Assembly (NCBI RefSeq): GCF_900109455.1
Contig: NZ_FOAG01000012.1
Location: 1 to 64,000, forward strand
Direction: 5' to 3'
DNA from: Roseovarius azorensis
GTDB taxonomy: Bacteria; Pseudomonadota; Alphaproteobacteria; Rhodobacterales; Rhodobacteraceae
DNA: 64,000 nucleotides
Position numbers and translations under genes: made by a program. Below are positions 1 through 64,000 of this stretch, one piece after another (the first letter of the stretch is position 1; each line of letters opens with the position of its first letter). The notes beneath the pieces are model-generated. The model saw only the letters and a list, made by a program, of their open reading frames with translations. It had not been told where the DNA came from and did not search any database.

Positions 1-43
1 GGACCTCGGGCGAGTAGCGATTTGCCATTTTGCTTTTCGTCAT
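1..43 (-). CDS. IS3-type transposase OrfA, N-terminal fragment (runs off window)
   Basis: Reading leftward on the minus strand, an ATG at 41-43 opens a frame that begins MTKSKMANRYSPEV and is still open at base 1. An AGGA ribosome-binding site lies about 8 bases upstream. The opening, a few basic residues followed by RYSPE, is typical of IS3-family OrfA proteins, the small helix-turn-helix subunit that joins with OrfB by frameshifting to make the transposase. Only 14 codons are visible, so the family call rests on this short motif and on the neighbouring prophage-like debris. Another small DNA-binding protein is possible. Confidence 0.42.
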   Translation of the reverse strand, partial: MTKSKMANRYSPEV

Positions 44-79
44 AACCATCATCCTTACTTAAGTTGATGGTCTCCGACA
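1..79. mobile_element. Probable insertion-sequence end inside a phage gene
   Basis: The putative transposase start at 43 points away from the phage gene at 98. The bases between them could be the IS terminus. Reading from the phage side, the sequence starts TGTCGGAGACC at 79 and runs down, so the element would end in CA on the plus strand, as IS3-type elements do (TG...CA). The phage frame at 98-397 is open leftward only to the stop at 65-67, just past this proposed end. The second inverted repeat is outside the window, so the exact boundary is an inference. Confidence 0.35.
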
Positions 80-97
80 AACCCGGAGCGATTCACC

Positions 98-397
98 GTG
101 ACCGCCGCAGCCGCCGCCAGTTCCGGCGACGGCGTCCTGATCGGCAGCCTCTTCGGCATCGCCTTCGGGGACGCCGAGATCGGCGACATGCTGACTCTCG
201 CCACCACGGGCGTCTTCGAGATGCCCAAGCCCTCAACCGACGTGCTGGCCGTGGGCGACCCGGTTTATTGGGACGACAGCGCCGGGCTGGCCACGTCCGA
301 CGACGACACCGGCAACAACAACCTGATCGGCGTTGCCGTCACCGCCGCCGGGAACCCGTCCAGCGCCGTGAATGTGCGCCTGAACGGCAGCATCTAA
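98..397 (+). CDS. DUF2190-type phage head protein, probably clipped at its N-terminus
   Basis: The 99-residue product has the DUF2190 pattern: SSGDGVLIGSLFG near residues 8-20, then TTGVFEMPK, GDPVYWDD, LIGVAV and a C-terminal VNVRLNG. Proteins of this family are small capsid or decoration proteins of tailed phages, often encoded after the major head gene. Family members usually carry about ten more residues before the first strand. Here the frame upstream (PERFTVTAAA) looks native but reaches a stop at 65-67 with no ATG, which fits interruption by the adjacent IS end. A GTG at 98 with GGAG about ten bases upstream could still give a slightly shortened protein. It is most likely a remnant. 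Confidence 0.7.
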   Translation: MTAAAAASSGDGVLIGSLFGIAFGDAEIGDMLTLATTGVFEMPKPSTDVLAVGDPVYWDDSAGLATSDDDTGNNNLIGVAVTAAGNPSSAVNVRLNGSI

Positions 398-401
398 GCT
401 G

Positions 402-614
402 ATGGGCGCGGCCACTACCATTGACTCCCGCCTAGCGCGCATGCACCGGGCGCGTGACAAGGTGGCGTTGATGGTAGTGGCCGATGCTGTCTATGCGCCG
501 ATCTTCCAGCGCCTTGACGCCCTGATCGCCGAAGCCGAAACGGCTGGCGATGTGGTGGCTCGCGCACGCGCCGTGGTGGCTCAGAACGCTATCCGCAGCA
601 ACTCTTCTTGCTGA
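402..614 (+). CDS. Small phage-like hypothetical protein, C-terminus possibly recombinant
   Basis: This 70-residue ORF starts 4 bases after the DUF2190 stop, as phage head genes often do. It is mostly helical (residues 5-60, with a DAVYAPIFQRLDALIAEAE stretch) and has no cysteine-rich, membrane or catalytic motif that I recognise. Its last 11 codons overlap the 3' end of the oppositely oriented integrase gene, and the tail NAIRSNSSC does not continue the helix pattern. The gene may therefore have been cut at the junction with the integrase module. Function unknown; position suggests a head or head-tail connector accessory protein. Confidence 0.5.
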   Translation: MGAATTIDSRLARMHRARDKVALMVVADAVYAPIFQRLDALIAEAETAGDVVARARAVVAQNAIRSNSSC

Positions 615-1849
615 TGGGCCAGTGACGCCCCGTCGCCATACTCTTCGCGGGTCAGCCGGTGCCCCATCAGGTCGCGCCGCAGCCGTTCATCCACCTTGGC
701 TGCCATCAGCCGGTCTTCAAACGAGTGTCGTAGCGAATAGAGCGAATGACTGTCCGTCTCCAACAACCCGTTCTCGCGCAGGAACTTGTTCACCGCGCCA
801 GACAGCCCCGACTTGTCGCGGTAGCGGGGGAAGCCGTTGGGGAAGCGGCGCATGGCCTCCAAGCTGACGCCGGTCAGGGCAATCTTGCGCCGGGCGCGGC
901 GGCTCTTGAGTTGGCGGCCTACAGGCTCAATCGAGATGTGCGGGACGTTGGCGCTCAGGTGGATGGTCTCGGGCGTCAGCGCCGCAATCTCGGATGGCCT
1001 GCATCCCGTGTTCACCATCACGAGCAAGATCGCTCTGGCCTCTTCGTTGAGGCCGTCCAGCGCCCCCGGCTTCAACAAGTGGTCGCGTATCCATGCGACA
1101 GAGAAGGGCGGGCGCTTGGCTGCCTCGCCCTCTTTCAAGGACAGGTCGGACAGGGGCAGCACCAGCCCGAGGCGCTTCATGCGGTTCACGGTCTTCAGCA
1201 CGTCGCCCAGATGAATCAGGTCCTTGTTGGCGCTGTTCGGAGTCAGGTCTTCGTCCGCGATGCGGTCAATCCACCAGTCCCGGAAGGTCAGCATGTCGTC
1301 GCCGGTTATCTCGGGCAGGGGCTTGTCGCCGACAACGGCGATGAAGTTCGCCACGGCCTTCTTTCGCGGATTCTCCCAGCGGCGAAGTTGGTCTTCGCTC
1401 TTGCCCAGCGTCTTGTCCTTGGCCAAGCCCCAATAGAGCGCCAGCGCCCGCGAGACGGTCACAGGCGGCTCGGAGACGCCGCCCAAGAGCGCGGCAGCCT
1501 CTGCCATGTTCGGCTCGCCCTTGTGCTCTGGCACGGCCTCTATACGTTCCAGAAGGTCCGTCTCGGGCAGGGAAGTCACCTTGGCGACGGGCAGGTAGCG
1601 GAAGCCCCGGCGCTCCGCCAGTTCGCGGGCAGCCTCGAAACGTCGCTCCGCATCGTCCGTGTCGCCCGCCAGACGGGCTTCCCAGCCCTCTATCAGTTCC
1701 GCCCATGCGGCGTCTGCCTTCAGCTTGGCCAGTTGCTCCGAGTCGGTGTGAAGGCTCTGGGAGACCAGTTCGCGCGGCTCTATGGCCGCGAACCGCTTGG
1801 GCACCCGGCGGCGCAGATGGTAGGTCTTCCCGATCTTCTTGAGCGTCAT
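581..1849 (-). CDS. Tyrosine recombinase / phage-type integrase
   Basis: The 422-residue protein would catalyse site-specific insertion and excision of the element at the neighbouring tRNA-Ser gene. The first 60 residues (TYHLRRRVPKRF...) match the DUF6538-type N-terminus seen on many alphaproteobacterial integrases. The catalytic half shows the box I arginine in NTGCRPSEI, a basic K-containing segment, YSLRHSF with Arg374, GH at 396-397 and the nucleophile Tyr404 in REEYGDG. All catalytic positions appear intact. The ATG at 1849 has a GAGGTG ribosome-binding site. It is transcribed away from the tRNA, and its 5' end lies about 135 bases from the tRNA 3' end, the classic arrangement for a tRNA-targeting integrase. 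Confidence 0.93.
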   Translation of the reverse strand: MTLKKIGKTYHLRRRVPKRFAAIEPRELVSQSLHTDSEQLAKLKADAAWAELIEGWEARLAGDTDDAERRFEAARELAERRGFRYLPVAKVTSLPETDLLERIEAVPEHKGEPNMAEAAALLGGVSEPPVTVSRALALYWGLAKDKTLGKSEDQLRRWENPRKKAVANFIAVVGDKPLPEITGDDMLTFRDWWIDRIADEDLTPNSANKDLIHLGDVLKTVNRMKRLGLVLPLSDLSLKEGEAAKRPPFSVAWIRDHLLKPGALDGLNEEARAILLVMVNTGCRPSEIAALTPETIHLSANVPHISIEPVGRQLKSRRARRKIALTGVSLEAMRRFPNGFPRYRDKSGLSGAVNKFLRENGLLETDSHSLYSLRHSFEDRLMAAKVDERLRRDLMGHRLTREEYGDGASLAHQQEELLRIAF

Positions 1850-1983
1850 GGCTACACCTCAGTGGCGGACGATGTAGCAAAAATGTGGACAAAAAAGTGG
1901 ATCATTGTCAACCGCTGGTTTCCCATGCTGTTGCCTAATATCCTGTTTTTAATGGAAAAATTCTCTGGATTGCCTGAGAAATT

Positions 1984-2073
1984 TGGCGGAGAGACAGGGA
2001 TTCGAACCCTGGGTGGGGTTGCCCCCACAACGGTTTTCGAGACCGCCCCGTTCGACCACTCCGGCACCTCTCC
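1984..2073 (-). tRNA. tRNA-Ser (anticodon CGA)
   Basis: The minus strand folds as a class II tRNA of 90 nt with an encoded CCA at 1984-1986. The acceptor stem pairs GGAGAGG with TCTCTCC (one G-T at its base) and the discriminator base is G, as expected for serine. The anticodon loop CTCGAAA gives anticodon CGA, reading UCG codons. A long variable arm (GGGGGCAACCCC region) and a TTCGAAT T-loop complete the structure. It is the integration target of the neighbouring tyrosine recombinase. Confidence 0.97.
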
Positions 2074-2214
2074 GCGGGGATCTGGTGGGGCGTGTAATCG
2101 CGTTTGACTGGGGGAGCAAGGGGTTTTGCATTGTTTTGCGGGATAATTTGCCTAGGTTGGGAACAAGGGTGATTTGCCCGCCTCATGCCTGGTGCGCCAC
2201 GAAGGATCGTCTAC

Positions 2215-3060
2215 ATGCCCATGCCCCGTTCGCGTGCCCCCGCACGCCTTGTTCTGACCCTGTGTGCCGGGTTCATCCTGCTGGCCATCGCGGCGGGGGC
2301 TGCGCGAGCGGCGGATCGCGAGCGGCTGGAGGCGTTTCTGGAGGTGACGGGGTTTGGCGTGGCGCTGGACAGCATCGCGCTGGCGGCGGCGGATGCGCCC
2401 GCGATGCTGGGCCTGACCACCAGCGATTTCGGCGCGGACTGGGCTCGCGTGGCGGGTGAGGTGTTTGATACCGAACGGATGCGGACGATGGGGCTTGATA
2501 TTCTGGCGGGCACGCTGAGCGACGAGATGCTGGGCCATGCGGCAGAGTTCTACGCCTCGGAACTGGGTCAGCGGCTGGTCGAGGTCGAGAACGCCTCGCA
2601 TCTGCATGAGGACGACGCCGCGCGGCGGGCGGAGGGCGAGGCGCTGCTGGCGGAGATGGAGACCGGGCGCATCGAGGTTCTGGAGAACATGCGCGAGGCG
2701 ATTGACAGTGCCGATACCGGTGTGCGCGCGGTGCAGGAGATACAGCTGCGGTTCCTGCTGGCGGCGTCCTATGCCGGGGTGCTGGGCTATGAGGTTGACG
2801 AGGACGCGCTGCGATCCGTGCTGGCGCAGGGAGAGGATTCGCTGCGCGAGGCGCTGGACGCCGCGGCGCTGGCCAATTCGGCCTATACCTACCAGGCGCT
2901 CTCGACAGAAGATCTGCGCGCCTATGTCGATGCGCTGGAACATCCGGTGATGCAGCAGGTCTATGAACTGATGAACGCGGTGCAATACGAGATCATGGCC
3001 AACCGGTTCGAGGTGCTGGCGGTGCGCATGGCCGAAATGCACCCGGTGCAGGAACTCTGA
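2215..3060 (+). CDS. DUF2059-family secreted protein, copy 1
   Basis: The 281-residue product has an N-terminal signal peptide (Arg-rich start, hydrophobic LVLTLCAGFILLAIAAGAA, cleavage near ARA-AD) and a helical body. Residues around LSDEMLGHAAEFYASELGQRLVEVE match the DUF2059 core, found in periplasmic proteins of unknown function. I chose the ATG at 2215 because AAGGA lies 8 bases upstream; the longer frame from 2185 lacks a clear site. It is followed 2 bases after its stop by a paralogue, so the two are probably co-transcribed and work in the envelope. No enzymatic motif is visible. Confidence 0.8.
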   Translation: MPMPRSRAPARLVLTLCAGFILLAIAAGAARAADRERLEAFLEVTGFGVALDSIALAAADAPAMLGLTTSDFGADWARVAGEVFDTERMRTMGLDILAGTLSDEMLGHAAEFYASELGQRLVEVENASHLHEDDAARRAEGEALLAEMETGRIEVLENMREAIDSADTGVRAVQEIQLRFLLAASYAGVLGYEVDEDALRSVLAQGEDSLREALDAAALANSAYTYQALSTEDLRAYVDALEHPVMQQVYELMNAVQYEIMANRFEVLAVRMAEMHPVQEL

Positions 3061-3062
3061 GT

Positions 3063-3869
3063 ATGCGGGCGCTTGCGGCGGCTTGTCTGGCGGTGGCGGT
3101 GATGGTGCTGCCGGTGCGGGCGGATGAGATCGCACGGCTCATGCAGGCGTTGCGGTTTGAAGAGACTGTCGGGATCATGCGCGCCGAGGGGCTGCGCTAT
3201 GGCGGTGATGTCGGCAAGGAGATGCTGGGCGACGCAGAGCGCGCCCGCTGGGGCCGGGTGGTGGACAAGGTCTATGATGACGAGGCGATGCTGGCAAAGG
3301 TCAGCGCGCGGTTCTCCGAGGCGATGGCGGGCGTGGATGTGGCGACGCTGCTGGCGTTTTTCGAGGGACCGGGGGCCGAAATCGTGGCGCTGGAACTTGC
3401 CGCGCGCCGGGCCTTGCTCGACGATGCGGCGGAGGCGGCGGCAGAGGCTGTATATGCGCGGATGGCCGCGGAGGGTGCACCGCTGGTGGATCAGGTCAGC
3501 GAGATCATCGCGGACAGCGATCTGACAGAGCGCAATGTGGCGGCCGCGCTCAATTCCAATCTGTCGTTCTACCGCGGGCTTGCCGATGGTGGTGGGCTTG
3601 ATCTGGGCGAAGACGAGATGCTGGCCGAGATCTGGGCGCAGGAAGATGAGATGCGCCAGCAGACCGGCGACTGGCTGCACGCCTATCTGGTGATGGCCTA
3701 CGAGCCACTCGGCGCTGAGACGCTTGCGGATTACGCGGACCTTTGGCGCAGCGCCGAGGGGCGTGACCTGAACCGCGCGCTCTTTACCGCCTATGACGCG
3801 ATGTATGAGGATCTGTCCTATCGTCTGGGACTGGCCGTGGCGTTGCAGATGCGGGGTGAGGATCTGTAG
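3063..3869 (+). CDS. DUF2059-family secreted protein, copy 2
   Basis: A 268-residue protein with a short signal peptide (MRALAAACLAVAVMVLPVRA) and the same overall helical layout as the gene just upstream, including a segment ATLLAFFEGPGAEIVALELAARRA that matches the DUF2059 helix pair. The start lies 2 bases after the previous stop, so translation is likely coupled. The two copies are clearly diverged, which points to an old duplication with different partners or different roles. Function unknown; a periplasmic location is inferred from the signal peptide. Confidence 0.78.
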   Translation: MRALAAACLAVAVMVLPVRADEIARLMQALRFEETVGIMRAEGLRYGGDVGKEMLGDAERARWGRVVDKVYDDEAMLAKVSARFSEAMAGVDVATLLAFFEGPGAEIVALELAARRALLDDAAEAAAEAVYARMAAEGAPLVDQVSEIIADSDLTERNVAAALNSNLSFYRGLADGGGLDLGEDEMLAEIWAQEDEMRQQTGDWLHAYLVMAYEPLGAETLADYADLWRSAEGRDLNRALFTAYDAMYEDLSYRLGLAVALQMRGEDL

Positions 3870-4066
3870 GTCCTGACCGGGCTGCGGGTGCGCGGCCTCT
3901 TGACTTTGGCCTGTCATTGGCTCATATGCGCGCAACCCGGCGGGATGATCTTGCCGGGTTTGTGTTTGAATGACACCCATGAGGGTGCGCTGTTCGAGGT
4001 GGCCAATGTGGCCGCAAACGCCCGTGACGCGGGGACCACAGAGCGCGGAAACGAAAAGGAAATACG

Positions 4067-4687
4067 ATGTTTGCGGTTCTCAAGACCGGCGGCAAGCAGT
4101 ACAGGGTGCAGTCGGGTGACATGCTCCGTGTCGAAAAGCTTGCGGCGGATGCCGGCGAGAAAGTTCAGTTCAACGAGATTCTGATGCTGGGCGGCGACGC
4201 GCCGGTCGTGGGCGCGCCCTTTGTGGCCGGTGCCGCGGTGCAGGCCGAGGTGATCGACCAGGTCAAGGCTGACAAGGTCATCAGTTTCATCAAGCGCCGC
4301 CGCAAGCATGGCTCGCAACGCACACGCGGCCACCGTCAGAAGCTGACGCTGCTGCGGGTGACCGAGATCCTTGCCAGCGGCGCCGAGAAAACCGGCGTGC
4401 GGGCGGCAACCGGTGCTGTCTCCGGGGCGGCTGTGACTGCGGCTGCGGCACCGAAAGCGGCAAAGAAGGCGGCGGCGCCCGCCAAGGATACCGATGACCT
4501 CAAACAGCTCAGCGGCGTCGGCCCTGCGCTGGAGAAAAAGCTGCTCGAGGCCGGTGTCACCTCCTTTGCCCAGATCGCGGCATGGACTGAGGCGGATGTT
4601 GCTGCTATGGACGAGAAACTGTCGTTCAAGGGCCGGATCGAGCGTGAAGGCTGGATCGAACAGGCCAAAGAACTGACAAAAGGCTAA
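4067..4687 (+). CDS. rplU: 50S ribosomal protein L21 with C-terminal helix-hairpin-helix extension
   Basis: Residues 1-103 are a full L21 ([14 protein letters not shown] start, [17 protein letters not shown] rRNA-binding segment, TEIL end). L21 normally ends here, but the frame continues about another 100 residues: an Ala/Lys-rich linker (about 110-140) and a domain with [20 protein letters not shown], a helix-hairpin-helix motif typical of DNA/RNA-binding folds. The total is 206 residues. AAAGGA precedes the start. It is followed 11 bases later by rpmA, the usual rplU-rpmA order. The extension may add a nucleic-acid contact; its function is not known to me. Confidence 0.96.
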
Positions 4688-4698
4688 GGAGAGACCCA

Positions 4699-4968
4699 AT
4701 GGCACACAAGAAAGCAGGCGGTTCATCCCGCAACGGGCGCGACTCTGACGGCCGCCGTCTTGGCGTCAAGAAATATGGCGGCGAGGCCGTGATCCCAGGC
4801 AATATTATCGTGCGTCAGCGCGGCAACAAGTTCTGGCCGGGCCTGAATGTCGGCGAAGGCAAGGATCACACGCTGTTCGCCGTGGCGGAAGGCGCCGTGA
4901 AATTCCACAAGGGCCTCAAGGGGCGCACCTTCATTTCGGTTCTGCCAGTGGCGGAGGCCGCAGAGTAA
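4699..4968 (+). CDS. rpmA: 50S ribosomal protein L27
   Basis: The 89-residue protein starts [20 protein letters not shown], the invariant L27 N-terminus that reaches the peptidyl-transferase centre, and continues with GVKKYGGE and GNIIVRQRG. The length is normal for the family. The ATG has an AAGGAGAG ribosome-binding site just after the rplU stop. The operon rplU-rpmA ends at a strong terminator 30 bases downstream, so obgE, often the next gene, is here transcribed separately together with an acetyltransferase gene. Confidence 0.98.
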
Positions 4969-4997
4969 GCCGACCTTAAGGTTTTTGAACAACAAGG

Positions 4998-5025
4998 GGA
5001 TCGGCGACATCGCCGGTCCTTTTTT
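4998..5025 (+). terminator. Rho-independent terminator after rplU-rpmA
   Basis: A 10-bp stem (GGATCGGCGA against TCGCCGGTCC, one G-T pair) with a 2-base loop is followed by six T. It lies 30 bases after the rpmA stop and points along the plus strand. Confidence 0.9.
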
Positions 5026-5154
5026 AATTCCGGGGCGGGGGTTGGCACATCCCTGCCCGAATGACTGCACAATCTCGCGATATGCCGGTTGTGCTTTGTC
5101 AGGGGATTCCCATGTTTCTGCCATGGCCAAGGCGCTGACCGGAGGAGAAAGCGC

Positions 5155-7860
<2,706 letters not shown>

Positions 7861-7882
7861 ACCGAGGTCCGGAGGGCAGGGC

Positions 7883-9148
7883 ATGAAAGATCACACCGAC
7901 ATCGTCAGCCTGATGGCCGACATCGGCGCGCGCGCCAGGGCGGCGGCGGCGGATCTGGCGGTGGCCAGCGCCGAAAGCAAGCGACGCGCGCTCGAGGCGG
8001 CGGCGGATGCGGTGCTTGCTGCGCGCGCGAATATTCTGGCGGCCAATGCCGAGGATCTCGCCTATGGCCGCAACAAGGGGCTGTCGGCGGCGATGATGGA
8101 CCGTCTGGCACTCGATGAGGCGCGGCTCGCGGGGATCGTCGCTGGACTGCGTGCGGTGGCGGCGCAGGATGATCCGGTAGGCGAGGTTCTGGCCGAATGG
8201 GACCAGCCTTCGGGGCTGCATATCCGGCGGGTGCGCACGCCGCTGGGCGTGGTCGGCGTGATATACGAGAGCCGCCCCAACGTGACGGCTGACGCAGGCG
8301 CGCTCTGCCTCAAGTCGGGCAACGCGGTGATCCTGCGCGGTGGCTCCGAGAGCTTTCATTCCTCGGCGGCGATCCATGCCTGCCTTGTGGCGGGGCTGCG
8401 CGCGGCGGGATTGCCGGAGGACGCGATTCAACTGGTGCCGACGCGCGACCGGGCCGCGGTGCAGGCCATGCTGACGATGACCGACACGATCGACGTGATC
8501 GTGCCGCGTGGCGGCAAGGGGCTGGTGGGGCTGGTGCAGCGCGAGGCGCGGGTGCCGGTCTTTGCCCATCTTGAGGGGATCGTGCATATCTACATTGACC
8601 GCGCGGCGGACCCGGAAAAGGCGCTGCGCGTCGTGCTCAACGCCAAGACGCGGCGGACGGGCGTTTGCGGGGCCGCCGAATGCCTGCTGGTGCATCGCGA
8701 CATCGCCGACACCATCGGGCAGGGCGTGATCCGCGGGCTGATCGGGGCCGGGGTCGAGGTGCGCGCCGATGCGGCGTTGCGGGGCATCGCGGGCACGGTT
8801 GCGGCCGCTGACGGCGATTGGGGGCGGGAGTATCTGGACAGCATCATCGCGGTCAAGGTGGTCGACGACATCGACGATGCGATAGGCCACATCCGGCGCT
8901 ACGGCTCGAACCACACCGATTGCATCGTGACCGAGGATGACGCGGCGGGCGCGCGGTTCTTTGCCCGGCTCGACAGCGCGATTCTGATGCGAAACGCCTC
9001 GACCCAGTTTGCCGATGGCGGCGAGTTCGGCATGGGGGCCGAGATCGGAATCGCAACCGGCAAGATGCATGCGCGCGGTCCGGTCGGGGCGGCGCAGTTG
9101 ACCAGCTTCAAGTATTTGGTCGAGGGCGACGGAACCGTGCGCAGCTAG
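7883..9148 (+). CDS. proA: Gamma-glutamyl phosphate reductase
   Basis: ProA reduces gamma-glutamyl phosphate with NADPH to glutamate semialdehyde, the second step of proline synthesis. The 421-residue protein is full length. It shows [29 protein letters not shown], and the catalytic Cys262 in [22 protein letters not shown] precedes the ATG. Its stop overlaps the end of the convergent chpT gene by 4 bases, leaving no room for an intrinsic terminator between them. Confidence 0.97.
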
Positions 9149-9747
9149 AGCATGAGACGGAATTCCGCCTCGTCCCGTGTGATTGAGATGAATGAGTTGT
9201 TTGCTTCAAGACACTCTTTCAGAATGAAAAAATGACAGGTCCGCGGATCGGGAGATGGCATGGGCGCGCGCCCTTCCATCGCCTCCCACAGGGTCATGTC
9301 AGGGCTCACGCTCTCGCCGCGCGCGATAATCTGCCAGGTCTTGCCGGTTTGCCGGATCGTCAGCATGCCGCCGCGCGGCAACGCCTGTTCGGCGGCGAGA
9401 ACCGCCAGCAGCAGGATCTGGGTCATCACGCGGCTGATCGTGCCTTGGGCGAACCATTCCACCGTCAGGCGCGGTCTGGCGCGGTAATGCGCGACCAGTA
9501 TCTGATGCAGCACCTCGGTGCCAAGGCCATGATCCGAAGAGGGATTGCCAAAGGCCAGACGTTGCAATTCGAGCGTCGCCCGCGCCCCGGCGATGCTCTC
9601 GCGGATCAGGGCCAGTTCCGGGCTGTCACGCATGCCCGAAAGCTCCAGCAATTCGAGACCGTTGACGACAGAGCCGAGAGGGCTTGCCAGATCGTGACAG
9701 ATGCGCGAGCCTGTCAGGGTTGCGAGCGTAAGGCGGTCTTGCGGCAT
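9145..9747 (-). CDS. chpT: Histidine phosphotransferase ChpT
   Basis: ChpT carries phosphate from the hybrid kinase CckA to CtrA (and CpdR) in alphaproteobacteria. The 200-residue protein has the phospho-accepting His18 in [22 protein letters not shown], a DHp-like helix hairpin, and a degenerate ATPase-like C-terminal half, the known ChpT layout. The ATG at 9747 is chosen for its GGAGAAG site; the longer frame to 9819 adds a basic tail without one. The gene is divergent from the DUF3553 gene and convergent with proA. ctrA, the likely target, is also in this window at 27,461. Confidence 0.88.
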
Positions 9748-9771
9748 GGTACTTCTCCGGCGGGGCGCGAT

Positions 9772-9954
9772 ATGGGCGATCTGAATTCGATACTGGAGCC
9801 GGGGATGCTGGTGCGGCACCCAGACCGGCCCGATTGGGGCGTGGGACAGGTGCAGTCAAACGTCGCTGGGCGCATCACCGTCAACTTTCGTGAAGTGGGC
9901 AAGGTGCTGATTGATGGCACAAGGGTCGAACTGTTACCTGTTCTTGATCCCTGA
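9772..9954 (+). CDS. DUF3553 small protein
   Basis: This 60-residue protein (MGDLNSILEPGMLVRHPDRP...) has the DUF3553 pattern: PGMLVRHPDRPDWGVGQVQS, then ITVNFREVGKVLI. The fold is predicted to be a small beta-barrel like the CarD/UvrD tail type, which binds proteins or RNA polymerase. The start is 24 bases from the divergent chpT start, so the two share a promoter region. Pairing of this gene with chpT is, as I recall, common in Rhodobacterales. Its role is unknown. Confidence 0.8.
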   Translation: MGDLNSILEPGMLVRHPDRPDWGVGQVQSNVAGRITVNFREVGKVLIDGTRVELLPVLDP

Positions 9955-9960
9955 TCCGGG

Positions 9961-9975
9961 TTAGCAAAGCGTTAA
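9961..9975. promoter_or_regulatory. Candidate CtrA box upstream of olsB
   Basis: TTAG-N7-TTAA matches the CtrA consensus TTAA-N7-TTAA with one mismatch and exact spacing. It lies 88 bases before the olsB start and just after the DUF3553 stop. CtrA, ChpT and SciP are all encoded in this window, so a site here is plausible but not proven. Confidence 0.4.
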
Positions 9976-10062
9976 CAGCGGCAGGTTGCCCGCGCCAGCG
10001 TGGTCGTTGCACTTTTGACCGGGCTTGCCTAGAAGGCGCGAGACAGCGCAAAGACGAGGCCT

Positions 10063-10830
10063 ATGACCCCCAGAACACCCATATTCCGCGTCAGGCTCGC
10101 CAGCACCCCCGAAGAGCTGCAGGCAGCCCAACGGTTGCGCTATGAGGTATTTGTCGAGGAACTGGGCGGCGATGGCGTGTTGGTGGATCACACCGCGCGT
10201 CTGGAGCGGGACCGTTTCGATCCGTATTTCGATCATCTTCTGCTGATCGACGATGCCAGCAACGCCGAGGTCGTGGGTGTCTATCGGGTGCTGCGCGACG
10301 ATCAGGCGGCACGCGCCGGACAGTTCTATTCCGAGGATGAATACGATCTGACGGCGCTCAGGCGCAGCGGGCGCAGACTGATGGAACTGGGGCGCTCCTG
10401 TCTGGCCCGGCCCTATCGCGGCGGGCGGGGCATGTATCATCTCTGGAACGCGCTGGCGCGCTATGTCGCGGACCACGATATCGAGATCCTGTTCGGCGTG
10501 GCGAGTTTTCACGGCACCGACGTGGCGAATCTGGCGCAACCCCTGTCGCTGTTGCATCATCGGCATCTTGCGCCCGAGGGTCTGCGGGTGCGGGCGCGGC
10601 CCGATCATCGTCAGCGCATGGATCTGATTGCCGAGGAGGATCTGGACCGGCGCGCGGCGATGGTTCAGGTGCCCGCGCTGATCAAGGCCTATCTCAGGCT
10701 GGGCGGCCATGTCGGCGAGGGGGCCTATCTCGATCATGCGTTCAACACCACGGATGTCTGCCTGATTCTCGATACGGCCAATCTGACGGAATCACAAAAA
10801 TCCATTTACTCAAAGGATCTTGAAGAGTGA
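10063..10830 (+). CDS. olsB: L-ornithine N-acyltransferase OlsB (ornithine lipid synthesis)
   Basis: OlsB transfers a 3-hydroxyacyl chain from ACP to ornithine, the first step to ornithine lipids. The 255-residue protein belongs to the acetyltransferase-like OlsB family: QRLRYEVFVEELGG near residue 25, DHLLLIDD, VVGVYRVLR, LMELGRSCL, and FGVASFHGTD. The gene overlaps olsA by 4 bases (GTGA type), so both enzymes are made together. Ornithine lipids replace phospholipids in phosphate-poor sea water, which fits a marine Rhodobacterales host. Confidence 0.92.
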   Translation: MTPRTPIFRVRLASTPEELQAAQRLRYEVFVEELGGDGVLVDHTARLERDRFDPYFDHLLLIDDASNAEVVGVYRVLRDDQAARAGQFYSEDEYDLTALRRSGRRLMELGRSCLARPYRGGRGMYHLWNALARYVADHDIEILFGVASFHGTDVANLAQPLSLLHHRHLAPEGLRVRARPDHRQRMDLIAEEDLDRRAAMVQVPALIKAYLRLGGHVGEGAYLDHAFNTTDVCLILDTANLTESQKSIYSKDLEE

Positions 10831-11699
10831 CCTTCACCTGGAGATCGGTCGATCCGCCGCCCGAGATCAGGTTGGGCGCGGGGCAACTGCTGCGAGTGGT
10901 CCTGCGGGGTGTGCCGCTGGTTGGAATTCTGCTTCTTGGCGTGCTGGCAACCGTCGTTCTGCGGATGATCGAAAGACCTGTTTTCAAGCTGCACCGACCC
11001 TGGACGCCGTTCATCACGCAATGGGTTTGCCGGACGGCTTTCCTGATCCTGGGGATGCGGCACGACGTGCAGGGCACCCCGATGATCGAATCCGGCGCAG
11101 TCGTCGCCAACCATTCGTCATGGCTGGATATCTTTGCGCTCAATGCGTGCAAGCGGGTTTATTTCGTCTCGAAATCCGAGGTGGCGGACTGGCCTGGAAT
11201 CGGAACGCTGGCGAAGGTCACCGGAACCGTGTTCATCAACCGCGATCCCAGAGAGGCGCGGGCACAGACAAAGCTGTTCGAGAAGCGCCTGCTGATCGGA
11301 CACAAACTGCTCTTTTTCCCCGAGGGAAGCTCGACCGACGGGATGCGGGTTCTGCCATTCAAATCAACACTCTTTCAGGCATTCTTTAGCCAGCCGCTAC
11401 GGCACCGGTTGCGCATTCAGCCGGTCAGCGTGATTTACGAGGCCCCGCCAGGTGCCGATCCCCGGTTCTATGGGTGGTGGGGCGACATGAACTTTGGCGC
11501 GCACCTTGTTCAGGTGTTGGGCGCAAGGCGGCAGGGTGCTGTCAGGGTCATCTATCACCCGCCTGTAAAGGTGGATGAATTTGCCGATCGCAAGGCGTTG
11601 GCCGCCGCGGTGGAGGCGCAGGTAAGGGCGGGTATGCCAGCGGGGCACCGCCGCGCCGCCTCAGCCCATCGCGGCGATGAGACGGCCCAGCGCCGCTGA
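10827..11699 (+). CDS. olsA: Lyso-ornithine lipid O-acyltransferase OlsA
   Basis: OlsA adds the second acyl chain to lyso-ornithine lipid, and in some species also acts on lysophosphatidate. The 290-residue protein has an N-terminal membrane helix (about 22-45, GVPLVGILLLGVLATVVL) and the acyltransferase motifs NHSSWLD (His96, Asp101) and FPEGSSTDG (164-172). The start codon overlaps the olsB stop, the standard olsBA pair. The last 39 bases overlap the convergent thiE-like gene, and the C-terminal tail is basic and probably disordered. Confidence 0.9.
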   Translation: MTFTWRSVDPPPEIRLGAGQLLRVVLRGVPLVGILLLGVLATVVLRMIERPVFKLHRPWTPFITQWVCRTAFLILGMRHDVQGTPMIESGAVVANHSSWLDIFALNACKRVYFVSKSEVADWPGIGTLAKVTGTVFINRDPREARAQTKLFEKRLLIGHKLLFFPEGSSTDGMRVLPFKSTLFQAFFSQPLRHRLRIQPVSVIYEAPPGADPRFYGWWGDMNFGAHLVQVLGARRQGAVRVIYHPPVKVDEFADRKALAAAVEAQVRAGMPAGHRRAASAHRGDETAQRR

Positions 11700-12281
11700 C
11701 GGATCCGGCGCATGCCAGATCTCTTCACCTATCGCGAAAAAATCCGTGAGCGGCGCGAGTTGCCGGATCAGATCCTCGTCAAGCGCGCCTTCGGCCACCA
11801 CGGGCAGTTCGATCATCGCGCTCCACCACTCGAACAGCCCGGCCTCTGCATGGCGTCCGTCCCCGAGGTTCGCGCCGCCGACCGGGCCGAAGGCCACGTA
11901 ATCCGCGCCCGCCTCGCCGGCGGTCATGCCGTCATGGCGAGAGGTGCCGCAGAACGACCCGATGATGGCATCCTCACCCAGATTCTTGCGTGCGACCCTG
12001 ACCGAGCGCCCGGCGTCGGGCAGATGCACGCCGTCCAGACCCATCCGTTCGACCATGCCGACATGGCTGTCGAGCACCAGCGCCACGTCGCGGGCATGGG
12101 TTACCTCGCGGCAGGCGTCGGCGGCGCGTGCGATGCGGTCCTCGTCGCGCGTGGCAAGCCAGAGTCGCACGCAGGCGACGGGATGCGCATCGAGCACCGC
12201 CGCGAGCATGCCGGGAAAGCTGCTCAGTTCGAAATCGGGCGGGGTGATGAGATAGATTTGCGGCTGCTCGGCGTCGGCCAT
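11661..12281 (-). CDS. Thiamine-phosphate synthase-like protein (ThiE family)
   Basis: The 206-residue protein has the TIM-barrel of ThiE, which joins the pyrimidine and thiazole moieties of thiamine. The motifs are IYLITPPDF, RLWLATRDE, MGLDGVHLPDAG, GSFCGTSRHDG..AGEAGADYVAFGPVG and VVAEGALDED. The usual HLGQ is here HLPDAG and the T-T-T loop near the phosphate site is not obvious, so it may be a divergent paralogue. The ATG at 12281 starts the family-typical sequence; the 100 extra codons of the longer frame are not similar. It stands alone, convergent with olsA. Confidence 0.75.
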   Translation of the reverse strand: MADAEQPQIYLITPPDFELSSFPGMLAAVLDAHPVACVRLWLATRDEDRIARAADACREVTHARDVALVLDSHVGMVERMGLDGVHLPDAGRSVRVARKNLGEDAIIGSFCGTSRHDGMTAGEAGADYVAFGPVGGANLGDGRHAEAGLFEWWSAMIELPVVAEGALDEDLIRQLAPLTDFFAIGEEIWHAPDPSAALGRLIAAMG

Positions 12282-12429
12282 TGCGGGCACTCCAGTTGAA
12301 TTTCGCCTCTCATAGCGTGGAAAATCCGCTTTGACCATTGGGGCGCAGAGGCTTCTTTCCGGCGCAAAGGCCCCTAGCAAGCACGGCGTGGCGGGTCTAT
12401 CCTGCGCCGGAATATGAAAGGGGCAGTGT

Positions 12430-13845
12430 TTGGCGATTGCAGGGCTGGCAGAGGGGCTGACGCGCGGGATCGAGGGCCTGGGCGACCGGGTGGGACAGGC
12501 GTTTTTCGAGCCGGTGATCCGGCTGGGCGTCACCGGCCTTGCGCGGGCGGGCAAGACGGTCTTCATCACCTCACTGGTGGCCAATCTGCTGGACCGGGCA
12601 CGGATGCCGGGCCTAATGGCGGCGGCCGAGGGGCGGATCGTGGCGGCCTATCTGCAACCGCAGCCCGATGTCACGCTGCCGCGGTTCGATTACGAGACGC
12701 ATCTGGCGGCGCTGACCGGCCCCGCGCCGCACTGGCCCGAGAGCACGCGCGCCGTGTCCGAATTGCGCCTGTCGCTGCGGGTGCGGCCTGCGGGTCTGCT
12801 GGCCGGGGTCACCGGGCCACGAGTGGTGCATCTCGATATCGTGGATTATCCGGGCGAATGGCTGCTGGATCTCGCACTTCTGGACAAGAGTTATGACGTC
12901 TGGTCGGCCGAGGTTCTGGGACGGATCGCGACGCGTGCGGAGGCGGCAGGCTATCTGGCGCAGGTGGCGCAGGTCGATGGCGCGGCGCGGCTGGCAGAGC
13001 CGACGGCGCAGACGCTGGCACGTGGTTTTACCGCCTATCTGGAGGACGCGCGCGCCGCCGGGTTCTATGACTGCACGCCTGGGCGGTTTCTGTTGCCCGG
13101 CGATCTGGCGGGGTCGCCGGTGGTGACATTCGCGCCGCTGCCGCAGGTTCCAGGGGCCGGGCGCGGTAGCCTGCGCGCCGAGATGGCGCGCCGCTACGAG
13201 GCTTACAAGCACATGGTGGTGCGTCCATTCTTCCGCGATCATTTCGCGCGCATCGACCGGCAGGTGGTGCTGGTTGACGCGCTGGATGCTATCCACAAGG
13301 GACCGCAGGCGCTTGAGGACATGCGCCGCGCGATGGCCGAGATCCTTGGCGCGTTCCGGCCGGGGCGCAATGCGTTTCTGGCGCGTCTTCTGCTGGGCCG
13401 ACGGGTGGAGAGAATCCTGTTTGCCGCGACCAAGGCGGATCATCTGCATCACAGCCAGCACGGGCGGCTGAGCGCGATCATGGCGGCACTTCTGCGCGAG
13501 GCGCGCGACCGGGCGGAATTTTCCGGGGCCGAGGTGCAGGCGATGGCGCTGGCCGCGCTGCGCGCCACGACCGAGGAGCGCGTGGCGCACGGCGGGCGCG
13601 ATCTGGACTGTGTGCGCGGGCAGCTTCTGGACAGCGGCAGGCAGGCGGCGTTCCACGCTGGCGAGTTGCCCGAGGATCCGGCGCAACTGATCGGCCCGGC
13701 CCGCGCCGGCGCCGAGGCCTGGCTGGATGCGGATTACAGCGTGATGCGGTTCGCACCCGCCCCGCTCAGCCTGCGCCCCGGCGAGGGGCCGCCGCATATC
13801 CGGCTGGACCGGGCGGCGCAGTTCCTGATCGGGGACCGGCTGTGA
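12430..13845 (+). CDS. YcjX-family GTP-binding protein
   Basis: This 471-residue protein is a DUF463/YcjX P-loop protein of unknown cellular role, induced by stress in gammaproteobacteria. It has a Walker A GLARAGKT at 36-43, a LDIVDYPGEWLLDL switch region, and FAATKADHLHHSQH, the family's NKxD-like segment. The start is TTG at 12430 after a GAAAGGGG site. The ATG at 12414 is in another frame. The stop overlaps the next gene by 4 bases. YcjF-like 14285-15271 follows after one small gene, reproducing the ycjX-ycjF pair of enterobacteria. Confidence 0.9.
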   Translation: MAIAGLAEGLTRGIEGLGDRVGQAFFEPVIRLGVTGLARAGKTVFITSLVANLLDRARMPGLMAAAEGRIVAAYLQPQPDVTLPRFDYETHLAALTGPAPHWPESTRAVSELRLSLRVRPAGLLAGVTGPRVVHLDIVDYPGEWLLDLALLDKSYDVWSAEVLGRIATRAEAAGYLAQVAQVDGAARLAEPTAQTLARGFTAYLEDARAAGFYDCTPGRFLLPGDLAGSPVVTFAPLPQVPGAGRGSLRAEMARRYEAYKHMVVRPFFRDHFARIDRQVVLVDALDAIHKGPQALEDMRRAMAEILGAFRPGRNAFLARLLLGRRVERILFAATKADHLHHSQHGRLSAIMAALLREARDRAEFSGAEVQAMALAALRATTEERVAHGGRDLDCVRGQLLDSGRQAAFHAGELPEDPAQLIGPARAGAEAWLDADYSVMRFAPAPLSLRPGEGPPHIRLDRAAQFLIGDRL

Positions 13846-14288
13846 GGGTAGCGCGCGGACAGATCTGGCATCTGCCGCGTCTTGCGCTGATCCTCTGGGC
13901 GTTCACCCGTGCGACGCCCTGGCTGCCGCTGGTGCGCAGCAGGCGGGCGGATCTGCGGGCGCTGATCGTGGTGATCCGGCGCGGGTGGGTCCGGGTGATC
14001 CGCGACGGGCAGGGCGTGGTCGGGTTCATTGTGCGCGACGGGACGGTCCTGCATGCGCTCTACATTGATCCCGCGCGCCGGGGACAGGGCCTGGGCCGGC
14101 TCCTGCTGATGCAGGCCAAGACCGAGGCGGACGCCTTGCAATTATGGGTGCTCGAGGCCAATCACGCCGCCCGGCTGTTCTATGTCCGCGAAGGTTTCGA
14201 AGAGGTCGCGCGCGGTCATGGGGCTGGAAATGACGAGGGCCTGCCGGATATCCTGATGGTCTGGCGTGGGCAAGGGGGCGCAGCATGA
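13842..14288 (+). CDS. GNAT-family N-acetyltransferase
   Basis: A 148-residue protein with a basic, hydrophobic N-terminus (residues 8-28 could lie on a membrane) and a compact GNAT core: VVGFIVRDGTVLHALYIDPARRGQGLGRLLL, which contains the acetyl-CoA loop RRGQGLG, and ANHAARLFYVREGF near the end. The GTG start overlaps the ycjX-like stop, and its own stop overlaps the ycjF-like start by 4 bases. A GNAT gene wedged between the stress-pair genes suggests it works with them, perhaps by acetylating one of them, but this is an inference. Confidence 0.82.
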   Translation: MRVARGQIWHLPRLALILWAFTRATPWLPLVRSRRADLRALIVVIRRGWVRVIRDGQGVVGFIVRDGTVLHALYIDPARRGQGLGRLLLMQAKTEADALQLWVLEANHAARLFYVREGFEEVARGHGAGNDEGLPDILMVWRGQGGAA

Positions 14289-15271
14289 GCAAGAGACCGG
14301 TTCTGATCGAGATGGAAGGCCCGGCGCACGCCGGGCCGGATCGTGCGCCGCCGGTGCCCGATACGGTCGTGCCCGAGGGGCAGGCGATGCAGGGCGTGAT
14401 GACGGGCGTGGCGCGGCGTCCGTCACGGCTGGCGCGACTCTTCTGGGGGCTGGCGCTTGGGCTTCTCGGCGTGGTGGTGTCGGTGGCGGCCTGGGATTTC
14501 GCCACCGGCCTGATCGCGCGGGCGCCGACGCTGGGCTACGTGGTGGCGGCGATGGGGCTGGCCCTGCTGGGCGTGGCGTTGGTGATCGCACTGCGCGAGG
14601 CGGCGGGTTTTGCCCGACTGGGGCGGCTCGATGCGCTGCAGCGTCAGGCAGCGACGGCGTTGCGCGAGGCGGATCTGGAGGGCGCGCGCGCGGTCGTGGG
14701 GCAGCTGAAGACGCTCTATTCCGGGCGCGGTGAGGTTCGCTGGGGGCTGGATCGGCTGGCCGGGCGCGAGGCCGAGCAGTTCGACGCCGAGGCCCTGCTG
14801 GGACTGGCCGAGGCCGAGGTTCTGGCCCCGCTCGATGCGCTGGCGCGGCGCGAGGTGGAACTGGCGGCGCGGCAGGTGGCGATGATCACCGCTCTGGTGC
14901 CGCTGGCGCTGGCGGACGTGGCGGGCGCGCTGGTGGCCAATCTGCGGATGATCCGCAGGGTGGCCGAGATTTATGGCGGGCGCGCCGGCGTTCTGGGCGG
15001 CTGGCGGCTGGCGCGCGCAGTAATGGCGCATCTGGTCGCGACCGGGGCGGTGGCGGTCGGCGATGACCTGATCGGCAGCGTGGCGGGGGGCGGCGTACTG
15101 TCCAAGATCTCGCGCCGGTTTGGCGAGGGGGTGGTCAACGGCGCGCTGACCGCGCGGGTGGGTGTGGCCACGATCGAGGTCTGCCGCCCGATGCCTTACA
15201 TCCGCGCGCGCAGGCCATCGGTGACATGGCTGGTCCGGCGTGCGCTGAGCGGACTTTTCGGACAGGGATGA
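14285..15271 (+). CDS. YcjF/TIGR01620-family inner-membrane protein (DUF697)
   Basis: The 328-residue protein has two transmembrane helices (about residues 54-72 and 80-101) and a C-terminal DUF697 region (LVPLALADVAGALVANLRMIRRVAEIYGGRAG...). This architecture is that of YcjF/TIGR01620 proteins, whose function is unknown but which always accompany YcjX. It is part of a tightly overlapping run of four genes that ends with the DUF2339 gene. The first 50 residues are proline-rich and probably disordered. Confidence 0.87.
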   Translation: MSKRPVLIEMEGPAHAGPDRAPPVPDTVVPEGQAMQGVMTGVARRPSRLARLFWGLALGLLGVVVSVAAWDFATGLIARAPTLGYVVAAMGLALLGVALVIALREAAGFARLGRLDALQRQAATALREADLEGARAVVGQLKTLYSGRGEVRWGLDRLAGREAEQFDAEALLGLAEAEVLAPLDALARREVELAARQVAMITALVPLALADVAGALVANLRMIRRVAEIYGGRAGVLGGWRLARAVMAHLVATGAVAVGDDLIGSVAGGGVLSKISRRFGEGVVNGALTARVGVATIEVCRPMPYIRARRPSVTWLVRRALSGLFGQG

Positions 15272-17934
15272 TCGGTATGGAGGCGATCCTTGCGCTGTTG
15301 GGATTGGGGGCTGTGGCGCTCTTGCTGGTCGGGGTGCCCTATCTGCTGGTGTCGCACGCGCGGCTGAGGGCGCGGGTGGCGCGGCTGGAGGCAGGGCTGG
15401 CGGCGGCGTCTGCGCCAGAGGTGGCGGACGATGTCGTGCCGGAGGCCGCGGTCGATGTGGTGCCGGAGGTCGGGTTGACCGGCCCGTGGGAGCGACCATT
15501 GCCAGTCGGGACCGCGCCCGAGAGCAGCACACCGCCGCGTGCCTTCGTGCTGCGCGCCGATCGTCTGGCGACGGTCCTGCGCTGGCTCAGGAGCAACTGG
15601 GCTCTGGCGGTGGCCGGGGTATCGTTGGCGCTGGCGGGCGTATTCATGGTGCAATACGGCGTCGAGCAGGGGTTGCTCACGCCCTTCGCGCGGGTTGTCG
15701 GCGCGCTGCTTCTGGGGGCCGTGCTGATCGCTGCGGGCGAGGTCATTCGCCGCCGTCATGGCGACGAGGGCCGGGCGGCGGGCGTGCCCTCGGTTCTGTC
15801 GGGGGCGGGGATCGTCACGCTGTTCGCCGGGGTGCTGGCGGCGCGCGCGCTCTACGGGTTAGTCGGACCGGGGATGGCGCTGACCGGGCTGGTAGGTGTG
15901 GGGGGCGTGGCGATCGTGCTGGGCTGGTTCTATGGCCCGGCGCTGACCGCGCTCGGGCTTGTCGGGGCGGGTGCCGCGCCGTTCCTGGTGGGGGGGGCCT
16001 CGGATGCGGCGTGGTTGTTTTACTACTACTTCGCGGTGATCGCCGGGGTCGGACTGGCGGTGGATGCACAGCGCCGCTGGGCGTGGATTTCGGTATTGGC
16101 GCTGGCGGTTTCCGCCCTTGGCGCGACGCTGCTTTATCAGGGCGGGGCCGGGGCGCTGCATTATCTGGGATTCTGGGCGCTGGCGGTCCCGCTGGCGGTG
16201 CTGGTGCCGGAGGGCCAGCTGGTGCCGCGCCATGCGGGAAATTCGCCGTTGCGCCGGATCGTGGCAGGTGGCGAGTATCCCGGATTTCCGGTGCGGCTGG
16301 CGCTGGCGATGGTGGCGCTGGCCAGCCTCGCGGCGATCAACGTGACGCTCGAGACGTACGATCCGCTTCTGGTCTGGCTGGCGGTTGGCCTGTTGGCCGT
16401 GATGCTGGCGGCGTTGGTTCTGGGCACGACGCAGGCCCCCGGACTGGAGGATGCGGCGCTGATCCCCGCGCTGGCGGCGCTCGTGCTGGTGGCGCTCGAG
16501 GCGCTGGAGCACGGGCCGGTCTGGGCCGGGTTTCAGGCTGCGGCGGAGCGTCTGCCCGAAACACCGATGCCGCTGGCGGCGACGCTGCTGATGACCGGCG
16601 GGGCGGTGGCGTCGTGGCTGTTTCACGGGCGGATGCGCGTGGCGGGGACGCAGGTGCCGGTGATCCTCTGGGCGCTGGCCGCCGCCGTGACCGGGCCCGC
16701 GCTGGCGCTGATTCTAGAGCTGTTGTGGCTGCCCGGCGGGGTGATCGGATCCTACGCCTGGGCACTGCATCTGATGGCGCTGGCGGGGCTGATGGTGTGG
16801 TGGGCGACGCGCGCGGGTGGCGTCGAGGCGCGGCTGGTCGCGGCGATCTTTGCCGGGGCGGCGATCGTGCTGATCACGCTGGCGCTGTTCGTGATGCTCA
16901 GCAAGGCGGCGCTGACGCTGGCGCTGGCGGTGATGGTGCTGGCCACGGCGGCGATCGACCGGCGGTTCGATTTGCCGATCCTGGGCGGGCTGGCGCAGCT
17001 GGGCGTGGCGGTGATCGGATATCGCCTGGTGATCGACCCCGGCCCCGGCTGGGCGGTGAACGAGGCAGGATGGGCCGATGTGCTGCTCGCGCATGGCGGG
17101 CCGCTTGTGCTGCTGGGGGTGGCCTGGGGCGTGATGGCGGCGCGTGCGGGCGGGGCCACGCGGGTCGTGATCGAGAGCGCGCTGTGGTCCATCGCCGCGA
17201 TTTTTGCCAGCGTTCTGTTGCAGCGCTGGCTGGGCAAGCCGGGGGCGATGGGACATGCGGGCCTTGGCCTGATGGCGGTGGTGTGGCTGGCCACGATGAT
17301 GGCGCAACTTTACCGGCTCAGGCCGGGCGGCGCGGTGATGCGGGCCATTCGCATGGCTCTGGCGGTGGTGACCGGGGCGGTGGCGCTGGTGATTCTTGTG
17401 GCGCAGACGGTGATCACCAACCCGCTGATCCCGTTCATGTGGCGCAAGGAATTGGTCATCGGGCCGGTGATCCTCGACAGTCTGGCGGCGGCCTATCTGC
17501 CGGTGGCGGCGGTCCTGGCGGCAGGCGCGTGGAAGCTGAGGCATCTGCCACGCCTTCTGCGGGCGGGCTTCGCCGTCGCGGCGAGCGCCTATGCGGCGTG
17601 GTATCTGGGGCTGGAGATCCGGCGGCTCTGGCAGGGGCGGGATCTGAGCGTGCCGGGGGTGAGCGATGGAGAGCTTTACAGCTATACGCTGGCGCTGATC
17701 GCGGTGTCGGTCGGGTTGCTGGTTCTGGCGCTGCTGCGCCGGTCCGAGATGCTGCGCCGACTGGCGATGGCCGGGGTTGCGTTGACCGTGGCCAAGGTGT
17801 TTCTGATCGACATGTCCGGGCTGGCGGGGCTGGTGCGCGTTGCATCCTTCCTCGGGCTCGGCTTGTCGCTGGCGGGTCTTGCCTGGCTCAATGCCCGGAT
17901 TGCGGCGCATATGGGCAACGCCGACCCGCGATGA
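15268..17934 (+). CDS. DUF2339 large polytopic membrane protein
   Basis: The 888-residue protein is almost entirely hydrophobic, with roughly 24 or more predicted transmembrane helices after a short cytoplasmic segment (residues 30-105, with an Ala/Val/Pro-rich linker). DUF2339 proteins occur across bacteria and have no assigned reaction. The ATG at 15268 overlaps the preceding stop (ATGA), and a second ATG at 15277 is also possible. The coupling to the ycjX-GNAT-ycjF genes suggests an envelope-stress or membrane-maintenance role. The very high GC leaves long antisense frames that are not genes. Confidence 0.85.
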   Translation: MIGMEAILALLGLGAVALLLVGVPYLLVSHARLRARVARLEAGLAAASAPEVADDVVPEAAVDVVPEVGLTGPWERPLPVGTAPESSTPPRAFVLRADRLATVLRWLRSNWALAVAGVSLALAGVFMVQYGVEQGLLTPFARVVGALLLGAVLIAAGEVIRRRHGDEGRAAGVPSVLSGAGIVTLFAGVLAARALYGLVGPGMALTGLVGVGGVAIVLGWFYGPALTALGLVGAGAAPFLVGGASDAAWLFYYYFAVIAGVGLAVDAQRRWAWISVLALAVSALGATLLYQGGAGALHYLGFWALAVPLAVLVPEGQLVPRHAGNSPLRRIVAGGEYPGFPVRLALAMVALASLAAINVTLETYDPLLVWLAVGLLAVMLAALVLGTTQAPGLEDAALIPALAALVLVALEALEHGPVWAGFQAAAERLPETPMPLAATLLMTGGAVASWLFHGRMRVAGTQVPVILWALAAAVTGPALALILELLWLPGGVIGSYAWALHLMALAGLMVWWATRAGGVEARLVAAIFAGAAIVLITLALFVMLSKAALTLALAVMVLATAAIDRRFDLPILGGLAQLGVAVIGYRLVIDPGPGWAVNEAGWADVLLAHGGPLVLLGVAWGVMAARAGGATRVVIESALWSIAAIFASVLLQRWLGKPGAMGHAGLGLMAVVWLATMMAQLYRLRPGGAVMRAIRMALAVVTGAVALVILVAQTVITNPLIPFMWRKELVIGPVILDSLAAAYLPVAAVLAAGAWKLRHLPRLLRAGFAVAASAYAAWYLGLEIRRLWQGRDLSVPGVSDGELYSYTLALIAVSVGLLVLALLRRSEMLRRLAMAGVALTVAKVFLIDMSGLAGLVRVASFLGLGLSLAGLAWLNARIAAHMGNADPR

Positions 17935-17997
17935 AAGACGCCGCGCCCCCGGAGCGGGGACAGGTTGGCCCGGAGGCGCGGTCAGGCCGGCCGGGGG

Positions 17998-18255
17998 TCA
18001 TTCGGCCGGGGCTGCGGGTGCTGTCGTGCCGTTGGTGATGCTCTGCGGTGCGGTGGTGTCGGTCAGGTTTCCGTTCTCATCCACCGGCGCGCCGCTCAGG
18101 CTGCTGTAGGCAATCAGCCCACCCAGCAGCACCACCAGAACCAGCAGTGCCACAAGGCCACCACGGGTCGATCCGCTGCTTTCATAGCCGGGCGGACCAT
18201 AACGTTGCAGATCGCGCTGCGATTGCCGCCTGATGTCGTCGTTAGGGGTGTACAT
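17998..18255 (-). CDS. Small single-helix membrane protein
   Basis: This 85-residue protein has a polar N-terminus (YTPNDDIRRQSQRDLQRYGPP), one transmembrane helix (about residues 33-51, LVALLVLVVLLGGLIAYSS) and a Thr/Pro/Ala-rich tail. A near-perfect AAAGGAGGG site lies 7 bases before the ATG, which supports real translation. It is convergent with the DUF2339 gene. I do not recognise the family. The cytosolic N-terminus followed by an anchor and a low-complexity periplasmic tail is a layout seen in small envelope accessory proteins. Confidence 0.78.
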   Translation of the reverse strand: MYTPNDDIRRQSQRDLQRYGPPGYESSGSTRGGLVALLVLVVLLGGLIAYSSLSGAPVDENGNLTDTTAPQSITNGTTAPAAPAE

Positions 18256-18436
18256 TGGACCCTCCTTTCATGCCGTTTGAGGCTACACCACAGGTGGGTG
18301 CGCTGTAGACGCCGATCAAACAGTCATGCAATTCCGGGCACGATCCTGCCTGAAATGCGGATCCGGCAGGCAGAATGCCGCCTTCGGCATTTTTCGGCGT
18401 AGCGAAAACGGGTGTTTTGGCATGAACTGGCCGGTT

Positions 18437-18877
18437 TCAGCGCAGTTTCGGTACGCCTCCCGGATGGGTCGAACGGTCCACCACGCCCGCGCGCAGGCTG
18501 CGCCCGATGCGATGCGCCAGCGCCGACCAAGCGGCGGCCTGTTCGGGGCGCAGTTCGCGCGCGAGGACCCCGTCAAACAGCGCGAGCCAGGTCGAGAACA
18601 TCCCCGGCTGCACATTGCGGGCATTGACATGCGCCTCCATCGGGCTGCCGTCATAGCAGCGCTCGTGCAGGATGGAGTTGGCCCAGAAATCCGCCACCTT
18701 CGCCTCATGCGCGGGCCAGTCGGTGACATGCACCGCAAAGACCGGCCCAAGGCCCGGATGATCCCGCACCGCGGCATAGAAGGCCGCGACGACCCGTTCG
18801 ATATCCGGGCGGGTGATGTCAAAACGCGGGGGCAGGGCGATGCTCATGCCTTCTATGTGGCGCGGGGCGCGGGCCAT
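18437..18877 (-). CDS. Group III truncated haemoglobin
   Basis: The 146-residue product (136 from the internal ATG at 18847) is a 2-over-2 globin: FDITRPDIERVVAAFYAAVRDHPGLGPVFAV, then HVTDWPAHEAKVADFWANSILHE with FW and the AHVNARNVQPGMFSTWLALFDG segment carrying the proximal His. Such proteins bind oxygen or nitric oxide and are small cytoplasmic haem proteins. The start at 18877 has GGGGGGAT before it; the ATG at 18847 has AAGG too close to use. It stands alone, divergent from ileS. Confidence 0.85.
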   Translation of the reverse strand: MARAPRHIEGMSIALPPRFDITRPDIERVVAAFYAAVRDHPGLGPVFAVHVTDWPAHEAKVADFWANSILHERCYDGSPMEAHVNARNVQPGMFSTWLALFDGVLARELRPEQAAAWSALAHRIGRSLRAGVVDRSTHPGGVPKLR

Positions 18878-19065
18878 GGCAATCCCCCCTCTGGACGCGG
18901 CGCACCCCCGGTCCTATAAGGCAGGCCATGATGAGACGCCCTGCGATCATTATTCGAATTACATGCCCGGCGCTCTGACCAAGTCGAGCCGCCGGGACAA
19001 GGCGTATGGACGACCGCGCCGCCCCCTGACATCCTGAGACGACCAGTTGACAAAGGACGCCCGAA

Positions 19066-22032
19066 ATGTGCGCCGATACGATCCAGACGCCTGATTACAA
19101 AGACACGCTGAACCTGCCAGTGACCGATTTCCCGATGCGCGCGGGCCTGCCGCAGCGCGAGCCCGCGTGGCTGGACCGCTGGGAACGGATCGGGGTCTAC
19201 GAGCGGCTGCGCGAGAACGCCGAGGGCCGCGCGCCGTTCACCCTGCATGACGGCCCGCCCTATGCCAACGGGCATCTGCATATCGGTCACGCGCTGAACA
19301 AGATCCTCAAGGACATGGTTGTGCGTTCCCAGCAGATGATGGGACGCGACGCGCGCTACATCCCCGGCTGGGATTGTCACGGCCTGCCGATCGAGTGGAA
19401 GATCGAGGAACAGTACCGTGCCAAGGGCATGGACAAGGACAAGGTGGACGTCGTCGATTTCCGTCAGGAATGCCGCAAGTTCGCCGAAGGTTGGATCGAC
19501 ATCCAGCGCGCGGAATTCAAGCGGCTGGGGATCACCGGTTGCTGGGATCGCCCCTATCTGACGATGGATTTCCGCGCCGAACGGATCATTGCGGAGGAAT
19601 TCCAGAAATTCCTGATGACCGGCGTGCTCTATCAGGGATCAAAACCCGTGATGTGGTCGCCGGTGGAGCAGACCGCGCTGGCCGAAGCGGAGGTGGAATA
19701 TCACGACAAGGAGAGTTTTACGGTCTGGGTGAAGTTTAAGGTTTCTGGGATTTCGTCTCCGCAGGTGGGAAGTCAGGGTGATGAGCCCATCGGTCCGATG
19801 CCCACTGACTTGATGGATGCGTCAGTAGTCATCTGGACCACGACGCCCTGGACCATGCCCTCGAACAAGGCGGTGGTCTATGGCGAGGACATTTCCTATG
19901 GCCTTTATGAGGTGACCGCGACGCCCGAGGAATGCTGGGCTTCTGTAGGGGAGAAATTCATCCTCGCGGACACCCGCGCCGAAGATGTGATGACCCGCGC
20001 GCGGCTGGAGCTGTCGATGTATACCCGCGTTCGCGACGTGAGCGCCGAGGAACTCTCGGGGCTCTCGCTGCAACACCCACTCGCCGGAGCCCCAGGCTCC
20101 AACGGCGAATGGGACGCCCCCCGCGACTTTCGCGCCGCCGATTTCGTCACCGACGAGGAAGGCACCGGATTCGTGCATTGCGCCCCCTCGCACGGGATGG
20201 AGGAATTCGAGCTATACCGTGATCTGGGCATGCTGGAGCAGGTGATCACCTATAACGTGCTCGAAGACGGCTCTTTCCGCCCGGACCTTCCGTTCTTTGG
20301 CGGCACCTATATCCTTGACCGCAAGGGCAAGGAGGGCAATGCAAACAAGGCCGTGATCGACAAGCTGGCCGAGGTGGGCGGACTGCTCGCGCGGGGCAAG
20401 ATCAGGCACAGCTATCCGCATTCCTGGCGCTCCAAGGCGCCCGTCATCTATCGCAACACACCGCAATGGTTCGCCGCCATCGACCGCCCCGTGGGCGACG
20501 GGCAGGACACCTATGGCACCACCATCCGCGAGCGCGCGCTGCGCTCGATTGACGAACTGGTGACATGGACGCCGAAAACCGGGCGCAACCGGCTCTATTC
20601 GATGATCGAGGCGCGGCCCGACTGGGTGCTGAGCCGTCAGCGGGCATGGGGCGTGCCGCTCACTTGTTTTGTCAAAAACGGCGCGCAACCGACCGATCCT
20701 GATTATCTTTTGCGGAATGAAGAGGTGAACGCCCGCATCCTTGCGGCGTTCGAGGAGGAAGGCGCGGACGCGTGGTACAAGGAGGGCGCCAAGCAACGGT
20801 TCCTCTCGGGCATCGTCAACCCCGACGACTGGATCAAGGTCGATGACATTCTCGACGTGTGGTTCGATTCCGGCTCGACCCATGCCTTTGTGCTGCGCGA
20901 CCGGGCGGACGGGTCTGGGGACGGGCTGGCGGATCTTTACCTCGAAGGCACCGATCAACACCGCGGCTGGTTCCATTCCTCGATGCTGCAGGCCTGCGGC
21001 ACGCGCGGACGCGCGCCCTATCGGGGGGTGCTGACGCATGGCTTCACGCTGGACGAGAAGGGCAACAAGATGTCCAAATCGCTCGGCAATACCGTCGCCC
21101 CCGAGGAGGTGGTCAAACAATACGGCGCGGATATCCTGCGTCTCTGGGTGGCGCAGGCGGACTATACCGCCGACCTGCGCATCGGACCCGAAATCCTCAA
21201 GGGCGTCGCCGACAGCTATCGCCGGTTGCGCAACACGATGCGCTTCATGCTGGGCGCGCTGGCGCATTTCTCCGAAGGTGACCGGGTGTCGCCGGCAGAA
21301 ATGCCAGAGCTTGAACGCTGGGTGCTGCACCGTCTGGCGGAACTCGATCACAGAGTGAGGAAGGGCTACGAAACATATGATTTCCAAGGTGTTTTCCAGC
21401 AACTGTTCAACTTTGCCACGGTGGACCTCTCCGCCTTTTACTTCGATATCCGCAAGGACGCGCTCTATTGCGATGGTGACACGCCTCGCCGCCGCGCGGC
21501 GCGCACCGTGCTTGATCTGCTGTTCCACCGGCTGACCACATGGCTGGCGCCGGTGCTGGTCTTTACCATGGAAGAGGTCTGGCTGGAGCGGTTCCCCGGT
21601 GATCAGAGTTCCGTTCACCTCACGGATATTCCCGCCACGCCCGCCGATTGGCTGGACGAGCCGCTGGCGGCGAAATGGGCGCAGGTGCGGCAAGCGCGTC
21701 GGGTCGTGACCGCCGCGCTTGAGGTGCAGCGCACCGACAAGGTGATCGGCGCCAGTCTGGAGGCAGCGCCCGTGGTACATGTGCGCAATCCCGAAATGCT
21801 CAAGGCGCTGAAATCGGTCGATTTCGCCGATATCTGCATCACCTCTGATCTGGTGCTGACCGCCAATCCGCGCCCCGACGAGGCATTCCGCCTGCCCGAG
21901 GTCGAGACGGTCGGCGTGGTGTTCGAGAAGGCCGAGGGGCAGAAATGCCAGCGCTGCTGGAAAATCCTGCCCGATGTGGGACAGCACCGGCATCCGGGCA
22001 CCTGCAAGCGCTGCGATGCGGCGCTGAGCTGA
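19066..22032 (+). CDS. ileS: Isoleucyl-tRNA synthetase
   Basis: IleS charges tRNA-Ile and edits valine. The 988-residue class I enzyme has HIGH at 72-75, KMSKS at 668-672, the [11 protein letters not shown] editing-domain motif and a C-terminal zinc site QKCQRCWK...CKRC. A segment around residues 225-250 ([20 protein letters not shown]) reads as a polar insertion before the editing motif and has lower GC than its surroundings. No T-box leader is visible upstream, as expected outside Firmicutes. The gene is preceded by about 190 bases of intergenic DNA. Confidence 0.97.
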
Positions 22033-22071
22033 GGCGGGGACGGTCCACGACGTCGGATAATGGATATTGAG

Positions 22072-22101
22072 CCAGGAAGAAGCAGGCATGTTTCTTCCTG
22101 G
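22072..22101. repeat. Perfect 10-bp inverted repeat between ileS and mazG
   Basis: CCAGGAAGAA pairs exactly with TTCTTCCTGG around a 10-base loop. It lies 40 bases after the ileS stop and 43 bases before the convergent mazG stop. No T-run follows on either strand, so it is not a typical intrinsic terminator. It could protect both 3' ends, or be a copy of a dispersed intergenic palindrome. Confidence 0.7.
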
Positions 22102-22143
22102 TGCAAATACCCGCTTGCGCGGAGTGCATCCGACAGCGGGCCG

Positions 22144-22959
22144 CTACTGGCGCTCTTCGGCCTTGGCGCGGTTCCAGAGAGCGTCCATCTCGGCCAGATC
22201 CGAATCGCCGGGGGTCTTGCCCGTATCTTCAAGCAGCGCCTCGATCCGTTCGAACCGGCGGGTGAATTTCGCATTGGCGCGGCGCAGGGCCGATTCGGGG
22301 CAGATCTTCATATGCCGTGCCAGGTTGGCCATGACAAACAGAAGATCGCCGAATTCATCCTCGATCCGGTCGTGGCTCAGATGGCCGGCGGCCTCGTGCA
22401 GTTCCTCAACCTCTTCGCGTATCTTGTCGAGAACATGCGAGGAATCCGGCCAGTCGAATCCCACCCGCGCCGCGCGCTTCTGCAGCTTGACCGCGCGCAG
22501 CAATGCGGGCAGGCCAAGCGCCACGCCGTCTAGCGTGCCGGTTCTGGCCTGCGAGACGCGCTCGGCGGCCTTGACCTCTTCCCAGTCGCGGGTCTGCTGT
22601 TCGGCGCTCTTGTCGCGGCTCTCGTCGCCAAAGACATGCGGATGCCGCGCAACCATCTTGTCGGAAATGGCGTTGGCCACGTCCTCGATGTCAAAGAGGC
22701 CGCGATCCTGTGCGATCTGCGCGTGGAAGACGACCTGCAACAGCAGATCGCCCAACTCGCCGCGCAGTTCCTGCCAATCCGCGTGTTCGATGGCATCGGC
22801 GACCTCGTAGGCCTCTTCTATGGTATAGGGGGCGATGCTGGCGAAATCCTGTTCGATATCCCAGGGACAGCCGGTTTCGGGATCGCGCAGCCGGGCCATT
22901 ATCGCAATGAGGCGGGGCAGCCCGCCGCGCGGGTCGTGAATGAGGGTATCGTCGGGCAT
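22144..22959 (-). CDS. mazG: Nucleoside triphosphate pyrophosphohydrolase
   Basis: MazG hydrolyses NTPs and dNTPs to monophosphates and PPi, cleaning the pool and lowering damaged nucleotides. The 271-residue protein holds two MazG domains. The first has CPWDIEQDFASIAPYTIEEAYEV and EELRGELGDLL-like metal ligands (WQELRGELGDLLLQVVFHAQ). The second has IREEVEELHEA and IEDEFGDLLFVMANLARH. The E-x2-E and E-x2-D metal sites are present in both halves. It starts 62 bases from the divergent M20 amidohydrolase gene. Confidence 0.95.
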   Translation of the reverse strand: MPDDTLIHDPRGGLPRLIAIMARLRDPETGCPWDIEQDFASIAPYTIEEAYEVADAIEHADWQELRGELGDLLLQVVFHAQIAQDRGLFDIEDVANAISDKMVARHPHVFGDESRDKSAEQQTRDWEEVKAAERVSQARTGTLDGVALGLPALLRAVKLQKRAARVGFDWPDSSHVLDKIREEVEELHEAAGHLSHDRIEDEFGDLLFVMANLARHMKICPESALRRANAKFTRRFERIEALLEDTGKTPGDSDLAEMDALWNRAKAEERQ

Positions 22960-23021
22960 TGCGGTGGTCTCGTCTTTGGGGTTGAGTGGACCCTGACCTG
23001 TCAGGAAAGGGATGTCCAGAG

Positions 23022-24185
23022 ATGGCCGTGATCAACCGCATTGCCGGATTTGCCGATGAGATGACCGCGTGGCGCAGGCATCTGCATGCCAACCCCGAGA
23101 TCGGGTTCGACTGCCACGCAACGGCGGATTTCGTCGTGGCGCGGCTGCGCGAGTTCGGCATTACCGAGATCGAGACGGGCATTGCGACAAGCGGCGTGGT
23201 GGCGGTGATCGAGGGGCAGGGCGATGGCCCCTGCATCGGGTTGCGCGCCGATATGGACGCGCTGCCGATGTCCGAGGTGACGGGGCTCGACTATGCCAGC
23301 CAGGTTCCCGGCAAGATGCATGCCTGTGGCCATGACGGGCACACCACGATGCTGCTGGGCGCGGCGCGGTATCTGGCCGAGACGCGCAATTTCAGGGGCC
23401 GCGTGGCGTTGATCTTTCAGCCCGCCGAGGAGGGGCCGGGCGGCGGCCGGGTGATGGTCGAGGAGGGCATATTGGAACGTTACGGGATTGATCAGGTCTA
23501 CGCGCTCCATACCCTGCCGGGCGCGCCGGAGGCGACGTTCGAAACCACGCCGGGGCCGATCATGGCGGCGGTCGATACGCTGCATATCGAGGTGATCGGT
23601 CAGGGCGGGCATGGCGCCATGCCGCATGAGACCCGCGATCCGGTGGTCGCGGCTGTGGCCATCGTGCAGGCGATACAGACGATCGTCAGCCGCAACCGCA
23701 ATCCGTTGGATGATCTGGTGATTTCGGTCACGCAGATCCACACCGGCACGGTCGATAACGTGATCCCCGAAACCGCCTATATCAATGCCACGATCCGCAC
23801 ATTCACGCCGCAGGTGCAGGAGATGGTGCACCGCCGCCTGCGCGAGGTGGCCGAGGGCACGGCGACAGCCCATGGCGTGCGCGCCGAGGTCCGGATTGAT
23901 CCGGGCTATCCGGCGACGTTCAACGATGCCGCAAAGGTGGATTTCGCGGCCCGGGTGGCGCGCGAGGTGGCGGGTGACGGAGCGGTCGTCACCGACCGCC
24001 TGCGTGAAATGGGGGCCGAAGATTTTTCCTACATGCTGCAAGAGCGGCCCGGCGCCTATCTCTTTCTCGGTCAGGGTGCCGGTCCCGGCCTGCATCATCC
24101 GGGTTTCGATTTCAACGATGCAGTGGCGCCCGTGGGCGCGTCATTCTTTGCCCGACTTGTCGAGCGGGCACAGCCGTTGGCCTGA
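23022..24185 (+). CDS. M20-family amidohydrolase (hippurate/N-acyl-amino-acid hydrolase type)
   Basis: This 387-residue zinc hydrolase cleaves amide bonds of N-acyl amino acids or related substrates. The metal ligands lie in HACGHDGHT (near residue 100), FQPAEEG and the late AEDFSYML motif; a dimerisation domain spans about residues 185-300. The ATG at 23022 has AGGAAAGG about 11 bases upstream, and the family-typical sequence begins there (RIAGFADEMTAWRRHLHANPE). The exact substrate cannot be read from sequence; hippurate, indole-acetyl-amino acids or acyl-homoserine-lactone hydrolysis are all possible. Confidence 0.9.
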   Translation: MAVINRIAGFADEMTAWRRHLHANPEIGFDCHATADFVVARLREFGITEIETGIATSGVVAVIEGQGDGPCIGLRADMDALPMSEVTGLDYASQVPGKMHACGHDGHTTMLLGAARYLAETRNFRGRVALIFQPAEEGPGGGRVMVEEGILERYGIDQVYALHTLPGAPEATFETTPGPIMAAVDTLHIEVIGQGGHGAMPHETRDPVVAAVAIVQAIQTIVSRNRNPLDDLVISVTQIHTGTVDNVIPETAYINATIRTFTPQVQEMVHRRLREVAEGTATAHGVRAEVRIDPGYPATFNDAAKVDFAARVAREVAGDGAVVTDRLREMGAEDFSYMLQERPGAYLFLGQGAGPGLHHPGFDFNDAVAPVGASFFARLVERAQPLA

Positions 24186-24196
24186 TCGGTGCCCGT

Positions 24197-24559
24197 TCAG
24201 GCGTTTGCTTCACGAATTCTGGCGGCGGCGTCCTTGTCATAGGCGACGCCGGATTTGTCGAAGAGCGCGTCCAGTTCGCCCGAAAGGGTCATTTCGGTGA
24301 TGATGTCGCAGCCGCCCACGAACTCGCCCTTGACGTAAAGCTGTGGAATGGTGGGCCAGTCGGAATAATCCTTGATGCCCTGACGGATTTCCTCGTCGGC
24401 GAGCACGTTCACATCCTTGAAATCCACGCCCATGAAGTTGAGCACACCCGCCACGCGGGAGGAAAAACCGCATTGCGGCATGTCCTTGGTGCCCTTCATG
24501 TAGAGCACGACGTCGGCGGATTTCACGAGCTCTTCGATACGGGTTCTGGTGTCGGTCAT
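24197..24559 (-). CDS. grxD: Monothiol glutaredoxin, Grx4 type
   Basis: The 120-residue protein carries CGFS at 30-33, the [2Fe-2S]-binding signature of monothiol glutaredoxins, plus the [19 protein letters not shown] core that binds glutathione. Grx4 proteins carry Fe-S clusters and pair with BolA proteins in iron sensing and cluster transfer. A BolA gene lies two genes upstream on the same strand (24801-25037), so the two are probably co-expressed. The convergent M20 gene ends 11 bases away. Confidence 0.95.
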
Positions 24560-24578
24560 CTGGTGTCCTATCGTTCTG

Positions 24579-24797
24579 TCAACCGGCCTTGGCCGGGCTG
24601 TCGGTTTCCCGGGGATCATACCCCGTCTCATCCTCGCCCAAAAGGGTCACATGGGTGGTGTCTGTCTCGGCGTCGTAACTCAGACCGTATTCGGCGCGTC
24701 CGTCGCGCTTGAACCGCCGGAGTTCATGCCACATCGTGTAGCCGAAGATCACGACGAAGGGCAGCAGAATCAGCGCGACAAGAAGCCGGGGTTCCAT
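24579..24797 (-). CDS. Small membrane-anchored protein between bolA and grxD
   Basis: This 72-residue protein starts with one transmembrane helix (about residues 4-22, [20 protein letters not shown]), followed by a basic stretch ([15 protein letters not shown]) and an acidic tail. It lies between bolA (3-base gap) and grxD (19-base gap) on the same strand and is almost certainly co-transcribed with them. I do not recognise a family. The location suggests a membrane-linked role in the Grx4-BolA iron-sulfur pathway, but no direct evidence is visible. Confidence 0.75.
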
Positions 24798-24800
24798 GGC

Positions 24801-25037
24801 TCAGTCGGGGGCTTTTGTGGTCAGTGCCAGTGCATGCACGGCGCCGTTGGGTCCGTCCATTTTGCCCTTGAGCGCGGCATAGACCACGCGCTGCTGCTGC
24901 ACCCGGTTCATGTCGCGAAAGCTCTCGTCGATCACTTCGGCGGCGAAATGCACGCCGTCATCGCCTTCGACGGTGATTTTCGCATTGGGCAGGGCCTCGC
25001 GGATCAGGGCTTCGAGATCAGAGGCGAGCATGGCCAT
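24801..25037 (-). CDS. BolA-family protein
   Basis: BolA proteins bind Grx4 through a shared [2Fe-2S] cluster and act in iron homeostasis. The 78-residue protein has the class II KH-like BolA fold: LIREALPNAKITVEGDDGVHFAAEVIDESFRDMNRVQQQRVVYAALKGKM. The conserved His at HFAAEV is a cluster ligand candidate, and the absence of a strong helix-turn-helix basic patch suggests the IbaG/BolA2 type. It heads the bolA-(membrane protein)-grxD run. Confidence 0.92.
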   Translation of the reverse strand: MAMLASDLEALIREALPNAKITVEGDDGVHFAAEVIDESFRDMNRVQQQRVVYAALKGKMDGPNGAVHALALTTKAPD

Positions 25038-25128
25038 CGGGGCTTCTCCTTTTCAGGTCCTGCCCGAGATGTAGAGCGCCGACCGACCGAGCGCAAGAGA
25101 GCGGCGCGGATCAGGGGCGCGATCGGTC

Positions 25129-25701
25129 TCAAATCTCCTCGCCCTTCTTGAGCAGGTCGTCGATCAGTTGCCGTTGCAGCGCGCCGCTGTCGCCGCCGCC
25201 ATATTGCAGCGCGCCACCCGAGTAGAGGGTGCCATAGCTCTGCGCGAGGTTGACCACCTGCCCCAGACCCGAGATCAACTGGTCCTTTTCCAGCGGCTTG
25301 AGCGGATGGATGAAGGCGGACCAGAGAATCTCGTTGGCGATGGCATAGCGCGCATCTAGAGCGGTGTCGAAATTGGCCTGCAGGACGCGGGTGATGTCCT
25401 CGGGCGTCATTTCCTCGGTTTTCAGAACCGGGGTGATGGCGCGCATGCGGTCGGCGGCCGCGTCGGTGACGATGAGGATCTGAACATCGTTGATGGTGAT
25501 TTGCCACATGGTTCCGTTGCTCTGTGCCTCAGCGTCAAGCGCGCGGATGATCTCGTCGAGCCGGGCGAGGGTCATGGGGGCCTCGGGTGCGGCGTCGTAT
25601 TCGGGTGTCGGCGGGGCTTCGGATTCGGGCACCGTGGCCTGCGCGGAGAGGCTGACGGGCAGAAACAGGAGGCTGGCGATGAGAAGCAGCAGGCGGGGCA
25701 T
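25129..25701 (-). CDS. Secreted protein of unknown function
   Basis: This 190-residue protein starts with a signal peptide (MPRLLLLIASLLFLPVSLSAQA) and continues with a proline/glutamate-rich spacer and a helical domain: ITINDVQILIVTDAAADRMRAITPV, then VLQANFDTALDARYAIANEILWSAFIHPL. No catalytic motif is visible. The start at 25701 is chosen for the signal peptide; the longer frame adds only a basic tail. The neighbours are mnmA on the left-going strand and bolA. Homologues are likely present in related Rhodobacterales. Confidence 0.72.
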   Translation of the reverse strand: MPRLLLLIASLLFLPVSLSAQATVPESEAPPTPEYDAAPEAPMTLARLDEIIRALDAEAQSNGTMWQITINDVQILIVTDAAADRMRAITPVLKTEEMTPEDITRVLQANFDTALDARYAIANEILWSAFIHPLKPLEKDQLISGLGQVVNLAQSYGTLYSGGALQYGGGDSGALQRQLIDDLLKKGEEI

Positions 25702-25815
25702 GAGGCGATCCTTTCGTGGCTCACGATCCGAGCTTGCCACAGGGTCCCGCGCCGCGCCATGGCGCTCCGCAAAACGTGATGGGCAGTGTGCGGCGGGGGA
25801 CGTGGCGTGGATCGT

Positions 25816-26961
25816 TCAGGCCCCGCGCCAGATCCAGCCGCCGCCCAGCACCCGCGTGCCGCCGGTCTCGTAGAACACGCAGGCCTGACCCGGCGACACA
25901 CCTTCTTCCGGGGTCAGCAGCTCGACTTCGGCCTCGGTTGCGGAGAGCGGTCGCAGTATTGCCTCGCGCGGCGGACGGGTCGAGCGGACCTTGACCGATA
26001 CGGGCCATTCGTCACGTGTATCGAGCGCGACATCGCCCAGCCAGTTGATTTCGCGCAGGGGCACGGTGCGGGTCGAGAGCATTTCCTTGGGGCCGACAAT
26101 GACGCGGCGGGCGTCCACATCCAGCCGCACCACGTAAAGCGGCTCGTTCAGCCCGCCGATGCCCAGACCGCGCCGCTGGCCGACAGTGTAGTGGATGACG
26201 CCCTCATGCCGCCCCAGAACACGCCCGTCGGCATGCACGATCTCGCCCGGTTCGGCGGCGCCGGGGCGCAGTTTCTCGATCACGCTGGCATAATTGCCGT
26301 TCGGGACAAAGCAGATGTCCTGGCTGTCGGGCTTGTCGGCCACCTGCAGGCCATATTGCGCAGCCAGAACGCGGGTGGCTTCCTTTGACGGCAGATGGCC
26401 CAGCGGAAAGCGCAGGAATTCAAGCTGCTCCGGGGTGGTCGAGAACAGAAAATAGGACTGATCGCGCGCCGGATCGGCGGCGCAATGCAACTCCGGCCCC
26501 CGCGCGCCGATCCGGCGCTGGATATAGTGGCCGGTCGCCATGCAATCGGCATCGAGATCGCGGGCGGTCTGCAACAGATCCTTGAATTTCACCCGCTCGT
26601 TGCAGCGGATGCAGGGCACCGGCGTCGCTCCCGCAAGATAGCTGTCGGCGAACTCGTCGATCACCGCATCGCGAAAGATGTTCTCATAATCGAGGACATA
26701 ATGCGGAAACCCCATGTCCTCGGCCACCCGGCGGGCGTCGTGGATGTCGATGCCCGCGCAGCAGGCCCCCTTTTTTGCCAGTGCCGCGCCATGGTCATAG
26801 AGTTGCAGGGTGACGCCCACCACATCGTAGCCTTCTTCGGCCAGTTTGGCGGCCACGACCGAGCTGTCGACGCCGCCCGACATCGCCACGACCACGCGCG
26901 TCTCGCCCGGCGCCTTCGCGAAGCCGAGGGAATTGAGCGGTCTGTCGATGTCCAGTGCCAT
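25816..26961 (-). CDS. mnmA: tRNA-uridine 2-sulfurtransferase
   Basis: MnmA adds sulfur to U34 of tRNA-Lys, -Glu and -Gln. The 381-residue protein has the ATP pyrophosphatase motif SGGVDSS at 28-34, the catalytic cysteines in [13 protein letters not shown] and in [11 protein letters not shown], and the [11 protein letters not shown] region. The family-typical N-terminus (RPLNSLGF then RVVVAMSGG) supports the ATG at 26961. It is transcribed alone, 124 bases from the divergent sciP gene. Two more tRNA-modification genes (gluQ, trmFO) lie at 34-36 kb. Confidence 0.96.
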
Positions 26962-27085
26962 GCCGGCCTCCGCAGTGGTCTTGCAGAATATAAGAAAATC
27001 CTAATCACTCTCAAGCCCCGCCTTCATCCGCCATTAAGCCTGATCCGGTCATTTTCGATGCCAGTCGGAAAGAGGGGTGAGCGTG

Positions 27086-27364
27086 ATGTATCTCAAGAAA
27101 GTTGACGGGCCAAGGGCGGTTCAACTGCCTGACGGCACGATTCTGAGCCGCAGCGATCTGCCGCCGCAGGATACCAGCCGGTGGGTGGCCTCGCGCAAGC
27201 TCGCGGTGGTGCGCGGGGTGGCTTACGGGCTGATCTCGCGGGCCGAGGCGCTGGAACTCTATGCGCTGAGCGACGAAGAGTTTGACACATGGATAAGAGC
27301 CGCGAGCAGGCATGGAGAGGCAGCGCTCAAGGTAACGTCATTGAAGAGCTATAGACAACCTTGA
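27086..27364 (+). CDS. sciP: SciP-type CtrA inhibitor (DUF1153)
   Basis: SciP is a small protein that binds CtrA and blocks its activation of target promoters in G1. The 92-residue protein carries the DUF1153 pattern: a basic N-terminus, the RSDLPPQDTSRWVASRKLAVVRGVAYGLISRAEALELYALS helix-turn-helix, and a WIRAASRHG tail. The ATG at 27086 is chosen because AGAGGGG sits 9 bases upstream; the GTG at 27077 would overlap that site. The ctrA gene starts 97 bases downstream on the same strand, a pairing seen in many alphaproteobacteria. Confidence 0.9.
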   Translation: MYLKKVDGPRAVQLPDGTILSRSDLPPQDTSRWVASRKLAVVRGVAYGLISRAEALELYALSDEEFDTWIRAASRHGEAALKVTSLKSYRQP

Positions 27365-27392
27365 CGAGAGTTATCAGATTGTTCTTGCAACG

Positions 27393-27411
27393 GTAACCTG
27401 TAGTTAACCAT
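27393..27411. promoter_or_regulatory. Candidate CtrA box and half-site in the ctrA promoter
   Basis: GTAA-N7-TTAA at 27393-27407 matches the CtrA consensus TTAA-N7-TTAA with one mismatch and exact spacing, and TTAACCAT at 27404-27411 equals the canonical half-site. It lies about 50 bases before the ctrA start. CtrA binding at its own promoter is known in Caulobacter; here the inference rests on the motif. Confidence 0.65.
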
Positions 27412-27460
27412 TTTTGCCCACTGTCGAGGTCAATGAAGCAACCAGCTGCGGAGAAAATTC

Positions 27461-28177
27461 ATGCGAATCCTACTGGTCGAGGACGACCCGACGACCTCGA
27501 AAAGCATCGAACTGATGCTGACCCATGCCAATCTCAACGTCTACACCACCGACCTGGGCGAGGAAGGGATCGATCTGGCCAAGCTCTATGACTATGATCT
27601 GATCCTGCTGGATCTGGGATTGCCGGACATGAACGGGCACGAGGTGCTGCGCCAGCTGCGCCTGGCGCGGATCGCCACGCCGATCCTGATCCTGTCCGGC
27701 GCGGACGATACCGAGAACAAGATCCGCAGCTTCGGATTCGGTGCCGACGATTACCTGACCAAACCCTTCCACCGCGAGGAACTTGTGGCGCGCATCCATG
27801 CGATCATCCGCCGCTCCAAGGGACATTCGCAATCGGTGATCCGCACCGGCAAGATCAATGTCAATCTCGACGCCAAAACGGTGGATGCCGCCGGCAAGTC
27901 GGTGCACCTCACCGGCAAGGAGTACCAGATGCTCGAACTGCTGAGCCTGCGCAAGGGTACGACCCTGACCAAGGAGATGTTTCTCAACCATCTCTACGGC
28001 GGCATGGACGAGCCCGAACTGAAAATCATCGACGTATTCATCTGCAAGCTGCGCAAGAAACTGTCCGAGGCTACCGACGGCGACAATTACATCGAAACGG
28101 TCTGGGGGCGCGGCTATGTGCTGCGCGATCCCGAACCGCGCGAAATGGATGGCGCGCGGCTGGCCATCGGCGCGTGA
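27461..28177 (+). CDS. ctrA: Cell-cycle response regulator CtrA
   Basis: CtrA is the master regulator of cell-cycle, motility and gene-transfer-agent genes in alphaproteobacteria. The 238-residue OmpR-type protein has the receiver domain with phospho-accepting Asp51 in [14 protein letters not shown], the acidic pocket VEDD, the conserved [23 protein letters not shown] linker and a C-terminal winged helix ending [10 protein letters not shown]. Its promoter carries CtrA-type sites. Phosphate would come through CckA and ChpT (chpT at 9145 here); SciP is encoded just upstream. Confidence 0.98.
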
Positions 28178-28248
28178 TGTCTGGACGCCGGTCGGGCGGG
28201 GCCCTATCACTCTGAAACAGCGGTCAGGGCCGGGCAAACGGTCTCTGA

Positions 28249-32492
<4,244 letters not shown>

Positions 32493-32519
32493 GCGAAAAG
32501 TCATTGTTTGTTCTTAAAT

Positions 32520-32534
32520 GTTCTTAAAAAGTTC
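32520..32534. promoter_or_regulatory. LexA (SOS) box, alphaproteobacterial type
   Basis: GTTC-N7-GTTC at 32520-32534 is an exact match to the alphaproteobacterial LexA operator. A further GTTC at 32510-32513 with N6 spacing lies just upstream. The box sits 41 bases before the ATG of the small membrane-protein gene and 28 bases after the recG stop, in an AT-rich patch suited to a promoter. Confidence 0.8.
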
Positions 32535-32574
32535 TTTACTTTGTTAATGAAAAATGAGAACAAAAAGGCAACAC

Positions 32575-32721
32575 ATGGCTTTCGAGAGGATACGCCCGAT
32601 GTTGCACCAGATCACCGCCGCCGCCCGGCGCGCTCAGGATACGATTGTCGGTGATGCGATCGGCGCGCTCGCGCTGTTGGTCACGCTGGTTGGCGCGCTT
32701 TATCTGCCCGGCCTTGTCTGA
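32575..32721 (+). CDS. SOS-controlled small single-helix membrane protein
   Basis: The ORF encodes 48 residues (MAFERIRPMLHQITAAARRA then a helix). The first half is basic and amphipathic (R, H, RR), and the C-terminal half is one hydrophobic helix (about residues 29-48, GDAIGALALLVTLVGALYLP). The internal ATG at 32599 has GAGAGGA 8 bases upstream and gives a 40-residue form, the better ribosome-binding site. A LexA box precedes the gene and a terminator lies 155 bases after it. This fits an SOS-induced inner-membrane peptide. Caulobacter SidA (29 residues) and DidA are SOS or damage-induced division inhibitors of similar size; no sequence likeness is claimed. Confidence 0.7.
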   Translation: MAFERIRPMLHQITAAARRAQDTIVGDAIGALALLVTLVGALYLPGLV

Positions 32722-32876
32722 CATCTGCTGTTCCTGCCTGGCGGGTCCGCCCCTGTCGGCTTGACGATTCCACTGTCCCAAGCGGGGATCGCCAAGACTG
32801 CCTGTCCAAGCGTTTCGGGGTTTACCTCATTCCTCCCGATGATCGCGACAGGGTGCCGGATCCAGCCCGCCTGCCG

Positions 32877-32908
32877 CCGCCGCCCGACCGGGTGCGCGGC
32901 GGTTTTTT
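32877..32908 (+). terminator. Rho-independent terminator downstream of the SOS small gene
   Basis: CCGCCGC (32877-32883) pairs with GCGGCGG (32896-32902), with a CCG/GGG inner pairing, then six T at 32903-32908 on the plus strand. The stretch 32722-32876 holds no convincing gene; an open frame there lacks an ATG. Confidence 0.8.
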
Positions 32909-32920
32909 CATCAGGGGTGG

Positions 32921-33376
32921 TCAGGCGCAGGAGGTCCGGGCGCAGGCCTCTTCCATCGCCTCGACCGTCGCTTCGAGCGTCAGCAGGATCGACGCATGAC
33001 GGTTCTTGTAATCGCGCGCGGGCCGCAGCACTTCCAGCCCGTCAAACGGGGCGGGCGGGGTCGGGCCGTCGGATTTGAGCATGTCGCGCAGCGCGTCGCG
33101 CGCGGCGCGCACCTGCGGCAGATCACAGCCGATGATGCCCGCGCCAACCACGCTTGCCGCCGCCTGCCCCAGAGCACAGGCCTTGACCTCGGCGGCATAG
33201 TCGGTGATCCGCCCGTCCGCGCAGGTTATATCCACCGTCACCGTAGAGCCGCAGAGCGGCGCGCGGCGCTTGACGGTGGCATCGGGCGCGGCCAACCGCC
33301 CATGATGCGGGATATCGGCGGCCAGTTCCAGAATACGCGCCGAATAGAGCTTGATCAGGTCGGTTTCGCCACTCAT
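32921..33376 (-). CDS. Iron-sulfur cluster scaffold protein (IscU/NifU-like)
   Basis: The 151-residue protein has the NifU N-terminal-domain layout with cysteines in RRAPLCGSTVTVDI, VKACALGQAAASV and near the C-terminus (EEACARTSCA). IscU-type scaffolds assemble [2Fe-2S] clusters for transfer. The second cysteine motif matches the SufU-type KACALGQA pattern. The ATG at 33376 has AAAGGG about 7 bases upstream; the longer frame to 33577 overlaps the divergent hisI gene. It is divergent from hisI by 67 bases. Confidence 0.82.
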   Translation of the reverse strand: MSGETDLIKLYSARILELAADIPHHGRLAAPDATVKRRAPLCGSTVTVDITCADGRITDYAAEVKACALGQAAASVVGAGIIGCDLPQVRAARDALRDMLKSDGPTPPAPFDGLEVLRPARDYKNRHASILLTLEATVEAMEEACARTSCA

Positions 33377-33443
33377 GGCTTTCCCTTTCGTCTGTTGCCC
33401 CATAAATAGGCCCACAACGCGCAGATGCAAAAGGTTTTCCGCC

Positions 33444-33812
33444 ATGACATTCGATCCGGCGACACTGAAATATGACGCGGCGGGGTTGATCCCTGCGATC
33501 GCCCAGGACGCGGCCAGCGGCGAGGTGCTGATGATGGCCTGGATGAACGCGGATGCGGTGGCGCGCACGCTGGACACCGGGCGCGTGACCTACTGGAGCA
33601 GGTCGCGGTCGGCATTCTGGATCAAGGGCGAAACCTCGGGGCATGTGCAGGATCTCATTGAGATGCGGGTGGACTGCGACCGCGACTGCCTGCTCGTGCT
33701 CGTGCGCCAGACCGGGCCTGCCTGTCACACCAACCGGCGGTCGTGTTTCTACACGGCTGTGCGCGACGCGCAGGAGACCGAGATCATGGCGCCAATGGCG
33801 GCAGGGGAATGA
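33444..33812 (+). CDS. hisI: Phosphoribosyl-AMP cyclohydrolase
   Basis: HisI opens the purine ring of PR-AMP in the third step of histidine synthesis. The 122-residue zinc enzyme has MMAWMNADAV, YWSRSRSAFWIKGETSGH, VDCDRDCLLVLV with metal-ligand cysteines, and the C-terminal PACHTNRRSCFYTAV. The length is that of a stand-alone HisI without the HisE domain. The ATG at 33444 gives the family-typical N-terminus, MTFDPATLKYDAAGLIPAI. It is transcribed alone here, convergent with gluQ. Confidence 0.95.
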   Translation: MTFDPATLKYDAAGLIPAIAQDAASGEVLMMAWMNADAVARTLDTGRVTYWSRSRSAFWIKGETSGHVQDLIEMRVDCDRDCLLVLVRQTGPACHTNRRSCFYTAVRDAQETEIMAPMAAGE

Positions 33813-33838
33813 GTGTCCGGGCAAGGATCAGGCGGGAA

Positions 33839-34672
33839 TCATAGCCCGACCATCCTGCGGATATCCCGTGGGCTGCGCCCCTCGGCGCGATAGGTGGCGA
33901 TGGCGCGGGCATCGTCGCGCTTGGCAAGGCGTTTGCCGTTCTCGTCGCGGATGAGGACGTGATGATGATAGACAGGCGTGGGCAGACGCAGCAGCCGTTG
34001 CAGGAGCACATGGATCTGCGTGGCCTCCAGCAGATCCGCGCCTCGAATCACATGGCTGATCTTCTGTTCGGCGTCGTCGAGCACCACCGCGAGGTGATAG
34101 GACGCCCCCATGTCGCGCCGTGCCAGCACCACGTCACCCACGGTCTGCACCATGTTGTCCGGTATGATTTTCCGTCCCTGCTCGAAAAACTCTGGTGGTT
34201 CGTCAAGCGTGGCCAGGGCGCGCGCCATGTCGAGCCGCAGCGCGGCGTGGTCGGGGACGGGGCCGGCGGGCGGCGTCGCGGGGCGGCAGGTGCCGGGATA
34301 GATCAAACCGTCGGGGCCATGCAGCGCCGCACCCTCCTGCGGGGCATAGGCAGCGGCGCGGATATCCGCGCGGCTGCAATGGCAGGGGTAGAGCAGGCCC
34401 ATTTCCCACAATCCGGCGAGGGCGCTTCGGTAGACCGGCAGCCGCTCGGACTGGCGCATTACGGGCTTGGGCCAGGTCAGGCCGAGCCATGCCAGATCGT
34501 CGAATATCTGCACCTCCCATTCGGCGCGGCAGCGTGACCGGTCCAGATCGTCGATGCGCAGCAGGAACGTACCGCGCTCTGCCTCTGCGCGATCATGCGC
34601 CAGCATCGCCGAATAGGCATGCCCCAGATGCAGCGGACCAGTGGGCGAGGGGGCAAAGCGCGTTATGAACAT
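33839..34672 (-). CDS. gluQ: Glutamyl-Q tRNA(Asp) synthetase
   Basis: GluQRS attaches glutamate to queuosine at position 34 of tRNA-Asp. The 277-residue protein is a GluRS-like catalytic domain without the anticodon-binding half: FAPSPTGPLHLGHAYSA (HIGH-like), RIDDLD, a zinc motif CHCSRADI, and RLAKRDD in place of KMSKS. That truncated length separates it from GltX. The gene is followed by trmFO on the same strand, so two tRNA modifiers may be co-transcribed. Confidence 0.92.
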   Translation of the reverse strand: MFITRFAPSPTGPLHLGHAYSAMLAHDRAEAERGTFLLRIDDLDRSRCRAEWEVQIFDDLAWLGLTWPKPVMRQSERLPVYRSALAGLWEMGLLYPCHCSRADIRAAAYAPQEGAALHGPDGLIYPGTCRPATPPAGPVPDHAALRLDMARALATLDEPPEFFEQGRKIIPDNMVQTVGDVVLARRDMGASYHLAVVLDDAEQKISHVIRGADLLEATQIHVLLQRLLRLPTPVYHHHVLIRDENGKRLAKRDDARAIATYRAEGRSPRDIRRMVGL

Positions 34673-34684
34673 GATTTTGGCTGG

Positions 34685-36052
34685 TTATGGCGCAAAGCTC
34701 ATGTCGTCCGCTATCTGCGCCTCCAGCCATCCGGACCACGCCGCCTTGGCGCGGTCGGTATAGGCCCTGTAGCGGTCGATGCGTCCGCGCCGCCCGCCCT
34801 TGAACCCCTCGACAGGACGAAACAGGCCGAAATTGACGTTCATCGGCTGAAAGGTTCTGGCCTCCGCGCCGCCGGTGATGTGGTGGATCAGCGCACCCAT
34901 CGCACTGTCCTGCGGCACCCGCGGCAGGGCGCGCCCAAGGATTTCCGCCGCCGCCAGCCGCCCCGCCAACAGTCCCATGGCCGCCGATTCCACATAGCCC
35001 TCGACGCCGGTGATCTGCCCGGCAAAGCGGACGTGCGGGCGTGTGCGCAGGCGCATCTGCGCGTCCAGCAGCGTCGGCGAGTTGATGAACGTATTGCGGT
35101 GAATCCCGCCAAGGCGGGCAAACTGCGCGTTCTCCAGACCGGGAATCATCCTGAAAACAGATGTTTGTGCGCCGTATTTCATCTTGGTCTGAAAGCCCAC
35201 GATATTATAGAGCGTGCCAAGCGCATTGTCGCGGCGCAGTTGTACCACGGCCCATGGCTTGATCTCCGGCTGATGCGGATTGGTCAGGCCCACCGGCTTC
35301 ATCGGGCCGTGGCGCAGGGTTTCGCGGCCGCGTTCGGCCATCACCTCGATGGGCAGGCAGCCGTCGAAATACCCGGCGGTCTCGCCTTCGTGAAACTCGG
35401 TCTTTTCCGCCACCAGCAGCGCGTCGATGAACGCCTCGTACTGATCACGGTCCATCGGACAGTTGAGATAGGCGGTGCGTTCCTCTTCGGTGTCGCCCTT
35501 GTCATAGCGCGACTGCATCCAGGCGCGCGACATGTCGATGCTGTCATGATAGACAATCGGCGCGATGGCGTCGAAGAACGCCAGCGCCTGCGCCCCGGTC
35601 TCGGCGGCAATCGCCTGTCCCAACCCCTCCGAGGTCAGCGGGCCGGTGGCGATGATCCAATGACCGCCCTCTGGAAGAGACGTGATTTCAGTATGTTGCA
35701 CGATGATCTTCGGGTGATTCATCAGATGCGCCGTTACCGAGCGGGCAAAGGGATCGCGATCCACCGCAAGCGCGCCACCGGCGGGCAGGCGGTGACGGTC
35801 GGCCATCGCCATGATGAGACCGCCCGCCGCGCGCATTTCCCAGTGCAACAGACCCACCGCGTTCTGCTCGTCATCGTCAGAGCGGAAAGAGTTGGAACAC
35901 ACCATCTCGGCCAGATCGCCTGTGCGATGTGCAAATGTCCCGACATGGGGGCGCATTTCGTGGATCACCACGTCAACACCCATGTTGGCCGCCTGCCAGG
36001 CCGCCTCTGACCCGGCCATGCCGCCGCCGACGATATGCAATGTCTCGCTCAT
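34685..36052 (-). CDS. trmFO: Methylenetetrahydrofolate-tRNA uracil-5 methyltransferase
   Basis: TrmFO makes m5U54 in tRNA, using methylene-tetrahydrofolate and FAD. The 455-residue protein has the FAD motif [18 protein letters not shown] at the start, [10 protein letters not shown] with a redox cysteine, [10 protein letters not shown], and the MKPVGLTNP and [29 protein letters not shown] segments. GluQ lies 12 bases downstream. It replaces the S-adenosylmethionine-type TrmA of enterobacteria in this lineage. Confidence 0.95.
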
Positions 36053-36094
36053 GGGATGCGATCTAGGCGATTGCGCCGCGTTTGGAAAGGGTTG

Positions 36095-36880
36095 TCACCG
36101 TTGCCAGTCGGGGGGGCGCTTGTCGAGAAAGGCGCTGATCCCCTCGTTTGTATCGCGGTCGAGCATGTTCTCGACCATCACTGCGCCGGTATGGGCATAG
36201 GCGTCGTCGAGACCCAGTTCGAGCTGTTCGTAAAAGGCGCGCTTGCCGATACGCACCGCGCTGCCGAGTTTCGCCGCGACGGTTTCGGCGAGGCGCATGA
36301 CCTCGCCATCCAGATCCTCGTGTGGCACCGCGCGGTTGATCAGGCCCAGTTCAGCGGCGCGCGCGGTGTCGATGAATTCCCCCGTGGTCAGCATCTCGAA
36401 CGCCTGCTTGCGCGGGATATTGCGGCTGAGCGCCACCATCGGGGTTGAGCAGAACAGCCCGATATTGACGCCGTTGACGCCGAACCGCGTGCCATGCGCC
36501 GCCACCGCCATGTCGCAGGAGGCCACCAGTTGACAGCCGGCGGCGGTGGCGATGCCGTGCGGTGCTGCGATGACCGGTTGCGGCAGGTCGCGGACCGCCG
36601 TCATCACGGCGCTGCAGCGGGCGAAGAGATCGGCGAAATAAGCGCGCCCGCCATCTTCGGCCTGACGTCCGGCCTGCATTTCCCTGAGATCGTGGCCAGC
36701 GCAGAACGCCTTGCCAGCACCCGCGATCGTCACGACGCGGATCGTCCGGTCCCCCCCCAGCCGGTCGAATTCGGCCCTGAGTGCTGCCAGCATCGCGTCG
36801 GACAGCGCATTCAGATTGCCCGGCGAATTGAGCGTGAGGCGCGCGATTGCGCCCTCGTCTGAGCGGTCGAGAATTGGCAT
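36095..36880 (-). CDS. Enoyl-CoA hydratase/isomerase family protein
   Basis: The 261-residue protein has the crotonase fold: ALSDAMLAALRAEFDRL, the oxyanion-hole segment AFCAGHDLREM, then QPVIAAPHGIATAAGCQLVASCDMAVA and FGVNGVNIGLFCSTPMVALSR. The second-shell acid that marks true hydratases (Glu at the GxxE position) is not clearly present, so isomerase or other crotonase activity is possible. It is followed by trmFO and faces a divergent thioesterase-like gene 58 bases away. Confidence 0.82.
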   Translation of the reverse strand: MPILDRSDEGAIARLTLNSPGNLNALSDAMLAALRAEFDRLGGDRTIRVVTIAGAGKAFCAGHDLREMQAGRQAEDGGRAYFADLFARCSAVMTAVRDLPQPVIAAPHGIATAAGCQLVASCDMAVAAHGTRFGVNGVNIGLFCSTPMVALSRNIPRKQAFEMLTTGEFIDTARAAELGLINRAVPHEDLDGEVMRLAETVAAKLGSAVRIGKRAFYEQLELGLDDAYAHTGAVMVENMLDRDTNEGISAFLDKRPPDWQR

Positions 36881-36938
36881 CTTGTATCCCCTTTTGCGTT
36901 ATGGCCATTCTAACGCGCGATTGCGCAGGAGGGAAAGC

Positions 36939-37358
36939 ATGACCGTAAAGATGACTGCCGAAGAGCTGATGGAATTCCTCGACGGGGAATTTCCGCAGGT
37001 GAACGGCGAATTCGCCATCGAGGAGGTGGGCGACAGCCGCATCCGCGTGCGGCTGCTGGTCGCCGAGCGGCACCTGCGGCCCGGCGGCACGGTATCCGGC
37101 CCGTCGATCTTTGCGCTGGCCGATGTCTCGGTCTACCTCGCGGTGCTGGCGATGATCGGACCACAGGGGCTGGCGGTGACCACCAGTTGCAGCCTGGATT
37201 TCATGCGCAAGCCGGCGGCACGCACCGATCTGATCGCCGAATGCCGCCTGCTGAAACTGGGCCGCGTGCTGGCGGTGGGCGAGGTGCTGGTCTTTTCCGA
37301 TGGGATGCAGGCGCCCGTGGCCCGCGCGAGTCTGACCTATTCGATCCCGCCCAAGTGA
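36939..37358 (+). CDS. PaaI-type hotdog-fold thioesterase
   Basis: The 139-residue protein has a hotdog-fold layout with the central helix region VSGPSIFALADVSVYLAVLAMIG, which holds the catalytic acid, and the strand LAVTTSCSLDFMRKPA typical of PaaI-like acyl-CoA thioesterases. An AGGAGGGAAAGC site precedes the ATG at 36939. It is divergent from the enoyl-CoA hydratase, a pair that often works on acyl-CoA turnover; the substrate cannot be read from sequence. Confidence 0.8.
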   Translation: MTVKMTAEELMEFLDGEFPQVNGEFAIEEVGDSRIRVRLLVAERHLRPGGTVSGPSIFALADVSVYLAVLAMIGPQGLAVTTSCSLDFMRKPAARTDLIAECRLLKLGRVLAVGEVLVFSDGMQAPVARASLTYSIPPK

Positions 37359-37478
37359 CGCGGGTGCCGGCATCGCGCGGGGCGAGAATCCCCGCATGAA
37401 TCTCCGCACGCGATGGGGTATAATAATACCTATTTTATAACATACTGTTTTACAATCAATATTACCGGTCATGCACTA

Positions 37479-37506
37479 TTGACCCGCTTCGCTATCTCAC
37501 TATAAC
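37479..37506 (+). promoter_or_regulatory. Sigma-70-type promoter for rplM-rpsI
   Basis: TTGACC (37479-37484), a 16-base spacer, then TATAAC (37501-37506). It lies 80 bases before the rplM start in a strikingly AT-rich patch (about 37415-37480), unlike the surrounding high-GC sequence. Confidence 0.6.
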
Positions 37507-37523
37507 CCGCACATCGTATCAGC

Positions 37524-37560
37524 GCCACCAATCAGGTGGCCGAGACTGATCAAGACCACC
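37524..37560 (+). promoter_or_regulatory. Structured rplM leader with two mutually exclusive hairpins
   Basis: GCCACC (37524-37529) pairs with GGTGGC (37535-37540), and the same GGTGG (37535-37539) can instead pair with CCACC (37556-37560). The two foldings exclude each other. A GATCAAG repeat flanks the second partner. The element lies between the promoter and the rplM start and is a candidate autoregulatory leader for L13. Confidence 0.45.
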
Positions 37561-37585
37561 GATCAAGCACAAGGTTCTGCCTGAC

Positions 37586-38050
37586 ATGAAAACATTTTCT
37601 GCAACGCCTGCAGATATCGACAAGAAATGGATCCTGATTGATGCCGAAGGCGTCGTTCTGGGCCGTCTTGCCTCGATCATCGCCATGCGCCTGCGCGGCA
37701 AGCACAAGGCCAGCTACACCCCCCACATGGACATGGGTGACAACGTGATCGTCATCAATGCCGACAAGGTGCAACTGACCGGCAACAAGCGCAACAAACC
37801 CAACTACTGGCATACCGGCCACCCCGGCGGGATCAAATCGCGAACGACGGCCGAGATCCTCGAGGGCAAGTTCCCCGAGCGCGTCGTCACGCAGGCGGTC
37901 AAGCGGATGCTGCCGGGCAACCGGCTGGCGCGTACGCAGATGACCAATCTGCGCGTCTATGCAGGTGGCGAACACCCTCATGCGGCCCAAAGCCCCGAGG
38001 TGCTGGACGTCAAATCCATGAATTCCAAGAATACGCGGGTGGCATACTGA
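37586..38050 (+). CDS. rplM: 50S ribosomal protein L13
   Basis: The 154-residue protein starts [20 protein letters not shown], typical of alphaproteobacterial L13, and continues with [19 protein letters not shown] and [15 protein letters not shown]. The leader upstream carries a promoter and competing hairpins. The stop overlaps the rpsI start by one base, the universal rplM-rpsI pair. Confidence 0.98.
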
Positions 38051-38538
38051 TGGCTGAAGAAATCAAATCCCTCGAAGGTCTCGAAGCCGTCGCCGGCGAT
38101 ACCGCCGCCGCCGTGGCCGTGGCCCCCCCGCGCGAACCCGTGCGTGACAGCCTGGGCCGCTCCTATGCCACCGGCAAACGCAAGGATGCGGTCGCCCGCG
38201 TCTGGATCAAGCCTGGCTCGGGCAAGGTTGTGGTCAACGGCAAGCCGATGAAAGAGTATTTCGCGCGCCCCGTGCTGCAGATGATCCTCAAGCAGCCCTT
38301 TACCGTGTCGGGCACCGAGGACCAGTTCGACGTGATGGCGACGGTCGCCGGTGGCGGTCTCTCGGGCCAGGCCGGTGCGGTCAAGCACGGCGTGTCCAAG
38401 GCGTTGCAACTCTACGATCCCAGCTTGCGCCCCGCGCTCAAGGCCGCCGGTTTCCTGACCCGCGACAGCCGCGTGGTGGAACGCAAGAAATACGGCAAGG
38501 CCAAGGCGCGCAAGAGCTTCCAGTTCTCCAAGCGTTAA
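38050..38538 (+). CDS. rpsI: 30S ribosomal protein S9
   Basis: The 162-residue protein has an acidic/Ala-rich N-terminal extension of about 35 residues ([22 protein letters not shown]) common in alphaproteobacterial S9, then the core [21 protein letters not shown] and the C-terminal [17 protein letters not shown] that reaches into the P-site. A terminator follows 25 bases after the stop. Confidence 0.98.
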
Positions 38539-38563
38539 GCGGGACCAAACATCATGCTTCTGC

Positions 38564-38595
38564 AAAGGGCGGCCCGAGGGCGGCCCTTTCTTCTT
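38564..38595 (+). terminator. Rho-independent terminator after rpsI
   Basis: AAAGGGC (38564-38570) pairs with GCCCTTT (38583-38589), with an inner GCCC/GGGC pairing, then TTCTT. It ends the rplM-rpsI operon and faces the convergent TetR gene stop at 38607. Confidence 0.75.
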
Positions 38596-38606
38596 GTCTG
38601 ACCGTT

Positions 38607-39230
38607 TCAGGCCGCATCGTCAGGGGGCAAGAGGCCCAGACCGCGCAGATAGATGCCGATACCCGTTTCCAGCAATTTCTCGGGCGGAAACGGCGTGTGC
38701 GCGCCGGACGCGCCGTGGGTGAACAATTCCACCACGCCGTGACTCATAGCCCAGACATGGGCGGCGAACATCGCGGCCGGTGGGCGGCGTCCGGGCGGCA
38801 GATGCGCCGACAGCATCCCGGCCGCGCGGGTCAGCACCGCCTGCGCCCGCACGACCGCATCGGCCAGTTCCGGGCTGGCAGTGACCGACAGGCCCGATTC
38901 GAACATCGCGACATAATGCCCCGGGTTCGACCGTGCAAAGCCGAGATAGGCCCGCCCCGTGGCCTGAAACGCCGCCAGTGGGCTGGGCCGCCCCTGATCG
39001 AACGCCGCCTCCATCCGGGTTGCGAAAATCTCATAGCCCTGGCGCGCGGCCTCTGCAATCAGCGCTTCGCGACCTGAAAAATGCCGATAGGGCGCCGCCG
39101 GTGACACGCCTGCCAGCTTTGCCGCCTCGGCCATGGTGAATCCCTGCGGCCCGCGCTCGGCGATCAGCGTCAGCACCGCCTCGACCAGCGCCTGCCGCAG
39201 GTTGCCGTGGTGATAGCCCTGCTTACCCAT
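38607..39230 (-). CDS. TetR/AcrR-family transcriptional regulator
   Basis: The 207-residue protein has a TetR helix-turn-helix ([25 protein letters not shown]) and a C-terminal ligand domain of the WHG type ([15 protein letters not shown]). Its first codons overlap the 3' end of ppk2 by 8 bases, so it is probably co-transcribed with ppk2 and may regulate that operon. The inducer is not readable; the WHG-type C-terminus is common in regulators of lipid or membrane genes. Confidence 0.9.
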
Positions 39231-40092
39231 TCCATATCTCGGGTCCGGCGGCGATCAGCGGATCGCAGACCCCGACGGCGTGGGCGTCCTTGCGGGCGTA
39301 ATCGAGCGCGCTCAGAACATGGCGGATCGCCTCCAGCCGCGCACGGCGCTTGTCGTCGGACCGGACCACGGTCCATGGCGCGTGATCGGTGTGGCTGCGG
39401 GTGAGAGTCTCGACAATCGCGGTGCTGTAGTCGTCCCATTTCTTCAGACCCTCAACGTCGATCCAGCTCAGTTTCCACTGTTTCAACGGGTCGGATTCGC
39501 GCTCCAGAAAGCGGCGCAACTGTTCGGCGCGACCGACGTTGAGCCAGAACTTGAAGAGATGGATCCCCTCATCCACCAGCATGCGTTCGAAATCCGGCAC
39601 CTGGGCAAAGAAATGCTCGCGCTGCGCGTCGCTGCAAAAGCCGAATACCTTTTCGACCACGCCGCGATTGTACCAGCTGCGGTCGTAGAACACGATCTCG
39701 CCACCGGCGGGCAGATGGTCGATATAGCGCTGGAAATACCATTGCGTCGCCTCGACATCAGAGGGTTTGGCCAGCGCCACCACCCGCGCGCCGCGCGGGT
39801 TGAGATACTCGCGGAACCGCGTGATCGTGCCGCCCTTGCCCGCCGCGTCGCGCCCCTCGAAGACGATGGCGATGCGCGCGCCGCTCTCCTTGGTCCAGTG
39901 CTGCATCCTGACCAGTTCGACCTGCAACTTTTCCAGTTCCCTGTCATAGGTCTTTTTCGCCATCCGCTCGGAATAGGGATAGGCATGGCCCAGTATGTCA
40001 TCCTTGTCCGCGCGGCGGATCTCGTTGCGGATTTCGGCGGGAGCTTCGGTCTCGAAAAACGCGCTGATCGCGCCGTCAAAGGGCAGATTCAT
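39223..40092 (-). CDS. ppk2: Polyphosphate kinase 2
   Basis: PPK2 enzymes use polyphosphate to phosphorylate nucleotides. The 289-residue single-domain protein has a Walker A in [13 protein letters not shown], the Walker B region [16 protein letters not shown] and the lid region [16 protein letters not shown]. The ATG at 40092 is chosen for the family-typical start; the longer frame has no supporting homology. Overlap with the TetR gene suggests regulated expression under phosphate or energy stress. Confidence 0.93.
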
Positions 40093-40129
40093 CGGGGGCC
40101 TCTTGCTGCTGCCCGGGCAGTATGGCCGC

Positions 40130-41098
40130 TCAATCGGCGCGGCGCAATCCGGCGCGGACGGCGGCGCGGCGAATGGCGGCAATCACCTCCTCGGGCGCGC
40201 TGTGATGCGGCATATGCCCGATTCCGTCCAACGTGGTCAAATTGGCTCCGGCGATCTGTCGGCTGAGCGGTTCGGAATGGATGGTCAGACCCACGGTGGT
40301 ATCGGCGCGGCCATGCACGATCTCGGTGGGCACACTGATCTCGTCATAACGCCGGTGCAGCGCCTCGATCTCGCCCAGAAGATTGGCGCGTTGCAGCGCA
40401 TTGGCGCGCAACGAGTGCCGGCGCAGGGTCAGCCCCGCGCCGATATGTTCCAGATAGCCCTCGGGCGGCTCTTGCGGGGCAAAGATTTCACCCACCGCCT
40501 GTTCCACGCGCTCGTCGCGTACAAATGCCGTAAGGAACGGGATCGCCAACGGCCCCAGCACCGGATGGGACAGAACCCGGTAATAGGCGGACAAGCCAGT
40601 ATCCCAGGGCTTTGCGGCCCCGGCAACCATGACCAGCGCCGCGATGCGATCGGGCCGCGTCACCGCCCAGGCCAGCGCCACCGCGCCACCATAACTGTGG
40701 CCCAGCACGATGGGGCGCTCGGCACCAAGCTCTGCGGCGGCCCGTTGCAGCAGATCCGCCTGCTCCGTGATCGTCGCCCCGCTGCGGTTGAGGCGCGCGG
40801 TATAGCCCAGTCCGGGCCGGTCCAAAACGATCACGCGATAGTTCCGCGCCAGACGTGGTGCGAGGTCAAAGGTCATGTCGCGGGTATTGCCCGAAGCTCC
40901 GTGAATCAGAACCAGATCGGGAACCGAACCGTCCCGCGGTCCCATCACCACCGCATGGACGCGATTGCCGTCCACCGTCAGAAACTGTCCTTCGGGGGGA
41001 AACGCCGCCTCGGCGCGGGCCTCATGCGCGCGCGCCTTCCACAGCACAAGGATCGCAACACAGGCGGCGAGCGCGACAAGAGCCACAAGCAGTTTCAC
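40130..41098 (-). CDS. Alpha/beta-hydrolase, membrane-anchored
   Basis: The 322-residue protein starts with a hydrophobic anchor ([20 protein letters not shown]) and then has an alpha/beta-hydrolase fold: [14 protein letters not shown] (oxyanion region), [16 protein letters not shown] with the nucleophile Ser, and GIGHMPHHS with the catalytic His. The substrate is not apparent. It lies 3 bases from metA on the same strand (metA stop at 41102), so they may be co-transcribed. Confidence 0.85.
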
Positions 41099-41101
41099 CG
41101 C

Positions 41102-42046
41102 TCAGCCCCGCAGATCGGTGGTCTCGATCCCGATCCTGGTTATGTCATAGGGCGTGGTTTCATAGATCTCCGACACCCAGTTGCCATAGAGCAGATGCGC
41201 ATGGCTGCGCCATCGGTTCTGCGGCGCGCGCGCGGGATCGTCACCGGGGTAATAGTTGCAGGGCACGTTGATCGGCGTGCCATTGGCCACGTCGCGGTCA
41301 TATTCCTGTTTCAGCGTGTCGCTGTCATATTCGAAATGGTTGAAGATATAGAGCGCGCGGCGACCCGGATCCTCGACCAGGCAGGGGCCGACCTCGTCGC
41401 TGTCCAGCAGGATGCGCAACCCCGATACGGCCTCGATCTCTGCGCGCTTCATCTCGGTCCAGCGGCTGACCGGAATGACGCAATCATCTGAAAATCCTCG
41501 CAGCAAGGGCGAGGAGGGATCCATGTTGCGATGCCGGAAGCAGCCGAATGCCTTGGCCCCCAGCAGATGTTTTTTCACCCCGTGGAAATGGTTGATCATC
41601 GCCATCCCGCCCCAGCAAACGCCAAAGGTGGAATGCACATGGCTCTGCGTCCAGTCAAAGACGCGGGACAGTTCCTGCCAATAGGTGACGGCATCAAACT
41701 CCAGATGCTCGATCGGCGCGCCGGTGATGATAAGGCCGTCGTATTTGTCGCCCGATGCAGCAACCTCGTCGAAGGGCCGGTAGAAACTCTCCATATGCTC
41801 GGCGGCGGTGGTCTTGGTCTGGTGTTCGGTCATGCGGATCAGGTCGAACTCGATCTGCAGCGGTGTCGCCCCGATCAGCCGGGCGAACTGATTCTCGGTC
41901 TGGATCTTCTTGGGCATCAGGTTGAGCAATCCGATACGCAGAGGCCGGATATCCTGCCGCGCCGCCTGATCGGGGTCCATCACCATCACGCCCTCGCCCC
42001 TGAGCACGTCATAGGCAGGCAGGCTGGATGGAATCTTGATCGGCAT
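41102..42046 (-). CDS. metA: Homoserine O-acetyltransferase (MetA family)
   Basis: MetA-family enzymes acylate homoserine in methionine synthesis. The 314-residue protein has the catalytic Cys144 in [10 protein letters not shown], the late His-Glu pair region (YIFNHFEYD), and [12 protein letters not shown]. In this loop the residue equivalent to position 111 of characterised MetA proteins is Glu113 here, which indicates acetyl-CoA rather than succinyl-CoA as acyl donor. No SAM-II-like riboswitch fits in the 27-base gap to the upstream ATPase gene. Confidence 0.94.
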
Positions 42047-42073
42047 CGGGCGGGGATCCTCGTGGTGTCGGGT

Positions 42074-42946
42074 TCAGATAGGCGCGGGGGCGCGGCGCGC
42101 AAGGGCGGCGGCGATCAGCCGGTCGAAATCGGCGGCGTCGCGCAGTTGCGCCACCTCGTCTGCCGTCACCGAAACGCCCCAGGGCACCATCGCCTGATAG
42201 CGCGGCTGGCGATGCGCCAGCGCGCGGGCATAGGTACGGCGGATAAAGTCATCTGGATCAACCTCACCTTCCATACATTTGTTTTGTTTCAGGTATTCGT
42301 TCCATACCCGATCCAGGAATTCGGGCTGATAGGCCATCGGCTTGGGTGCGCGGTCGAACCGGCGGATCAGTTCCTGCGTATGCGTCTCGGATCCTTCGAT
42401 ATAGACGAGAAGACAGTGGCGCGACAGCTCGGTCAGGATCGGGTCGGCGGGATCGTTTCCATCTACCCATTCACAGATCGACCCGCCGCTGTCGCAGATG
42501 AAATGAGGATAGCCATACAGCCTCTGGCTGCGTTCGATGAAATAGCCGGTGTCGAGCAGCGCGCTGATCTCGGCCTGGCGGAACTGTTCCTGCCGCCGGC
42601 GGTATTCGGCGATCGGCATGCCACCCCGCGCCGGATCGCCCGGCTTGCCCAGATAGGTCGAGACCGGGGTAAGGTTGTTGAAGGTGATGTTCGAGCCGAT
42701 ATAGATCGAATCGCTCAGCAGAAGATCGCGCAGGAACGGCACCTGCATGGCATGTGCCTTGGCATTGTCGGCGATCAGCTCGCCCATGTAACGGGTGCCG
42801 ATGCGGTAATCTATCGAATAGTGAAACCAGCCCCCCGCGGCGCGCAGCAGGTTCGCCAGATGCGTCTTGCCCAGTCCCGACATGCCATAGAACAGAACCC
42901 GCTTCTCGCAGGCCTCCTGCCAGTCCTGTGCCGATTGGTAGATCAT
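42074..42946 (-). CDS. P-loop ATPase of unknown function
   Basis: The 290-residue protein has a clear Walker A GMSGLGKT at 21-28 and a long region with no further motif that I recognise; IYIGSNITFNNLTPVSTYLG may hold Walker-like or substrate residues. It lies 27 bases upstream of metA on the same strand. Proteins of this type, conserved in Rhodobacterales, are annotated as ATPases without assigned role. Kinase-like function on a small substrate is possible. Confidence 0.7.
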   Translation of the reverse strand: MIYQSAQDWQEACEKRVLFYGMSGLGKTHLANLLRAAGGWFHYSIDYRIGTRYMGELIADNAKAHAMQVPFLRDLLLSDSIYIGSNITFNNLTPVSTYLGKPGDPARGGMPIAEYRRRQEQFRQAEISALLDTGYFIERSQRLYGYPHFICDSGGSICEWVDGNDPADPILTELSRHCLLVYIEGSETHTQELIRRFDRAPKPMAYQPEFLDRVWNEYLKQNKCMEGEVDPDDFIRRTYARALAHRQPRYQAMVPWGVSVTADEVAQLRDAADFDRLIAAALARRAPAPI

Positions 42947-43019
42947 CGCCTGTCCCCTCTGGCCTTCTGCTACAAACTGCGCGCGGCGGGGTCAAATGGC
43001 AAACGCGGATCGCCCCGCG

Positions 43020-43044
43020 AAAAACCCGCCCCGGTGGGGGCGGG
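43020..43044 (-). terminator. Rho-independent terminator after the FadL-like gene
   Basis: On the minus strand CCCGCCCC pairs with GGGGCGGG around a CACC loop, followed by five T (A at 43020-43024 on the plus strand). It lies 25 bases beyond the stop of the FadL-like gene. Confidence 0.88.
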
Positions 43045-43068
43045 CTGTGGTCATACTGTCGTTGCGGA

Positions 43069-44136
43069 TCAGAAACGGAAGCCGAGCTTCAGACCGGCGG
43101 CGATGGCATCGTTGTCAGCGAACTGTGCCCCGATCGACGTGGTGGCGCTGCCGATGTCGATATAGCGGACACCGGCGGTCAGATCCCAGGCTTCGGTCTG
43201 ATACTTGGCCGCGACGCCATAGCTTATGAACCCATCCTTGCCGGAGAGGTTACCAACGATATCGCCCAGATCCTCTTCGTATCCAAGCGTCAGGGCACCC
43301 GACCAGTGCTCAGAAAAACGCCGCCCCACACCCAGCTCATAGGTCCAGATATCCGAAGGCTCGCTGGCGATCGGCACCAAGCCCCCGACGAAATCCATCG
43401 GTCGGATCTCGAATTCGGTCCATTCCTGCCAGCGGATCGAGCCGAACACGATCGTGTCCTTGGCCACTCCCGATTGCGCATGCAGCGTGACCGCCTGCGG
43501 AATCTTGACCTTGAATTCGGTGCCGGTGTTGTCGTTGAAATCGTGCTCGATTTCGGATTCGTAGGTCAAAGCAACCTTGAGCGCGATTTCCGGGATCTGA
43601 TAGGCTGCACCCAGGACGAACCCCGCCTTGTAATCCTTGTCGACATTCAGCGTATAGGCCGGAGGAAGCGGCAGACCAGCGGTCAGGATGGTCACATTCC
43701 CGCTCAGGCTCTGGATACGCGGCCCGCCGTAGGCGCTGACGCGATCGGTGAACTGATACTTGAGCAGTCCCGTCACCGCCAGAGACTCCACCTCGGCGTT
43801 CGATCCGGCAAACGGATAGACGTTGGCCGCCGTATAATCCACATCGGCGCCGACCGGCTCGTTCGCATAGATGGCGAGCGTCAGCTTGTCGTTGATCTCG
43901 CGCTTGTAGCCAATCTCGAAGGTCCGGTAATCCTTCTGGATGTTGCCCGACGTCAGAACGCCGCCAAACAGGCTGCCGCTGACCTTCGGGTGAACCGAGG
44001 ACACCGAAAATTCCAGGTAGTTCTCGCCTTTTTCGAACAGAATCTGCGACCGGTCCCCGGTCCGCTGGATCCCGCCCGCCGATGCCGCACCCGCGATCAG
44101 GGTCAGCGCCGTGCATGCCAGCAAGTATTTTTTCAT
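43069..44136 (-). CDS. FadL-like outer-membrane transport protein (OMPP1 family)
   Basis: The 355-residue protein has a signal peptide (MKKYLLACTALTLIAGAASA) and alternating beta-strand pattern ending in LGFRF, typical of outer-membrane barrels. Segments such as FEIGYKREINDKLTLAIYANEPVG and WTYELGVGRRFSEHWSGALTLGYEEDLG match the FadL/OMPP1 barrel. FadL-type porins take up long-chain fatty acids or aromatic hydrocarbons by lateral release. It has its own terminator and a divergent upstream promoter region. Confidence 0.85.
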   Translation of the reverse strand: MKKYLLACTALTLIAGAASAGGIQRTGDRSQILFEKGENYLEFSVSSVHPKVSGSLFGGVLTSGNIQKDYRTFEIGYKREINDKLTLAIYANEPVGADVDYTAANVYPFAGSNAEVESLAVTGLLKYQFTDRVSAYGGPRIQSLSGNVTILTAGLPLPPAYTLNVDKDYKAGFVLGAAYQIPEIALKVALTYESEIEHDFNDNTGTEFKVKIPQAVTLHAQSGVAKDTIVFGSIRWQEWTEFEIRPMDFVGGLVPIASEPSDIWTYELGVGRRFSEHWSGALTLGYEEDLGDIVGNLSGKDGFISYGVAAKYQTEAWDLTAGVRYIDIGSATTSIGAQFADNDAIAAGLKLGFRF

Positions 44137-44172
44137 TTCGTCCCTCTCTCTCCTCCAGAGTTATTTCCCGGC

Positions 44173-44200
44173 ACATTACTGTTACAGAACGATCGGTCAA
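44173..44200 (-). promoter_or_regulatory. Candidate promoter of the FadL-like gene
   Basis: On the minus strand TTGACC (44195-44200), 16-base spacer, TAATGT (44173-44178), about 37 bases before the start codon. Confidence 0.4.
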
Positions 44201-44276
44201 TGTCGGACGCTGCGTCACGACGAATTAGGTCCGCAGCGGTGCTTTCACCGACACACCGCCGCAAGGCGCGTGCGGT

Positions 44277-45173
44277 TCAATCCCTGCCGCGGGTCTCGGC
44301 CCACAGATTGAGGTAATTCGCGCCAAAGATCACCGCCGCGCCCAGGATCACCGCCATCTCGATCCGCTCGCCATAGGCCATCAGCCCGATCACCGCGATC
44401 AGCGGCAGGCGCAGGAAATCGACGGGTGTGACCAGCGTGGCGGGGGCGATCGACAGCGCCGTGGTCAGGCAGTAATGCGCCACCAGCCCGGCACAGCCGA
44501 TCACCGCCAGCCACGGCAGCGACACGGCGGAGGGCAGGGCGATATCGCCATCGAACCCCGCCGCGATCAGGCCGAACACGATCTGCGTCAGCGTCATCCA
44601 GAACAGGATGCAGGTCAGCGTTTCGGTGCGCGTCAGCCGCTTGGTCATCAGGATCGACCCGGCAAAGCCCACGGCCGCCGCCGCCGCCGCCAGCGTGCCC
44701 GCGTTCAGCGTCTCGGGGCTGGGCCGCGCGACGATCAGGATGCCGGTGAATCCGATCACCGCCGCCAGCGTCCGCACCCGCGTCAGCCGCTCGCCCAGCA
44801 CCAGCGGAGAGAGCACCAGCACCCACAAGGGCGCGGTGAATTCCAGCGCAAAGACCTGCGCCAGCGGGATCACGGTGATCGCGTAAAACCACAGGTTCTG
44901 GCCGGTGAAATGGCTGAGATTGCGCAGCAGATGCGTGCCCGGACTGCGCGTGGTGATGGTGCGCCACTGCCCGCTCAGCCGCGCCGCCGCGACCACGATC
45001 ACGAACCCCACGACGCTGCGATAGAGCATGATCTCGAACGTATCCAGCTCGAAACTGACCGCACGTCCGGCCACTGCCATTGAGGAGAACGCCAGCACCG
45101 CGCCCAGCATCCACAGGGCGGCGCGCAGCACGGCGGCAGGATCACTGCGCGGCGGGGCAGGGGCAAGCGTCAT
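44277..45173 (-). CDS. EamA-family (DMT) transporter
   Basis: The 298-residue protein has ten predicted transmembrane helices in two EamA repeats of about 135 residues each (first repeat from residue 10, second from about 155), starting with ALWMLGAVLAFSSMAVAGRA. DMT transporters move metabolites such as amino acids, nucleosides or purine bases. The gene directly abuts the FkbM methyltransferase gene (adjacent stop and start at 45173/45174), so the two may form one transcript. Confidence 0.88.
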   Translation of the reverse strand: MTLAPAPPRSDPAAVLRAALWMLGAVLAFSSMAVAGRAVSFELDTFEIMLYRSVVGFVIVVAAARLSGQWRTITTRSPGTHLLRNLSHFTGQNLWFYAITVIPLAQVFALEFTAPLWVLVLSPLVLGERLTRVRTLAAVIGFTGILIVARPSPETLNAGTLAAAAAAVGFAGSILMTKRLTRTETLTCILFWMTLTQIVFGLIAAGFDGDIALPSAVSLPWLAVIGCAGLVAHYCLTTALSIAPATLVTPVDFLRLPLIAVIGLMAYGERIEMAVILGAAVIFGANYLNLWAETRGRD

Positions 45174-45992
45174 TCAGCCGCGCCACCAGAGGGGGGGCAT
45201 GAGGATATCGGCATTTTCGGGCACATTCACTCTGTCCAGCGGATGCGGCAGCGTGAACGCACCGCCTTCGACTCGCCCCGCCAGACGGTCGCGTCGCAGA
45301 TAGGTCACTTCGAACACACGCGGGATGCCCATGCCGTTGCATTCGGCGATCCCGCAGCAGTTGTTGGCATGCATGTGAACGATGGCGAAATCGCGATGCA
45401 GCTTCGCGAAGATGGCCTTGATCAGCGGCAGGCTGTGGCGCTCGAAAATCCGCTCCATGCTGTGAAATTCGATCACCATGACGCGGAACCTGCGCAGCAA
45501 TTCCGTCGAGCTTTCGATCAGCACGTCGAATTCCGCACCCTCGATGTCCATCTGCAATATTAGATCGTCGTCGGGTTCTGTTCCGAGCTTGCCGTCAACC
45601 CATCGGCCTAGCGTAGTAAATTTATCGTTGCAGCACGCTCCGAGAAACTTTTTATCAAACTCGAACAAGGGGTTATCGAATGGCGGTTTATCAACACTCG
45701 CATCCGCCAGGAATGATTTGATCCCGTAGTCGCGCGCAATCTGTTCCTCGAAATCCGCCGTCACCGAGACACCGGGTGAAAAGCAATGCCGGACCCCCGC
45801 CAGATCGTTCGGCACCAGATAGCCGCCGTCTCCATCCCCGCCGATGCGGATAAGGGGGGTCTTGACGCAGGCGGCGCGAAAATCGGCGGCAACAGAGGCA
45901 ACCTCTGCGCTCGATACGGCGCGGCGTCTGATCAGACCGTTTCGCAGGAGCCTTTCATTTAGCGTGCGTTTCACGGAATTCAGATCAATCAT
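45174..45992 (-). CDS. FkbM-family methyltransferase
   Basis: The 272-residue protein has FkbM-type features: IGGDGDGGYLVPNDLAGV, a SAM-binding region, and DDDLILQMDIEGAEFDVL with the acidic SAM-ribose contact. FkbM enzymes O-methylate sugars, peptides or polyketides. The codon usage and slightly lower GC match the sulfotransferase gene upstream. Together they suggest a small imported module that decorates a surface glycan, lipid or other small molecule. Confidence 0.75.
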   Translation of the reverse strand: MIDLNSVKRTLNERLLRNGLIRRRAVSSAEVASVAADFRAACVKTPLIRIGGDGDGGYLVPNDLAGVRHCFSPGVSVTADFEEQIARDYGIKSFLADASVDKPPFDNPLFEFDKKFLGACCNDKFTTLGRWVDGKLGTEPDDDLILQMDIEGAEFDVLIESSTELLRRFRVMVIEFHSMERIFERHSLPLIKAIFAKLHRDFAIVHMHANNCCGIAECNGMGIPRVFEVTYLRRDRLAGRVEGGAFTLPHPLDRVNVPENADILMPPLWWRG

Positions 45993-46066
45993 CGTGTCTT
46001 ACAACAGTCCTTCATCCTGTCCGGCCATCAAACCGCATTTCGCCCCGGAAATCATAATTCCAAACC

Positions 46067-46876
46067 CTAATATCCCAAAAGAATGCACTCGTCTTTGCGC
46101 ATGTCTTCTAGCCGCCGTGCGAGTTCGTCATCCGTCGTGCCGGACCGACCTGCGGATACGAATTCAAACTTGTAGCCGGGGTTTCTGCGGCGCGCCAGTT
46201 CTTCCTGTTCGCGCATCGCCCCTCGGGACGAAAGATCGACGGCCTGCGTGATCGCATCCGCGTCGATATTCCAACCGAAATTCTCGGCAAGCTGTTGAAT
46301 TTCCCCGGCAGTCTCCCGAACAAGATCCTCGTAGCGAACCAGATGAATGAAACGGTTGGCATAGTTGACGTTATCGACGAACCAGGAGTTTACGTGCCTT
46401 CTCCACGCATCAATCCCGAAAGGCGACCCGAAACAGAATTCCTCGAAGCTTCCGTCGAAACTTCCCATACCTTTTTGATACCGGTAATAGCTGTTCATCA
46501 CGTCCACGGGATTGCGGGCGATGTATACGATGTTCACATAGTCCGCCGAAAACTCGGAATGTGATTTGTAGAGCCGGACCTGCGGACAGGTGAACTCAAA
46601 GGCTTGCAGATTGGGGTTCGCTTCAAGGTCCGGGATATAGGATCTGACGGAAGAGAAAGTTGCCTTGTCCCGCGATCCCTGGTTGGCCAGAAATGTATTT
46701 GCCAGAAGAACGGTAAACCACGTGATCCCCGATTTGGGAAATTCGACAACATAAAAATCGTTTGAGAACTGAATGTTTGAAACGCAGTTTTTCCTGTTCT
46801 TCCTGGTCAGATTTGACTGAACGAACTCCAGCAATTCGCGCCTCATAACTGCCCGGTCTCCTTGGGAGGATTTCAT
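46067..46876 (-). CDS. Sulfotransferase domain protein
   Basis: The 269-residue protein has the 5'-PAPS-binding motif FPKSGITWF at 46-54 and the 3'-phosphate motif YIARNPVDVMNSYYRY near 120, so it likely transfers sulfate from PAPS to a hydroxyl or amine. GC is visibly lower than the flanking core genes and codon choice is different, suggesting acquisition from elsewhere. It precedes the FkbM methyltransferase gene on the same strand by 74 bases. The acceptor could be a polysaccharide, a lipid or a secondary metabolite. Confidence 0.85.
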   Translation of the reverse strand: MKSSQGDRAVMRRELLEFVQSNLTRKNRKNCVSNIQFSNDFYVVEFPKSGITWFTVLLANTFLANQGSRDKATFSSVRSYIPDLEANPNLQAFEFTCPQVRLYKSHSEFSADYVNIVYIARNPVDVMNSYYRYQKGMGSFDGSFEEFCFGSPFGIDAWRRHVNSWFVDNVNYANRFIHLVRYEDLVRETAGEIQQLAENFGWNIDADAITQAVDLSSRGAMREQEELARRRNPGYKFEFVSAGRSGTTDDELARRLEDMRKDECILLGY

Positions 46877-46943
46877 TCCACGTTCACGTGAATGTGATCA
46901 GCATAGCCTACTTGGAGTTCCGGGTCATCCGGCAAACCCGATC

Positions 46944-48512
46944 TCACTCCCATTCAATCGTCCCCGGCGGCTTGGACGTTATGTCATAGGTCACGCGGTT
47001 GATGCCCTTGACCTCGTTGATGATCCGCGTCGCGGTCTCGCCCAGGAAATCGTGGGAGAAGGGATAGTAATCCGCCGTCATCCCGTCCACGGATGTGACC
47101 GCGCGCAGGGCGCAGGCGAAATCGTAGGTGCGCCCGTCGCCCATCACGCCCACGGTGCGCACCGGCAGGATGGCGACAAATGCCTGCCATATCTCGTCAT
47201 AGAGGCCATGACGACGGATCTGGTCGATAAAGACCGCATCCGCCCGGCGCAGGATCGCCAGTTTCTCGCGCGTGATCTCGCCGGGGCAGCGGATGGCAAG
47301 GCCGGGGCCGGGAAACGGGTGCCGCCCGATAAAGCTCTGCGGCAGGCCCAGTTTGCGGCCCAACGCGCGCACCTCGTCCTTGAACAGCTCGCGCAGCGGC
47401 TCGACCAGCCTCAGCCCCATCTTTTCCGGCAGGCCACCGACGTTGTGATGCGACTTGATCGTGACCGATGGCCCGCCCGAGAACGAAACGCTCTCGATCA
47501 CATCCGGGTATAGCGTGCCCTGCGCCAGAAACTCGGCCCCCTCGATGGCGTTGGCATGTTTCTGGAACACGTCGATGAACAGGCGGCCGATGATCTTTCT
47601 CTTGGTTTCCGGGTCACTTACGCCGTAAAGCTCACCCAGGAACAGATCGGATTCATCGGCATGGATCAGCGGGATGTTGTAGTGATCGCGGAACATCGTG
47701 ACCACTTCCTCGGCCTCGTTCTGCCGCAAGAGGCCGTGATCGACGAAAACGCAGGTCAGTTGATCGCCGATCGCCTCATGGATCAGCACGGCGGCAACAG
47801 AGGAATCGACGCCGCCCGACAGCCCGCAGATTACCCGCCGGTCGCCCACCTGAGCGCGGATTTTCGCAATCGCCTCCTCGCGGTAGGCCCCCATCGTCCA
47901 GTCGCCGGTGAATCCGGCAAGACGCACGAAATTCTCATAGAGCCGCGCGCCGTTCGGGGTGTGATGCACCTCGGGGTGGAACTGCACCGCGTAGAACCGT
48001 CGTGCCCGGTCGGCGGTGATCGCAAAGGGCGCGCCGGGCGAGGTGCCCAGAACCTCGAATCCGGGTGCGATTTCAGAGACATGATCGCCATGGCTCATCC
48101 AGACCTGCTCGCGCGTGCCATCGTCGAACCAGCCGGTCAGCAGATCGCTCTCGACGCCTGTCGCCGTCACGTAGGCGCGGCCAAACTCGGCCGTGGCATG
48201 TTCGCCCGCCTCGACCCTGCCGCCCAGATCCTGCATCATCACCTGCTGGCCATAGCAGATGCCCAGAATCGGCACGCCCAGGTCATAGGCCGCCTGCGGC
48301 GGGCGGGGCGACCCCTCGCGCATCACACTGTCGGGACCGCCGGAAAAGATGATCGCGCGCGGCGCCATTTCTTGCAGGAACGCATCGGTCACGCGCTGAT
48401 AGGGGTGGATCTCGCAATAGACATTCAGCTCGCGCAGGCGGCGCGCGATCAGCTGCGTCACCTGGCTGCCAAAGTCGATGATCAACAGGCGGTCATGGGT
48501 TATCTGGCTCAT
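46944..48512 (-). CDS. guaA: GMP synthase (glutamine-hydrolysing)
   Basis: GuaA converts XMP to GMP. The 522-residue protein has a class I glutamine amidotransferase half with catalytic Cys in GICYGQQVM and His-Glu in FHPEVHHT, an ATP pyrophosphatase motif [12 protein letters not shown] near residue 230, and the C-terminal dimerisation domain ending with [15 protein letters not shown]. It stands alone between the sulfotransferase and the MttB-family gene. Confidence 0.98.
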
Positions 48513-48702
48513 GCCCGCCTAGTAGAACGCGGGCCTGCCCTGCGCAAGAGAAAGCCGCGCGGGGGCGGCGCATGTCGCTTTTCCCCCGCAATCGCCGGAA
48601 TCCTTGCCTGCCGCGGCTGACCAAGCAGGTATGAGGGGGAAAACACCCGTCGCAAGCCGGGTGACTTGGCAGTCGCAATCGACCACAACAGAGGATTCCC
48701 CC

Positions 48703-50250
48703 ATGTCAGAAGCAGAAGCGCGCAGCAGGCGGGTCCGGGGTGGCGGCGGGGCAGTGCGCCGCGCCGAACGCACCGCCGTCAGCATCGAGACCGCGCGCTA
48801 TATCGAGCGCAACATCCCCAATTTCGAAGTGCTGACCGAAGAGGCGCTGGAAATCATCGAGACCAATGCCGAAACGATCCTCGAAGAGGTCGGGGTGAAT
48901 TTCGTGCAGAACCCGGCGGCGCTCGACCGCTGGCGCGCGGCAGGCGCCGATGTCGAGGGCGAGCGCGTGCGCATCCCGCGCGGCCTTGCGCGCAAGCTCT
49001 GCGCCACCGCACCCTCGCGGATCGTTCAGCACGCCCGCAACCCCGAACGGACCGTCGAAATCGGCGGCAAATCCCTTGTGCTGGCCCCGGTCTACGGCCC
49101 GCCCTTCGTGCGCGACATGGAAGGCGGACGGCGCTACGCGACGATGGAGGATTTCCGCAATTTCGTGCGGCTCGGCTACATGTCGAAATGGCTGCACCAT
49201 TCCGGCGGCACGGTCTGCGAGCCGACCGACATTCCGGTGAACAAGCGCCATCTCGACATGCTGCACGCCCATATGACGCTCTCGGACAAGCCGTTCATGG
49301 GTTCCGTCACCGAACCCAGCCGCGCGCAGGACAGCGTGGATATGTGCAATATCCTGTTCGGCGCGGATTTCGTGCAGCAGAACACGGTGATGACCAGCCT
49401 CATCAACGTCAACTCGCCGATGACCTTCGACGATGTGATGATGGGCTCGCTCGAGGTATATGCCGCCAACAACCAGGCCTGTATCCTGTCGCCCTTCATC
49501 GTCGGCGGCGCGATGGCGCCGGTCAGCGTGGCCGGCACGCTGACGCAGGTGCTGGCCGAGGTGCTGGCGGGCATCGCCTACAGCCAGTTGGTGCGCCCCG
49601 GCGCGCCGATGATCTTTGGCGCCTTCGTCACCTCGATCGACATGAATTCCGGCGCGCCTACCTTCGGCACGCCAGAGGCCGCGCATATCACCTATGGCGC
49701 TGGTCAGCTGGCGCGGCGCATGGGATTGCCCTATCGCTCGTCGGGTTCGTTCAACGGCTCGAAACTGCCCGATGCGCAGGCCGCCTATGAAACCGCCAAC
49801 AGCCTCAATGTCGGGCTTCTGGCGGGGGTCAATTTCATGCTGCATTCCTGTGGCTGGCTGGAGGGCGGGCTGGTGTCCTCGTTCGAGAAATTCGTGATGG
49901 ATGCCGACCAGCTGGGCACGCTGCATCATCTGGCGCGTGGCGTCGAGATCGACACCAACGCCCAGGCCATGGATGCGATCCGCGAGGTGGGTCCGGGCGG
50001 GCATTACCTGGGCTGCGCGCATACCCAGGCGAATTTCAAGACCGCCTTCTGGCGATCGGATCTGTTTGACTACAAACCGTTCGAGACATGGTCCGAGGAT
50101 GGTGCGCGCGACACGATGATGCTGGCCAATGCACGGGTCAGGAAACTGCTGAACGATTACCGGCAGCCCGCGCTCGACCCCGGCATCGCCGAGGCGCTGA
50201 CCGCCTATGTGGCACGGCGCAAGTCAGAGATGCCCGACGCCTTCAGCTAA
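48703..50250 (+). CDS. MttB-family (trimethylamine methyltransferase-like) protein, non-pyrrolysine
   Basis: The 515-residue protein matches the MttB superfamily: FEVLTEEALEIIETNAETILEEVGV near the start, VRDMEGGRRYATMEDFRNFVRL, HSGGTVCEPTDIP and FGTPEAAHITYGAGQLARRMGLPYRSSGSFNGSK. True MttB has a pyrrolysine (in-frame TAG) in its barrel; here the frame has none, so it is a quaternary-amine or related methyltransferase-like protein. Such enzymes normally pass methyl to a corrinoid protein, but no corrinoid partner gene is nearby. GAGGA 8 bases before the ATG at 48703 marks the start. Confidence 0.85.
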   Translation: MSEAEARSRRVRGGGGAVRRAERTAVSIETARYIERNIPNFEVLTEEALEIIETNAETILEEVGVNFVQNPAALDRWRAAGADVEGERVRIPRGLARKLCATAPSRIVQHARNPERTVEIGGKSLVLAPVYGPPFVRDMEGGRRYATMEDFRNFVRLGYMSKWLHHSGGTVCEPTDIPVNKRHLDMLHAHMTLSDKPFMGSVTEPSRAQDSVDMCNILFGADFVQQNTVMTSLINVNSPMTFDDVMMGSLEVYAANNQACILSPFIVGGAMAPVSVAGTLTQVLAEVLAGIAYSQLVRPGAPMIFGAFVTSIDMNSGAPTFGTPEAAHITYGAGQLARRMGLPYRSSGSFNGSKLPDAQAAYETANSLNVGLLAGVNFMLHSCGWLEGGLVSSFEKFVMDADQLGTLHHLARGVEIDTNAQAMDAIREVGPGGHYLGCAHTQANFKTAFWRSDLFDYKPFETWSEDGARDTMMLANARVRKLLNDYRQPALDPGIAEALTAYVARRKSEMPDAFS

Positions 50251-50546
50251 GAAACCGGCATCTCAAGGGCGGCGCGGATCAGCCGCGCCTCGCCCAGCAT
50301 CGCGATCAGGATATCGACATGGCGCGCTGCGGAATATTCCGCAGCGCCTTCCTGTCTTGCACGTTCAAGTTGCATTTCAATCTCGATCAACCGAGCAAGG
50401 GCGGTGACGCAGCAGGGCAGCGGGCCATCACCCAGATGCCGCCGCAAATGCGCATCGCGGCGATAGTCCGACACGCCGATCCGCGCCGCGCGGATCAGAA
50501 GCGGCGGGCGACGCAGCGCGTTCATGGTGCTGAGGATATCTTGCAT
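50247..50546 (-). CDS. Small Rhodobacterales protein (DUF6477-type)
   Basis: The 99-residue protein begins MQDILSTMNALRRPPLLIRAARIG and continues with helices up to LIAMLGEARLIRAALEMP. This matches a family I associate with DUF6477, found in Rhodobacterales only as far as I know. A perfect AAGGAGGT lies 6 bases before the ATG at 50546, so expression is probably strong. The stop overlaps the MttB-family stop by 4 bases. It is divergent from the DUF6456-type gene, with the DnaA/CtrA-box region between. Function unknown. Confidence 0.8.
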   Translation of the reverse strand: MQDILSTMNALRRPPLLIRAARIGVSDYRRDAHLRRHLGDGPLPCCVTALARLIEIEMQLERARQEGAAEYSAARHVDILIAMLGEARLIRAALEMPVS

Positions 50547-50680
50547 CGGGACCTCCTTGTTGTTGGCTGCCCCAGTCCTTGCACGGGCCGGGTCGGTGTT
50601 GCGCATTCGGCCGGCCCTGCGCACGCTGCGTCCTTAAATTATTTACGACTTGTCAATGAAGGTTGCATTTCTGGAAACAA

Positions 50681-50733
50681 TTAACGAACCGGTAACATTT
50701 ACACGTTTAAGTTGTGGATAACTCTGTGGATAA
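50681..50733. promoter_or_regulatory. Tandem DnaA boxes with a CtrA-type box upstream of the DUF6456 gene
   Basis: TGTGGATAA occurs exactly at 50713-50721 and 50725-50733. Both are perfect DnaA boxes (TTATCCACA on the other strand) with a 12-base period, about one helical turn. TTAA-N7-GTAA at 50681-50695 matches the CtrA box with one mismatch. The region is AT-rich (50630-50735) and lies 50-100 bases before the ATG at 50786. Confidence 0.7.
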
Positions 50734-50785
50734 GACACCGGGCAGTGCCCGCTGTCGCAACGGCAAGAAGGCGAGGGAACGGGTG

Positions 50786-51874
50786 ATGCACGAGGGACAT
50801 GCGACACTGACGGATTTGCAACAGGTGCCATCCTGGGTGCCCGAGGCAGCGCTGCATTATCTCGCGCATACCGAGAATGGCATGCCGATCAGGGCGCTGG
50901 CGCGGCGGGCGGGGCGGCATGCCTCGACCGTGCTGCGCCAGATCCGCGCTTTCGAGACGCGGCGCGACGATCTGCTTGTCGACGAGGCGCTGCGTCGTCT
51001 GGGCCAGAGAGTTCACTGCACGATGACGACCGGTTCGGATGCCAAGGAGAACCCGATGACATCCCCCTCTGCCCCCCTGACCGATACCCGCCTGACCTCC
51101 GAGGCCCGTCGCATTCTGCGCCGGATGAGCGAAAGCGGCGCGCTGCTGGCCGTCTCGGTTGAAATGGACAAATCGGTAGTGGTGCGTGACACCGGCAACG
51201 GTCAGCCCATGCGCACCGCCGTCGTCGAGCGCGAAGTGGCTGAAGCACTGGCGCTCAAGGGCTGGATCGCCTGCGACCGGCCGGGCCGAATCGCGCGCTA
51301 TCACATCACCGCGGCTGGGCGCGGCGCGCTGAGCGGGCTGCTGGCAGCGGCGGAGAATCAGGCCACGGGTCTGCGTGAGGCCCCGGCGCAGCATGCCGAC
51401 CACGGCGAGGCCGGGGACAATTCCGCGCGCCCGTTGCGCTATGGCCCCGCCGAATCGCCGCTCGCGGCGCTGGCGCGGCGGCGCGATAAGGACGGCGCAC
51501 GCTTCATCAGCGTCGAGCTGGTGCGCGCGGGTGAACGGCTGCGCGAGGATTTCGAACTGGCCCGGATGGGGCCGCGCGTGACCCAGAACTGGGATCATTT
51601 CCTCAGCCATGTTGACACGCAGGGCGGCGCTGCGCCCTCTGGTCGCTATGGCGCCGAGGCGGCTCGCGCGCGCGTGATCGGCGCCCTGCGTGAACTGGGG
51701 CCGGGTCTGGGTGATGTGGCGCTGCGCTGTTGCTGCTATCTCGAAGGTCTGGAACGCGCAGAGCAGAAAATGGGCTGGTCGGCGCGCTCGGGCAAGATCG
51801 TGCTGCGTATCGCCCTGCAACGGCTCAGGCGGCATTACGAGACGCTTGGCGATGCGGGCGGCATGATCGGATAG
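50786..51874 (+). CDS. Helix-turn-helix DUF6456-type protein, probable regulator
   Basis: The 362-residue protein has an N-terminal winged-helix-like region (PIRALARRAGRHASTVLRQIRAFETRRDDLLVDEAL), a middle domain (VVVRDTGNGQPMRTAVVEREVAEALALKGWIACDRPG) and a C-terminal helical domain of the DUF6456 type (RVIGALRELGPGLGDVALRCCCYLEGLERAEQKMGW). A GTG at 50714 would overlap a DnaA box and lacks a ribosome-binding site, so the ATG at 50786 with GAGGGAAC is chosen. Its promoter carries DnaA and CtrA boxes, which suggests cell-cycle control. Confidence 0.75.
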   Translation: MHEGHATLTDLQQVPSWVPEAALHYLAHTENGMPIRALARRAGRHASTVLRQIRAFETRRDDLLVDEALRRLGQRVHCTMTTGSDAKENPMTSPSAPLTDTRLTSEARRILRRMSESGALLAVSVEMDKSVVVRDTGNGQPMRTAVVEREVAEALALKGWIACDRPGRIARYHITAAGRGALSGLLAAAENQATGLREAPAQHADHGEAGDNSARPLRYGPAESPLAALARRRDKDGARFISVELVRAGERLREDFELARMGPRVTQNWDHFLSHVDTQGGAAPSGRYGAEAARARVIGALRELGPGLGDVALRCCCYLEGLERAEQKMGWSARSGKIVLRIALQRLRRHYETLGDAGGMIG

Positions 51875-51939
51875 CGCCGCATGCCGGTCAGGTTATAATT
51901 TTTCCTTGCAGGCCAGGCGCTCCTGTATAACCTCCAGCT

Positions 51940-52920
51940 ATGAACATCACCCTGCGGCAACTGACCTATTTCAAGGCGCTGGCCGAACAGCGCAATTTCG
52001 GCCGCGCCGCCGGGATGGTGAATATTTCGCAACCCGCGCTCTCGGTGCAGATCCGCGAGATGGAGACGACGCTGGGCGCGCCGCTGGTCGAGCGGCGCGC
52101 GCGCGATGTGGTGCTCACGCCGTTCGGACGCCTCATTCTCGATCATGCGGGGCGGGTGCTGGACGAGATGCAGGCGCTGACCGAAGCGGCGCGCTGGCAG
52201 GGCGGGCTGATCGGGCGACTGTCGCTCGGGATCATCCCGACGATTGCGCCCTATATTCTGCCCGGCGCACTTGAGGCGCTGCGTAGCGGCGACATCATGC
52301 TCGACGTGCAGGTGCGCGAGGCGCGCACCGATCAGTTGCTGACCGAGGTCCGTGGCGGCCAGCTTGACGCCGCCATCATGGCCCTGCCGGTGGGTGACGA
52401 GGGGCTTGAGGCGCGCGCGCTCTTCGAGGATCGTTTTCTGCTCGCGGGCACCGCCGCGCGGCTGGAGGCACTGGGGCAGGGGGCCGAGACGCTGCGCCCC
52501 ACCCTGCTGGCGCACAGCCCGCTCCTGCTGCTGGAGGACGGTCATTGCCTGACCGACCAGGCGCTCGAGGTCTGCGGGCGCGGGCGCGGACATGCGCAGA
52601 TCGACATGGGGGCCTCCTCGCTGGGCACGCTGTCGCGGCTGGTGGCGGCGGGCTTTGGCCTGACGCTGATGCCCGAAATAGCCGCCGCCACCGAGATCCG
52701 CGCGGCACCCGGCATGCAGCTGCGGCGCTTTGATCCGCCGGAACCGGCGCGCCGGATCGCCTTGATCCGCCGCCGCAGCGGCCGCAACGATGCCTGGTTC
52801 GACACCCTGGCCGGGGTGCTGCAACGGGTCGGGCAGGGGCTGTTGGATGCGGCCCGCACCGATCTCGACGCGGACCGCAAGACACCGGAAGATCCGGTGC
52901 CTGCGATGGGCACTGGTTAA
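51940..52920 (+). CDS. oxyR: LysR-family peroxide sensor OxyR
   Basis: OxyR senses hydrogen peroxide by a disulfide and activates antioxidant genes. The 326-residue protein has the LysR helix-turn-helix ([25 protein letters not shown]) and the regulatory cysteines Cys203 and Cys212 in [14 protein letters not shown], spaced by nine as Cys199 and Cys208 in E. coli. This pattern is strong evidence for OxyR rather than another LysR protein. No catalase or peroxiredoxin gene is adjacent, so its regulon must lie elsewhere. lipA follows on the same strand. Confidence 0.9.
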
Positions 52921-53020
52921 CGGATTGCAAACACCGGGATGCAGGTTTGCGTTACTGGCACTTCCCATCGGCATGACATATAGTAGACAAGTGTTACCAA
53001 TCCATTCGCGGGGAAAATTC

Positions 53021-53965
53021 GTGCGCGATCTCAGACTGCCCGGCCAGCGCCACCCCGAAAAGGCGCATCGCCCCGACAATGCCCAGCCCCGAAAACCCGA
53101 CTGGATTCGCGTCAAGGCGCCGACCAGCAAGGGCTATTTCGAGACCCACCGGATCATGCGCGAGCACCGGCTGGTGACCGTCTGCGAAGAGGCGGGATGT
53201 CCCAACGCGGGTGAATGCTGGTCGCAGGGCCACGCCACCATGATGATCATGGGCGAGATCTGCACGCGCGGCTGCACCTTCTGCAACGTCGCCACCGGCA
53301 AACCGCAGGCGCTCGATGTGTTCGAACCGGGGCGCGTCGCGGATGCGGTGCAGAAACTGGGGCTGAACCACGTTGTCGTCACCTCGGTGGACCGCGACGA
53401 TCTCGAGGATGGCGGTGCCGAGCATTTCGCCCAGACCATCCGCGCGATCCGGCACCGCAGCCCGGCAACCACCATAGAGATCCTGACGCCCGATTTCCTG
53501 CATTGCGATAGCAGTGTTCTGGAAACCGTGGTGGCGGCGAAACCGGATGTGTTCAACCACAACCTGGAGACCGTGCCGGGTCTCTATCTGTCGGTGCGCC
53601 CCGGCGCGCGCTATTTCCATTCGCTGCGCCTGCTGCAACGGGTCAAGGAACTGGACCCCACGATGTTCACCAAATCCGGCATCATGGTGGGCTTGGGCGA
53701 AGACCGGCAGGGCGTGCATCAGGTGATGGATGACATGCGCGCGGCGGGGGTCGATTTCCTGACCATCGGGCAATATCTGCAACCGACGCCGAAACACCAC
53801 GCGGTCGACCGTTTCGTGCATCCCGACGAATTCGCCGCCTATGAAAAGGCCGCCTATGGCAAGGGGTTCCTGATGGTCTCGGCCTCGCCGCTCACGCGGT
53901 CCAGCTATCACGCGGGCGACGATTTCGCGCGCCTTCAGGCCGCGCGCAACGCCAGATTTGCCTGA
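53021..53965 (+). CDS. lipA: Lipoyl synthase
   Basis: LipA is a radical-SAM enzyme that inserts two sulfurs into octanoyl groups of lipoate-dependent dehydrogenases. The 314-residue protein has the auxiliary-cluster cysteines [12 protein letters not shown] and the radical-SAM motif [10 protein letters not shown], plus the C-terminal SSYHAGDDF. The GTG start at 53021 gives the family-typical [18 protein letters not shown], and GGGGAAA lies upstream. A hairpin terminator follows 53 bases after its stop. Confidence 0.96.
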
Positions 53966-54018
53966 ACACCCTGAGCCGCGACAACTGAACCGCGAAGAAA
54001 GCAGCGCGACAACGTGCA

Positions 54019-54048
54019 AACGCCGGCTGCGATCAACCGGCGTTCTTT
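54019..54048 (+). terminator. Rho-independent terminator after lipA
   Basis: AACGCCGG (54019-54026) pairs with CCGGCGTT (54037-54044), 10-base loop, then CTTT on the plus strand. Confidence 0.75.
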
Positions 54049-54091
54049 CGTCAGACGGACCGTTGGCGGCAGCCTTGCCGAAATTGCGAGA

Positions 54092-54664
54092 TCAACGCCC
54101 CCAGGTGCGCACCGGACCACAGTCCATATGCACGAAATTGCTGCCCGAATAGCGGCCCACACCGCCGCCGCCACAGGCCACCCCGGCGCTGTAGATCTGA
54201 TTGACCGACCGACTGCCCAGCCGCAGATCCGCCGCCTCGCCGATCAGATGGCGCGAATTCTTTGCCACGCCGCGTGACCGGCTGCGCAGCATCGCATTGG
54301 TTTGCGGGCTGCGATAGCCGCTCAGCAGCATGTAGGGTTCGCTTGCGTCCAGCAGGTTGTGGCTGGCGGCGAGGATGTCGACGGTGCGAATGTCGATGGC
54401 CCTGATGTCATTGGTGCGCCAGTCACGCATGAAGAGCGAGATTTCCCTGAGCGCTTCCTTGATATAATCGCCCTCGATCCAGTAGATTGTATCGAGCCGC
54501 TCACCAGTTCGGGGCGACACCATGCGGATGCGGCGGATGTCGCCGGCACCCCTCAAAAAGCCCGCTGCGTTCGCGAATGTCGGTGCCGCGGTGATGGCCG
54601 TGGCCGCAAAGGCCTTTAAAATCCCACGCCGTGAGATTCCTGTCGAGCTGGATTCTGTCATCAT
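54092..54664 (-). CDS. DUF882 peptidoglycan peptidase (YcbK/MepK-like)
   Basis: The 190-residue protein has a probable Tat signal (SRRGILKAFAATAITAAPTFANA) and the DUF882 metallopeptidase fold: LSGYRSPQTNAMLRS, AKNSRHLIGEAADLRL and FVHMDCGPVR, with zinc ligands His, Asp and His in these segments. Such enzymes cut 3-3 cross-links in peptidoglycan, the product of L,D-transpeptidases. The divergent gene 319 bases away encodes an L,D-transpeptidase, so the two form a make-and-cut pair. Confidence 0.9.
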   Translation of the reverse strand: MMTESSSTGISRRGILKAFAATAITAAPTFANAAGFLRGAGDIRRIRMVSPRTGERLDTIYWIEGDYIKEALREISLFMRDWRTNDIRAIDIRTVDILAASHNLLDASEPYMLLSGYRSPQTNAMLRSRSRGVAKNSRHLIGEAADLRLGSRSVNQIYSAGVACGGGGVGRYSGSNFVHMDCGPVRTWGR

Positions 54665-54982
54665 TTCAAGCGCCTGTCCCGTCGCCTAACTGCGGCGGCT
54701 GTCTCGCCGCCTTTGATTGTCATCCCCAGATGCACGCGCTTTATGACATAACGAGAATCGTCCACCAAGCCAAAACTTGACATGAATCGTGAGCGGCAAG
54801 AGTTATCGGCAAAATCCCGCGCAAATTATCGGGCGGCTACCGATTTTTGTGGCGCTGCGGCGATTTTGCCGCAGTCACGCAGATGTTGGCAGAGTTGACC
54901 TGACTCCGGCAGTAAAAATTTGAGGGTCTGATGGTTTTCCGCCTATACTTATGAGGTAGGACATGTGTGAAACAGGGGTAAA
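54665..54982. other. Divergent intergenic region between DUF882 and L,D-transpeptidase genes
   Basis: No gene is visible in this 318-base stretch. It contains a GGCGGC/GCCGCC hairpin near 54697-54714, an inverted repeat CTGCGGC-GATTTT-GCCGCAG at 54855-54874, and the promoter listed separately. It separates two cell-wall genes read in opposite directions and is probably a shared regulatory region. Confidence 0.6.
54920..54949 (+). promoter_or_regulatory. Promoter of the L,D-transpeptidase gene
   Basis: TTGAGG (54920-54925), 18-base spacer, TATACT (54944-54949), about 37 bases before the start codon region. Confidence 0.55.
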
Positions 54983-56599
54983 ATGATGAAACCGGCAATC
55001 TCCCGCCGCGAGTTTGGCCCGCTTCTGGCAGGCGCCGCTCTTTTCGTGACAGGCGTTCTCGGCGCAGCACCCGCTGCCGCGCAAAGCACCGCCTTTCGTC
55101 AGGCGGTCGCCGAGGCGGCGGCAAGCGACCGGGACATCGCCGAATTCTACCGCGCCAACGGCTATCGCGCGATCTGGACCGGCGAAGGTGCCGGCGACGC
55201 GGCCCGTCGTCAGGCCCTGATCCGCGCGCTGTCGCAGGCCGATGCGCACGGGCTGCCCGTCGCGCGCTATGATCTTGGCGGGCTGATGGCGCGGATGGGC
55301 GATGCGCGCTCGATGCGCGATCTGGGCCTGATCGAGGTGGAACTGAGCCGGACCTATCTGCAATATGCCCGCGACCTGCAATCGGGGATCCTGATCCCCT
55401 CGCAGATCGACGAGGGCATCAAGCGCGAGGTGTCCTATCGGGACCGCACGGCCTACCTCATTGACATGAAAGAAAAGAGCCCGCGCGACGTGCTGCGCGC
55501 GTTGCCACCGCAAAGCCAGGAATACGCCCGGCTGATGAAGGAAAAGCTGCACCTTGAACACCTGATCGCGCAGGGCGGCTGGGGGCCCGCGGTGCCCGCC
55601 GACGTGCTCAAGCCCGGGCAGGAAAGTGGCGCGGTGATCGCGCTGCGCGATCGGTTGATCGCCATGGGATATCTCGACCGCAGCGCCAGCCGCAGCTATG
55701 ACGCGCGGCTGCAACAGGCGGTGCAGGCGTTTCAGGCCGATCACGGGCTGGAACCCGACGGCGTGGCCGGAGCCAGCACGCTGGCCGCGCTCAACATCCC
55801 GGCCAGCGAACGCCTGAAATCGGTGATTGTGGCGATGGAACGTGAACGCTGGCTGAACGGCGACCGCGGTGCGCGCCATATCCTGGTCAACCTCACCGAT
55901 TTCAGCGCGCGCATCCTGGACAATGACATCGTCACCTTCCGCACGCGGGCGGTCGTCGGGATGAATGCCAGCGGTCGCCGCAGTCCGGAATTTTCCGACG
56001 CGATGGAATACATGGTCATCAATCCGACCTGGCACGTCCCGCGCTCGATCGCCGTTCAGGAATATCTGCCGCAGATGCAGGCCAATCCCAACGCGGTCTC
56101 GCATCTGCGCCTCTACGACAGCCGCGGCCGCGAGGTCAGCCGGGGCGCGGTCAATTTCGGGGCCTATAACGCGCGCACATTTCCCTTTGCGATCAAGCAG
56201 CCGCCGTCGAATTCCAATGCGCTCGGACTGGTCAAGTTCATGTTTCCGAACAAGTACAACATCTACCTGCACGACACCCCGCATAAATCGCTTTTCGACC
56301 GGGAAAAGCGCGATTTCAGCCACGGCTGCATCCGTCTGCAACAGCCGTTTGAATTCGCCTACGAACTGCTGTCCAGACAGGAAAGCGACCCGATGGGCTA
56401 TTTCCATTCGGTGCTTGGCACGGGGCGCGAAACCTATGTGAACCTCAAGGCGCATGTGCCGGTGCATATCATCTATCGCACCGCCTTTACCCTGGCGCAG
56501 GGCCGCACGCAGTATCGCGGCGACGTCTACGGGCGTGACGCAAGGATCTGGGAGGCGCTCGACAAGGCGGGGGTTTCGCTGACCGCGGTTCAGGGCTAA
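54983..56599 (+). CDS. L,D-transpeptidase, YcbB/LdtD-like
   Basis: The 538-residue protein has a Tat-like signal (SRREFGPLLAGAALFVTGVLGAAPAAA), a PG-binding-1 domain (VIALRDRLIAMGYL...LQQAVQAFQADHGLEPDGVAG, about residues 210-270) and a YkuD catalytic domain ending with FSHGCIRLQ (catalytic Cys). It makes 3-3 peptidoglycan cross-links in the periplasm. Two adjacent ATGs (54983, 54986) are possible starts. The divergent DUF882 gene encodes a likely cleaving partner. Confidence 0.92.
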   Translation: MMKPAISRREFGPLLAGAALFVTGVLGAAPAAAQSTAFRQAVAEAAASDRDIAEFYRANGYRAIWTGEGAGDAARRQALIRALSQADAHGLPVARYDLGGLMARMGDARSMRDLGLIEVELSRTYLQYARDLQSGILIPSQIDEGIKREVSYRDRTAYLIDMKEKSPRDVLRALPPQSQEYARLMKEKLHLEHLIAQGGWGPAVPADVLKPGQESGAVIALRDRLIAMGYLDRSASRSYDARLQQAVQAFQADHGLEPDGVAGASTLAALNIPASERLKSVIVAMERERWLNGDRGARHILVNLTDFSARILDNDIVTFRTRAVVGMNASGRRSPEFSDAMEYMVINPTWHVPRSIAVQEYLPQMQANPNAVSHLRLYDSRGREVSRGAVNFGAYNARTFPFAIKQPPSNSNALGLVKFMFPNKYNIYLHDTPHKSLFDREKRDFSHGCIRLQQPFEFAYELLSRQESDPMGYFHSVLGTGRETYVNLKAHVPVHIIYRTAFTLAQGRTQYRGDVYGRDARIWEALDKAGVSLTAVQG

Positions 56600-56627
56600 A
56601 TACACCCCCAGATATTCGGGGGAAACC

Positions 56628-57719
56628 ATGGCCTACACGATAGAGCAGATCGCAGCATCGCTTGGGGCAAGAGCTTTTGGCGAGACCACGCTGGAAATTT
56701 CCGGCGTCGCAGAGCCTGCCGATGCCGGGCCGCAGGATCTGGCGCTGGCGATGAAACCCGAATACGCCGCCGGCCTGGCACAGGGCGCGGCCCGCGCCGC
56801 CGTGGTCTGGGATGGCGCCGACTGGCAGGCGCTCGGCTTGGAGGCCGCGATCGTCGCCCCGCGCCCGCGCTACGTGATGTCGGGCCTGACCGCGCTGCTC
56901 GATCCCGGTCAGGGGTGGGACGCAGGCATCCACCCCTCCGCCGTCATTCACGCCACCGCAGATCTGGCCCCAGACGTCAGCGTGGGGCCTCTGGCGGTGA
57001 TCGGCCGGGGCGCGCGGATCGGGGCCGGCTCGACCATCGGACCGCAATGTTTCGTCGGCGCCGATGCGCGGATCGGCGCGGGCGCATTCCTGCGCGAGGG
57101 TGTGCGCATCGGCGCGCGCGTGCAGATCGGCGACCGCTTCATCGCCCAGCCCGGATCGGTCGTGGGCGGCGACGGATTTTCCTATGTCACGCCCGAAACC
57201 TCGAACGTGGAACAGGCCCGCGCCACGCTGGGCGACATGGGCGACACATCGGCGCAAAGCTGGACGCGCATTCACAGCCTGGGCAGCGTCAGCATCGGCG
57301 ACGATGTCGAACTGGGCGCCAACTGCACCGTCGACCGCGGCACGATCCGCGACACCCGCATCGGCCACGGCACCAAGATCGACAACCTGGTGATGATCGG
57401 TCACAATGTGATCATCGGTAACGATTGTCTGCTCTGCGGCCTGGTCGGCATCGCGGGTTCCACCCGGATCGGCAACAACGTGGTACTGGCGGGCAAGACC
57501 GGGGTCAGCGACAACATCTTCATCGGCGACAACGTGATCACCGGCGGCGGCACGATCGTCCTGTCCAACATCCCCTCGGGGCGCATGATGCTGGGCTACC
57601 CGGCGATGAAGATGGAAACCACCGTCGAGGTGTTCAAGGGCTTTCGCCGTCTGAAAAGGTTGTTCGAAGATGTGAGTGAGCTTAAGAAAACCGTTACGCA
57701 ATCGAACCATAAGACCTGA
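56628..57719 (+). CDS. lpxD: UDP-3-O-(3-hydroxyacyl)glucosamine N-acyltransferase
   Basis: LpxD adds the second 3-hydroxyacyl chain in lipid A synthesis. The 363-residue protein has the N-terminal uridine-binding domain, then about 180 residues of left-handed beta-helix hexapeptide repeats (IHPSAVIHATADLAPDVSVGPLAVIG...), the catalytic His in MIGHNVIIG, and a C-terminal helix. It is followed 38 bases later by an acp gene and a ketosynthase gene on the same strand. An acp right behind lpxD suggests a dedicated acyl-ACP donor. Confidence 0.95.
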   Translation: MAYTIEQIAASLGARAFGETTLEISGVAEPADAGPQDLALAMKPEYAAGLAQGAARAAVVWDGADWQALGLEAAIVAPRPRYVMSGLTALLDPGQGWDAGIHPSAVIHATADLAPDVSVGPLAVIGRGARIGAGSTIGPQCFVGADARIGAGAFLREGVRIGARVQIGDRFIAQPGSVVGGDGFSYVTPETSNVEQARATLGDMGDTSAQSWTRIHSLGSVSIGDDVELGANCTVDRGTIRDTRIGHGTKIDNLVMIGHNVIIGNDCLLCGLVGIAGSTRIGNNVVLAGKTGVSDNIFIGDNVITGGGTIVLSNIPSGRMMLGYPAMKMETTVEVFKGFRRLKRLFEDVSELKKTVTQSNHKT

Positions 57720-57757
57720 CACCGCACTATATGGGCGACCAGAGGAAAGACCGCATC

Positions 57758-58018
57758 ATGAGCAGCACTCAGGACCGCGTAATCGCAATCATCGCCGAAC
57801 AGGCGGTATTGGAACCCTCCGATATCACCCTCGACAGTACGCTCGAGGATCTGGGCATCGACAGCCTCGGACTGGTCGAGAGCATCTTTGCCATCGAAGA
57901 GGCGTTCGACATCTCCGTGCCCTTCAACGCCAACACCCCCGAAGACAGCGATTTCGACATCTCCTCGGTGCGCGCGATCATCATGGGCATCGAAAAGCTG
58001 ATCGCGGAGCAGGCGTGA
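57758..58018 (+). CDS. Acyl carrier protein (specialised)
   Basis: The 86-residue protein has the phosphopantetheine Ser36 in LGIDSLGLVESIFAIEEAF and the four-helix ACP layout. Its second half (DISVPFNANTPEDSDFDISSV) differs from housekeeping AcpP, and the length is greater. AGAGGAAAG lies 8 bases before the ATG at 57758. The stop overlaps the ketosynthase start by 4 bases. The position after lpxD resembles the acpXL-type loci that feed special acyl chains into lipid A, but it is not a clear AcpXL by sequence. Confidence 0.85.
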   Translation: MSSTQDRVIAIIAEQAVLEPSDITLDSTLEDLGIDSLGLVESIFAIEEAFDISVPFNANTPEDSDFDISSVRAIIMGIEKLIAEQA

Positions 58019-59226
58019 AGCGCGTCGTCATTACCGGCGCGGGCACGATCAACGCGCTCGGCACCAATGTGCCCGAAACGCTCGAGGCCATGCGAGAGGG
58101 ACGCTGCGGCATTTCCGAGCTGAACATCCGCGATGTCGAGCGCCTGTCGATCCGCATCGGTGGGCAGGTCAGAAATTACGATCCCGAATCGCAGTTCAAC
58201 CGCCAGCAACTCGCGCTCTATGACCGTTTTACCCAGTTCACGCTGATCGCCGCGCGCGAGGCCATCGCGCAATCGGGGCTCAGCTTCGATGACGATCTGG
58301 CGGCGCGGGCGGGGGTGGTGCTGGGCAATTCCGGCGGCGGGATGACCACGCTCGATGAAAATTATCGCTCGGTCTACGAAGAGGGCAAGAACCGGGTGCA
58401 CCCCTTCGTCGTGCCCAAGCTGATGAACAACGCCGCCGCCTCGCATCTGTCGATGGAATTCAACCTCAAGGGCCCCGCCTTTACCGTCTCGACCGCCTGC
58501 GCCTCGTCCAATCACGCCATGGCTCAGGCGTTCCAGATGGTGCATGGCGGAATCACCCCGGTGATGGTGACCGGCGGCTCTGAATCGATGCTTTGTTTCG
58601 GCGGGGTCAAGGCGTGGGAGGGGCTGCGCGTGATGTCGCGCGACGCCTGCCGCCCGTTCTCTGCCAACCGCAACGGCATGGTGCAGGGCGAGGGGGCAGC
58701 GATCTTTGTCTTCGAGGAACTGGAACATGCCCGCAAACGCGGGGCCGCGATCATGGCCGAGGTGGCGGGGTTTGCGATGACCTCGGACGCCTCCGACATC
58801 GTCATGCCGTCCAAACAGGGGGCCGCCCGCGCGATCACCGGCGCGCTGCGCGACGCCCGCATCAACCGCGACCAAGTCGGCTATATCAATGCCCACGGCA
58901 CCGGCACCGCCGCCAATGACAAGACCGAATGCGCCGCAGTGGCCGATGTCTTTGGCCCGCATGCCGACAAGCTGATGATCTCGTCCACCAAGTCGATGCA
59001 TGCGCATCTGATCGGCGGCACGGGTGCCGTCGAATTGCTGGCCTGCATCATGGCGCTGCGCGACGGCATCGTCGCACCCACCATCGGCTATGAGGAACCG
59101 GATCCCGAATGCGCGCTCGACGTGGTGCCCAACGTGGCGCGCGAGGCGCGGGTCGAGGTGGCGCTGTCCAACGCCTTCGCCTTTGGCGGGCTCAACGCCG
59201 TTCTGGCGCTGCGCCGGTTCGCCTGA
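58015..59226 (+). CDS. Beta-ketoacyl-ACP synthase (KAS II type)
   Basis: The 403-residue condensing enzyme has catalytic Cys162 in STACASSNHAMA, and two active-site histidines in NAHGTGTAAND and KSMHAHLIGGTG. It extends an acyl chain on ACP, probably on the ACP encoded just upstream. The GTG start overlaps the acp stop (GTGA). The coupling acp-KS behind lpxD suggests a small elongation module for lipid A or another envelope acyl group. A terminator for the convergent ialB gene lies just beyond. Confidence 0.9.
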   Translation: MKRVVITGAGTINALGTNVPETLEAMREGRCGISELNIRDVERLSIRIGGQVRNYDPESQFNRQQLALYDRFTQFTLIAAREAIAQSGLSFDDDLAARAGVVLGNSGGGMTTLDENYRSVYEEGKNRVHPFVVPKLMNNAAASHLSMEFNLKGPAFTVSTACASSNHAMAQAFQMVHGGITPVMVTGGSESMLCFGGVKAWEGLRVMSRDACRPFSANRNGMVQGEGAAIFVFEELEHARKRGAAIMAEVAGFAMTSDASDIVMPSKQGAARAITGALRDARINRDQVGYINAHGTGTAANDKTECAAVADVFGPHADKLMISSTKSMHAHLIGGTGAVELLACIMALRDGIVAPTIGYEEPDPECALDVVPNVAREARVEVALSNAFAFGGLNAVLALRRFA

Positions 59227-59233
59227 GCTCACA

Positions 59234-59265
59234 AGAAAACGCCGCCCCGGATCAGGGACGGCGTT
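59234..59265 (-). terminator. Rho-independent terminator after the ialB-family gene
   Basis: On the minus strand AACGCCGTCCC (59255-59265) pairs with GGGGCGGCGTT (59238-59248), a TGATCC loop, then TTCTT. It is 28 bases beyond the stop of the ialB-family gene; on the plus strand it lacks a T-run. Confidence 0.82.
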
Positions 59266-59292
59266 GCGATCCTGCGCGATATCCGAACGATA

Positions 59293-59925
59293 TCAGTTCT
59301 GCAATTCCGAGGACGCCGCGAATGCCGCGGTAAAGCCCTTGAGCGAGGCGTCGATGCGCACTTTCTGATCGGGGGCTTGCGCCGGCACGATTTCGAGCGT
59401 CGCCTTCACGCCGCTCTTCATCGCATCCACATCCGCCTGCGACAGGCCGATCCGTGCAAAGCAACCGCCCATCGTGCAGAAGGAATAGGCATAGCTCTTG
59501 GCCTTGCCGCCATCAATCGACAGCTTGATCTCTTCGGTCAGCAGCGTGCCAAGCGGCACCGCGAGCGTCGCCCCCGCAACGATCTGACCGTCGGCGGGCA
59601 GGCGATAGAGGCTGAATTCGGCGACCGGATTGCCGGCCTCTTCGGTCAGCAACTGATACATCTGGCAGAGATCTTCCTCGCCGCCGGTGCGGAAACACTT
59701 GATCTGCCAGTCGCCATGCTCTTCGCGGATATATGAGGGCTCTTCCTGAACCTCGCGTCCGGTATCAAGGCCTGCACCCGGCGCGGGAGCTTCGCTCTGG
59801 GCCGGTTCCTGGGCCGGAGCGGCCTCTTCGGTCGGTGCGGTTTCGCTGCTGGTGTCTTGAGCGCTCAGCGTGGTGCCCATGGCCAACAGGGCGGCAAGGG
59901 ACAGGCTGGAAAGAAATTTAGGCAT
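59293..59925 (-). CDS. IalB-family (invasion-associated locus B) periplasmic protein
   Basis: The 210-residue protein has a signal peptide (FLSSLSLAALLAMGTTLSAQ), a Pro/Glu/Ala-rich linker of about 40 residues, then the IalB fold (HGDWQIKCFRTGG, CQMYQLLTEEAGNPVAEF, LPLGTLLTEEIKLSIDGG-type segments, FCTMGGCFARIGLSQ with paired cysteines). IalB homologues occur widely in non-pathogenic alphaproteobacteria as periplasmic proteins of unknown function. The linker suggests the folded domain stands away from the membrane or peptidoglycan. Confidence 0.88.
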   Translation of the reverse strand: MPKFLSSLSLAALLAMGTTLSAQDTSSETAPTEEAAPAQEPAQSEAPAPGAGLDTGREVQEEPSYIREEHGDWQIKCFRTGGEEDLCQMYQLLTEEAGNPVAEFSLYRLPADGQIVAGATLAVPLGTLLTEEIKLSIDGGKAKSYAYSFCTMGGCFARIGLSQADVDAMKSGVKATLEIVPAQAPDQKVRIDASLKGFTAAFAASSELQN

Positions 59926-60057
59926 CGGTACCCCATGATAGGCTTGACTGTTCAGGGCGATCTATCACGGCGCGAGAGAACTGTCAGGGGCAAAACCGCA
60001 CAAGTTTCCGTCACCTCGGCGAGGTTGCGCCCATCAGGGCGCGCATCGCCCGCCCGG

Positions 60058-60128
60058 TCAAAAAGAAAGAGGCCAGGCGGCCTCTTTCGGTATTGTTCTC
60101 CCCGTCGGACCGGCCGACTTAGTCATTG
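60058..60128 (-). ncRNA. Candidate small RNA 2 (upstream of ialB)
   Basis: On the minus strand a promoter (TTGACG at 60158-60163, 17-base spacer, TAGCGT at 60135-60140) predicts a transcript start near 60128. The RNA would have a GTCGG/CCGAC hairpin, a single-stranded GGGGAGAACAAT stretch and a terminator: GAAAGAGGCC-GCCT-GGCCTCTTTC then five T. The size is about 70 nt. The terminator lies before the ialB start at 59925, so it is an independent unit with no ORF inside. Confidence 0.6.
60060..60088 (-). terminator. Terminator of candidate small RNA 2
   Basis: Perfect 10-bp stem GAAAGAGGCC / GGCCTCTTTC (60065-60088) with a 4-base loop and five T on the minus strand. Confidence 0.85.
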
Positions 60129-60134
60129 ACCCGG

Positions 60135-60163
60135 ACGCTAGGCCACAAGTCGCTTTGCGTCAA
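60135..60163 (-). promoter_or_regulatory. Promoter of candidate small RNA 2
   Basis: TTGACG (60158-60163 on the minus strand), 17-base spacer, TAGCGT (60135-60140). It fires toward the strong terminator at 60060-60088. Confidence 0.55.
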
Positions 60164-60185
60164 CAGCTTATGTCGCATTTTTGAC

Positions 60186-60214
60186 AAAAAAGGCCGCACC
60201 TCGAGGGCGCGGCC
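60186..60214 (-). terminator. Terminator of candidate small RNA 1
   Basis: Minus-strand stem GGCCGC (60209-60214) / GCGGCC (60192-60197) followed by six T (A at 60186-60191 on the plus strand). Confidence 0.82.
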
Positions 60215-60275
60215 AGTCCAACAGGGAGGAAGTCACCCGAGACCAGAGGACAATCCGCCTCGGGCATGAAATCAG
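60186..60275 (-). ncRNA. Candidate small RNA 1, MmgR/alpha-r8-like
   Basis: On the minus strand the layout is hairpin, single strand, terminator: CCCGAG/CTCGGG stem (60236-60264), then a run containing UUCCUCCC (60224-60231), then GGCCGC-GCCCTCGAGGT-GCGGCC followed by six T (60186-60214). A pyrimidine-rich UUUCCUCCCU-like loop between two hairpins in about 80 nt is, as I recall, the signature of the MmgR/alpha-r8 family of alphaproteobacteria, which acts on ribosome-binding sites and affects PHB storage. The exact 5' end is not fixed and no clear promoter was found. It is divergent from the HerA-like gene. Confidence 0.65.
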
Positions 60276-60339
60276 ACTGGCGGAAAAAGGTTAACTTTGT
60301 ATGTTCTAGACGTGGCATTTTCTGGACAGGAGTATTGGC

Positions 60340-61887
60340 GTGCAGACATCAATTTTCGTGGGCGGCGGCGGGCCGGACTATGCCGAACCGCAGGAATTGC
60401 TGCTCGGCTACGCCAATCGCCACGGTCTCATCGCGGGGGCCACCGGCACCGGCAAGACGGTGACGCTGCAAATTCTGGCCGAGGGGTTTTCGGATGCGGG
60501 CGTGCCGGTGATCCTGTCGGACATCAAGGGCGACGTGTCGGGCATGGCGGTGCCGGGCAGCCCGCAGGACAAGCTGCACAAACCGTTCAGCGAACGCGCC
60601 GCAAGGATCGGCTTTGACGGCTTTCGCTATGACAGCTTTCCGGTGGTGTTCTGGGATCTCTTCGGCGAACAGGGCCATCCGGTGCGCACCACCCTGGCCG
60701 ACATGGGCCCGCTTCTTCTGTCACGGCTCATGGGTCTGACCGACGCACAAGAGGGTGTGCTCAACATCGCCTTTCGGGTTTCGGATGAAGAGGGGTTGCC
60801 GCTTCTCGATCTCAAGGATCTGCAGGCGCTGCTGACATGGGTGGGGCAGAACGCGGGCGATCTGTCGCTGCGCTACGGCAATGTCGGCGCCTCCTCGGTG
60901 GGTGCCATCCAACGCGCGCTGCTGGTGCTGGAAAATCAGGGCGGTGCGCATTTCTTTGGCGAACCGGCGCTGGCGCTCGAGGATCTGATGCAGGTCACTC
61001 CCGAGGGGCGCGGCCATATCAACATCCTCGCCGCCGACCGGCTGGTGAATTCGCCGCGCCTTTACGCCACCTTCCTGCTGTGGCTGCTGAGCGAGCTCTT
61101 CGAAACCCTGCCCGAGGTGGGCAATCCCGAAAAACCACGTCTGGTGTTCTTCTTCGACGAGGCGCATCTGCTGTTTGACGATGCGCCCAAGGCGCTGATC
61201 GACAAGGTCGAACAGGTCGCACGGCTCATCCGGTCCAAGGGGGTAGGGGTCTATTTCATCACCCAGAACCCCGACGATGTGCCCGAGACCGTTCTGGGTC
61301 AACTTGGCAACCGCATCCAGCACGCGCTGCGCGCCTTTACCGCGCGCGATCAAAAGGCGCTGAAACGCGCCGCCGAGACCTATCGCCCCAATCCGCGCTT
61401 CGACACCGTCGAGGCGATCCGCGATGTCGGCACCGGCGAGGCGGTGACCTCGCTTATGCAGGCCAAGGGCGTGCCGGGTGTGGTAGAGCGCACGCTGATC
61501 CGCCCGCCGGCGACGCGGCTGGCCCCCTGCGACACCGCCACCCGCCGCCATGTGATCGAGACATCACCGCTGGCCGGCAAGTACGAGGCGCTGTTTGACC
61601 GCAAATCCGCGCATGAGATTCTCGCGGCCCGCGCCGCCGCGACCGCAAAAGAGGCCGAAGAGGCAGAGGCTCGTGAGGCCGCCATCGAACAGGAGCGCGA
61701 GTTCAAAACCGCGCGTCGCTATTCCGGCGGGACGGCTTCCGGCAACAGCCCCGCCCGATCCCGCCGCAGCAGCCAGCCCGACAGCCTGGGTGGCGCGCTA
61801 ACCACGGCGGTGCTCAAGGAATTGCAGGGCACCACCGGCCGCCGCCTGGTTCGCGGCATTCTTGGCAGTCTTTTCAAGGGGCGCTGA
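60340..61887 (+). CDS. HerA-like ATPase (DUF853, YjgR family)
   Basis: The 515-residue protein has a Walker A GATGTGKT at 33-40, Walker B region RLVFFFDEAHLLF and an arginine-rich C-terminal tail (ARSRRSSQPD...RRLVRGILGSLF). DUF853/YjgR proteins are HerA/VirD4-related ATPases; the cellular role is unknown, but relatives move DNA. The start codon is GTG at 60340 with GGACAGGAG upstream. Residues 415-470 are a long charged coiled-coil-like helix (AAATAKEAEEAEAREAAIEQ). Confidence 0.87.
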   Translation: MQTSIFVGGGGPDYAEPQELLLGYANRHGLIAGATGTGKTVTLQILAEGFSDAGVPVILSDIKGDVSGMAVPGSPQDKLHKPFSERAARIGFDGFRYDSFPVVFWDLFGEQGHPVRTTLADMGPLLLSRLMGLTDAQEGVLNIAFRVSDEEGLPLLDLKDLQALLTWVGQNAGDLSLRYGNVGASSVGAIQRALLVLENQGGAHFFGEPALALEDLMQVTPEGRGHINILAADRLVNSPRLYATFLLWLLSELFETLPEVGNPEKPRLVFFFDEAHLLFDDAPKALIDKVEQVARLIRSKGVGVYFITQNPDDVPETVLGQLGNRIQHALRAFTARDQKALKRAAETYRPNPRFDTVEAIRDVGTGEAVTSLMQAKGVPGVVERTLIRPPATRLAPCDTATRRHVIETSPLAGKYEALFDRKSAHEILAARAAATAKEAEEAEAREAAIEQEREFKTARRYSGGTASGNSPARSRRSSQPDSLGGALTTAVLKELQGTTGRRLVRGILGSLFKGR

Positions 61888-61904
61888 GAACCGGAACCCC
61901 GCAA

Positions 61905-61922
61905 GCCGGGCTTCAGCCCGGC
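61905..61922. repeat. Perfect 7-bp hairpin between convergent genes
   Basis: GCCGGGC-TTCA-GCCCGGC at 61905-61922 lies between the HerA-like stop (61887) and the APH-like stop (61913), overlapping the last codons of the latter. There is no T-run, so it may block read-through in both directions only weakly. Confidence 0.5.
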
Positions 61923-62881
61923 AGCCCCGCCAGATCCCCGGCCAACGCTGCATACATCTCTTCGGCATGCCGCAGGCGGCCTTTTTTCATGCCCTTGCGC
62001 TCGACCCGGATCAGAGCCTCGACCCCGATGAAGAACGGCAGCCAGAGCCGCCGCTCGGTCTCGGTCAGCGCAAAGACCCCGACGAAAGTCTCGATGCCCT
62101 GACCGTCCACCCCCAGCCAGCGCTGCCCCGAGGGGATCATGCCGCGCCGCCCCATATGCACCAGGAACCGCGCGATATCCTTGCAGATCGGCAACCGCGC
62201 CGAACCGCCGGTGTCGATTCCGGTCAGCCGGTCCCGACCCAGAATCAGGTTGTTGGGATGAAAGTCGCCATGACAGATCGCCACCCGCCATTCCGCCTCC
62301 TTCAGCGATCCCGCGAGCGTGTGCAGATGACGCAGAATCTCACCCTCCACGGCGCGCAACCGGGCAAAGGGCTGCTGCGCGGCCGAGCGCTCGGCTCGCG
62401 CCAGCCACCCTGCCGCATTGCCCGCACGCCAGCTTTCCGTGCCCTCGGTATAAAGCCGCAGCCATTCGGCGGCGGGCCGCAGATGCTGTGCCCGCCGGTT
62501 CGGATCGCTGCGCCAGAAATGCTCCAGCAGGGGCTGACCCGCGACCCGTTCCACCACCATCACACCCGCCACGGGCAGAAAGAGCATCGGCTCGGCAACG
62601 CGGTACCGCCCGGTCTGCATGACGGGCCATATCCGCACCAGTTCCTGCCACTCACGGGCTTGCCGTTCTGCGTCGTGGCGCTCTGCCAGCCGGAACACGA
62701 CCCCGCGGCCCTGCCATTGCCCCGAGAGGATGGCCCGTTTGCCCGGCACGATCCGCAACACCTCGTCGATCACCGCCGATTCCAGAACGGGATGTGCGGC
62801 GCGCGCCTTGTCCAGCCTTGCCTGCACCTCGCAGAGCACCTCCGGATCGGGCAGGGGGGCGGGTGGGTTCGTCTCGGGCAT
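61913..62881 (-). CDS. Aminoglycoside phosphotransferase-fold protein
   Basis: The 322-residue protein has the APH/choline-kinase fold: a nucleotide region (RAILSGQWQGRGVVFRLAE), the catalytic HGDFHPNNLI with Asp and Asn, and the metal motif IDTGGSARLP in place of the usual IDWxxx. Members phosphorylate small molecules or act as pseudokinases; resistance to drugs is not implied. The ATG at 62881 has GGGGGAAG about 9 bases upstream; the longer frame has no support. It is divergent from xseB. Confidence 0.82.
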   Translation of the reverse strand: MPETNPPAPLPDPEVLCEVQARLDKARAAHPVLESAVIDEVLRIVPGKRAILSGQWQGRGVVFRLAERHDAERQAREWQELVRIWPVMQTGRYRVAEPMLFLPVAGVMVVERVAGQPLLEHFWRSDPNRRAQHLRPAAEWLRLYTEGTESWRAGNAAGWLARAERSAAQQPFARLRAVEGEILRHLHTLAGSLKEAEWRVAICHGDFHPNNLILGRDRLTGIDTGGSARLPICKDIARFLVHMGRRGMIPSGQRWLGVDGQGIETFVGVFALTETERRLWLPFFIGVEALIRVERKGMKKGRLRHAEEMYAALAGDLAGLPG

Positions 62882-62993
62882 GGTGTCAACTTCCCCCAGC
62901 CCCATTGCCACGTCAACCGAATTGCACCGCCGCGCCACGGCGGCTATGCTGCTGCCTGAAATCGCAGCAAAACTCAGCAACAGGACACCCGCA

Positions 62994-63236
62994 ATGCCCG
63001 ATACCCCCCCCTCCGAGATGTCCTTTGAACAGGCGATGAAAGAGCTGGAACAGGTCGTCGGGCGGCTGGAACGCGGCGATGTGGCGCTCGAGGAATCGAT
63101 CGCGCTCTATGCACGCGGCGCGGAACTCAAGAAACGCTGCGAGACCAAACTGAAAGAGGCCGAGGAAAAGGTTGCGGCCATCACCCTCGACGGCGACGGC
63201 CAGCCCACCGGCACCAGACCCGTCGAGGATCTCTGA
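62994..63236 (+). CDS. xseB: Exodeoxyribonuclease VII small subunit
   Basis: The 80-residue protein has the XseB pattern: MSFEQAMKELEQVVGRLERGDVALEESIALYARGAELKKRCETKLKEAEEKV. It assembles with XseA to degrade single-stranded DNA; xseA is not in the window. ispA follows 5 bases later, a common xseB-ispA-dxs order. Confidence 0.95.
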   Translation: MPDTPPSEMSFEQAMKELEQVVGRLERGDVALEESIALYARGAELKKRCETKLKEAEEKVAAITLDGDGQPTGTRPVEDL

Positions 63237-63241
63237 CCCCT

Positions 63242-64000
63242 ATGCAGGACCGGCTCGCCGCCGACGCAGGCGCCATCCAGACCCATCTCGATCAGGTACT
63301 GCGCGATTTCGGCGAGGACCCGGTGGCTGAGGCCATGCGCTATGCCACGCGCGGTGGCAAATGCATCCGCGGCTTTCTGGTGCTGGAGGGCGCGCGCCTG
63401 CATGACGTGGATGGGGCCGCCGCACTCTGGCCCGCCACCGCCATCGAGGCGCTGCATGCCTATTCCCTCGTCCATGACGACCTGCCCGCCATGGACAACG
63501 ACGCGCTGCGCCGGGGCCAGCCCACGGTGCATGTCAAATGGGACGAGGCGACCGCGATTCTCGTCGGCGACGCGCTGCAATCGCTGGCCTTCGAGTTGAT
63601 CAGCCATCCCGATTGCGGCCCTCCCGCAACCCGCGCCGACCTGACGCTCAGCCTTGCGCGGGCGGCGGGAGGGCAGGGGATGGTGCTGGGGCAGGCGCTC
63701 GATATCGCCGCCGAGAGCACGGCCACTCCGCTCAGCCTTGACCAGATCACCACGCTGCAACAGGCCAAGACCGGCGCGCTCATTCTCTGGGCGGCGACGG
63801 CGGGCGCGCGGATGGCGGGCGCGGATCTTGCCCCGCTTTCGGCCTATGCCCGCGCGCTTGGCCTCGCCTTCCAGATCCAGGACGACGTGATCGACGTGAC
63901 CGGCGATGCGGCGGCGGCGGGCAAGGCGGTGGGCAAGGATGCAGCGGCGGGCAAGGCGACCTTTGTTTCGCTCCTTGGCCTCGACGGCGCGCGCGCGCGC
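63242..64000 (+). CDS. ispA: Farnesyl diphosphate synthase, partial (cut by window end)
   Basis: IspA joins isoprenyl units to make farnesyl diphosphate for isoprenoid, quinone and carotenoid synthesis. The 253 visible residues have the first aspartate-rich motif DDLPAMD with SLVH before it, RGGKCIRGFL (substrate binding) and the second motif QIQDDVID. Its start lies 5 bases after xseB. The C-terminal roughly 40 residues lie beyond the window. Confidence 0.95.
   Translation, partial: MQDRLAADAGAIQTHLDQVLRDFGEDPVAEAMRYATRGGKCIRGFLVLEGARLHDVDGAAALWPATAIEALHAYSLVHDDLPAMDNDALRRGQPTVHVKWDEATAILVGDALQSLAFELISHPDCGPPATRADLTLSLARAAGGQGMVLGQALDIAAESTATPLSLDQITTLQQAKTGALILWAATAGARMAGADLAPLSAYARALGLAFQIQDDVIDVTGDAAAAGKAVGKDAAAGKATFVSLLGLDGARAR

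Follow-up and report, generated by a model that had tools for sequence, protein, structure and literature searches.

The window analysed here, a stretch of 64,000 nucleotides from Roseovarius azorensis, contains a recG gene on the plus strand (30402..32492), with Pfam matches to DEAD, Helicase_C, the RecG wedge and RecG domain 3. Downstream of it, in the same orientation, lies a LexA operator array, GTTC-N6-GTTC-N7-GTTC (32510..32534), with half-sites at 32510, 32520 and 32531, the last two of which form an exact GTTC-N7-GTTC (32520-32534). The last GTTC is adjoined by TTTACt (32535..32540), a tentative -35 box that corresponds to a conserved TTtaCa in the alignment of 147 loci, and is followed by a conserved TGAGAAC...CAAC element (32555..32572) enclosing the mirror half-box GAAC-N7-CAAC (32558-32572). 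A Shine-Dalgarno site, GAGAGG (32584..32589), precedes a 40-codon ORF with its stop codon (32599..32721), MLHQITAAARRAQDTIVGDAIGALALLVTLVGALYLPGLV, which, judging from its profile, dN/dS and AlphaFold2 model, encodes a single-helix membrane peptide. All these features are on the plus strand, as is a terminator-like hairpin followed by six T (32873..32908), while an ORF without Pfam match (32921-33577) is located on the strand opposite to the peptide gene. Elsewhere, the window carries an MttB-family trimethylamine methyltransferase gene (PF06253) at 48604-50247 and a single tRNA gene, tRNA-Ser (cga), at 1984-2073 on the minus strand.

The preliminary description had assigned to this locus a product of 40-48 residues, with a good ribosome-binding site for the 40-residue form. 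In 150 loci selected for the peptide (30 from Roseovarius and 120 others), an ATG is present near the position equivalent to 32599 in 149 cases, and a strong Shine-Dalgarno core in 141, both counts having been obtained with a start-picking rule that favours ATG and Shine-Dalgarno. The start at 32599 is thereby favoured and its ribosome-binding site upheld, but the 48-codon start was not kept: for the longer starts (48 and 55 codons), only 51 of 136 loci keep the ATG within (A/G)TGAGAAC in frame and 31 have it open, which is about the rate of in-frame extension expected by chance. The same description placed a terminator downstream. The segment 32873-32903 folds as a GC-rich hairpin and is followed by six T, but 13 of 200 shuffles of the stretch fold equally well, and a terminator scan of this region of the window reported none; a terminator-like site was found within 300 nt downstream in 146 of the 150 loci by a simple rule applied without a shuffled control. 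The position right after recG, in turn, is general: 147 of the 150 loci have a RecG motif ahead of the peptide, at a median gap of 110 nt, and in 140 it lies within 200 nt of the peptide start. recG is the only fixed neighbour measured. The three loci without a recG match in the stretch examined (L085, L121 and L157) have kept the exact LexA box.

The counts of the bare motif were set aside as evidence for the operator, being too weak: the window contains two copies of GTTC-N7-GTTC versus 1.30 expected, with two or more in 39 of 100 shuffles, and the whole genome contains 112 copies versus 76 for the reversed control pattern. The second exact copy in the window, at 55844-55858 on the minus strand, lies within an L,D-transpeptidase gene (54983-56596) and was taken as a chance occurrence. 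The significance of the operator derives instead from its conservation at peptide loci. An exact GTTC-N7-GTTC is found within 200 nt upstream in 147 of the 150 loci, whereas 100 dinucleotide shuffles of the same loci yielded a mean of 1.27 loci with a box and a maximum of 5. The array with a third GTTC, which had been noticed in the window, is present in 127 of 150. LexA itself was found in the own genome and in 25 of the 25 genomes tested, including 20 in which the peptide profile gave no match, so that a conserved promoter box and the repressor characteristic of a LexA regulon occur together. The operator class is also right for the host, as judged from sequence, since the genome's own lexA carries GAACATGCGTAGAAC behind TTGACA, a layout repeated in five relatives, and its recA carries GAACAAGAGGCGAAC about 50 nt ahead of the probable ATG.

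The TGAGAAC...CAAC element at 32555-32572 did not figure in the preliminary description. Across loci, GAAC-N7-[CG]AAC is present in 139 of 150, ten of these being full GAAC-N7-GAAC, and of the 144 loci in which the element could be located, 130 have a distance of exactly 27 nt between the last GTTC and GAAC. It may double as -10 region and mirror LexA half-box, in a core promoter whose spacing permits more than one candidate -10. The DNA of the control region is highly conserved in the alignment of 147 loci.

The association between operator and peptide also holds in the reverse direction. An operator-only pattern, run over about 85,000 species genomes, identified at least 118 stretches; among the matches listed, the peptide lies within 420 nt in 116; of the other two, L242 is a contig end and L193, a Muribaculaceae contig, looks like a chance match. 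Among the same listed matches, recG is found upstream in 111 of 118, and five of the seven without it are near the end of the stretch. It should be kept in mind that this operator-selected set overlaps the peptide-selected set in some genomes. A shorter operator pattern, applied to 40 genomes with weak or no profile matches, was found in 22 of them, in one copy each and always at this locus, with 0 matches in the control.

The reach of the peptide depended on the sensitivity of the query. With the window peptide as a single sequence, matches were obtained in 34 of 60 relatives, namely its own genome, 33 of 35 genomes of the same genus, and none of 24 from other families. An initial profile found the peptide in 327 of 394 Rhodobacteraceae genomes, and a broader profile found it in 355 of the order's 390 complete genomes, representing 135 of 139 genera; the peptide is thus near-universal in the family, usually in a single copy. 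A class-wide profile search yielded matches in five of 289 genomes. Besides the own genome, these are three others from its family and a doubtful match outside it (G798, E 0.0065), which has an internal stop, lacks both a RecG motif and an operator upstream, and was set aside. When 20 of the 35 profile-negative genomes were examined at recG, 19 turned out to have an exact GTTC-N7-GTTC together with a single-helix ORF of 31-45 residues containing D-x-x-G, and 17 of these 19 also have a Shine-Dalgarno core, so that the profile misses appear mostly to reflect sequence divergence. The sole genome of the 20 with neither operator nor single-helix ORF in the stretch after recG is G547 (L333). As a control, 21 recG loci were taken from other alphaproteobacterial families, 20 of which were readable; the stretch after recG contains the operator in none of the 20, and a hydrophobic ORF, lacking both operator and Shine-Dalgarno core, in one. 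Conservation of the peptide after recG in other Rhodobacterales, and of the LexA box along with it, was one of the points on which the preliminary description had staked its proposal, and neither of them is missing from related genomes when judged by sequence.

Within the 150 loci the peptide is 32-45 residues long, with exactly 40 residues in 115, and the 19 further loci extend the range to 31-45. The median dN/dS is 0.19 over 561 pairs, 99% of which fall below 0.5, indicating that the ORF behaves as a protein under purifying selection. Among the 115 forty-residue forms, D19, G22 and L34 are found in all, P37 in 114 and L26 in 111, and a charged residue occurs within positions 20-38 in only one; the invariant residues are kept in diverged genera. 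Hydropathy supports one membrane helix in 149 of the 150 loci, and AlphaFold2 yields one helix spanning residues 2-39 (mean pLDDT 92.9), in agreement with the single membrane helix originally proposed. The basic amphipathic half that was proposed along with it is moderate in strength, the net charge across residues 1-15 averaging +1.29 among the 180 distinct 40-residue forms, and it is largely missing in the 31-residue forms. These lack most of the N-terminal half and were seen in 6 of 10 genomes examined from one genus-level group (g48); the Paracoccus-like loci with this form are L332, L335-L339 and L215. The group is probably Paracoccus, since Paracoccus saliphilus (L215) carries the 31-residue form. 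It follows from such short forms that the core of the peptide consists of the helix, carrying D-x-x-G and in most cases L-P.

Conservation along residues 2-39 has a periodicity that peaks at 100 degrees, as in a helix (p 0.005), although the signal of a helical face is weaker in sub-ranges (p 0.049 for residues 15-38, 0.18 for 18-38 and 0.36 for 2-18). The conserved stripe on the helix is therefore suggestive of one contact face, but is not proof of it. Taken together, the gene, its operator, their joint conservation, the purifying selection and the predicted single helix, all obtained by sequence analysis, make it close to certain that we are dealing with LexA-type control of a protein under selection.

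The window peptide has no match in Pfam or NCBIfam, and 33 family members gave weak matches only, to EccD (0.0081, one member) and YgaH (0.055, two members). PHROGs returned only matches at 0.18 and 0.21, and none were obtained in PADLOC, PDB sequences, Rfam, or phage and plasmid records. No description of the peptide, and no SOS division inhibitor for Rhodobacteraceae, was found in the literature searched, a partial selection that includes PMC4211646, PMC6473078, PMC6395792, PMC6363796 and PMC13396833 and leaves room for an earlier mention; the word recG is absent from the main text of the Dinoroseobacter LexA-site paper (PMC6473078). We rate the peptide as a new lineage-wide family with a familiar SOS logic.

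Several small proteins made in response to DNA damage invite comparison. One of them, SulA, is soluble and far larger than 40 residues. It inhibits FtsZ polymerisation (PMC4211646), and the present peptide, a 40-residue membrane helix without a Pfam match, does not fit that description. The same source describes SidA of Caulobacter crescentus as a 29-residue inner-membrane SOS inhibitor that acts on FtsW (PMC4211646). Both SidA and the Rhodobacteraceae peptide are tiny, and both are LexA-controlled and located in the inner membrane, by prediction in the latter case; at the level of sequence, the peptide shares with SidA the combination of very small size, a single membrane helix and LexA control. 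They differ in that division inhibition via FtsW is known for SidA, whereas the role of the Rhodobacteraceae peptide is a candidate one and the likeness is by description, and in that the Rhodobacteraceae gene sits behind recG and spans the whole family. Also compared by description, DidA of C. crescentus is likewise a small protein made after DNA damage with one predicted transmembrane helix, but it has 71 residues, is induced by DriD independently of SOS, and acts through FtsN (PMC4211646). YneA, ChiZ and SosA are small membrane proteins, induced by DNA damage, with an action on late division; YneA and ChiZ contain a LysM domain, whereas the Rhodobacteraceae peptide has nothing after the helix. 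The membrane helix of YneA binds FtsW TM7, and the same was predicted for SidA with low confidence, according to a 2026 study (PMC13396833).

Because of the precedents of SidA (FtsW), DidA (FtsN) and the YneA helix (FtsW TM7), we favour division arrest as the function: it is somewhat probable that the locus is a one-gene SOS unit of Rhodobacteraceae, whose peptide inhibits division via the FtsW/FtsI/FtsN complex, and such a role is plausible from its regulation, size and topology. We infer a sequence of events that leads from LexA binding and induction, through membrane insertion in a given topology, to contact with a partner and arrest of division. LexA would keep the promoter shut by binding across it, at the GTTC array and perhaps also at the mirror half-box. 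DNA damage would activate RecA, leading to self-cleavage of LexA and expression of a short mRNA, the 31-45-residue product of which would enter the inner membrane as a single helix, with its basic end probably inside. The strongly conserved stripe formed by T15, D19, G22, L26, L30, L34 and P37 probably packs on a membrane helix of the partner, the likeliest candidate being the septal wall complex FtsW/FtsI/FtsN, which would be kept inactive until repair is finished. The peptide would then be the Rhodobacteraceae functional counterpart of Caulobacter SidA. Against division arrest speaks the behaviour of the YneA helix, which on its own localises and binds FtsW yet does not block division, as reported in PMC13396833. 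We also count against it the weaker helical-face signal in sub-ranges, the loss of the N-terminal half in 31-residue forms, the genome without operator or ORF (G547), and the very existence of SOS-induced single-helix toxins.

TisB of Escherichia coli is such a toxin, an SOS-controlled single-helix peptide of the inner membrane with an antisense RNA. DinQ of the same species is likewise described as a toxic SOS-controlled single-helix inner-membrane peptide with an antisense RNA. They provide the main rival to division inhibition, in which the peptide would insert, disturb the membrane potential and cause damaged cells to go dormant; regulation, size and single-helix build are the same, and the modest predicted exposure of the Shine-Dalgarno site (36 of 141 loci with an unpaired probability of 0.5 or more, and no comparison genes) would allow for control by the leader. 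We nevertheless regard a toxin as unlikely, given the near-universal fixed locus under purifying selection, the conserved Asp, Gly and Pro, and the near-absence of charge from positions 20-38. TisB and DinQ have antisense RNAs; a limited search of the peptide locus for such an RNA revealed neither an Rfam match (32300-33100) nor a promoter-like site in a sigma-70 scan.

The conserved helix face would suit any membrane partner, and the SOS-induced helix might instead regulate a different membrane target; examples would be sensor kinases, proteases, respiratory complexes and the release of gene transfer agents. In Rhodobacter capsulatus, a connection of LexA with CckA and with gene transfer agents has been stated (PMC6473078 and PMC6363796), but no neighbour points in that direction, recG being the only fixed one measured, and we find this possibility doubtful as well. 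A reading in which the ORF is incidental, and what is conserved is a regulatory RNA or the leader of a downstream gene, would agree with the high conservation of the control-region DNA but is very improbable in view of the low dN/dS, the residues that are invariant even in diverged genera, the lack of an Rfam match and the terminator-like sites that follow in most loci, albeit scored without a control.

Returning to division arrest, the peptide may be Rhodobacteraceae's own brake on division after DNA damage. This large family of marine and soil bacteria, some of them laboratory models, possesses a near-universal candidate under a tight LexA-type operator, at almost the same location in most of the genomes examined. 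As a toxin, it would be unusually conserved; if it blocks division, it would show that very little protein is needed to stop the septal wall machinery. It is possible, though just short of probable in our estimation, that Rhodobacteraceae gained a near-universal SOS checkpoint consisting of a helix only, in which case the 31-residue form would imply that a helix with Asp, Gly and Pro can lock the septal synthase without an outer domain.
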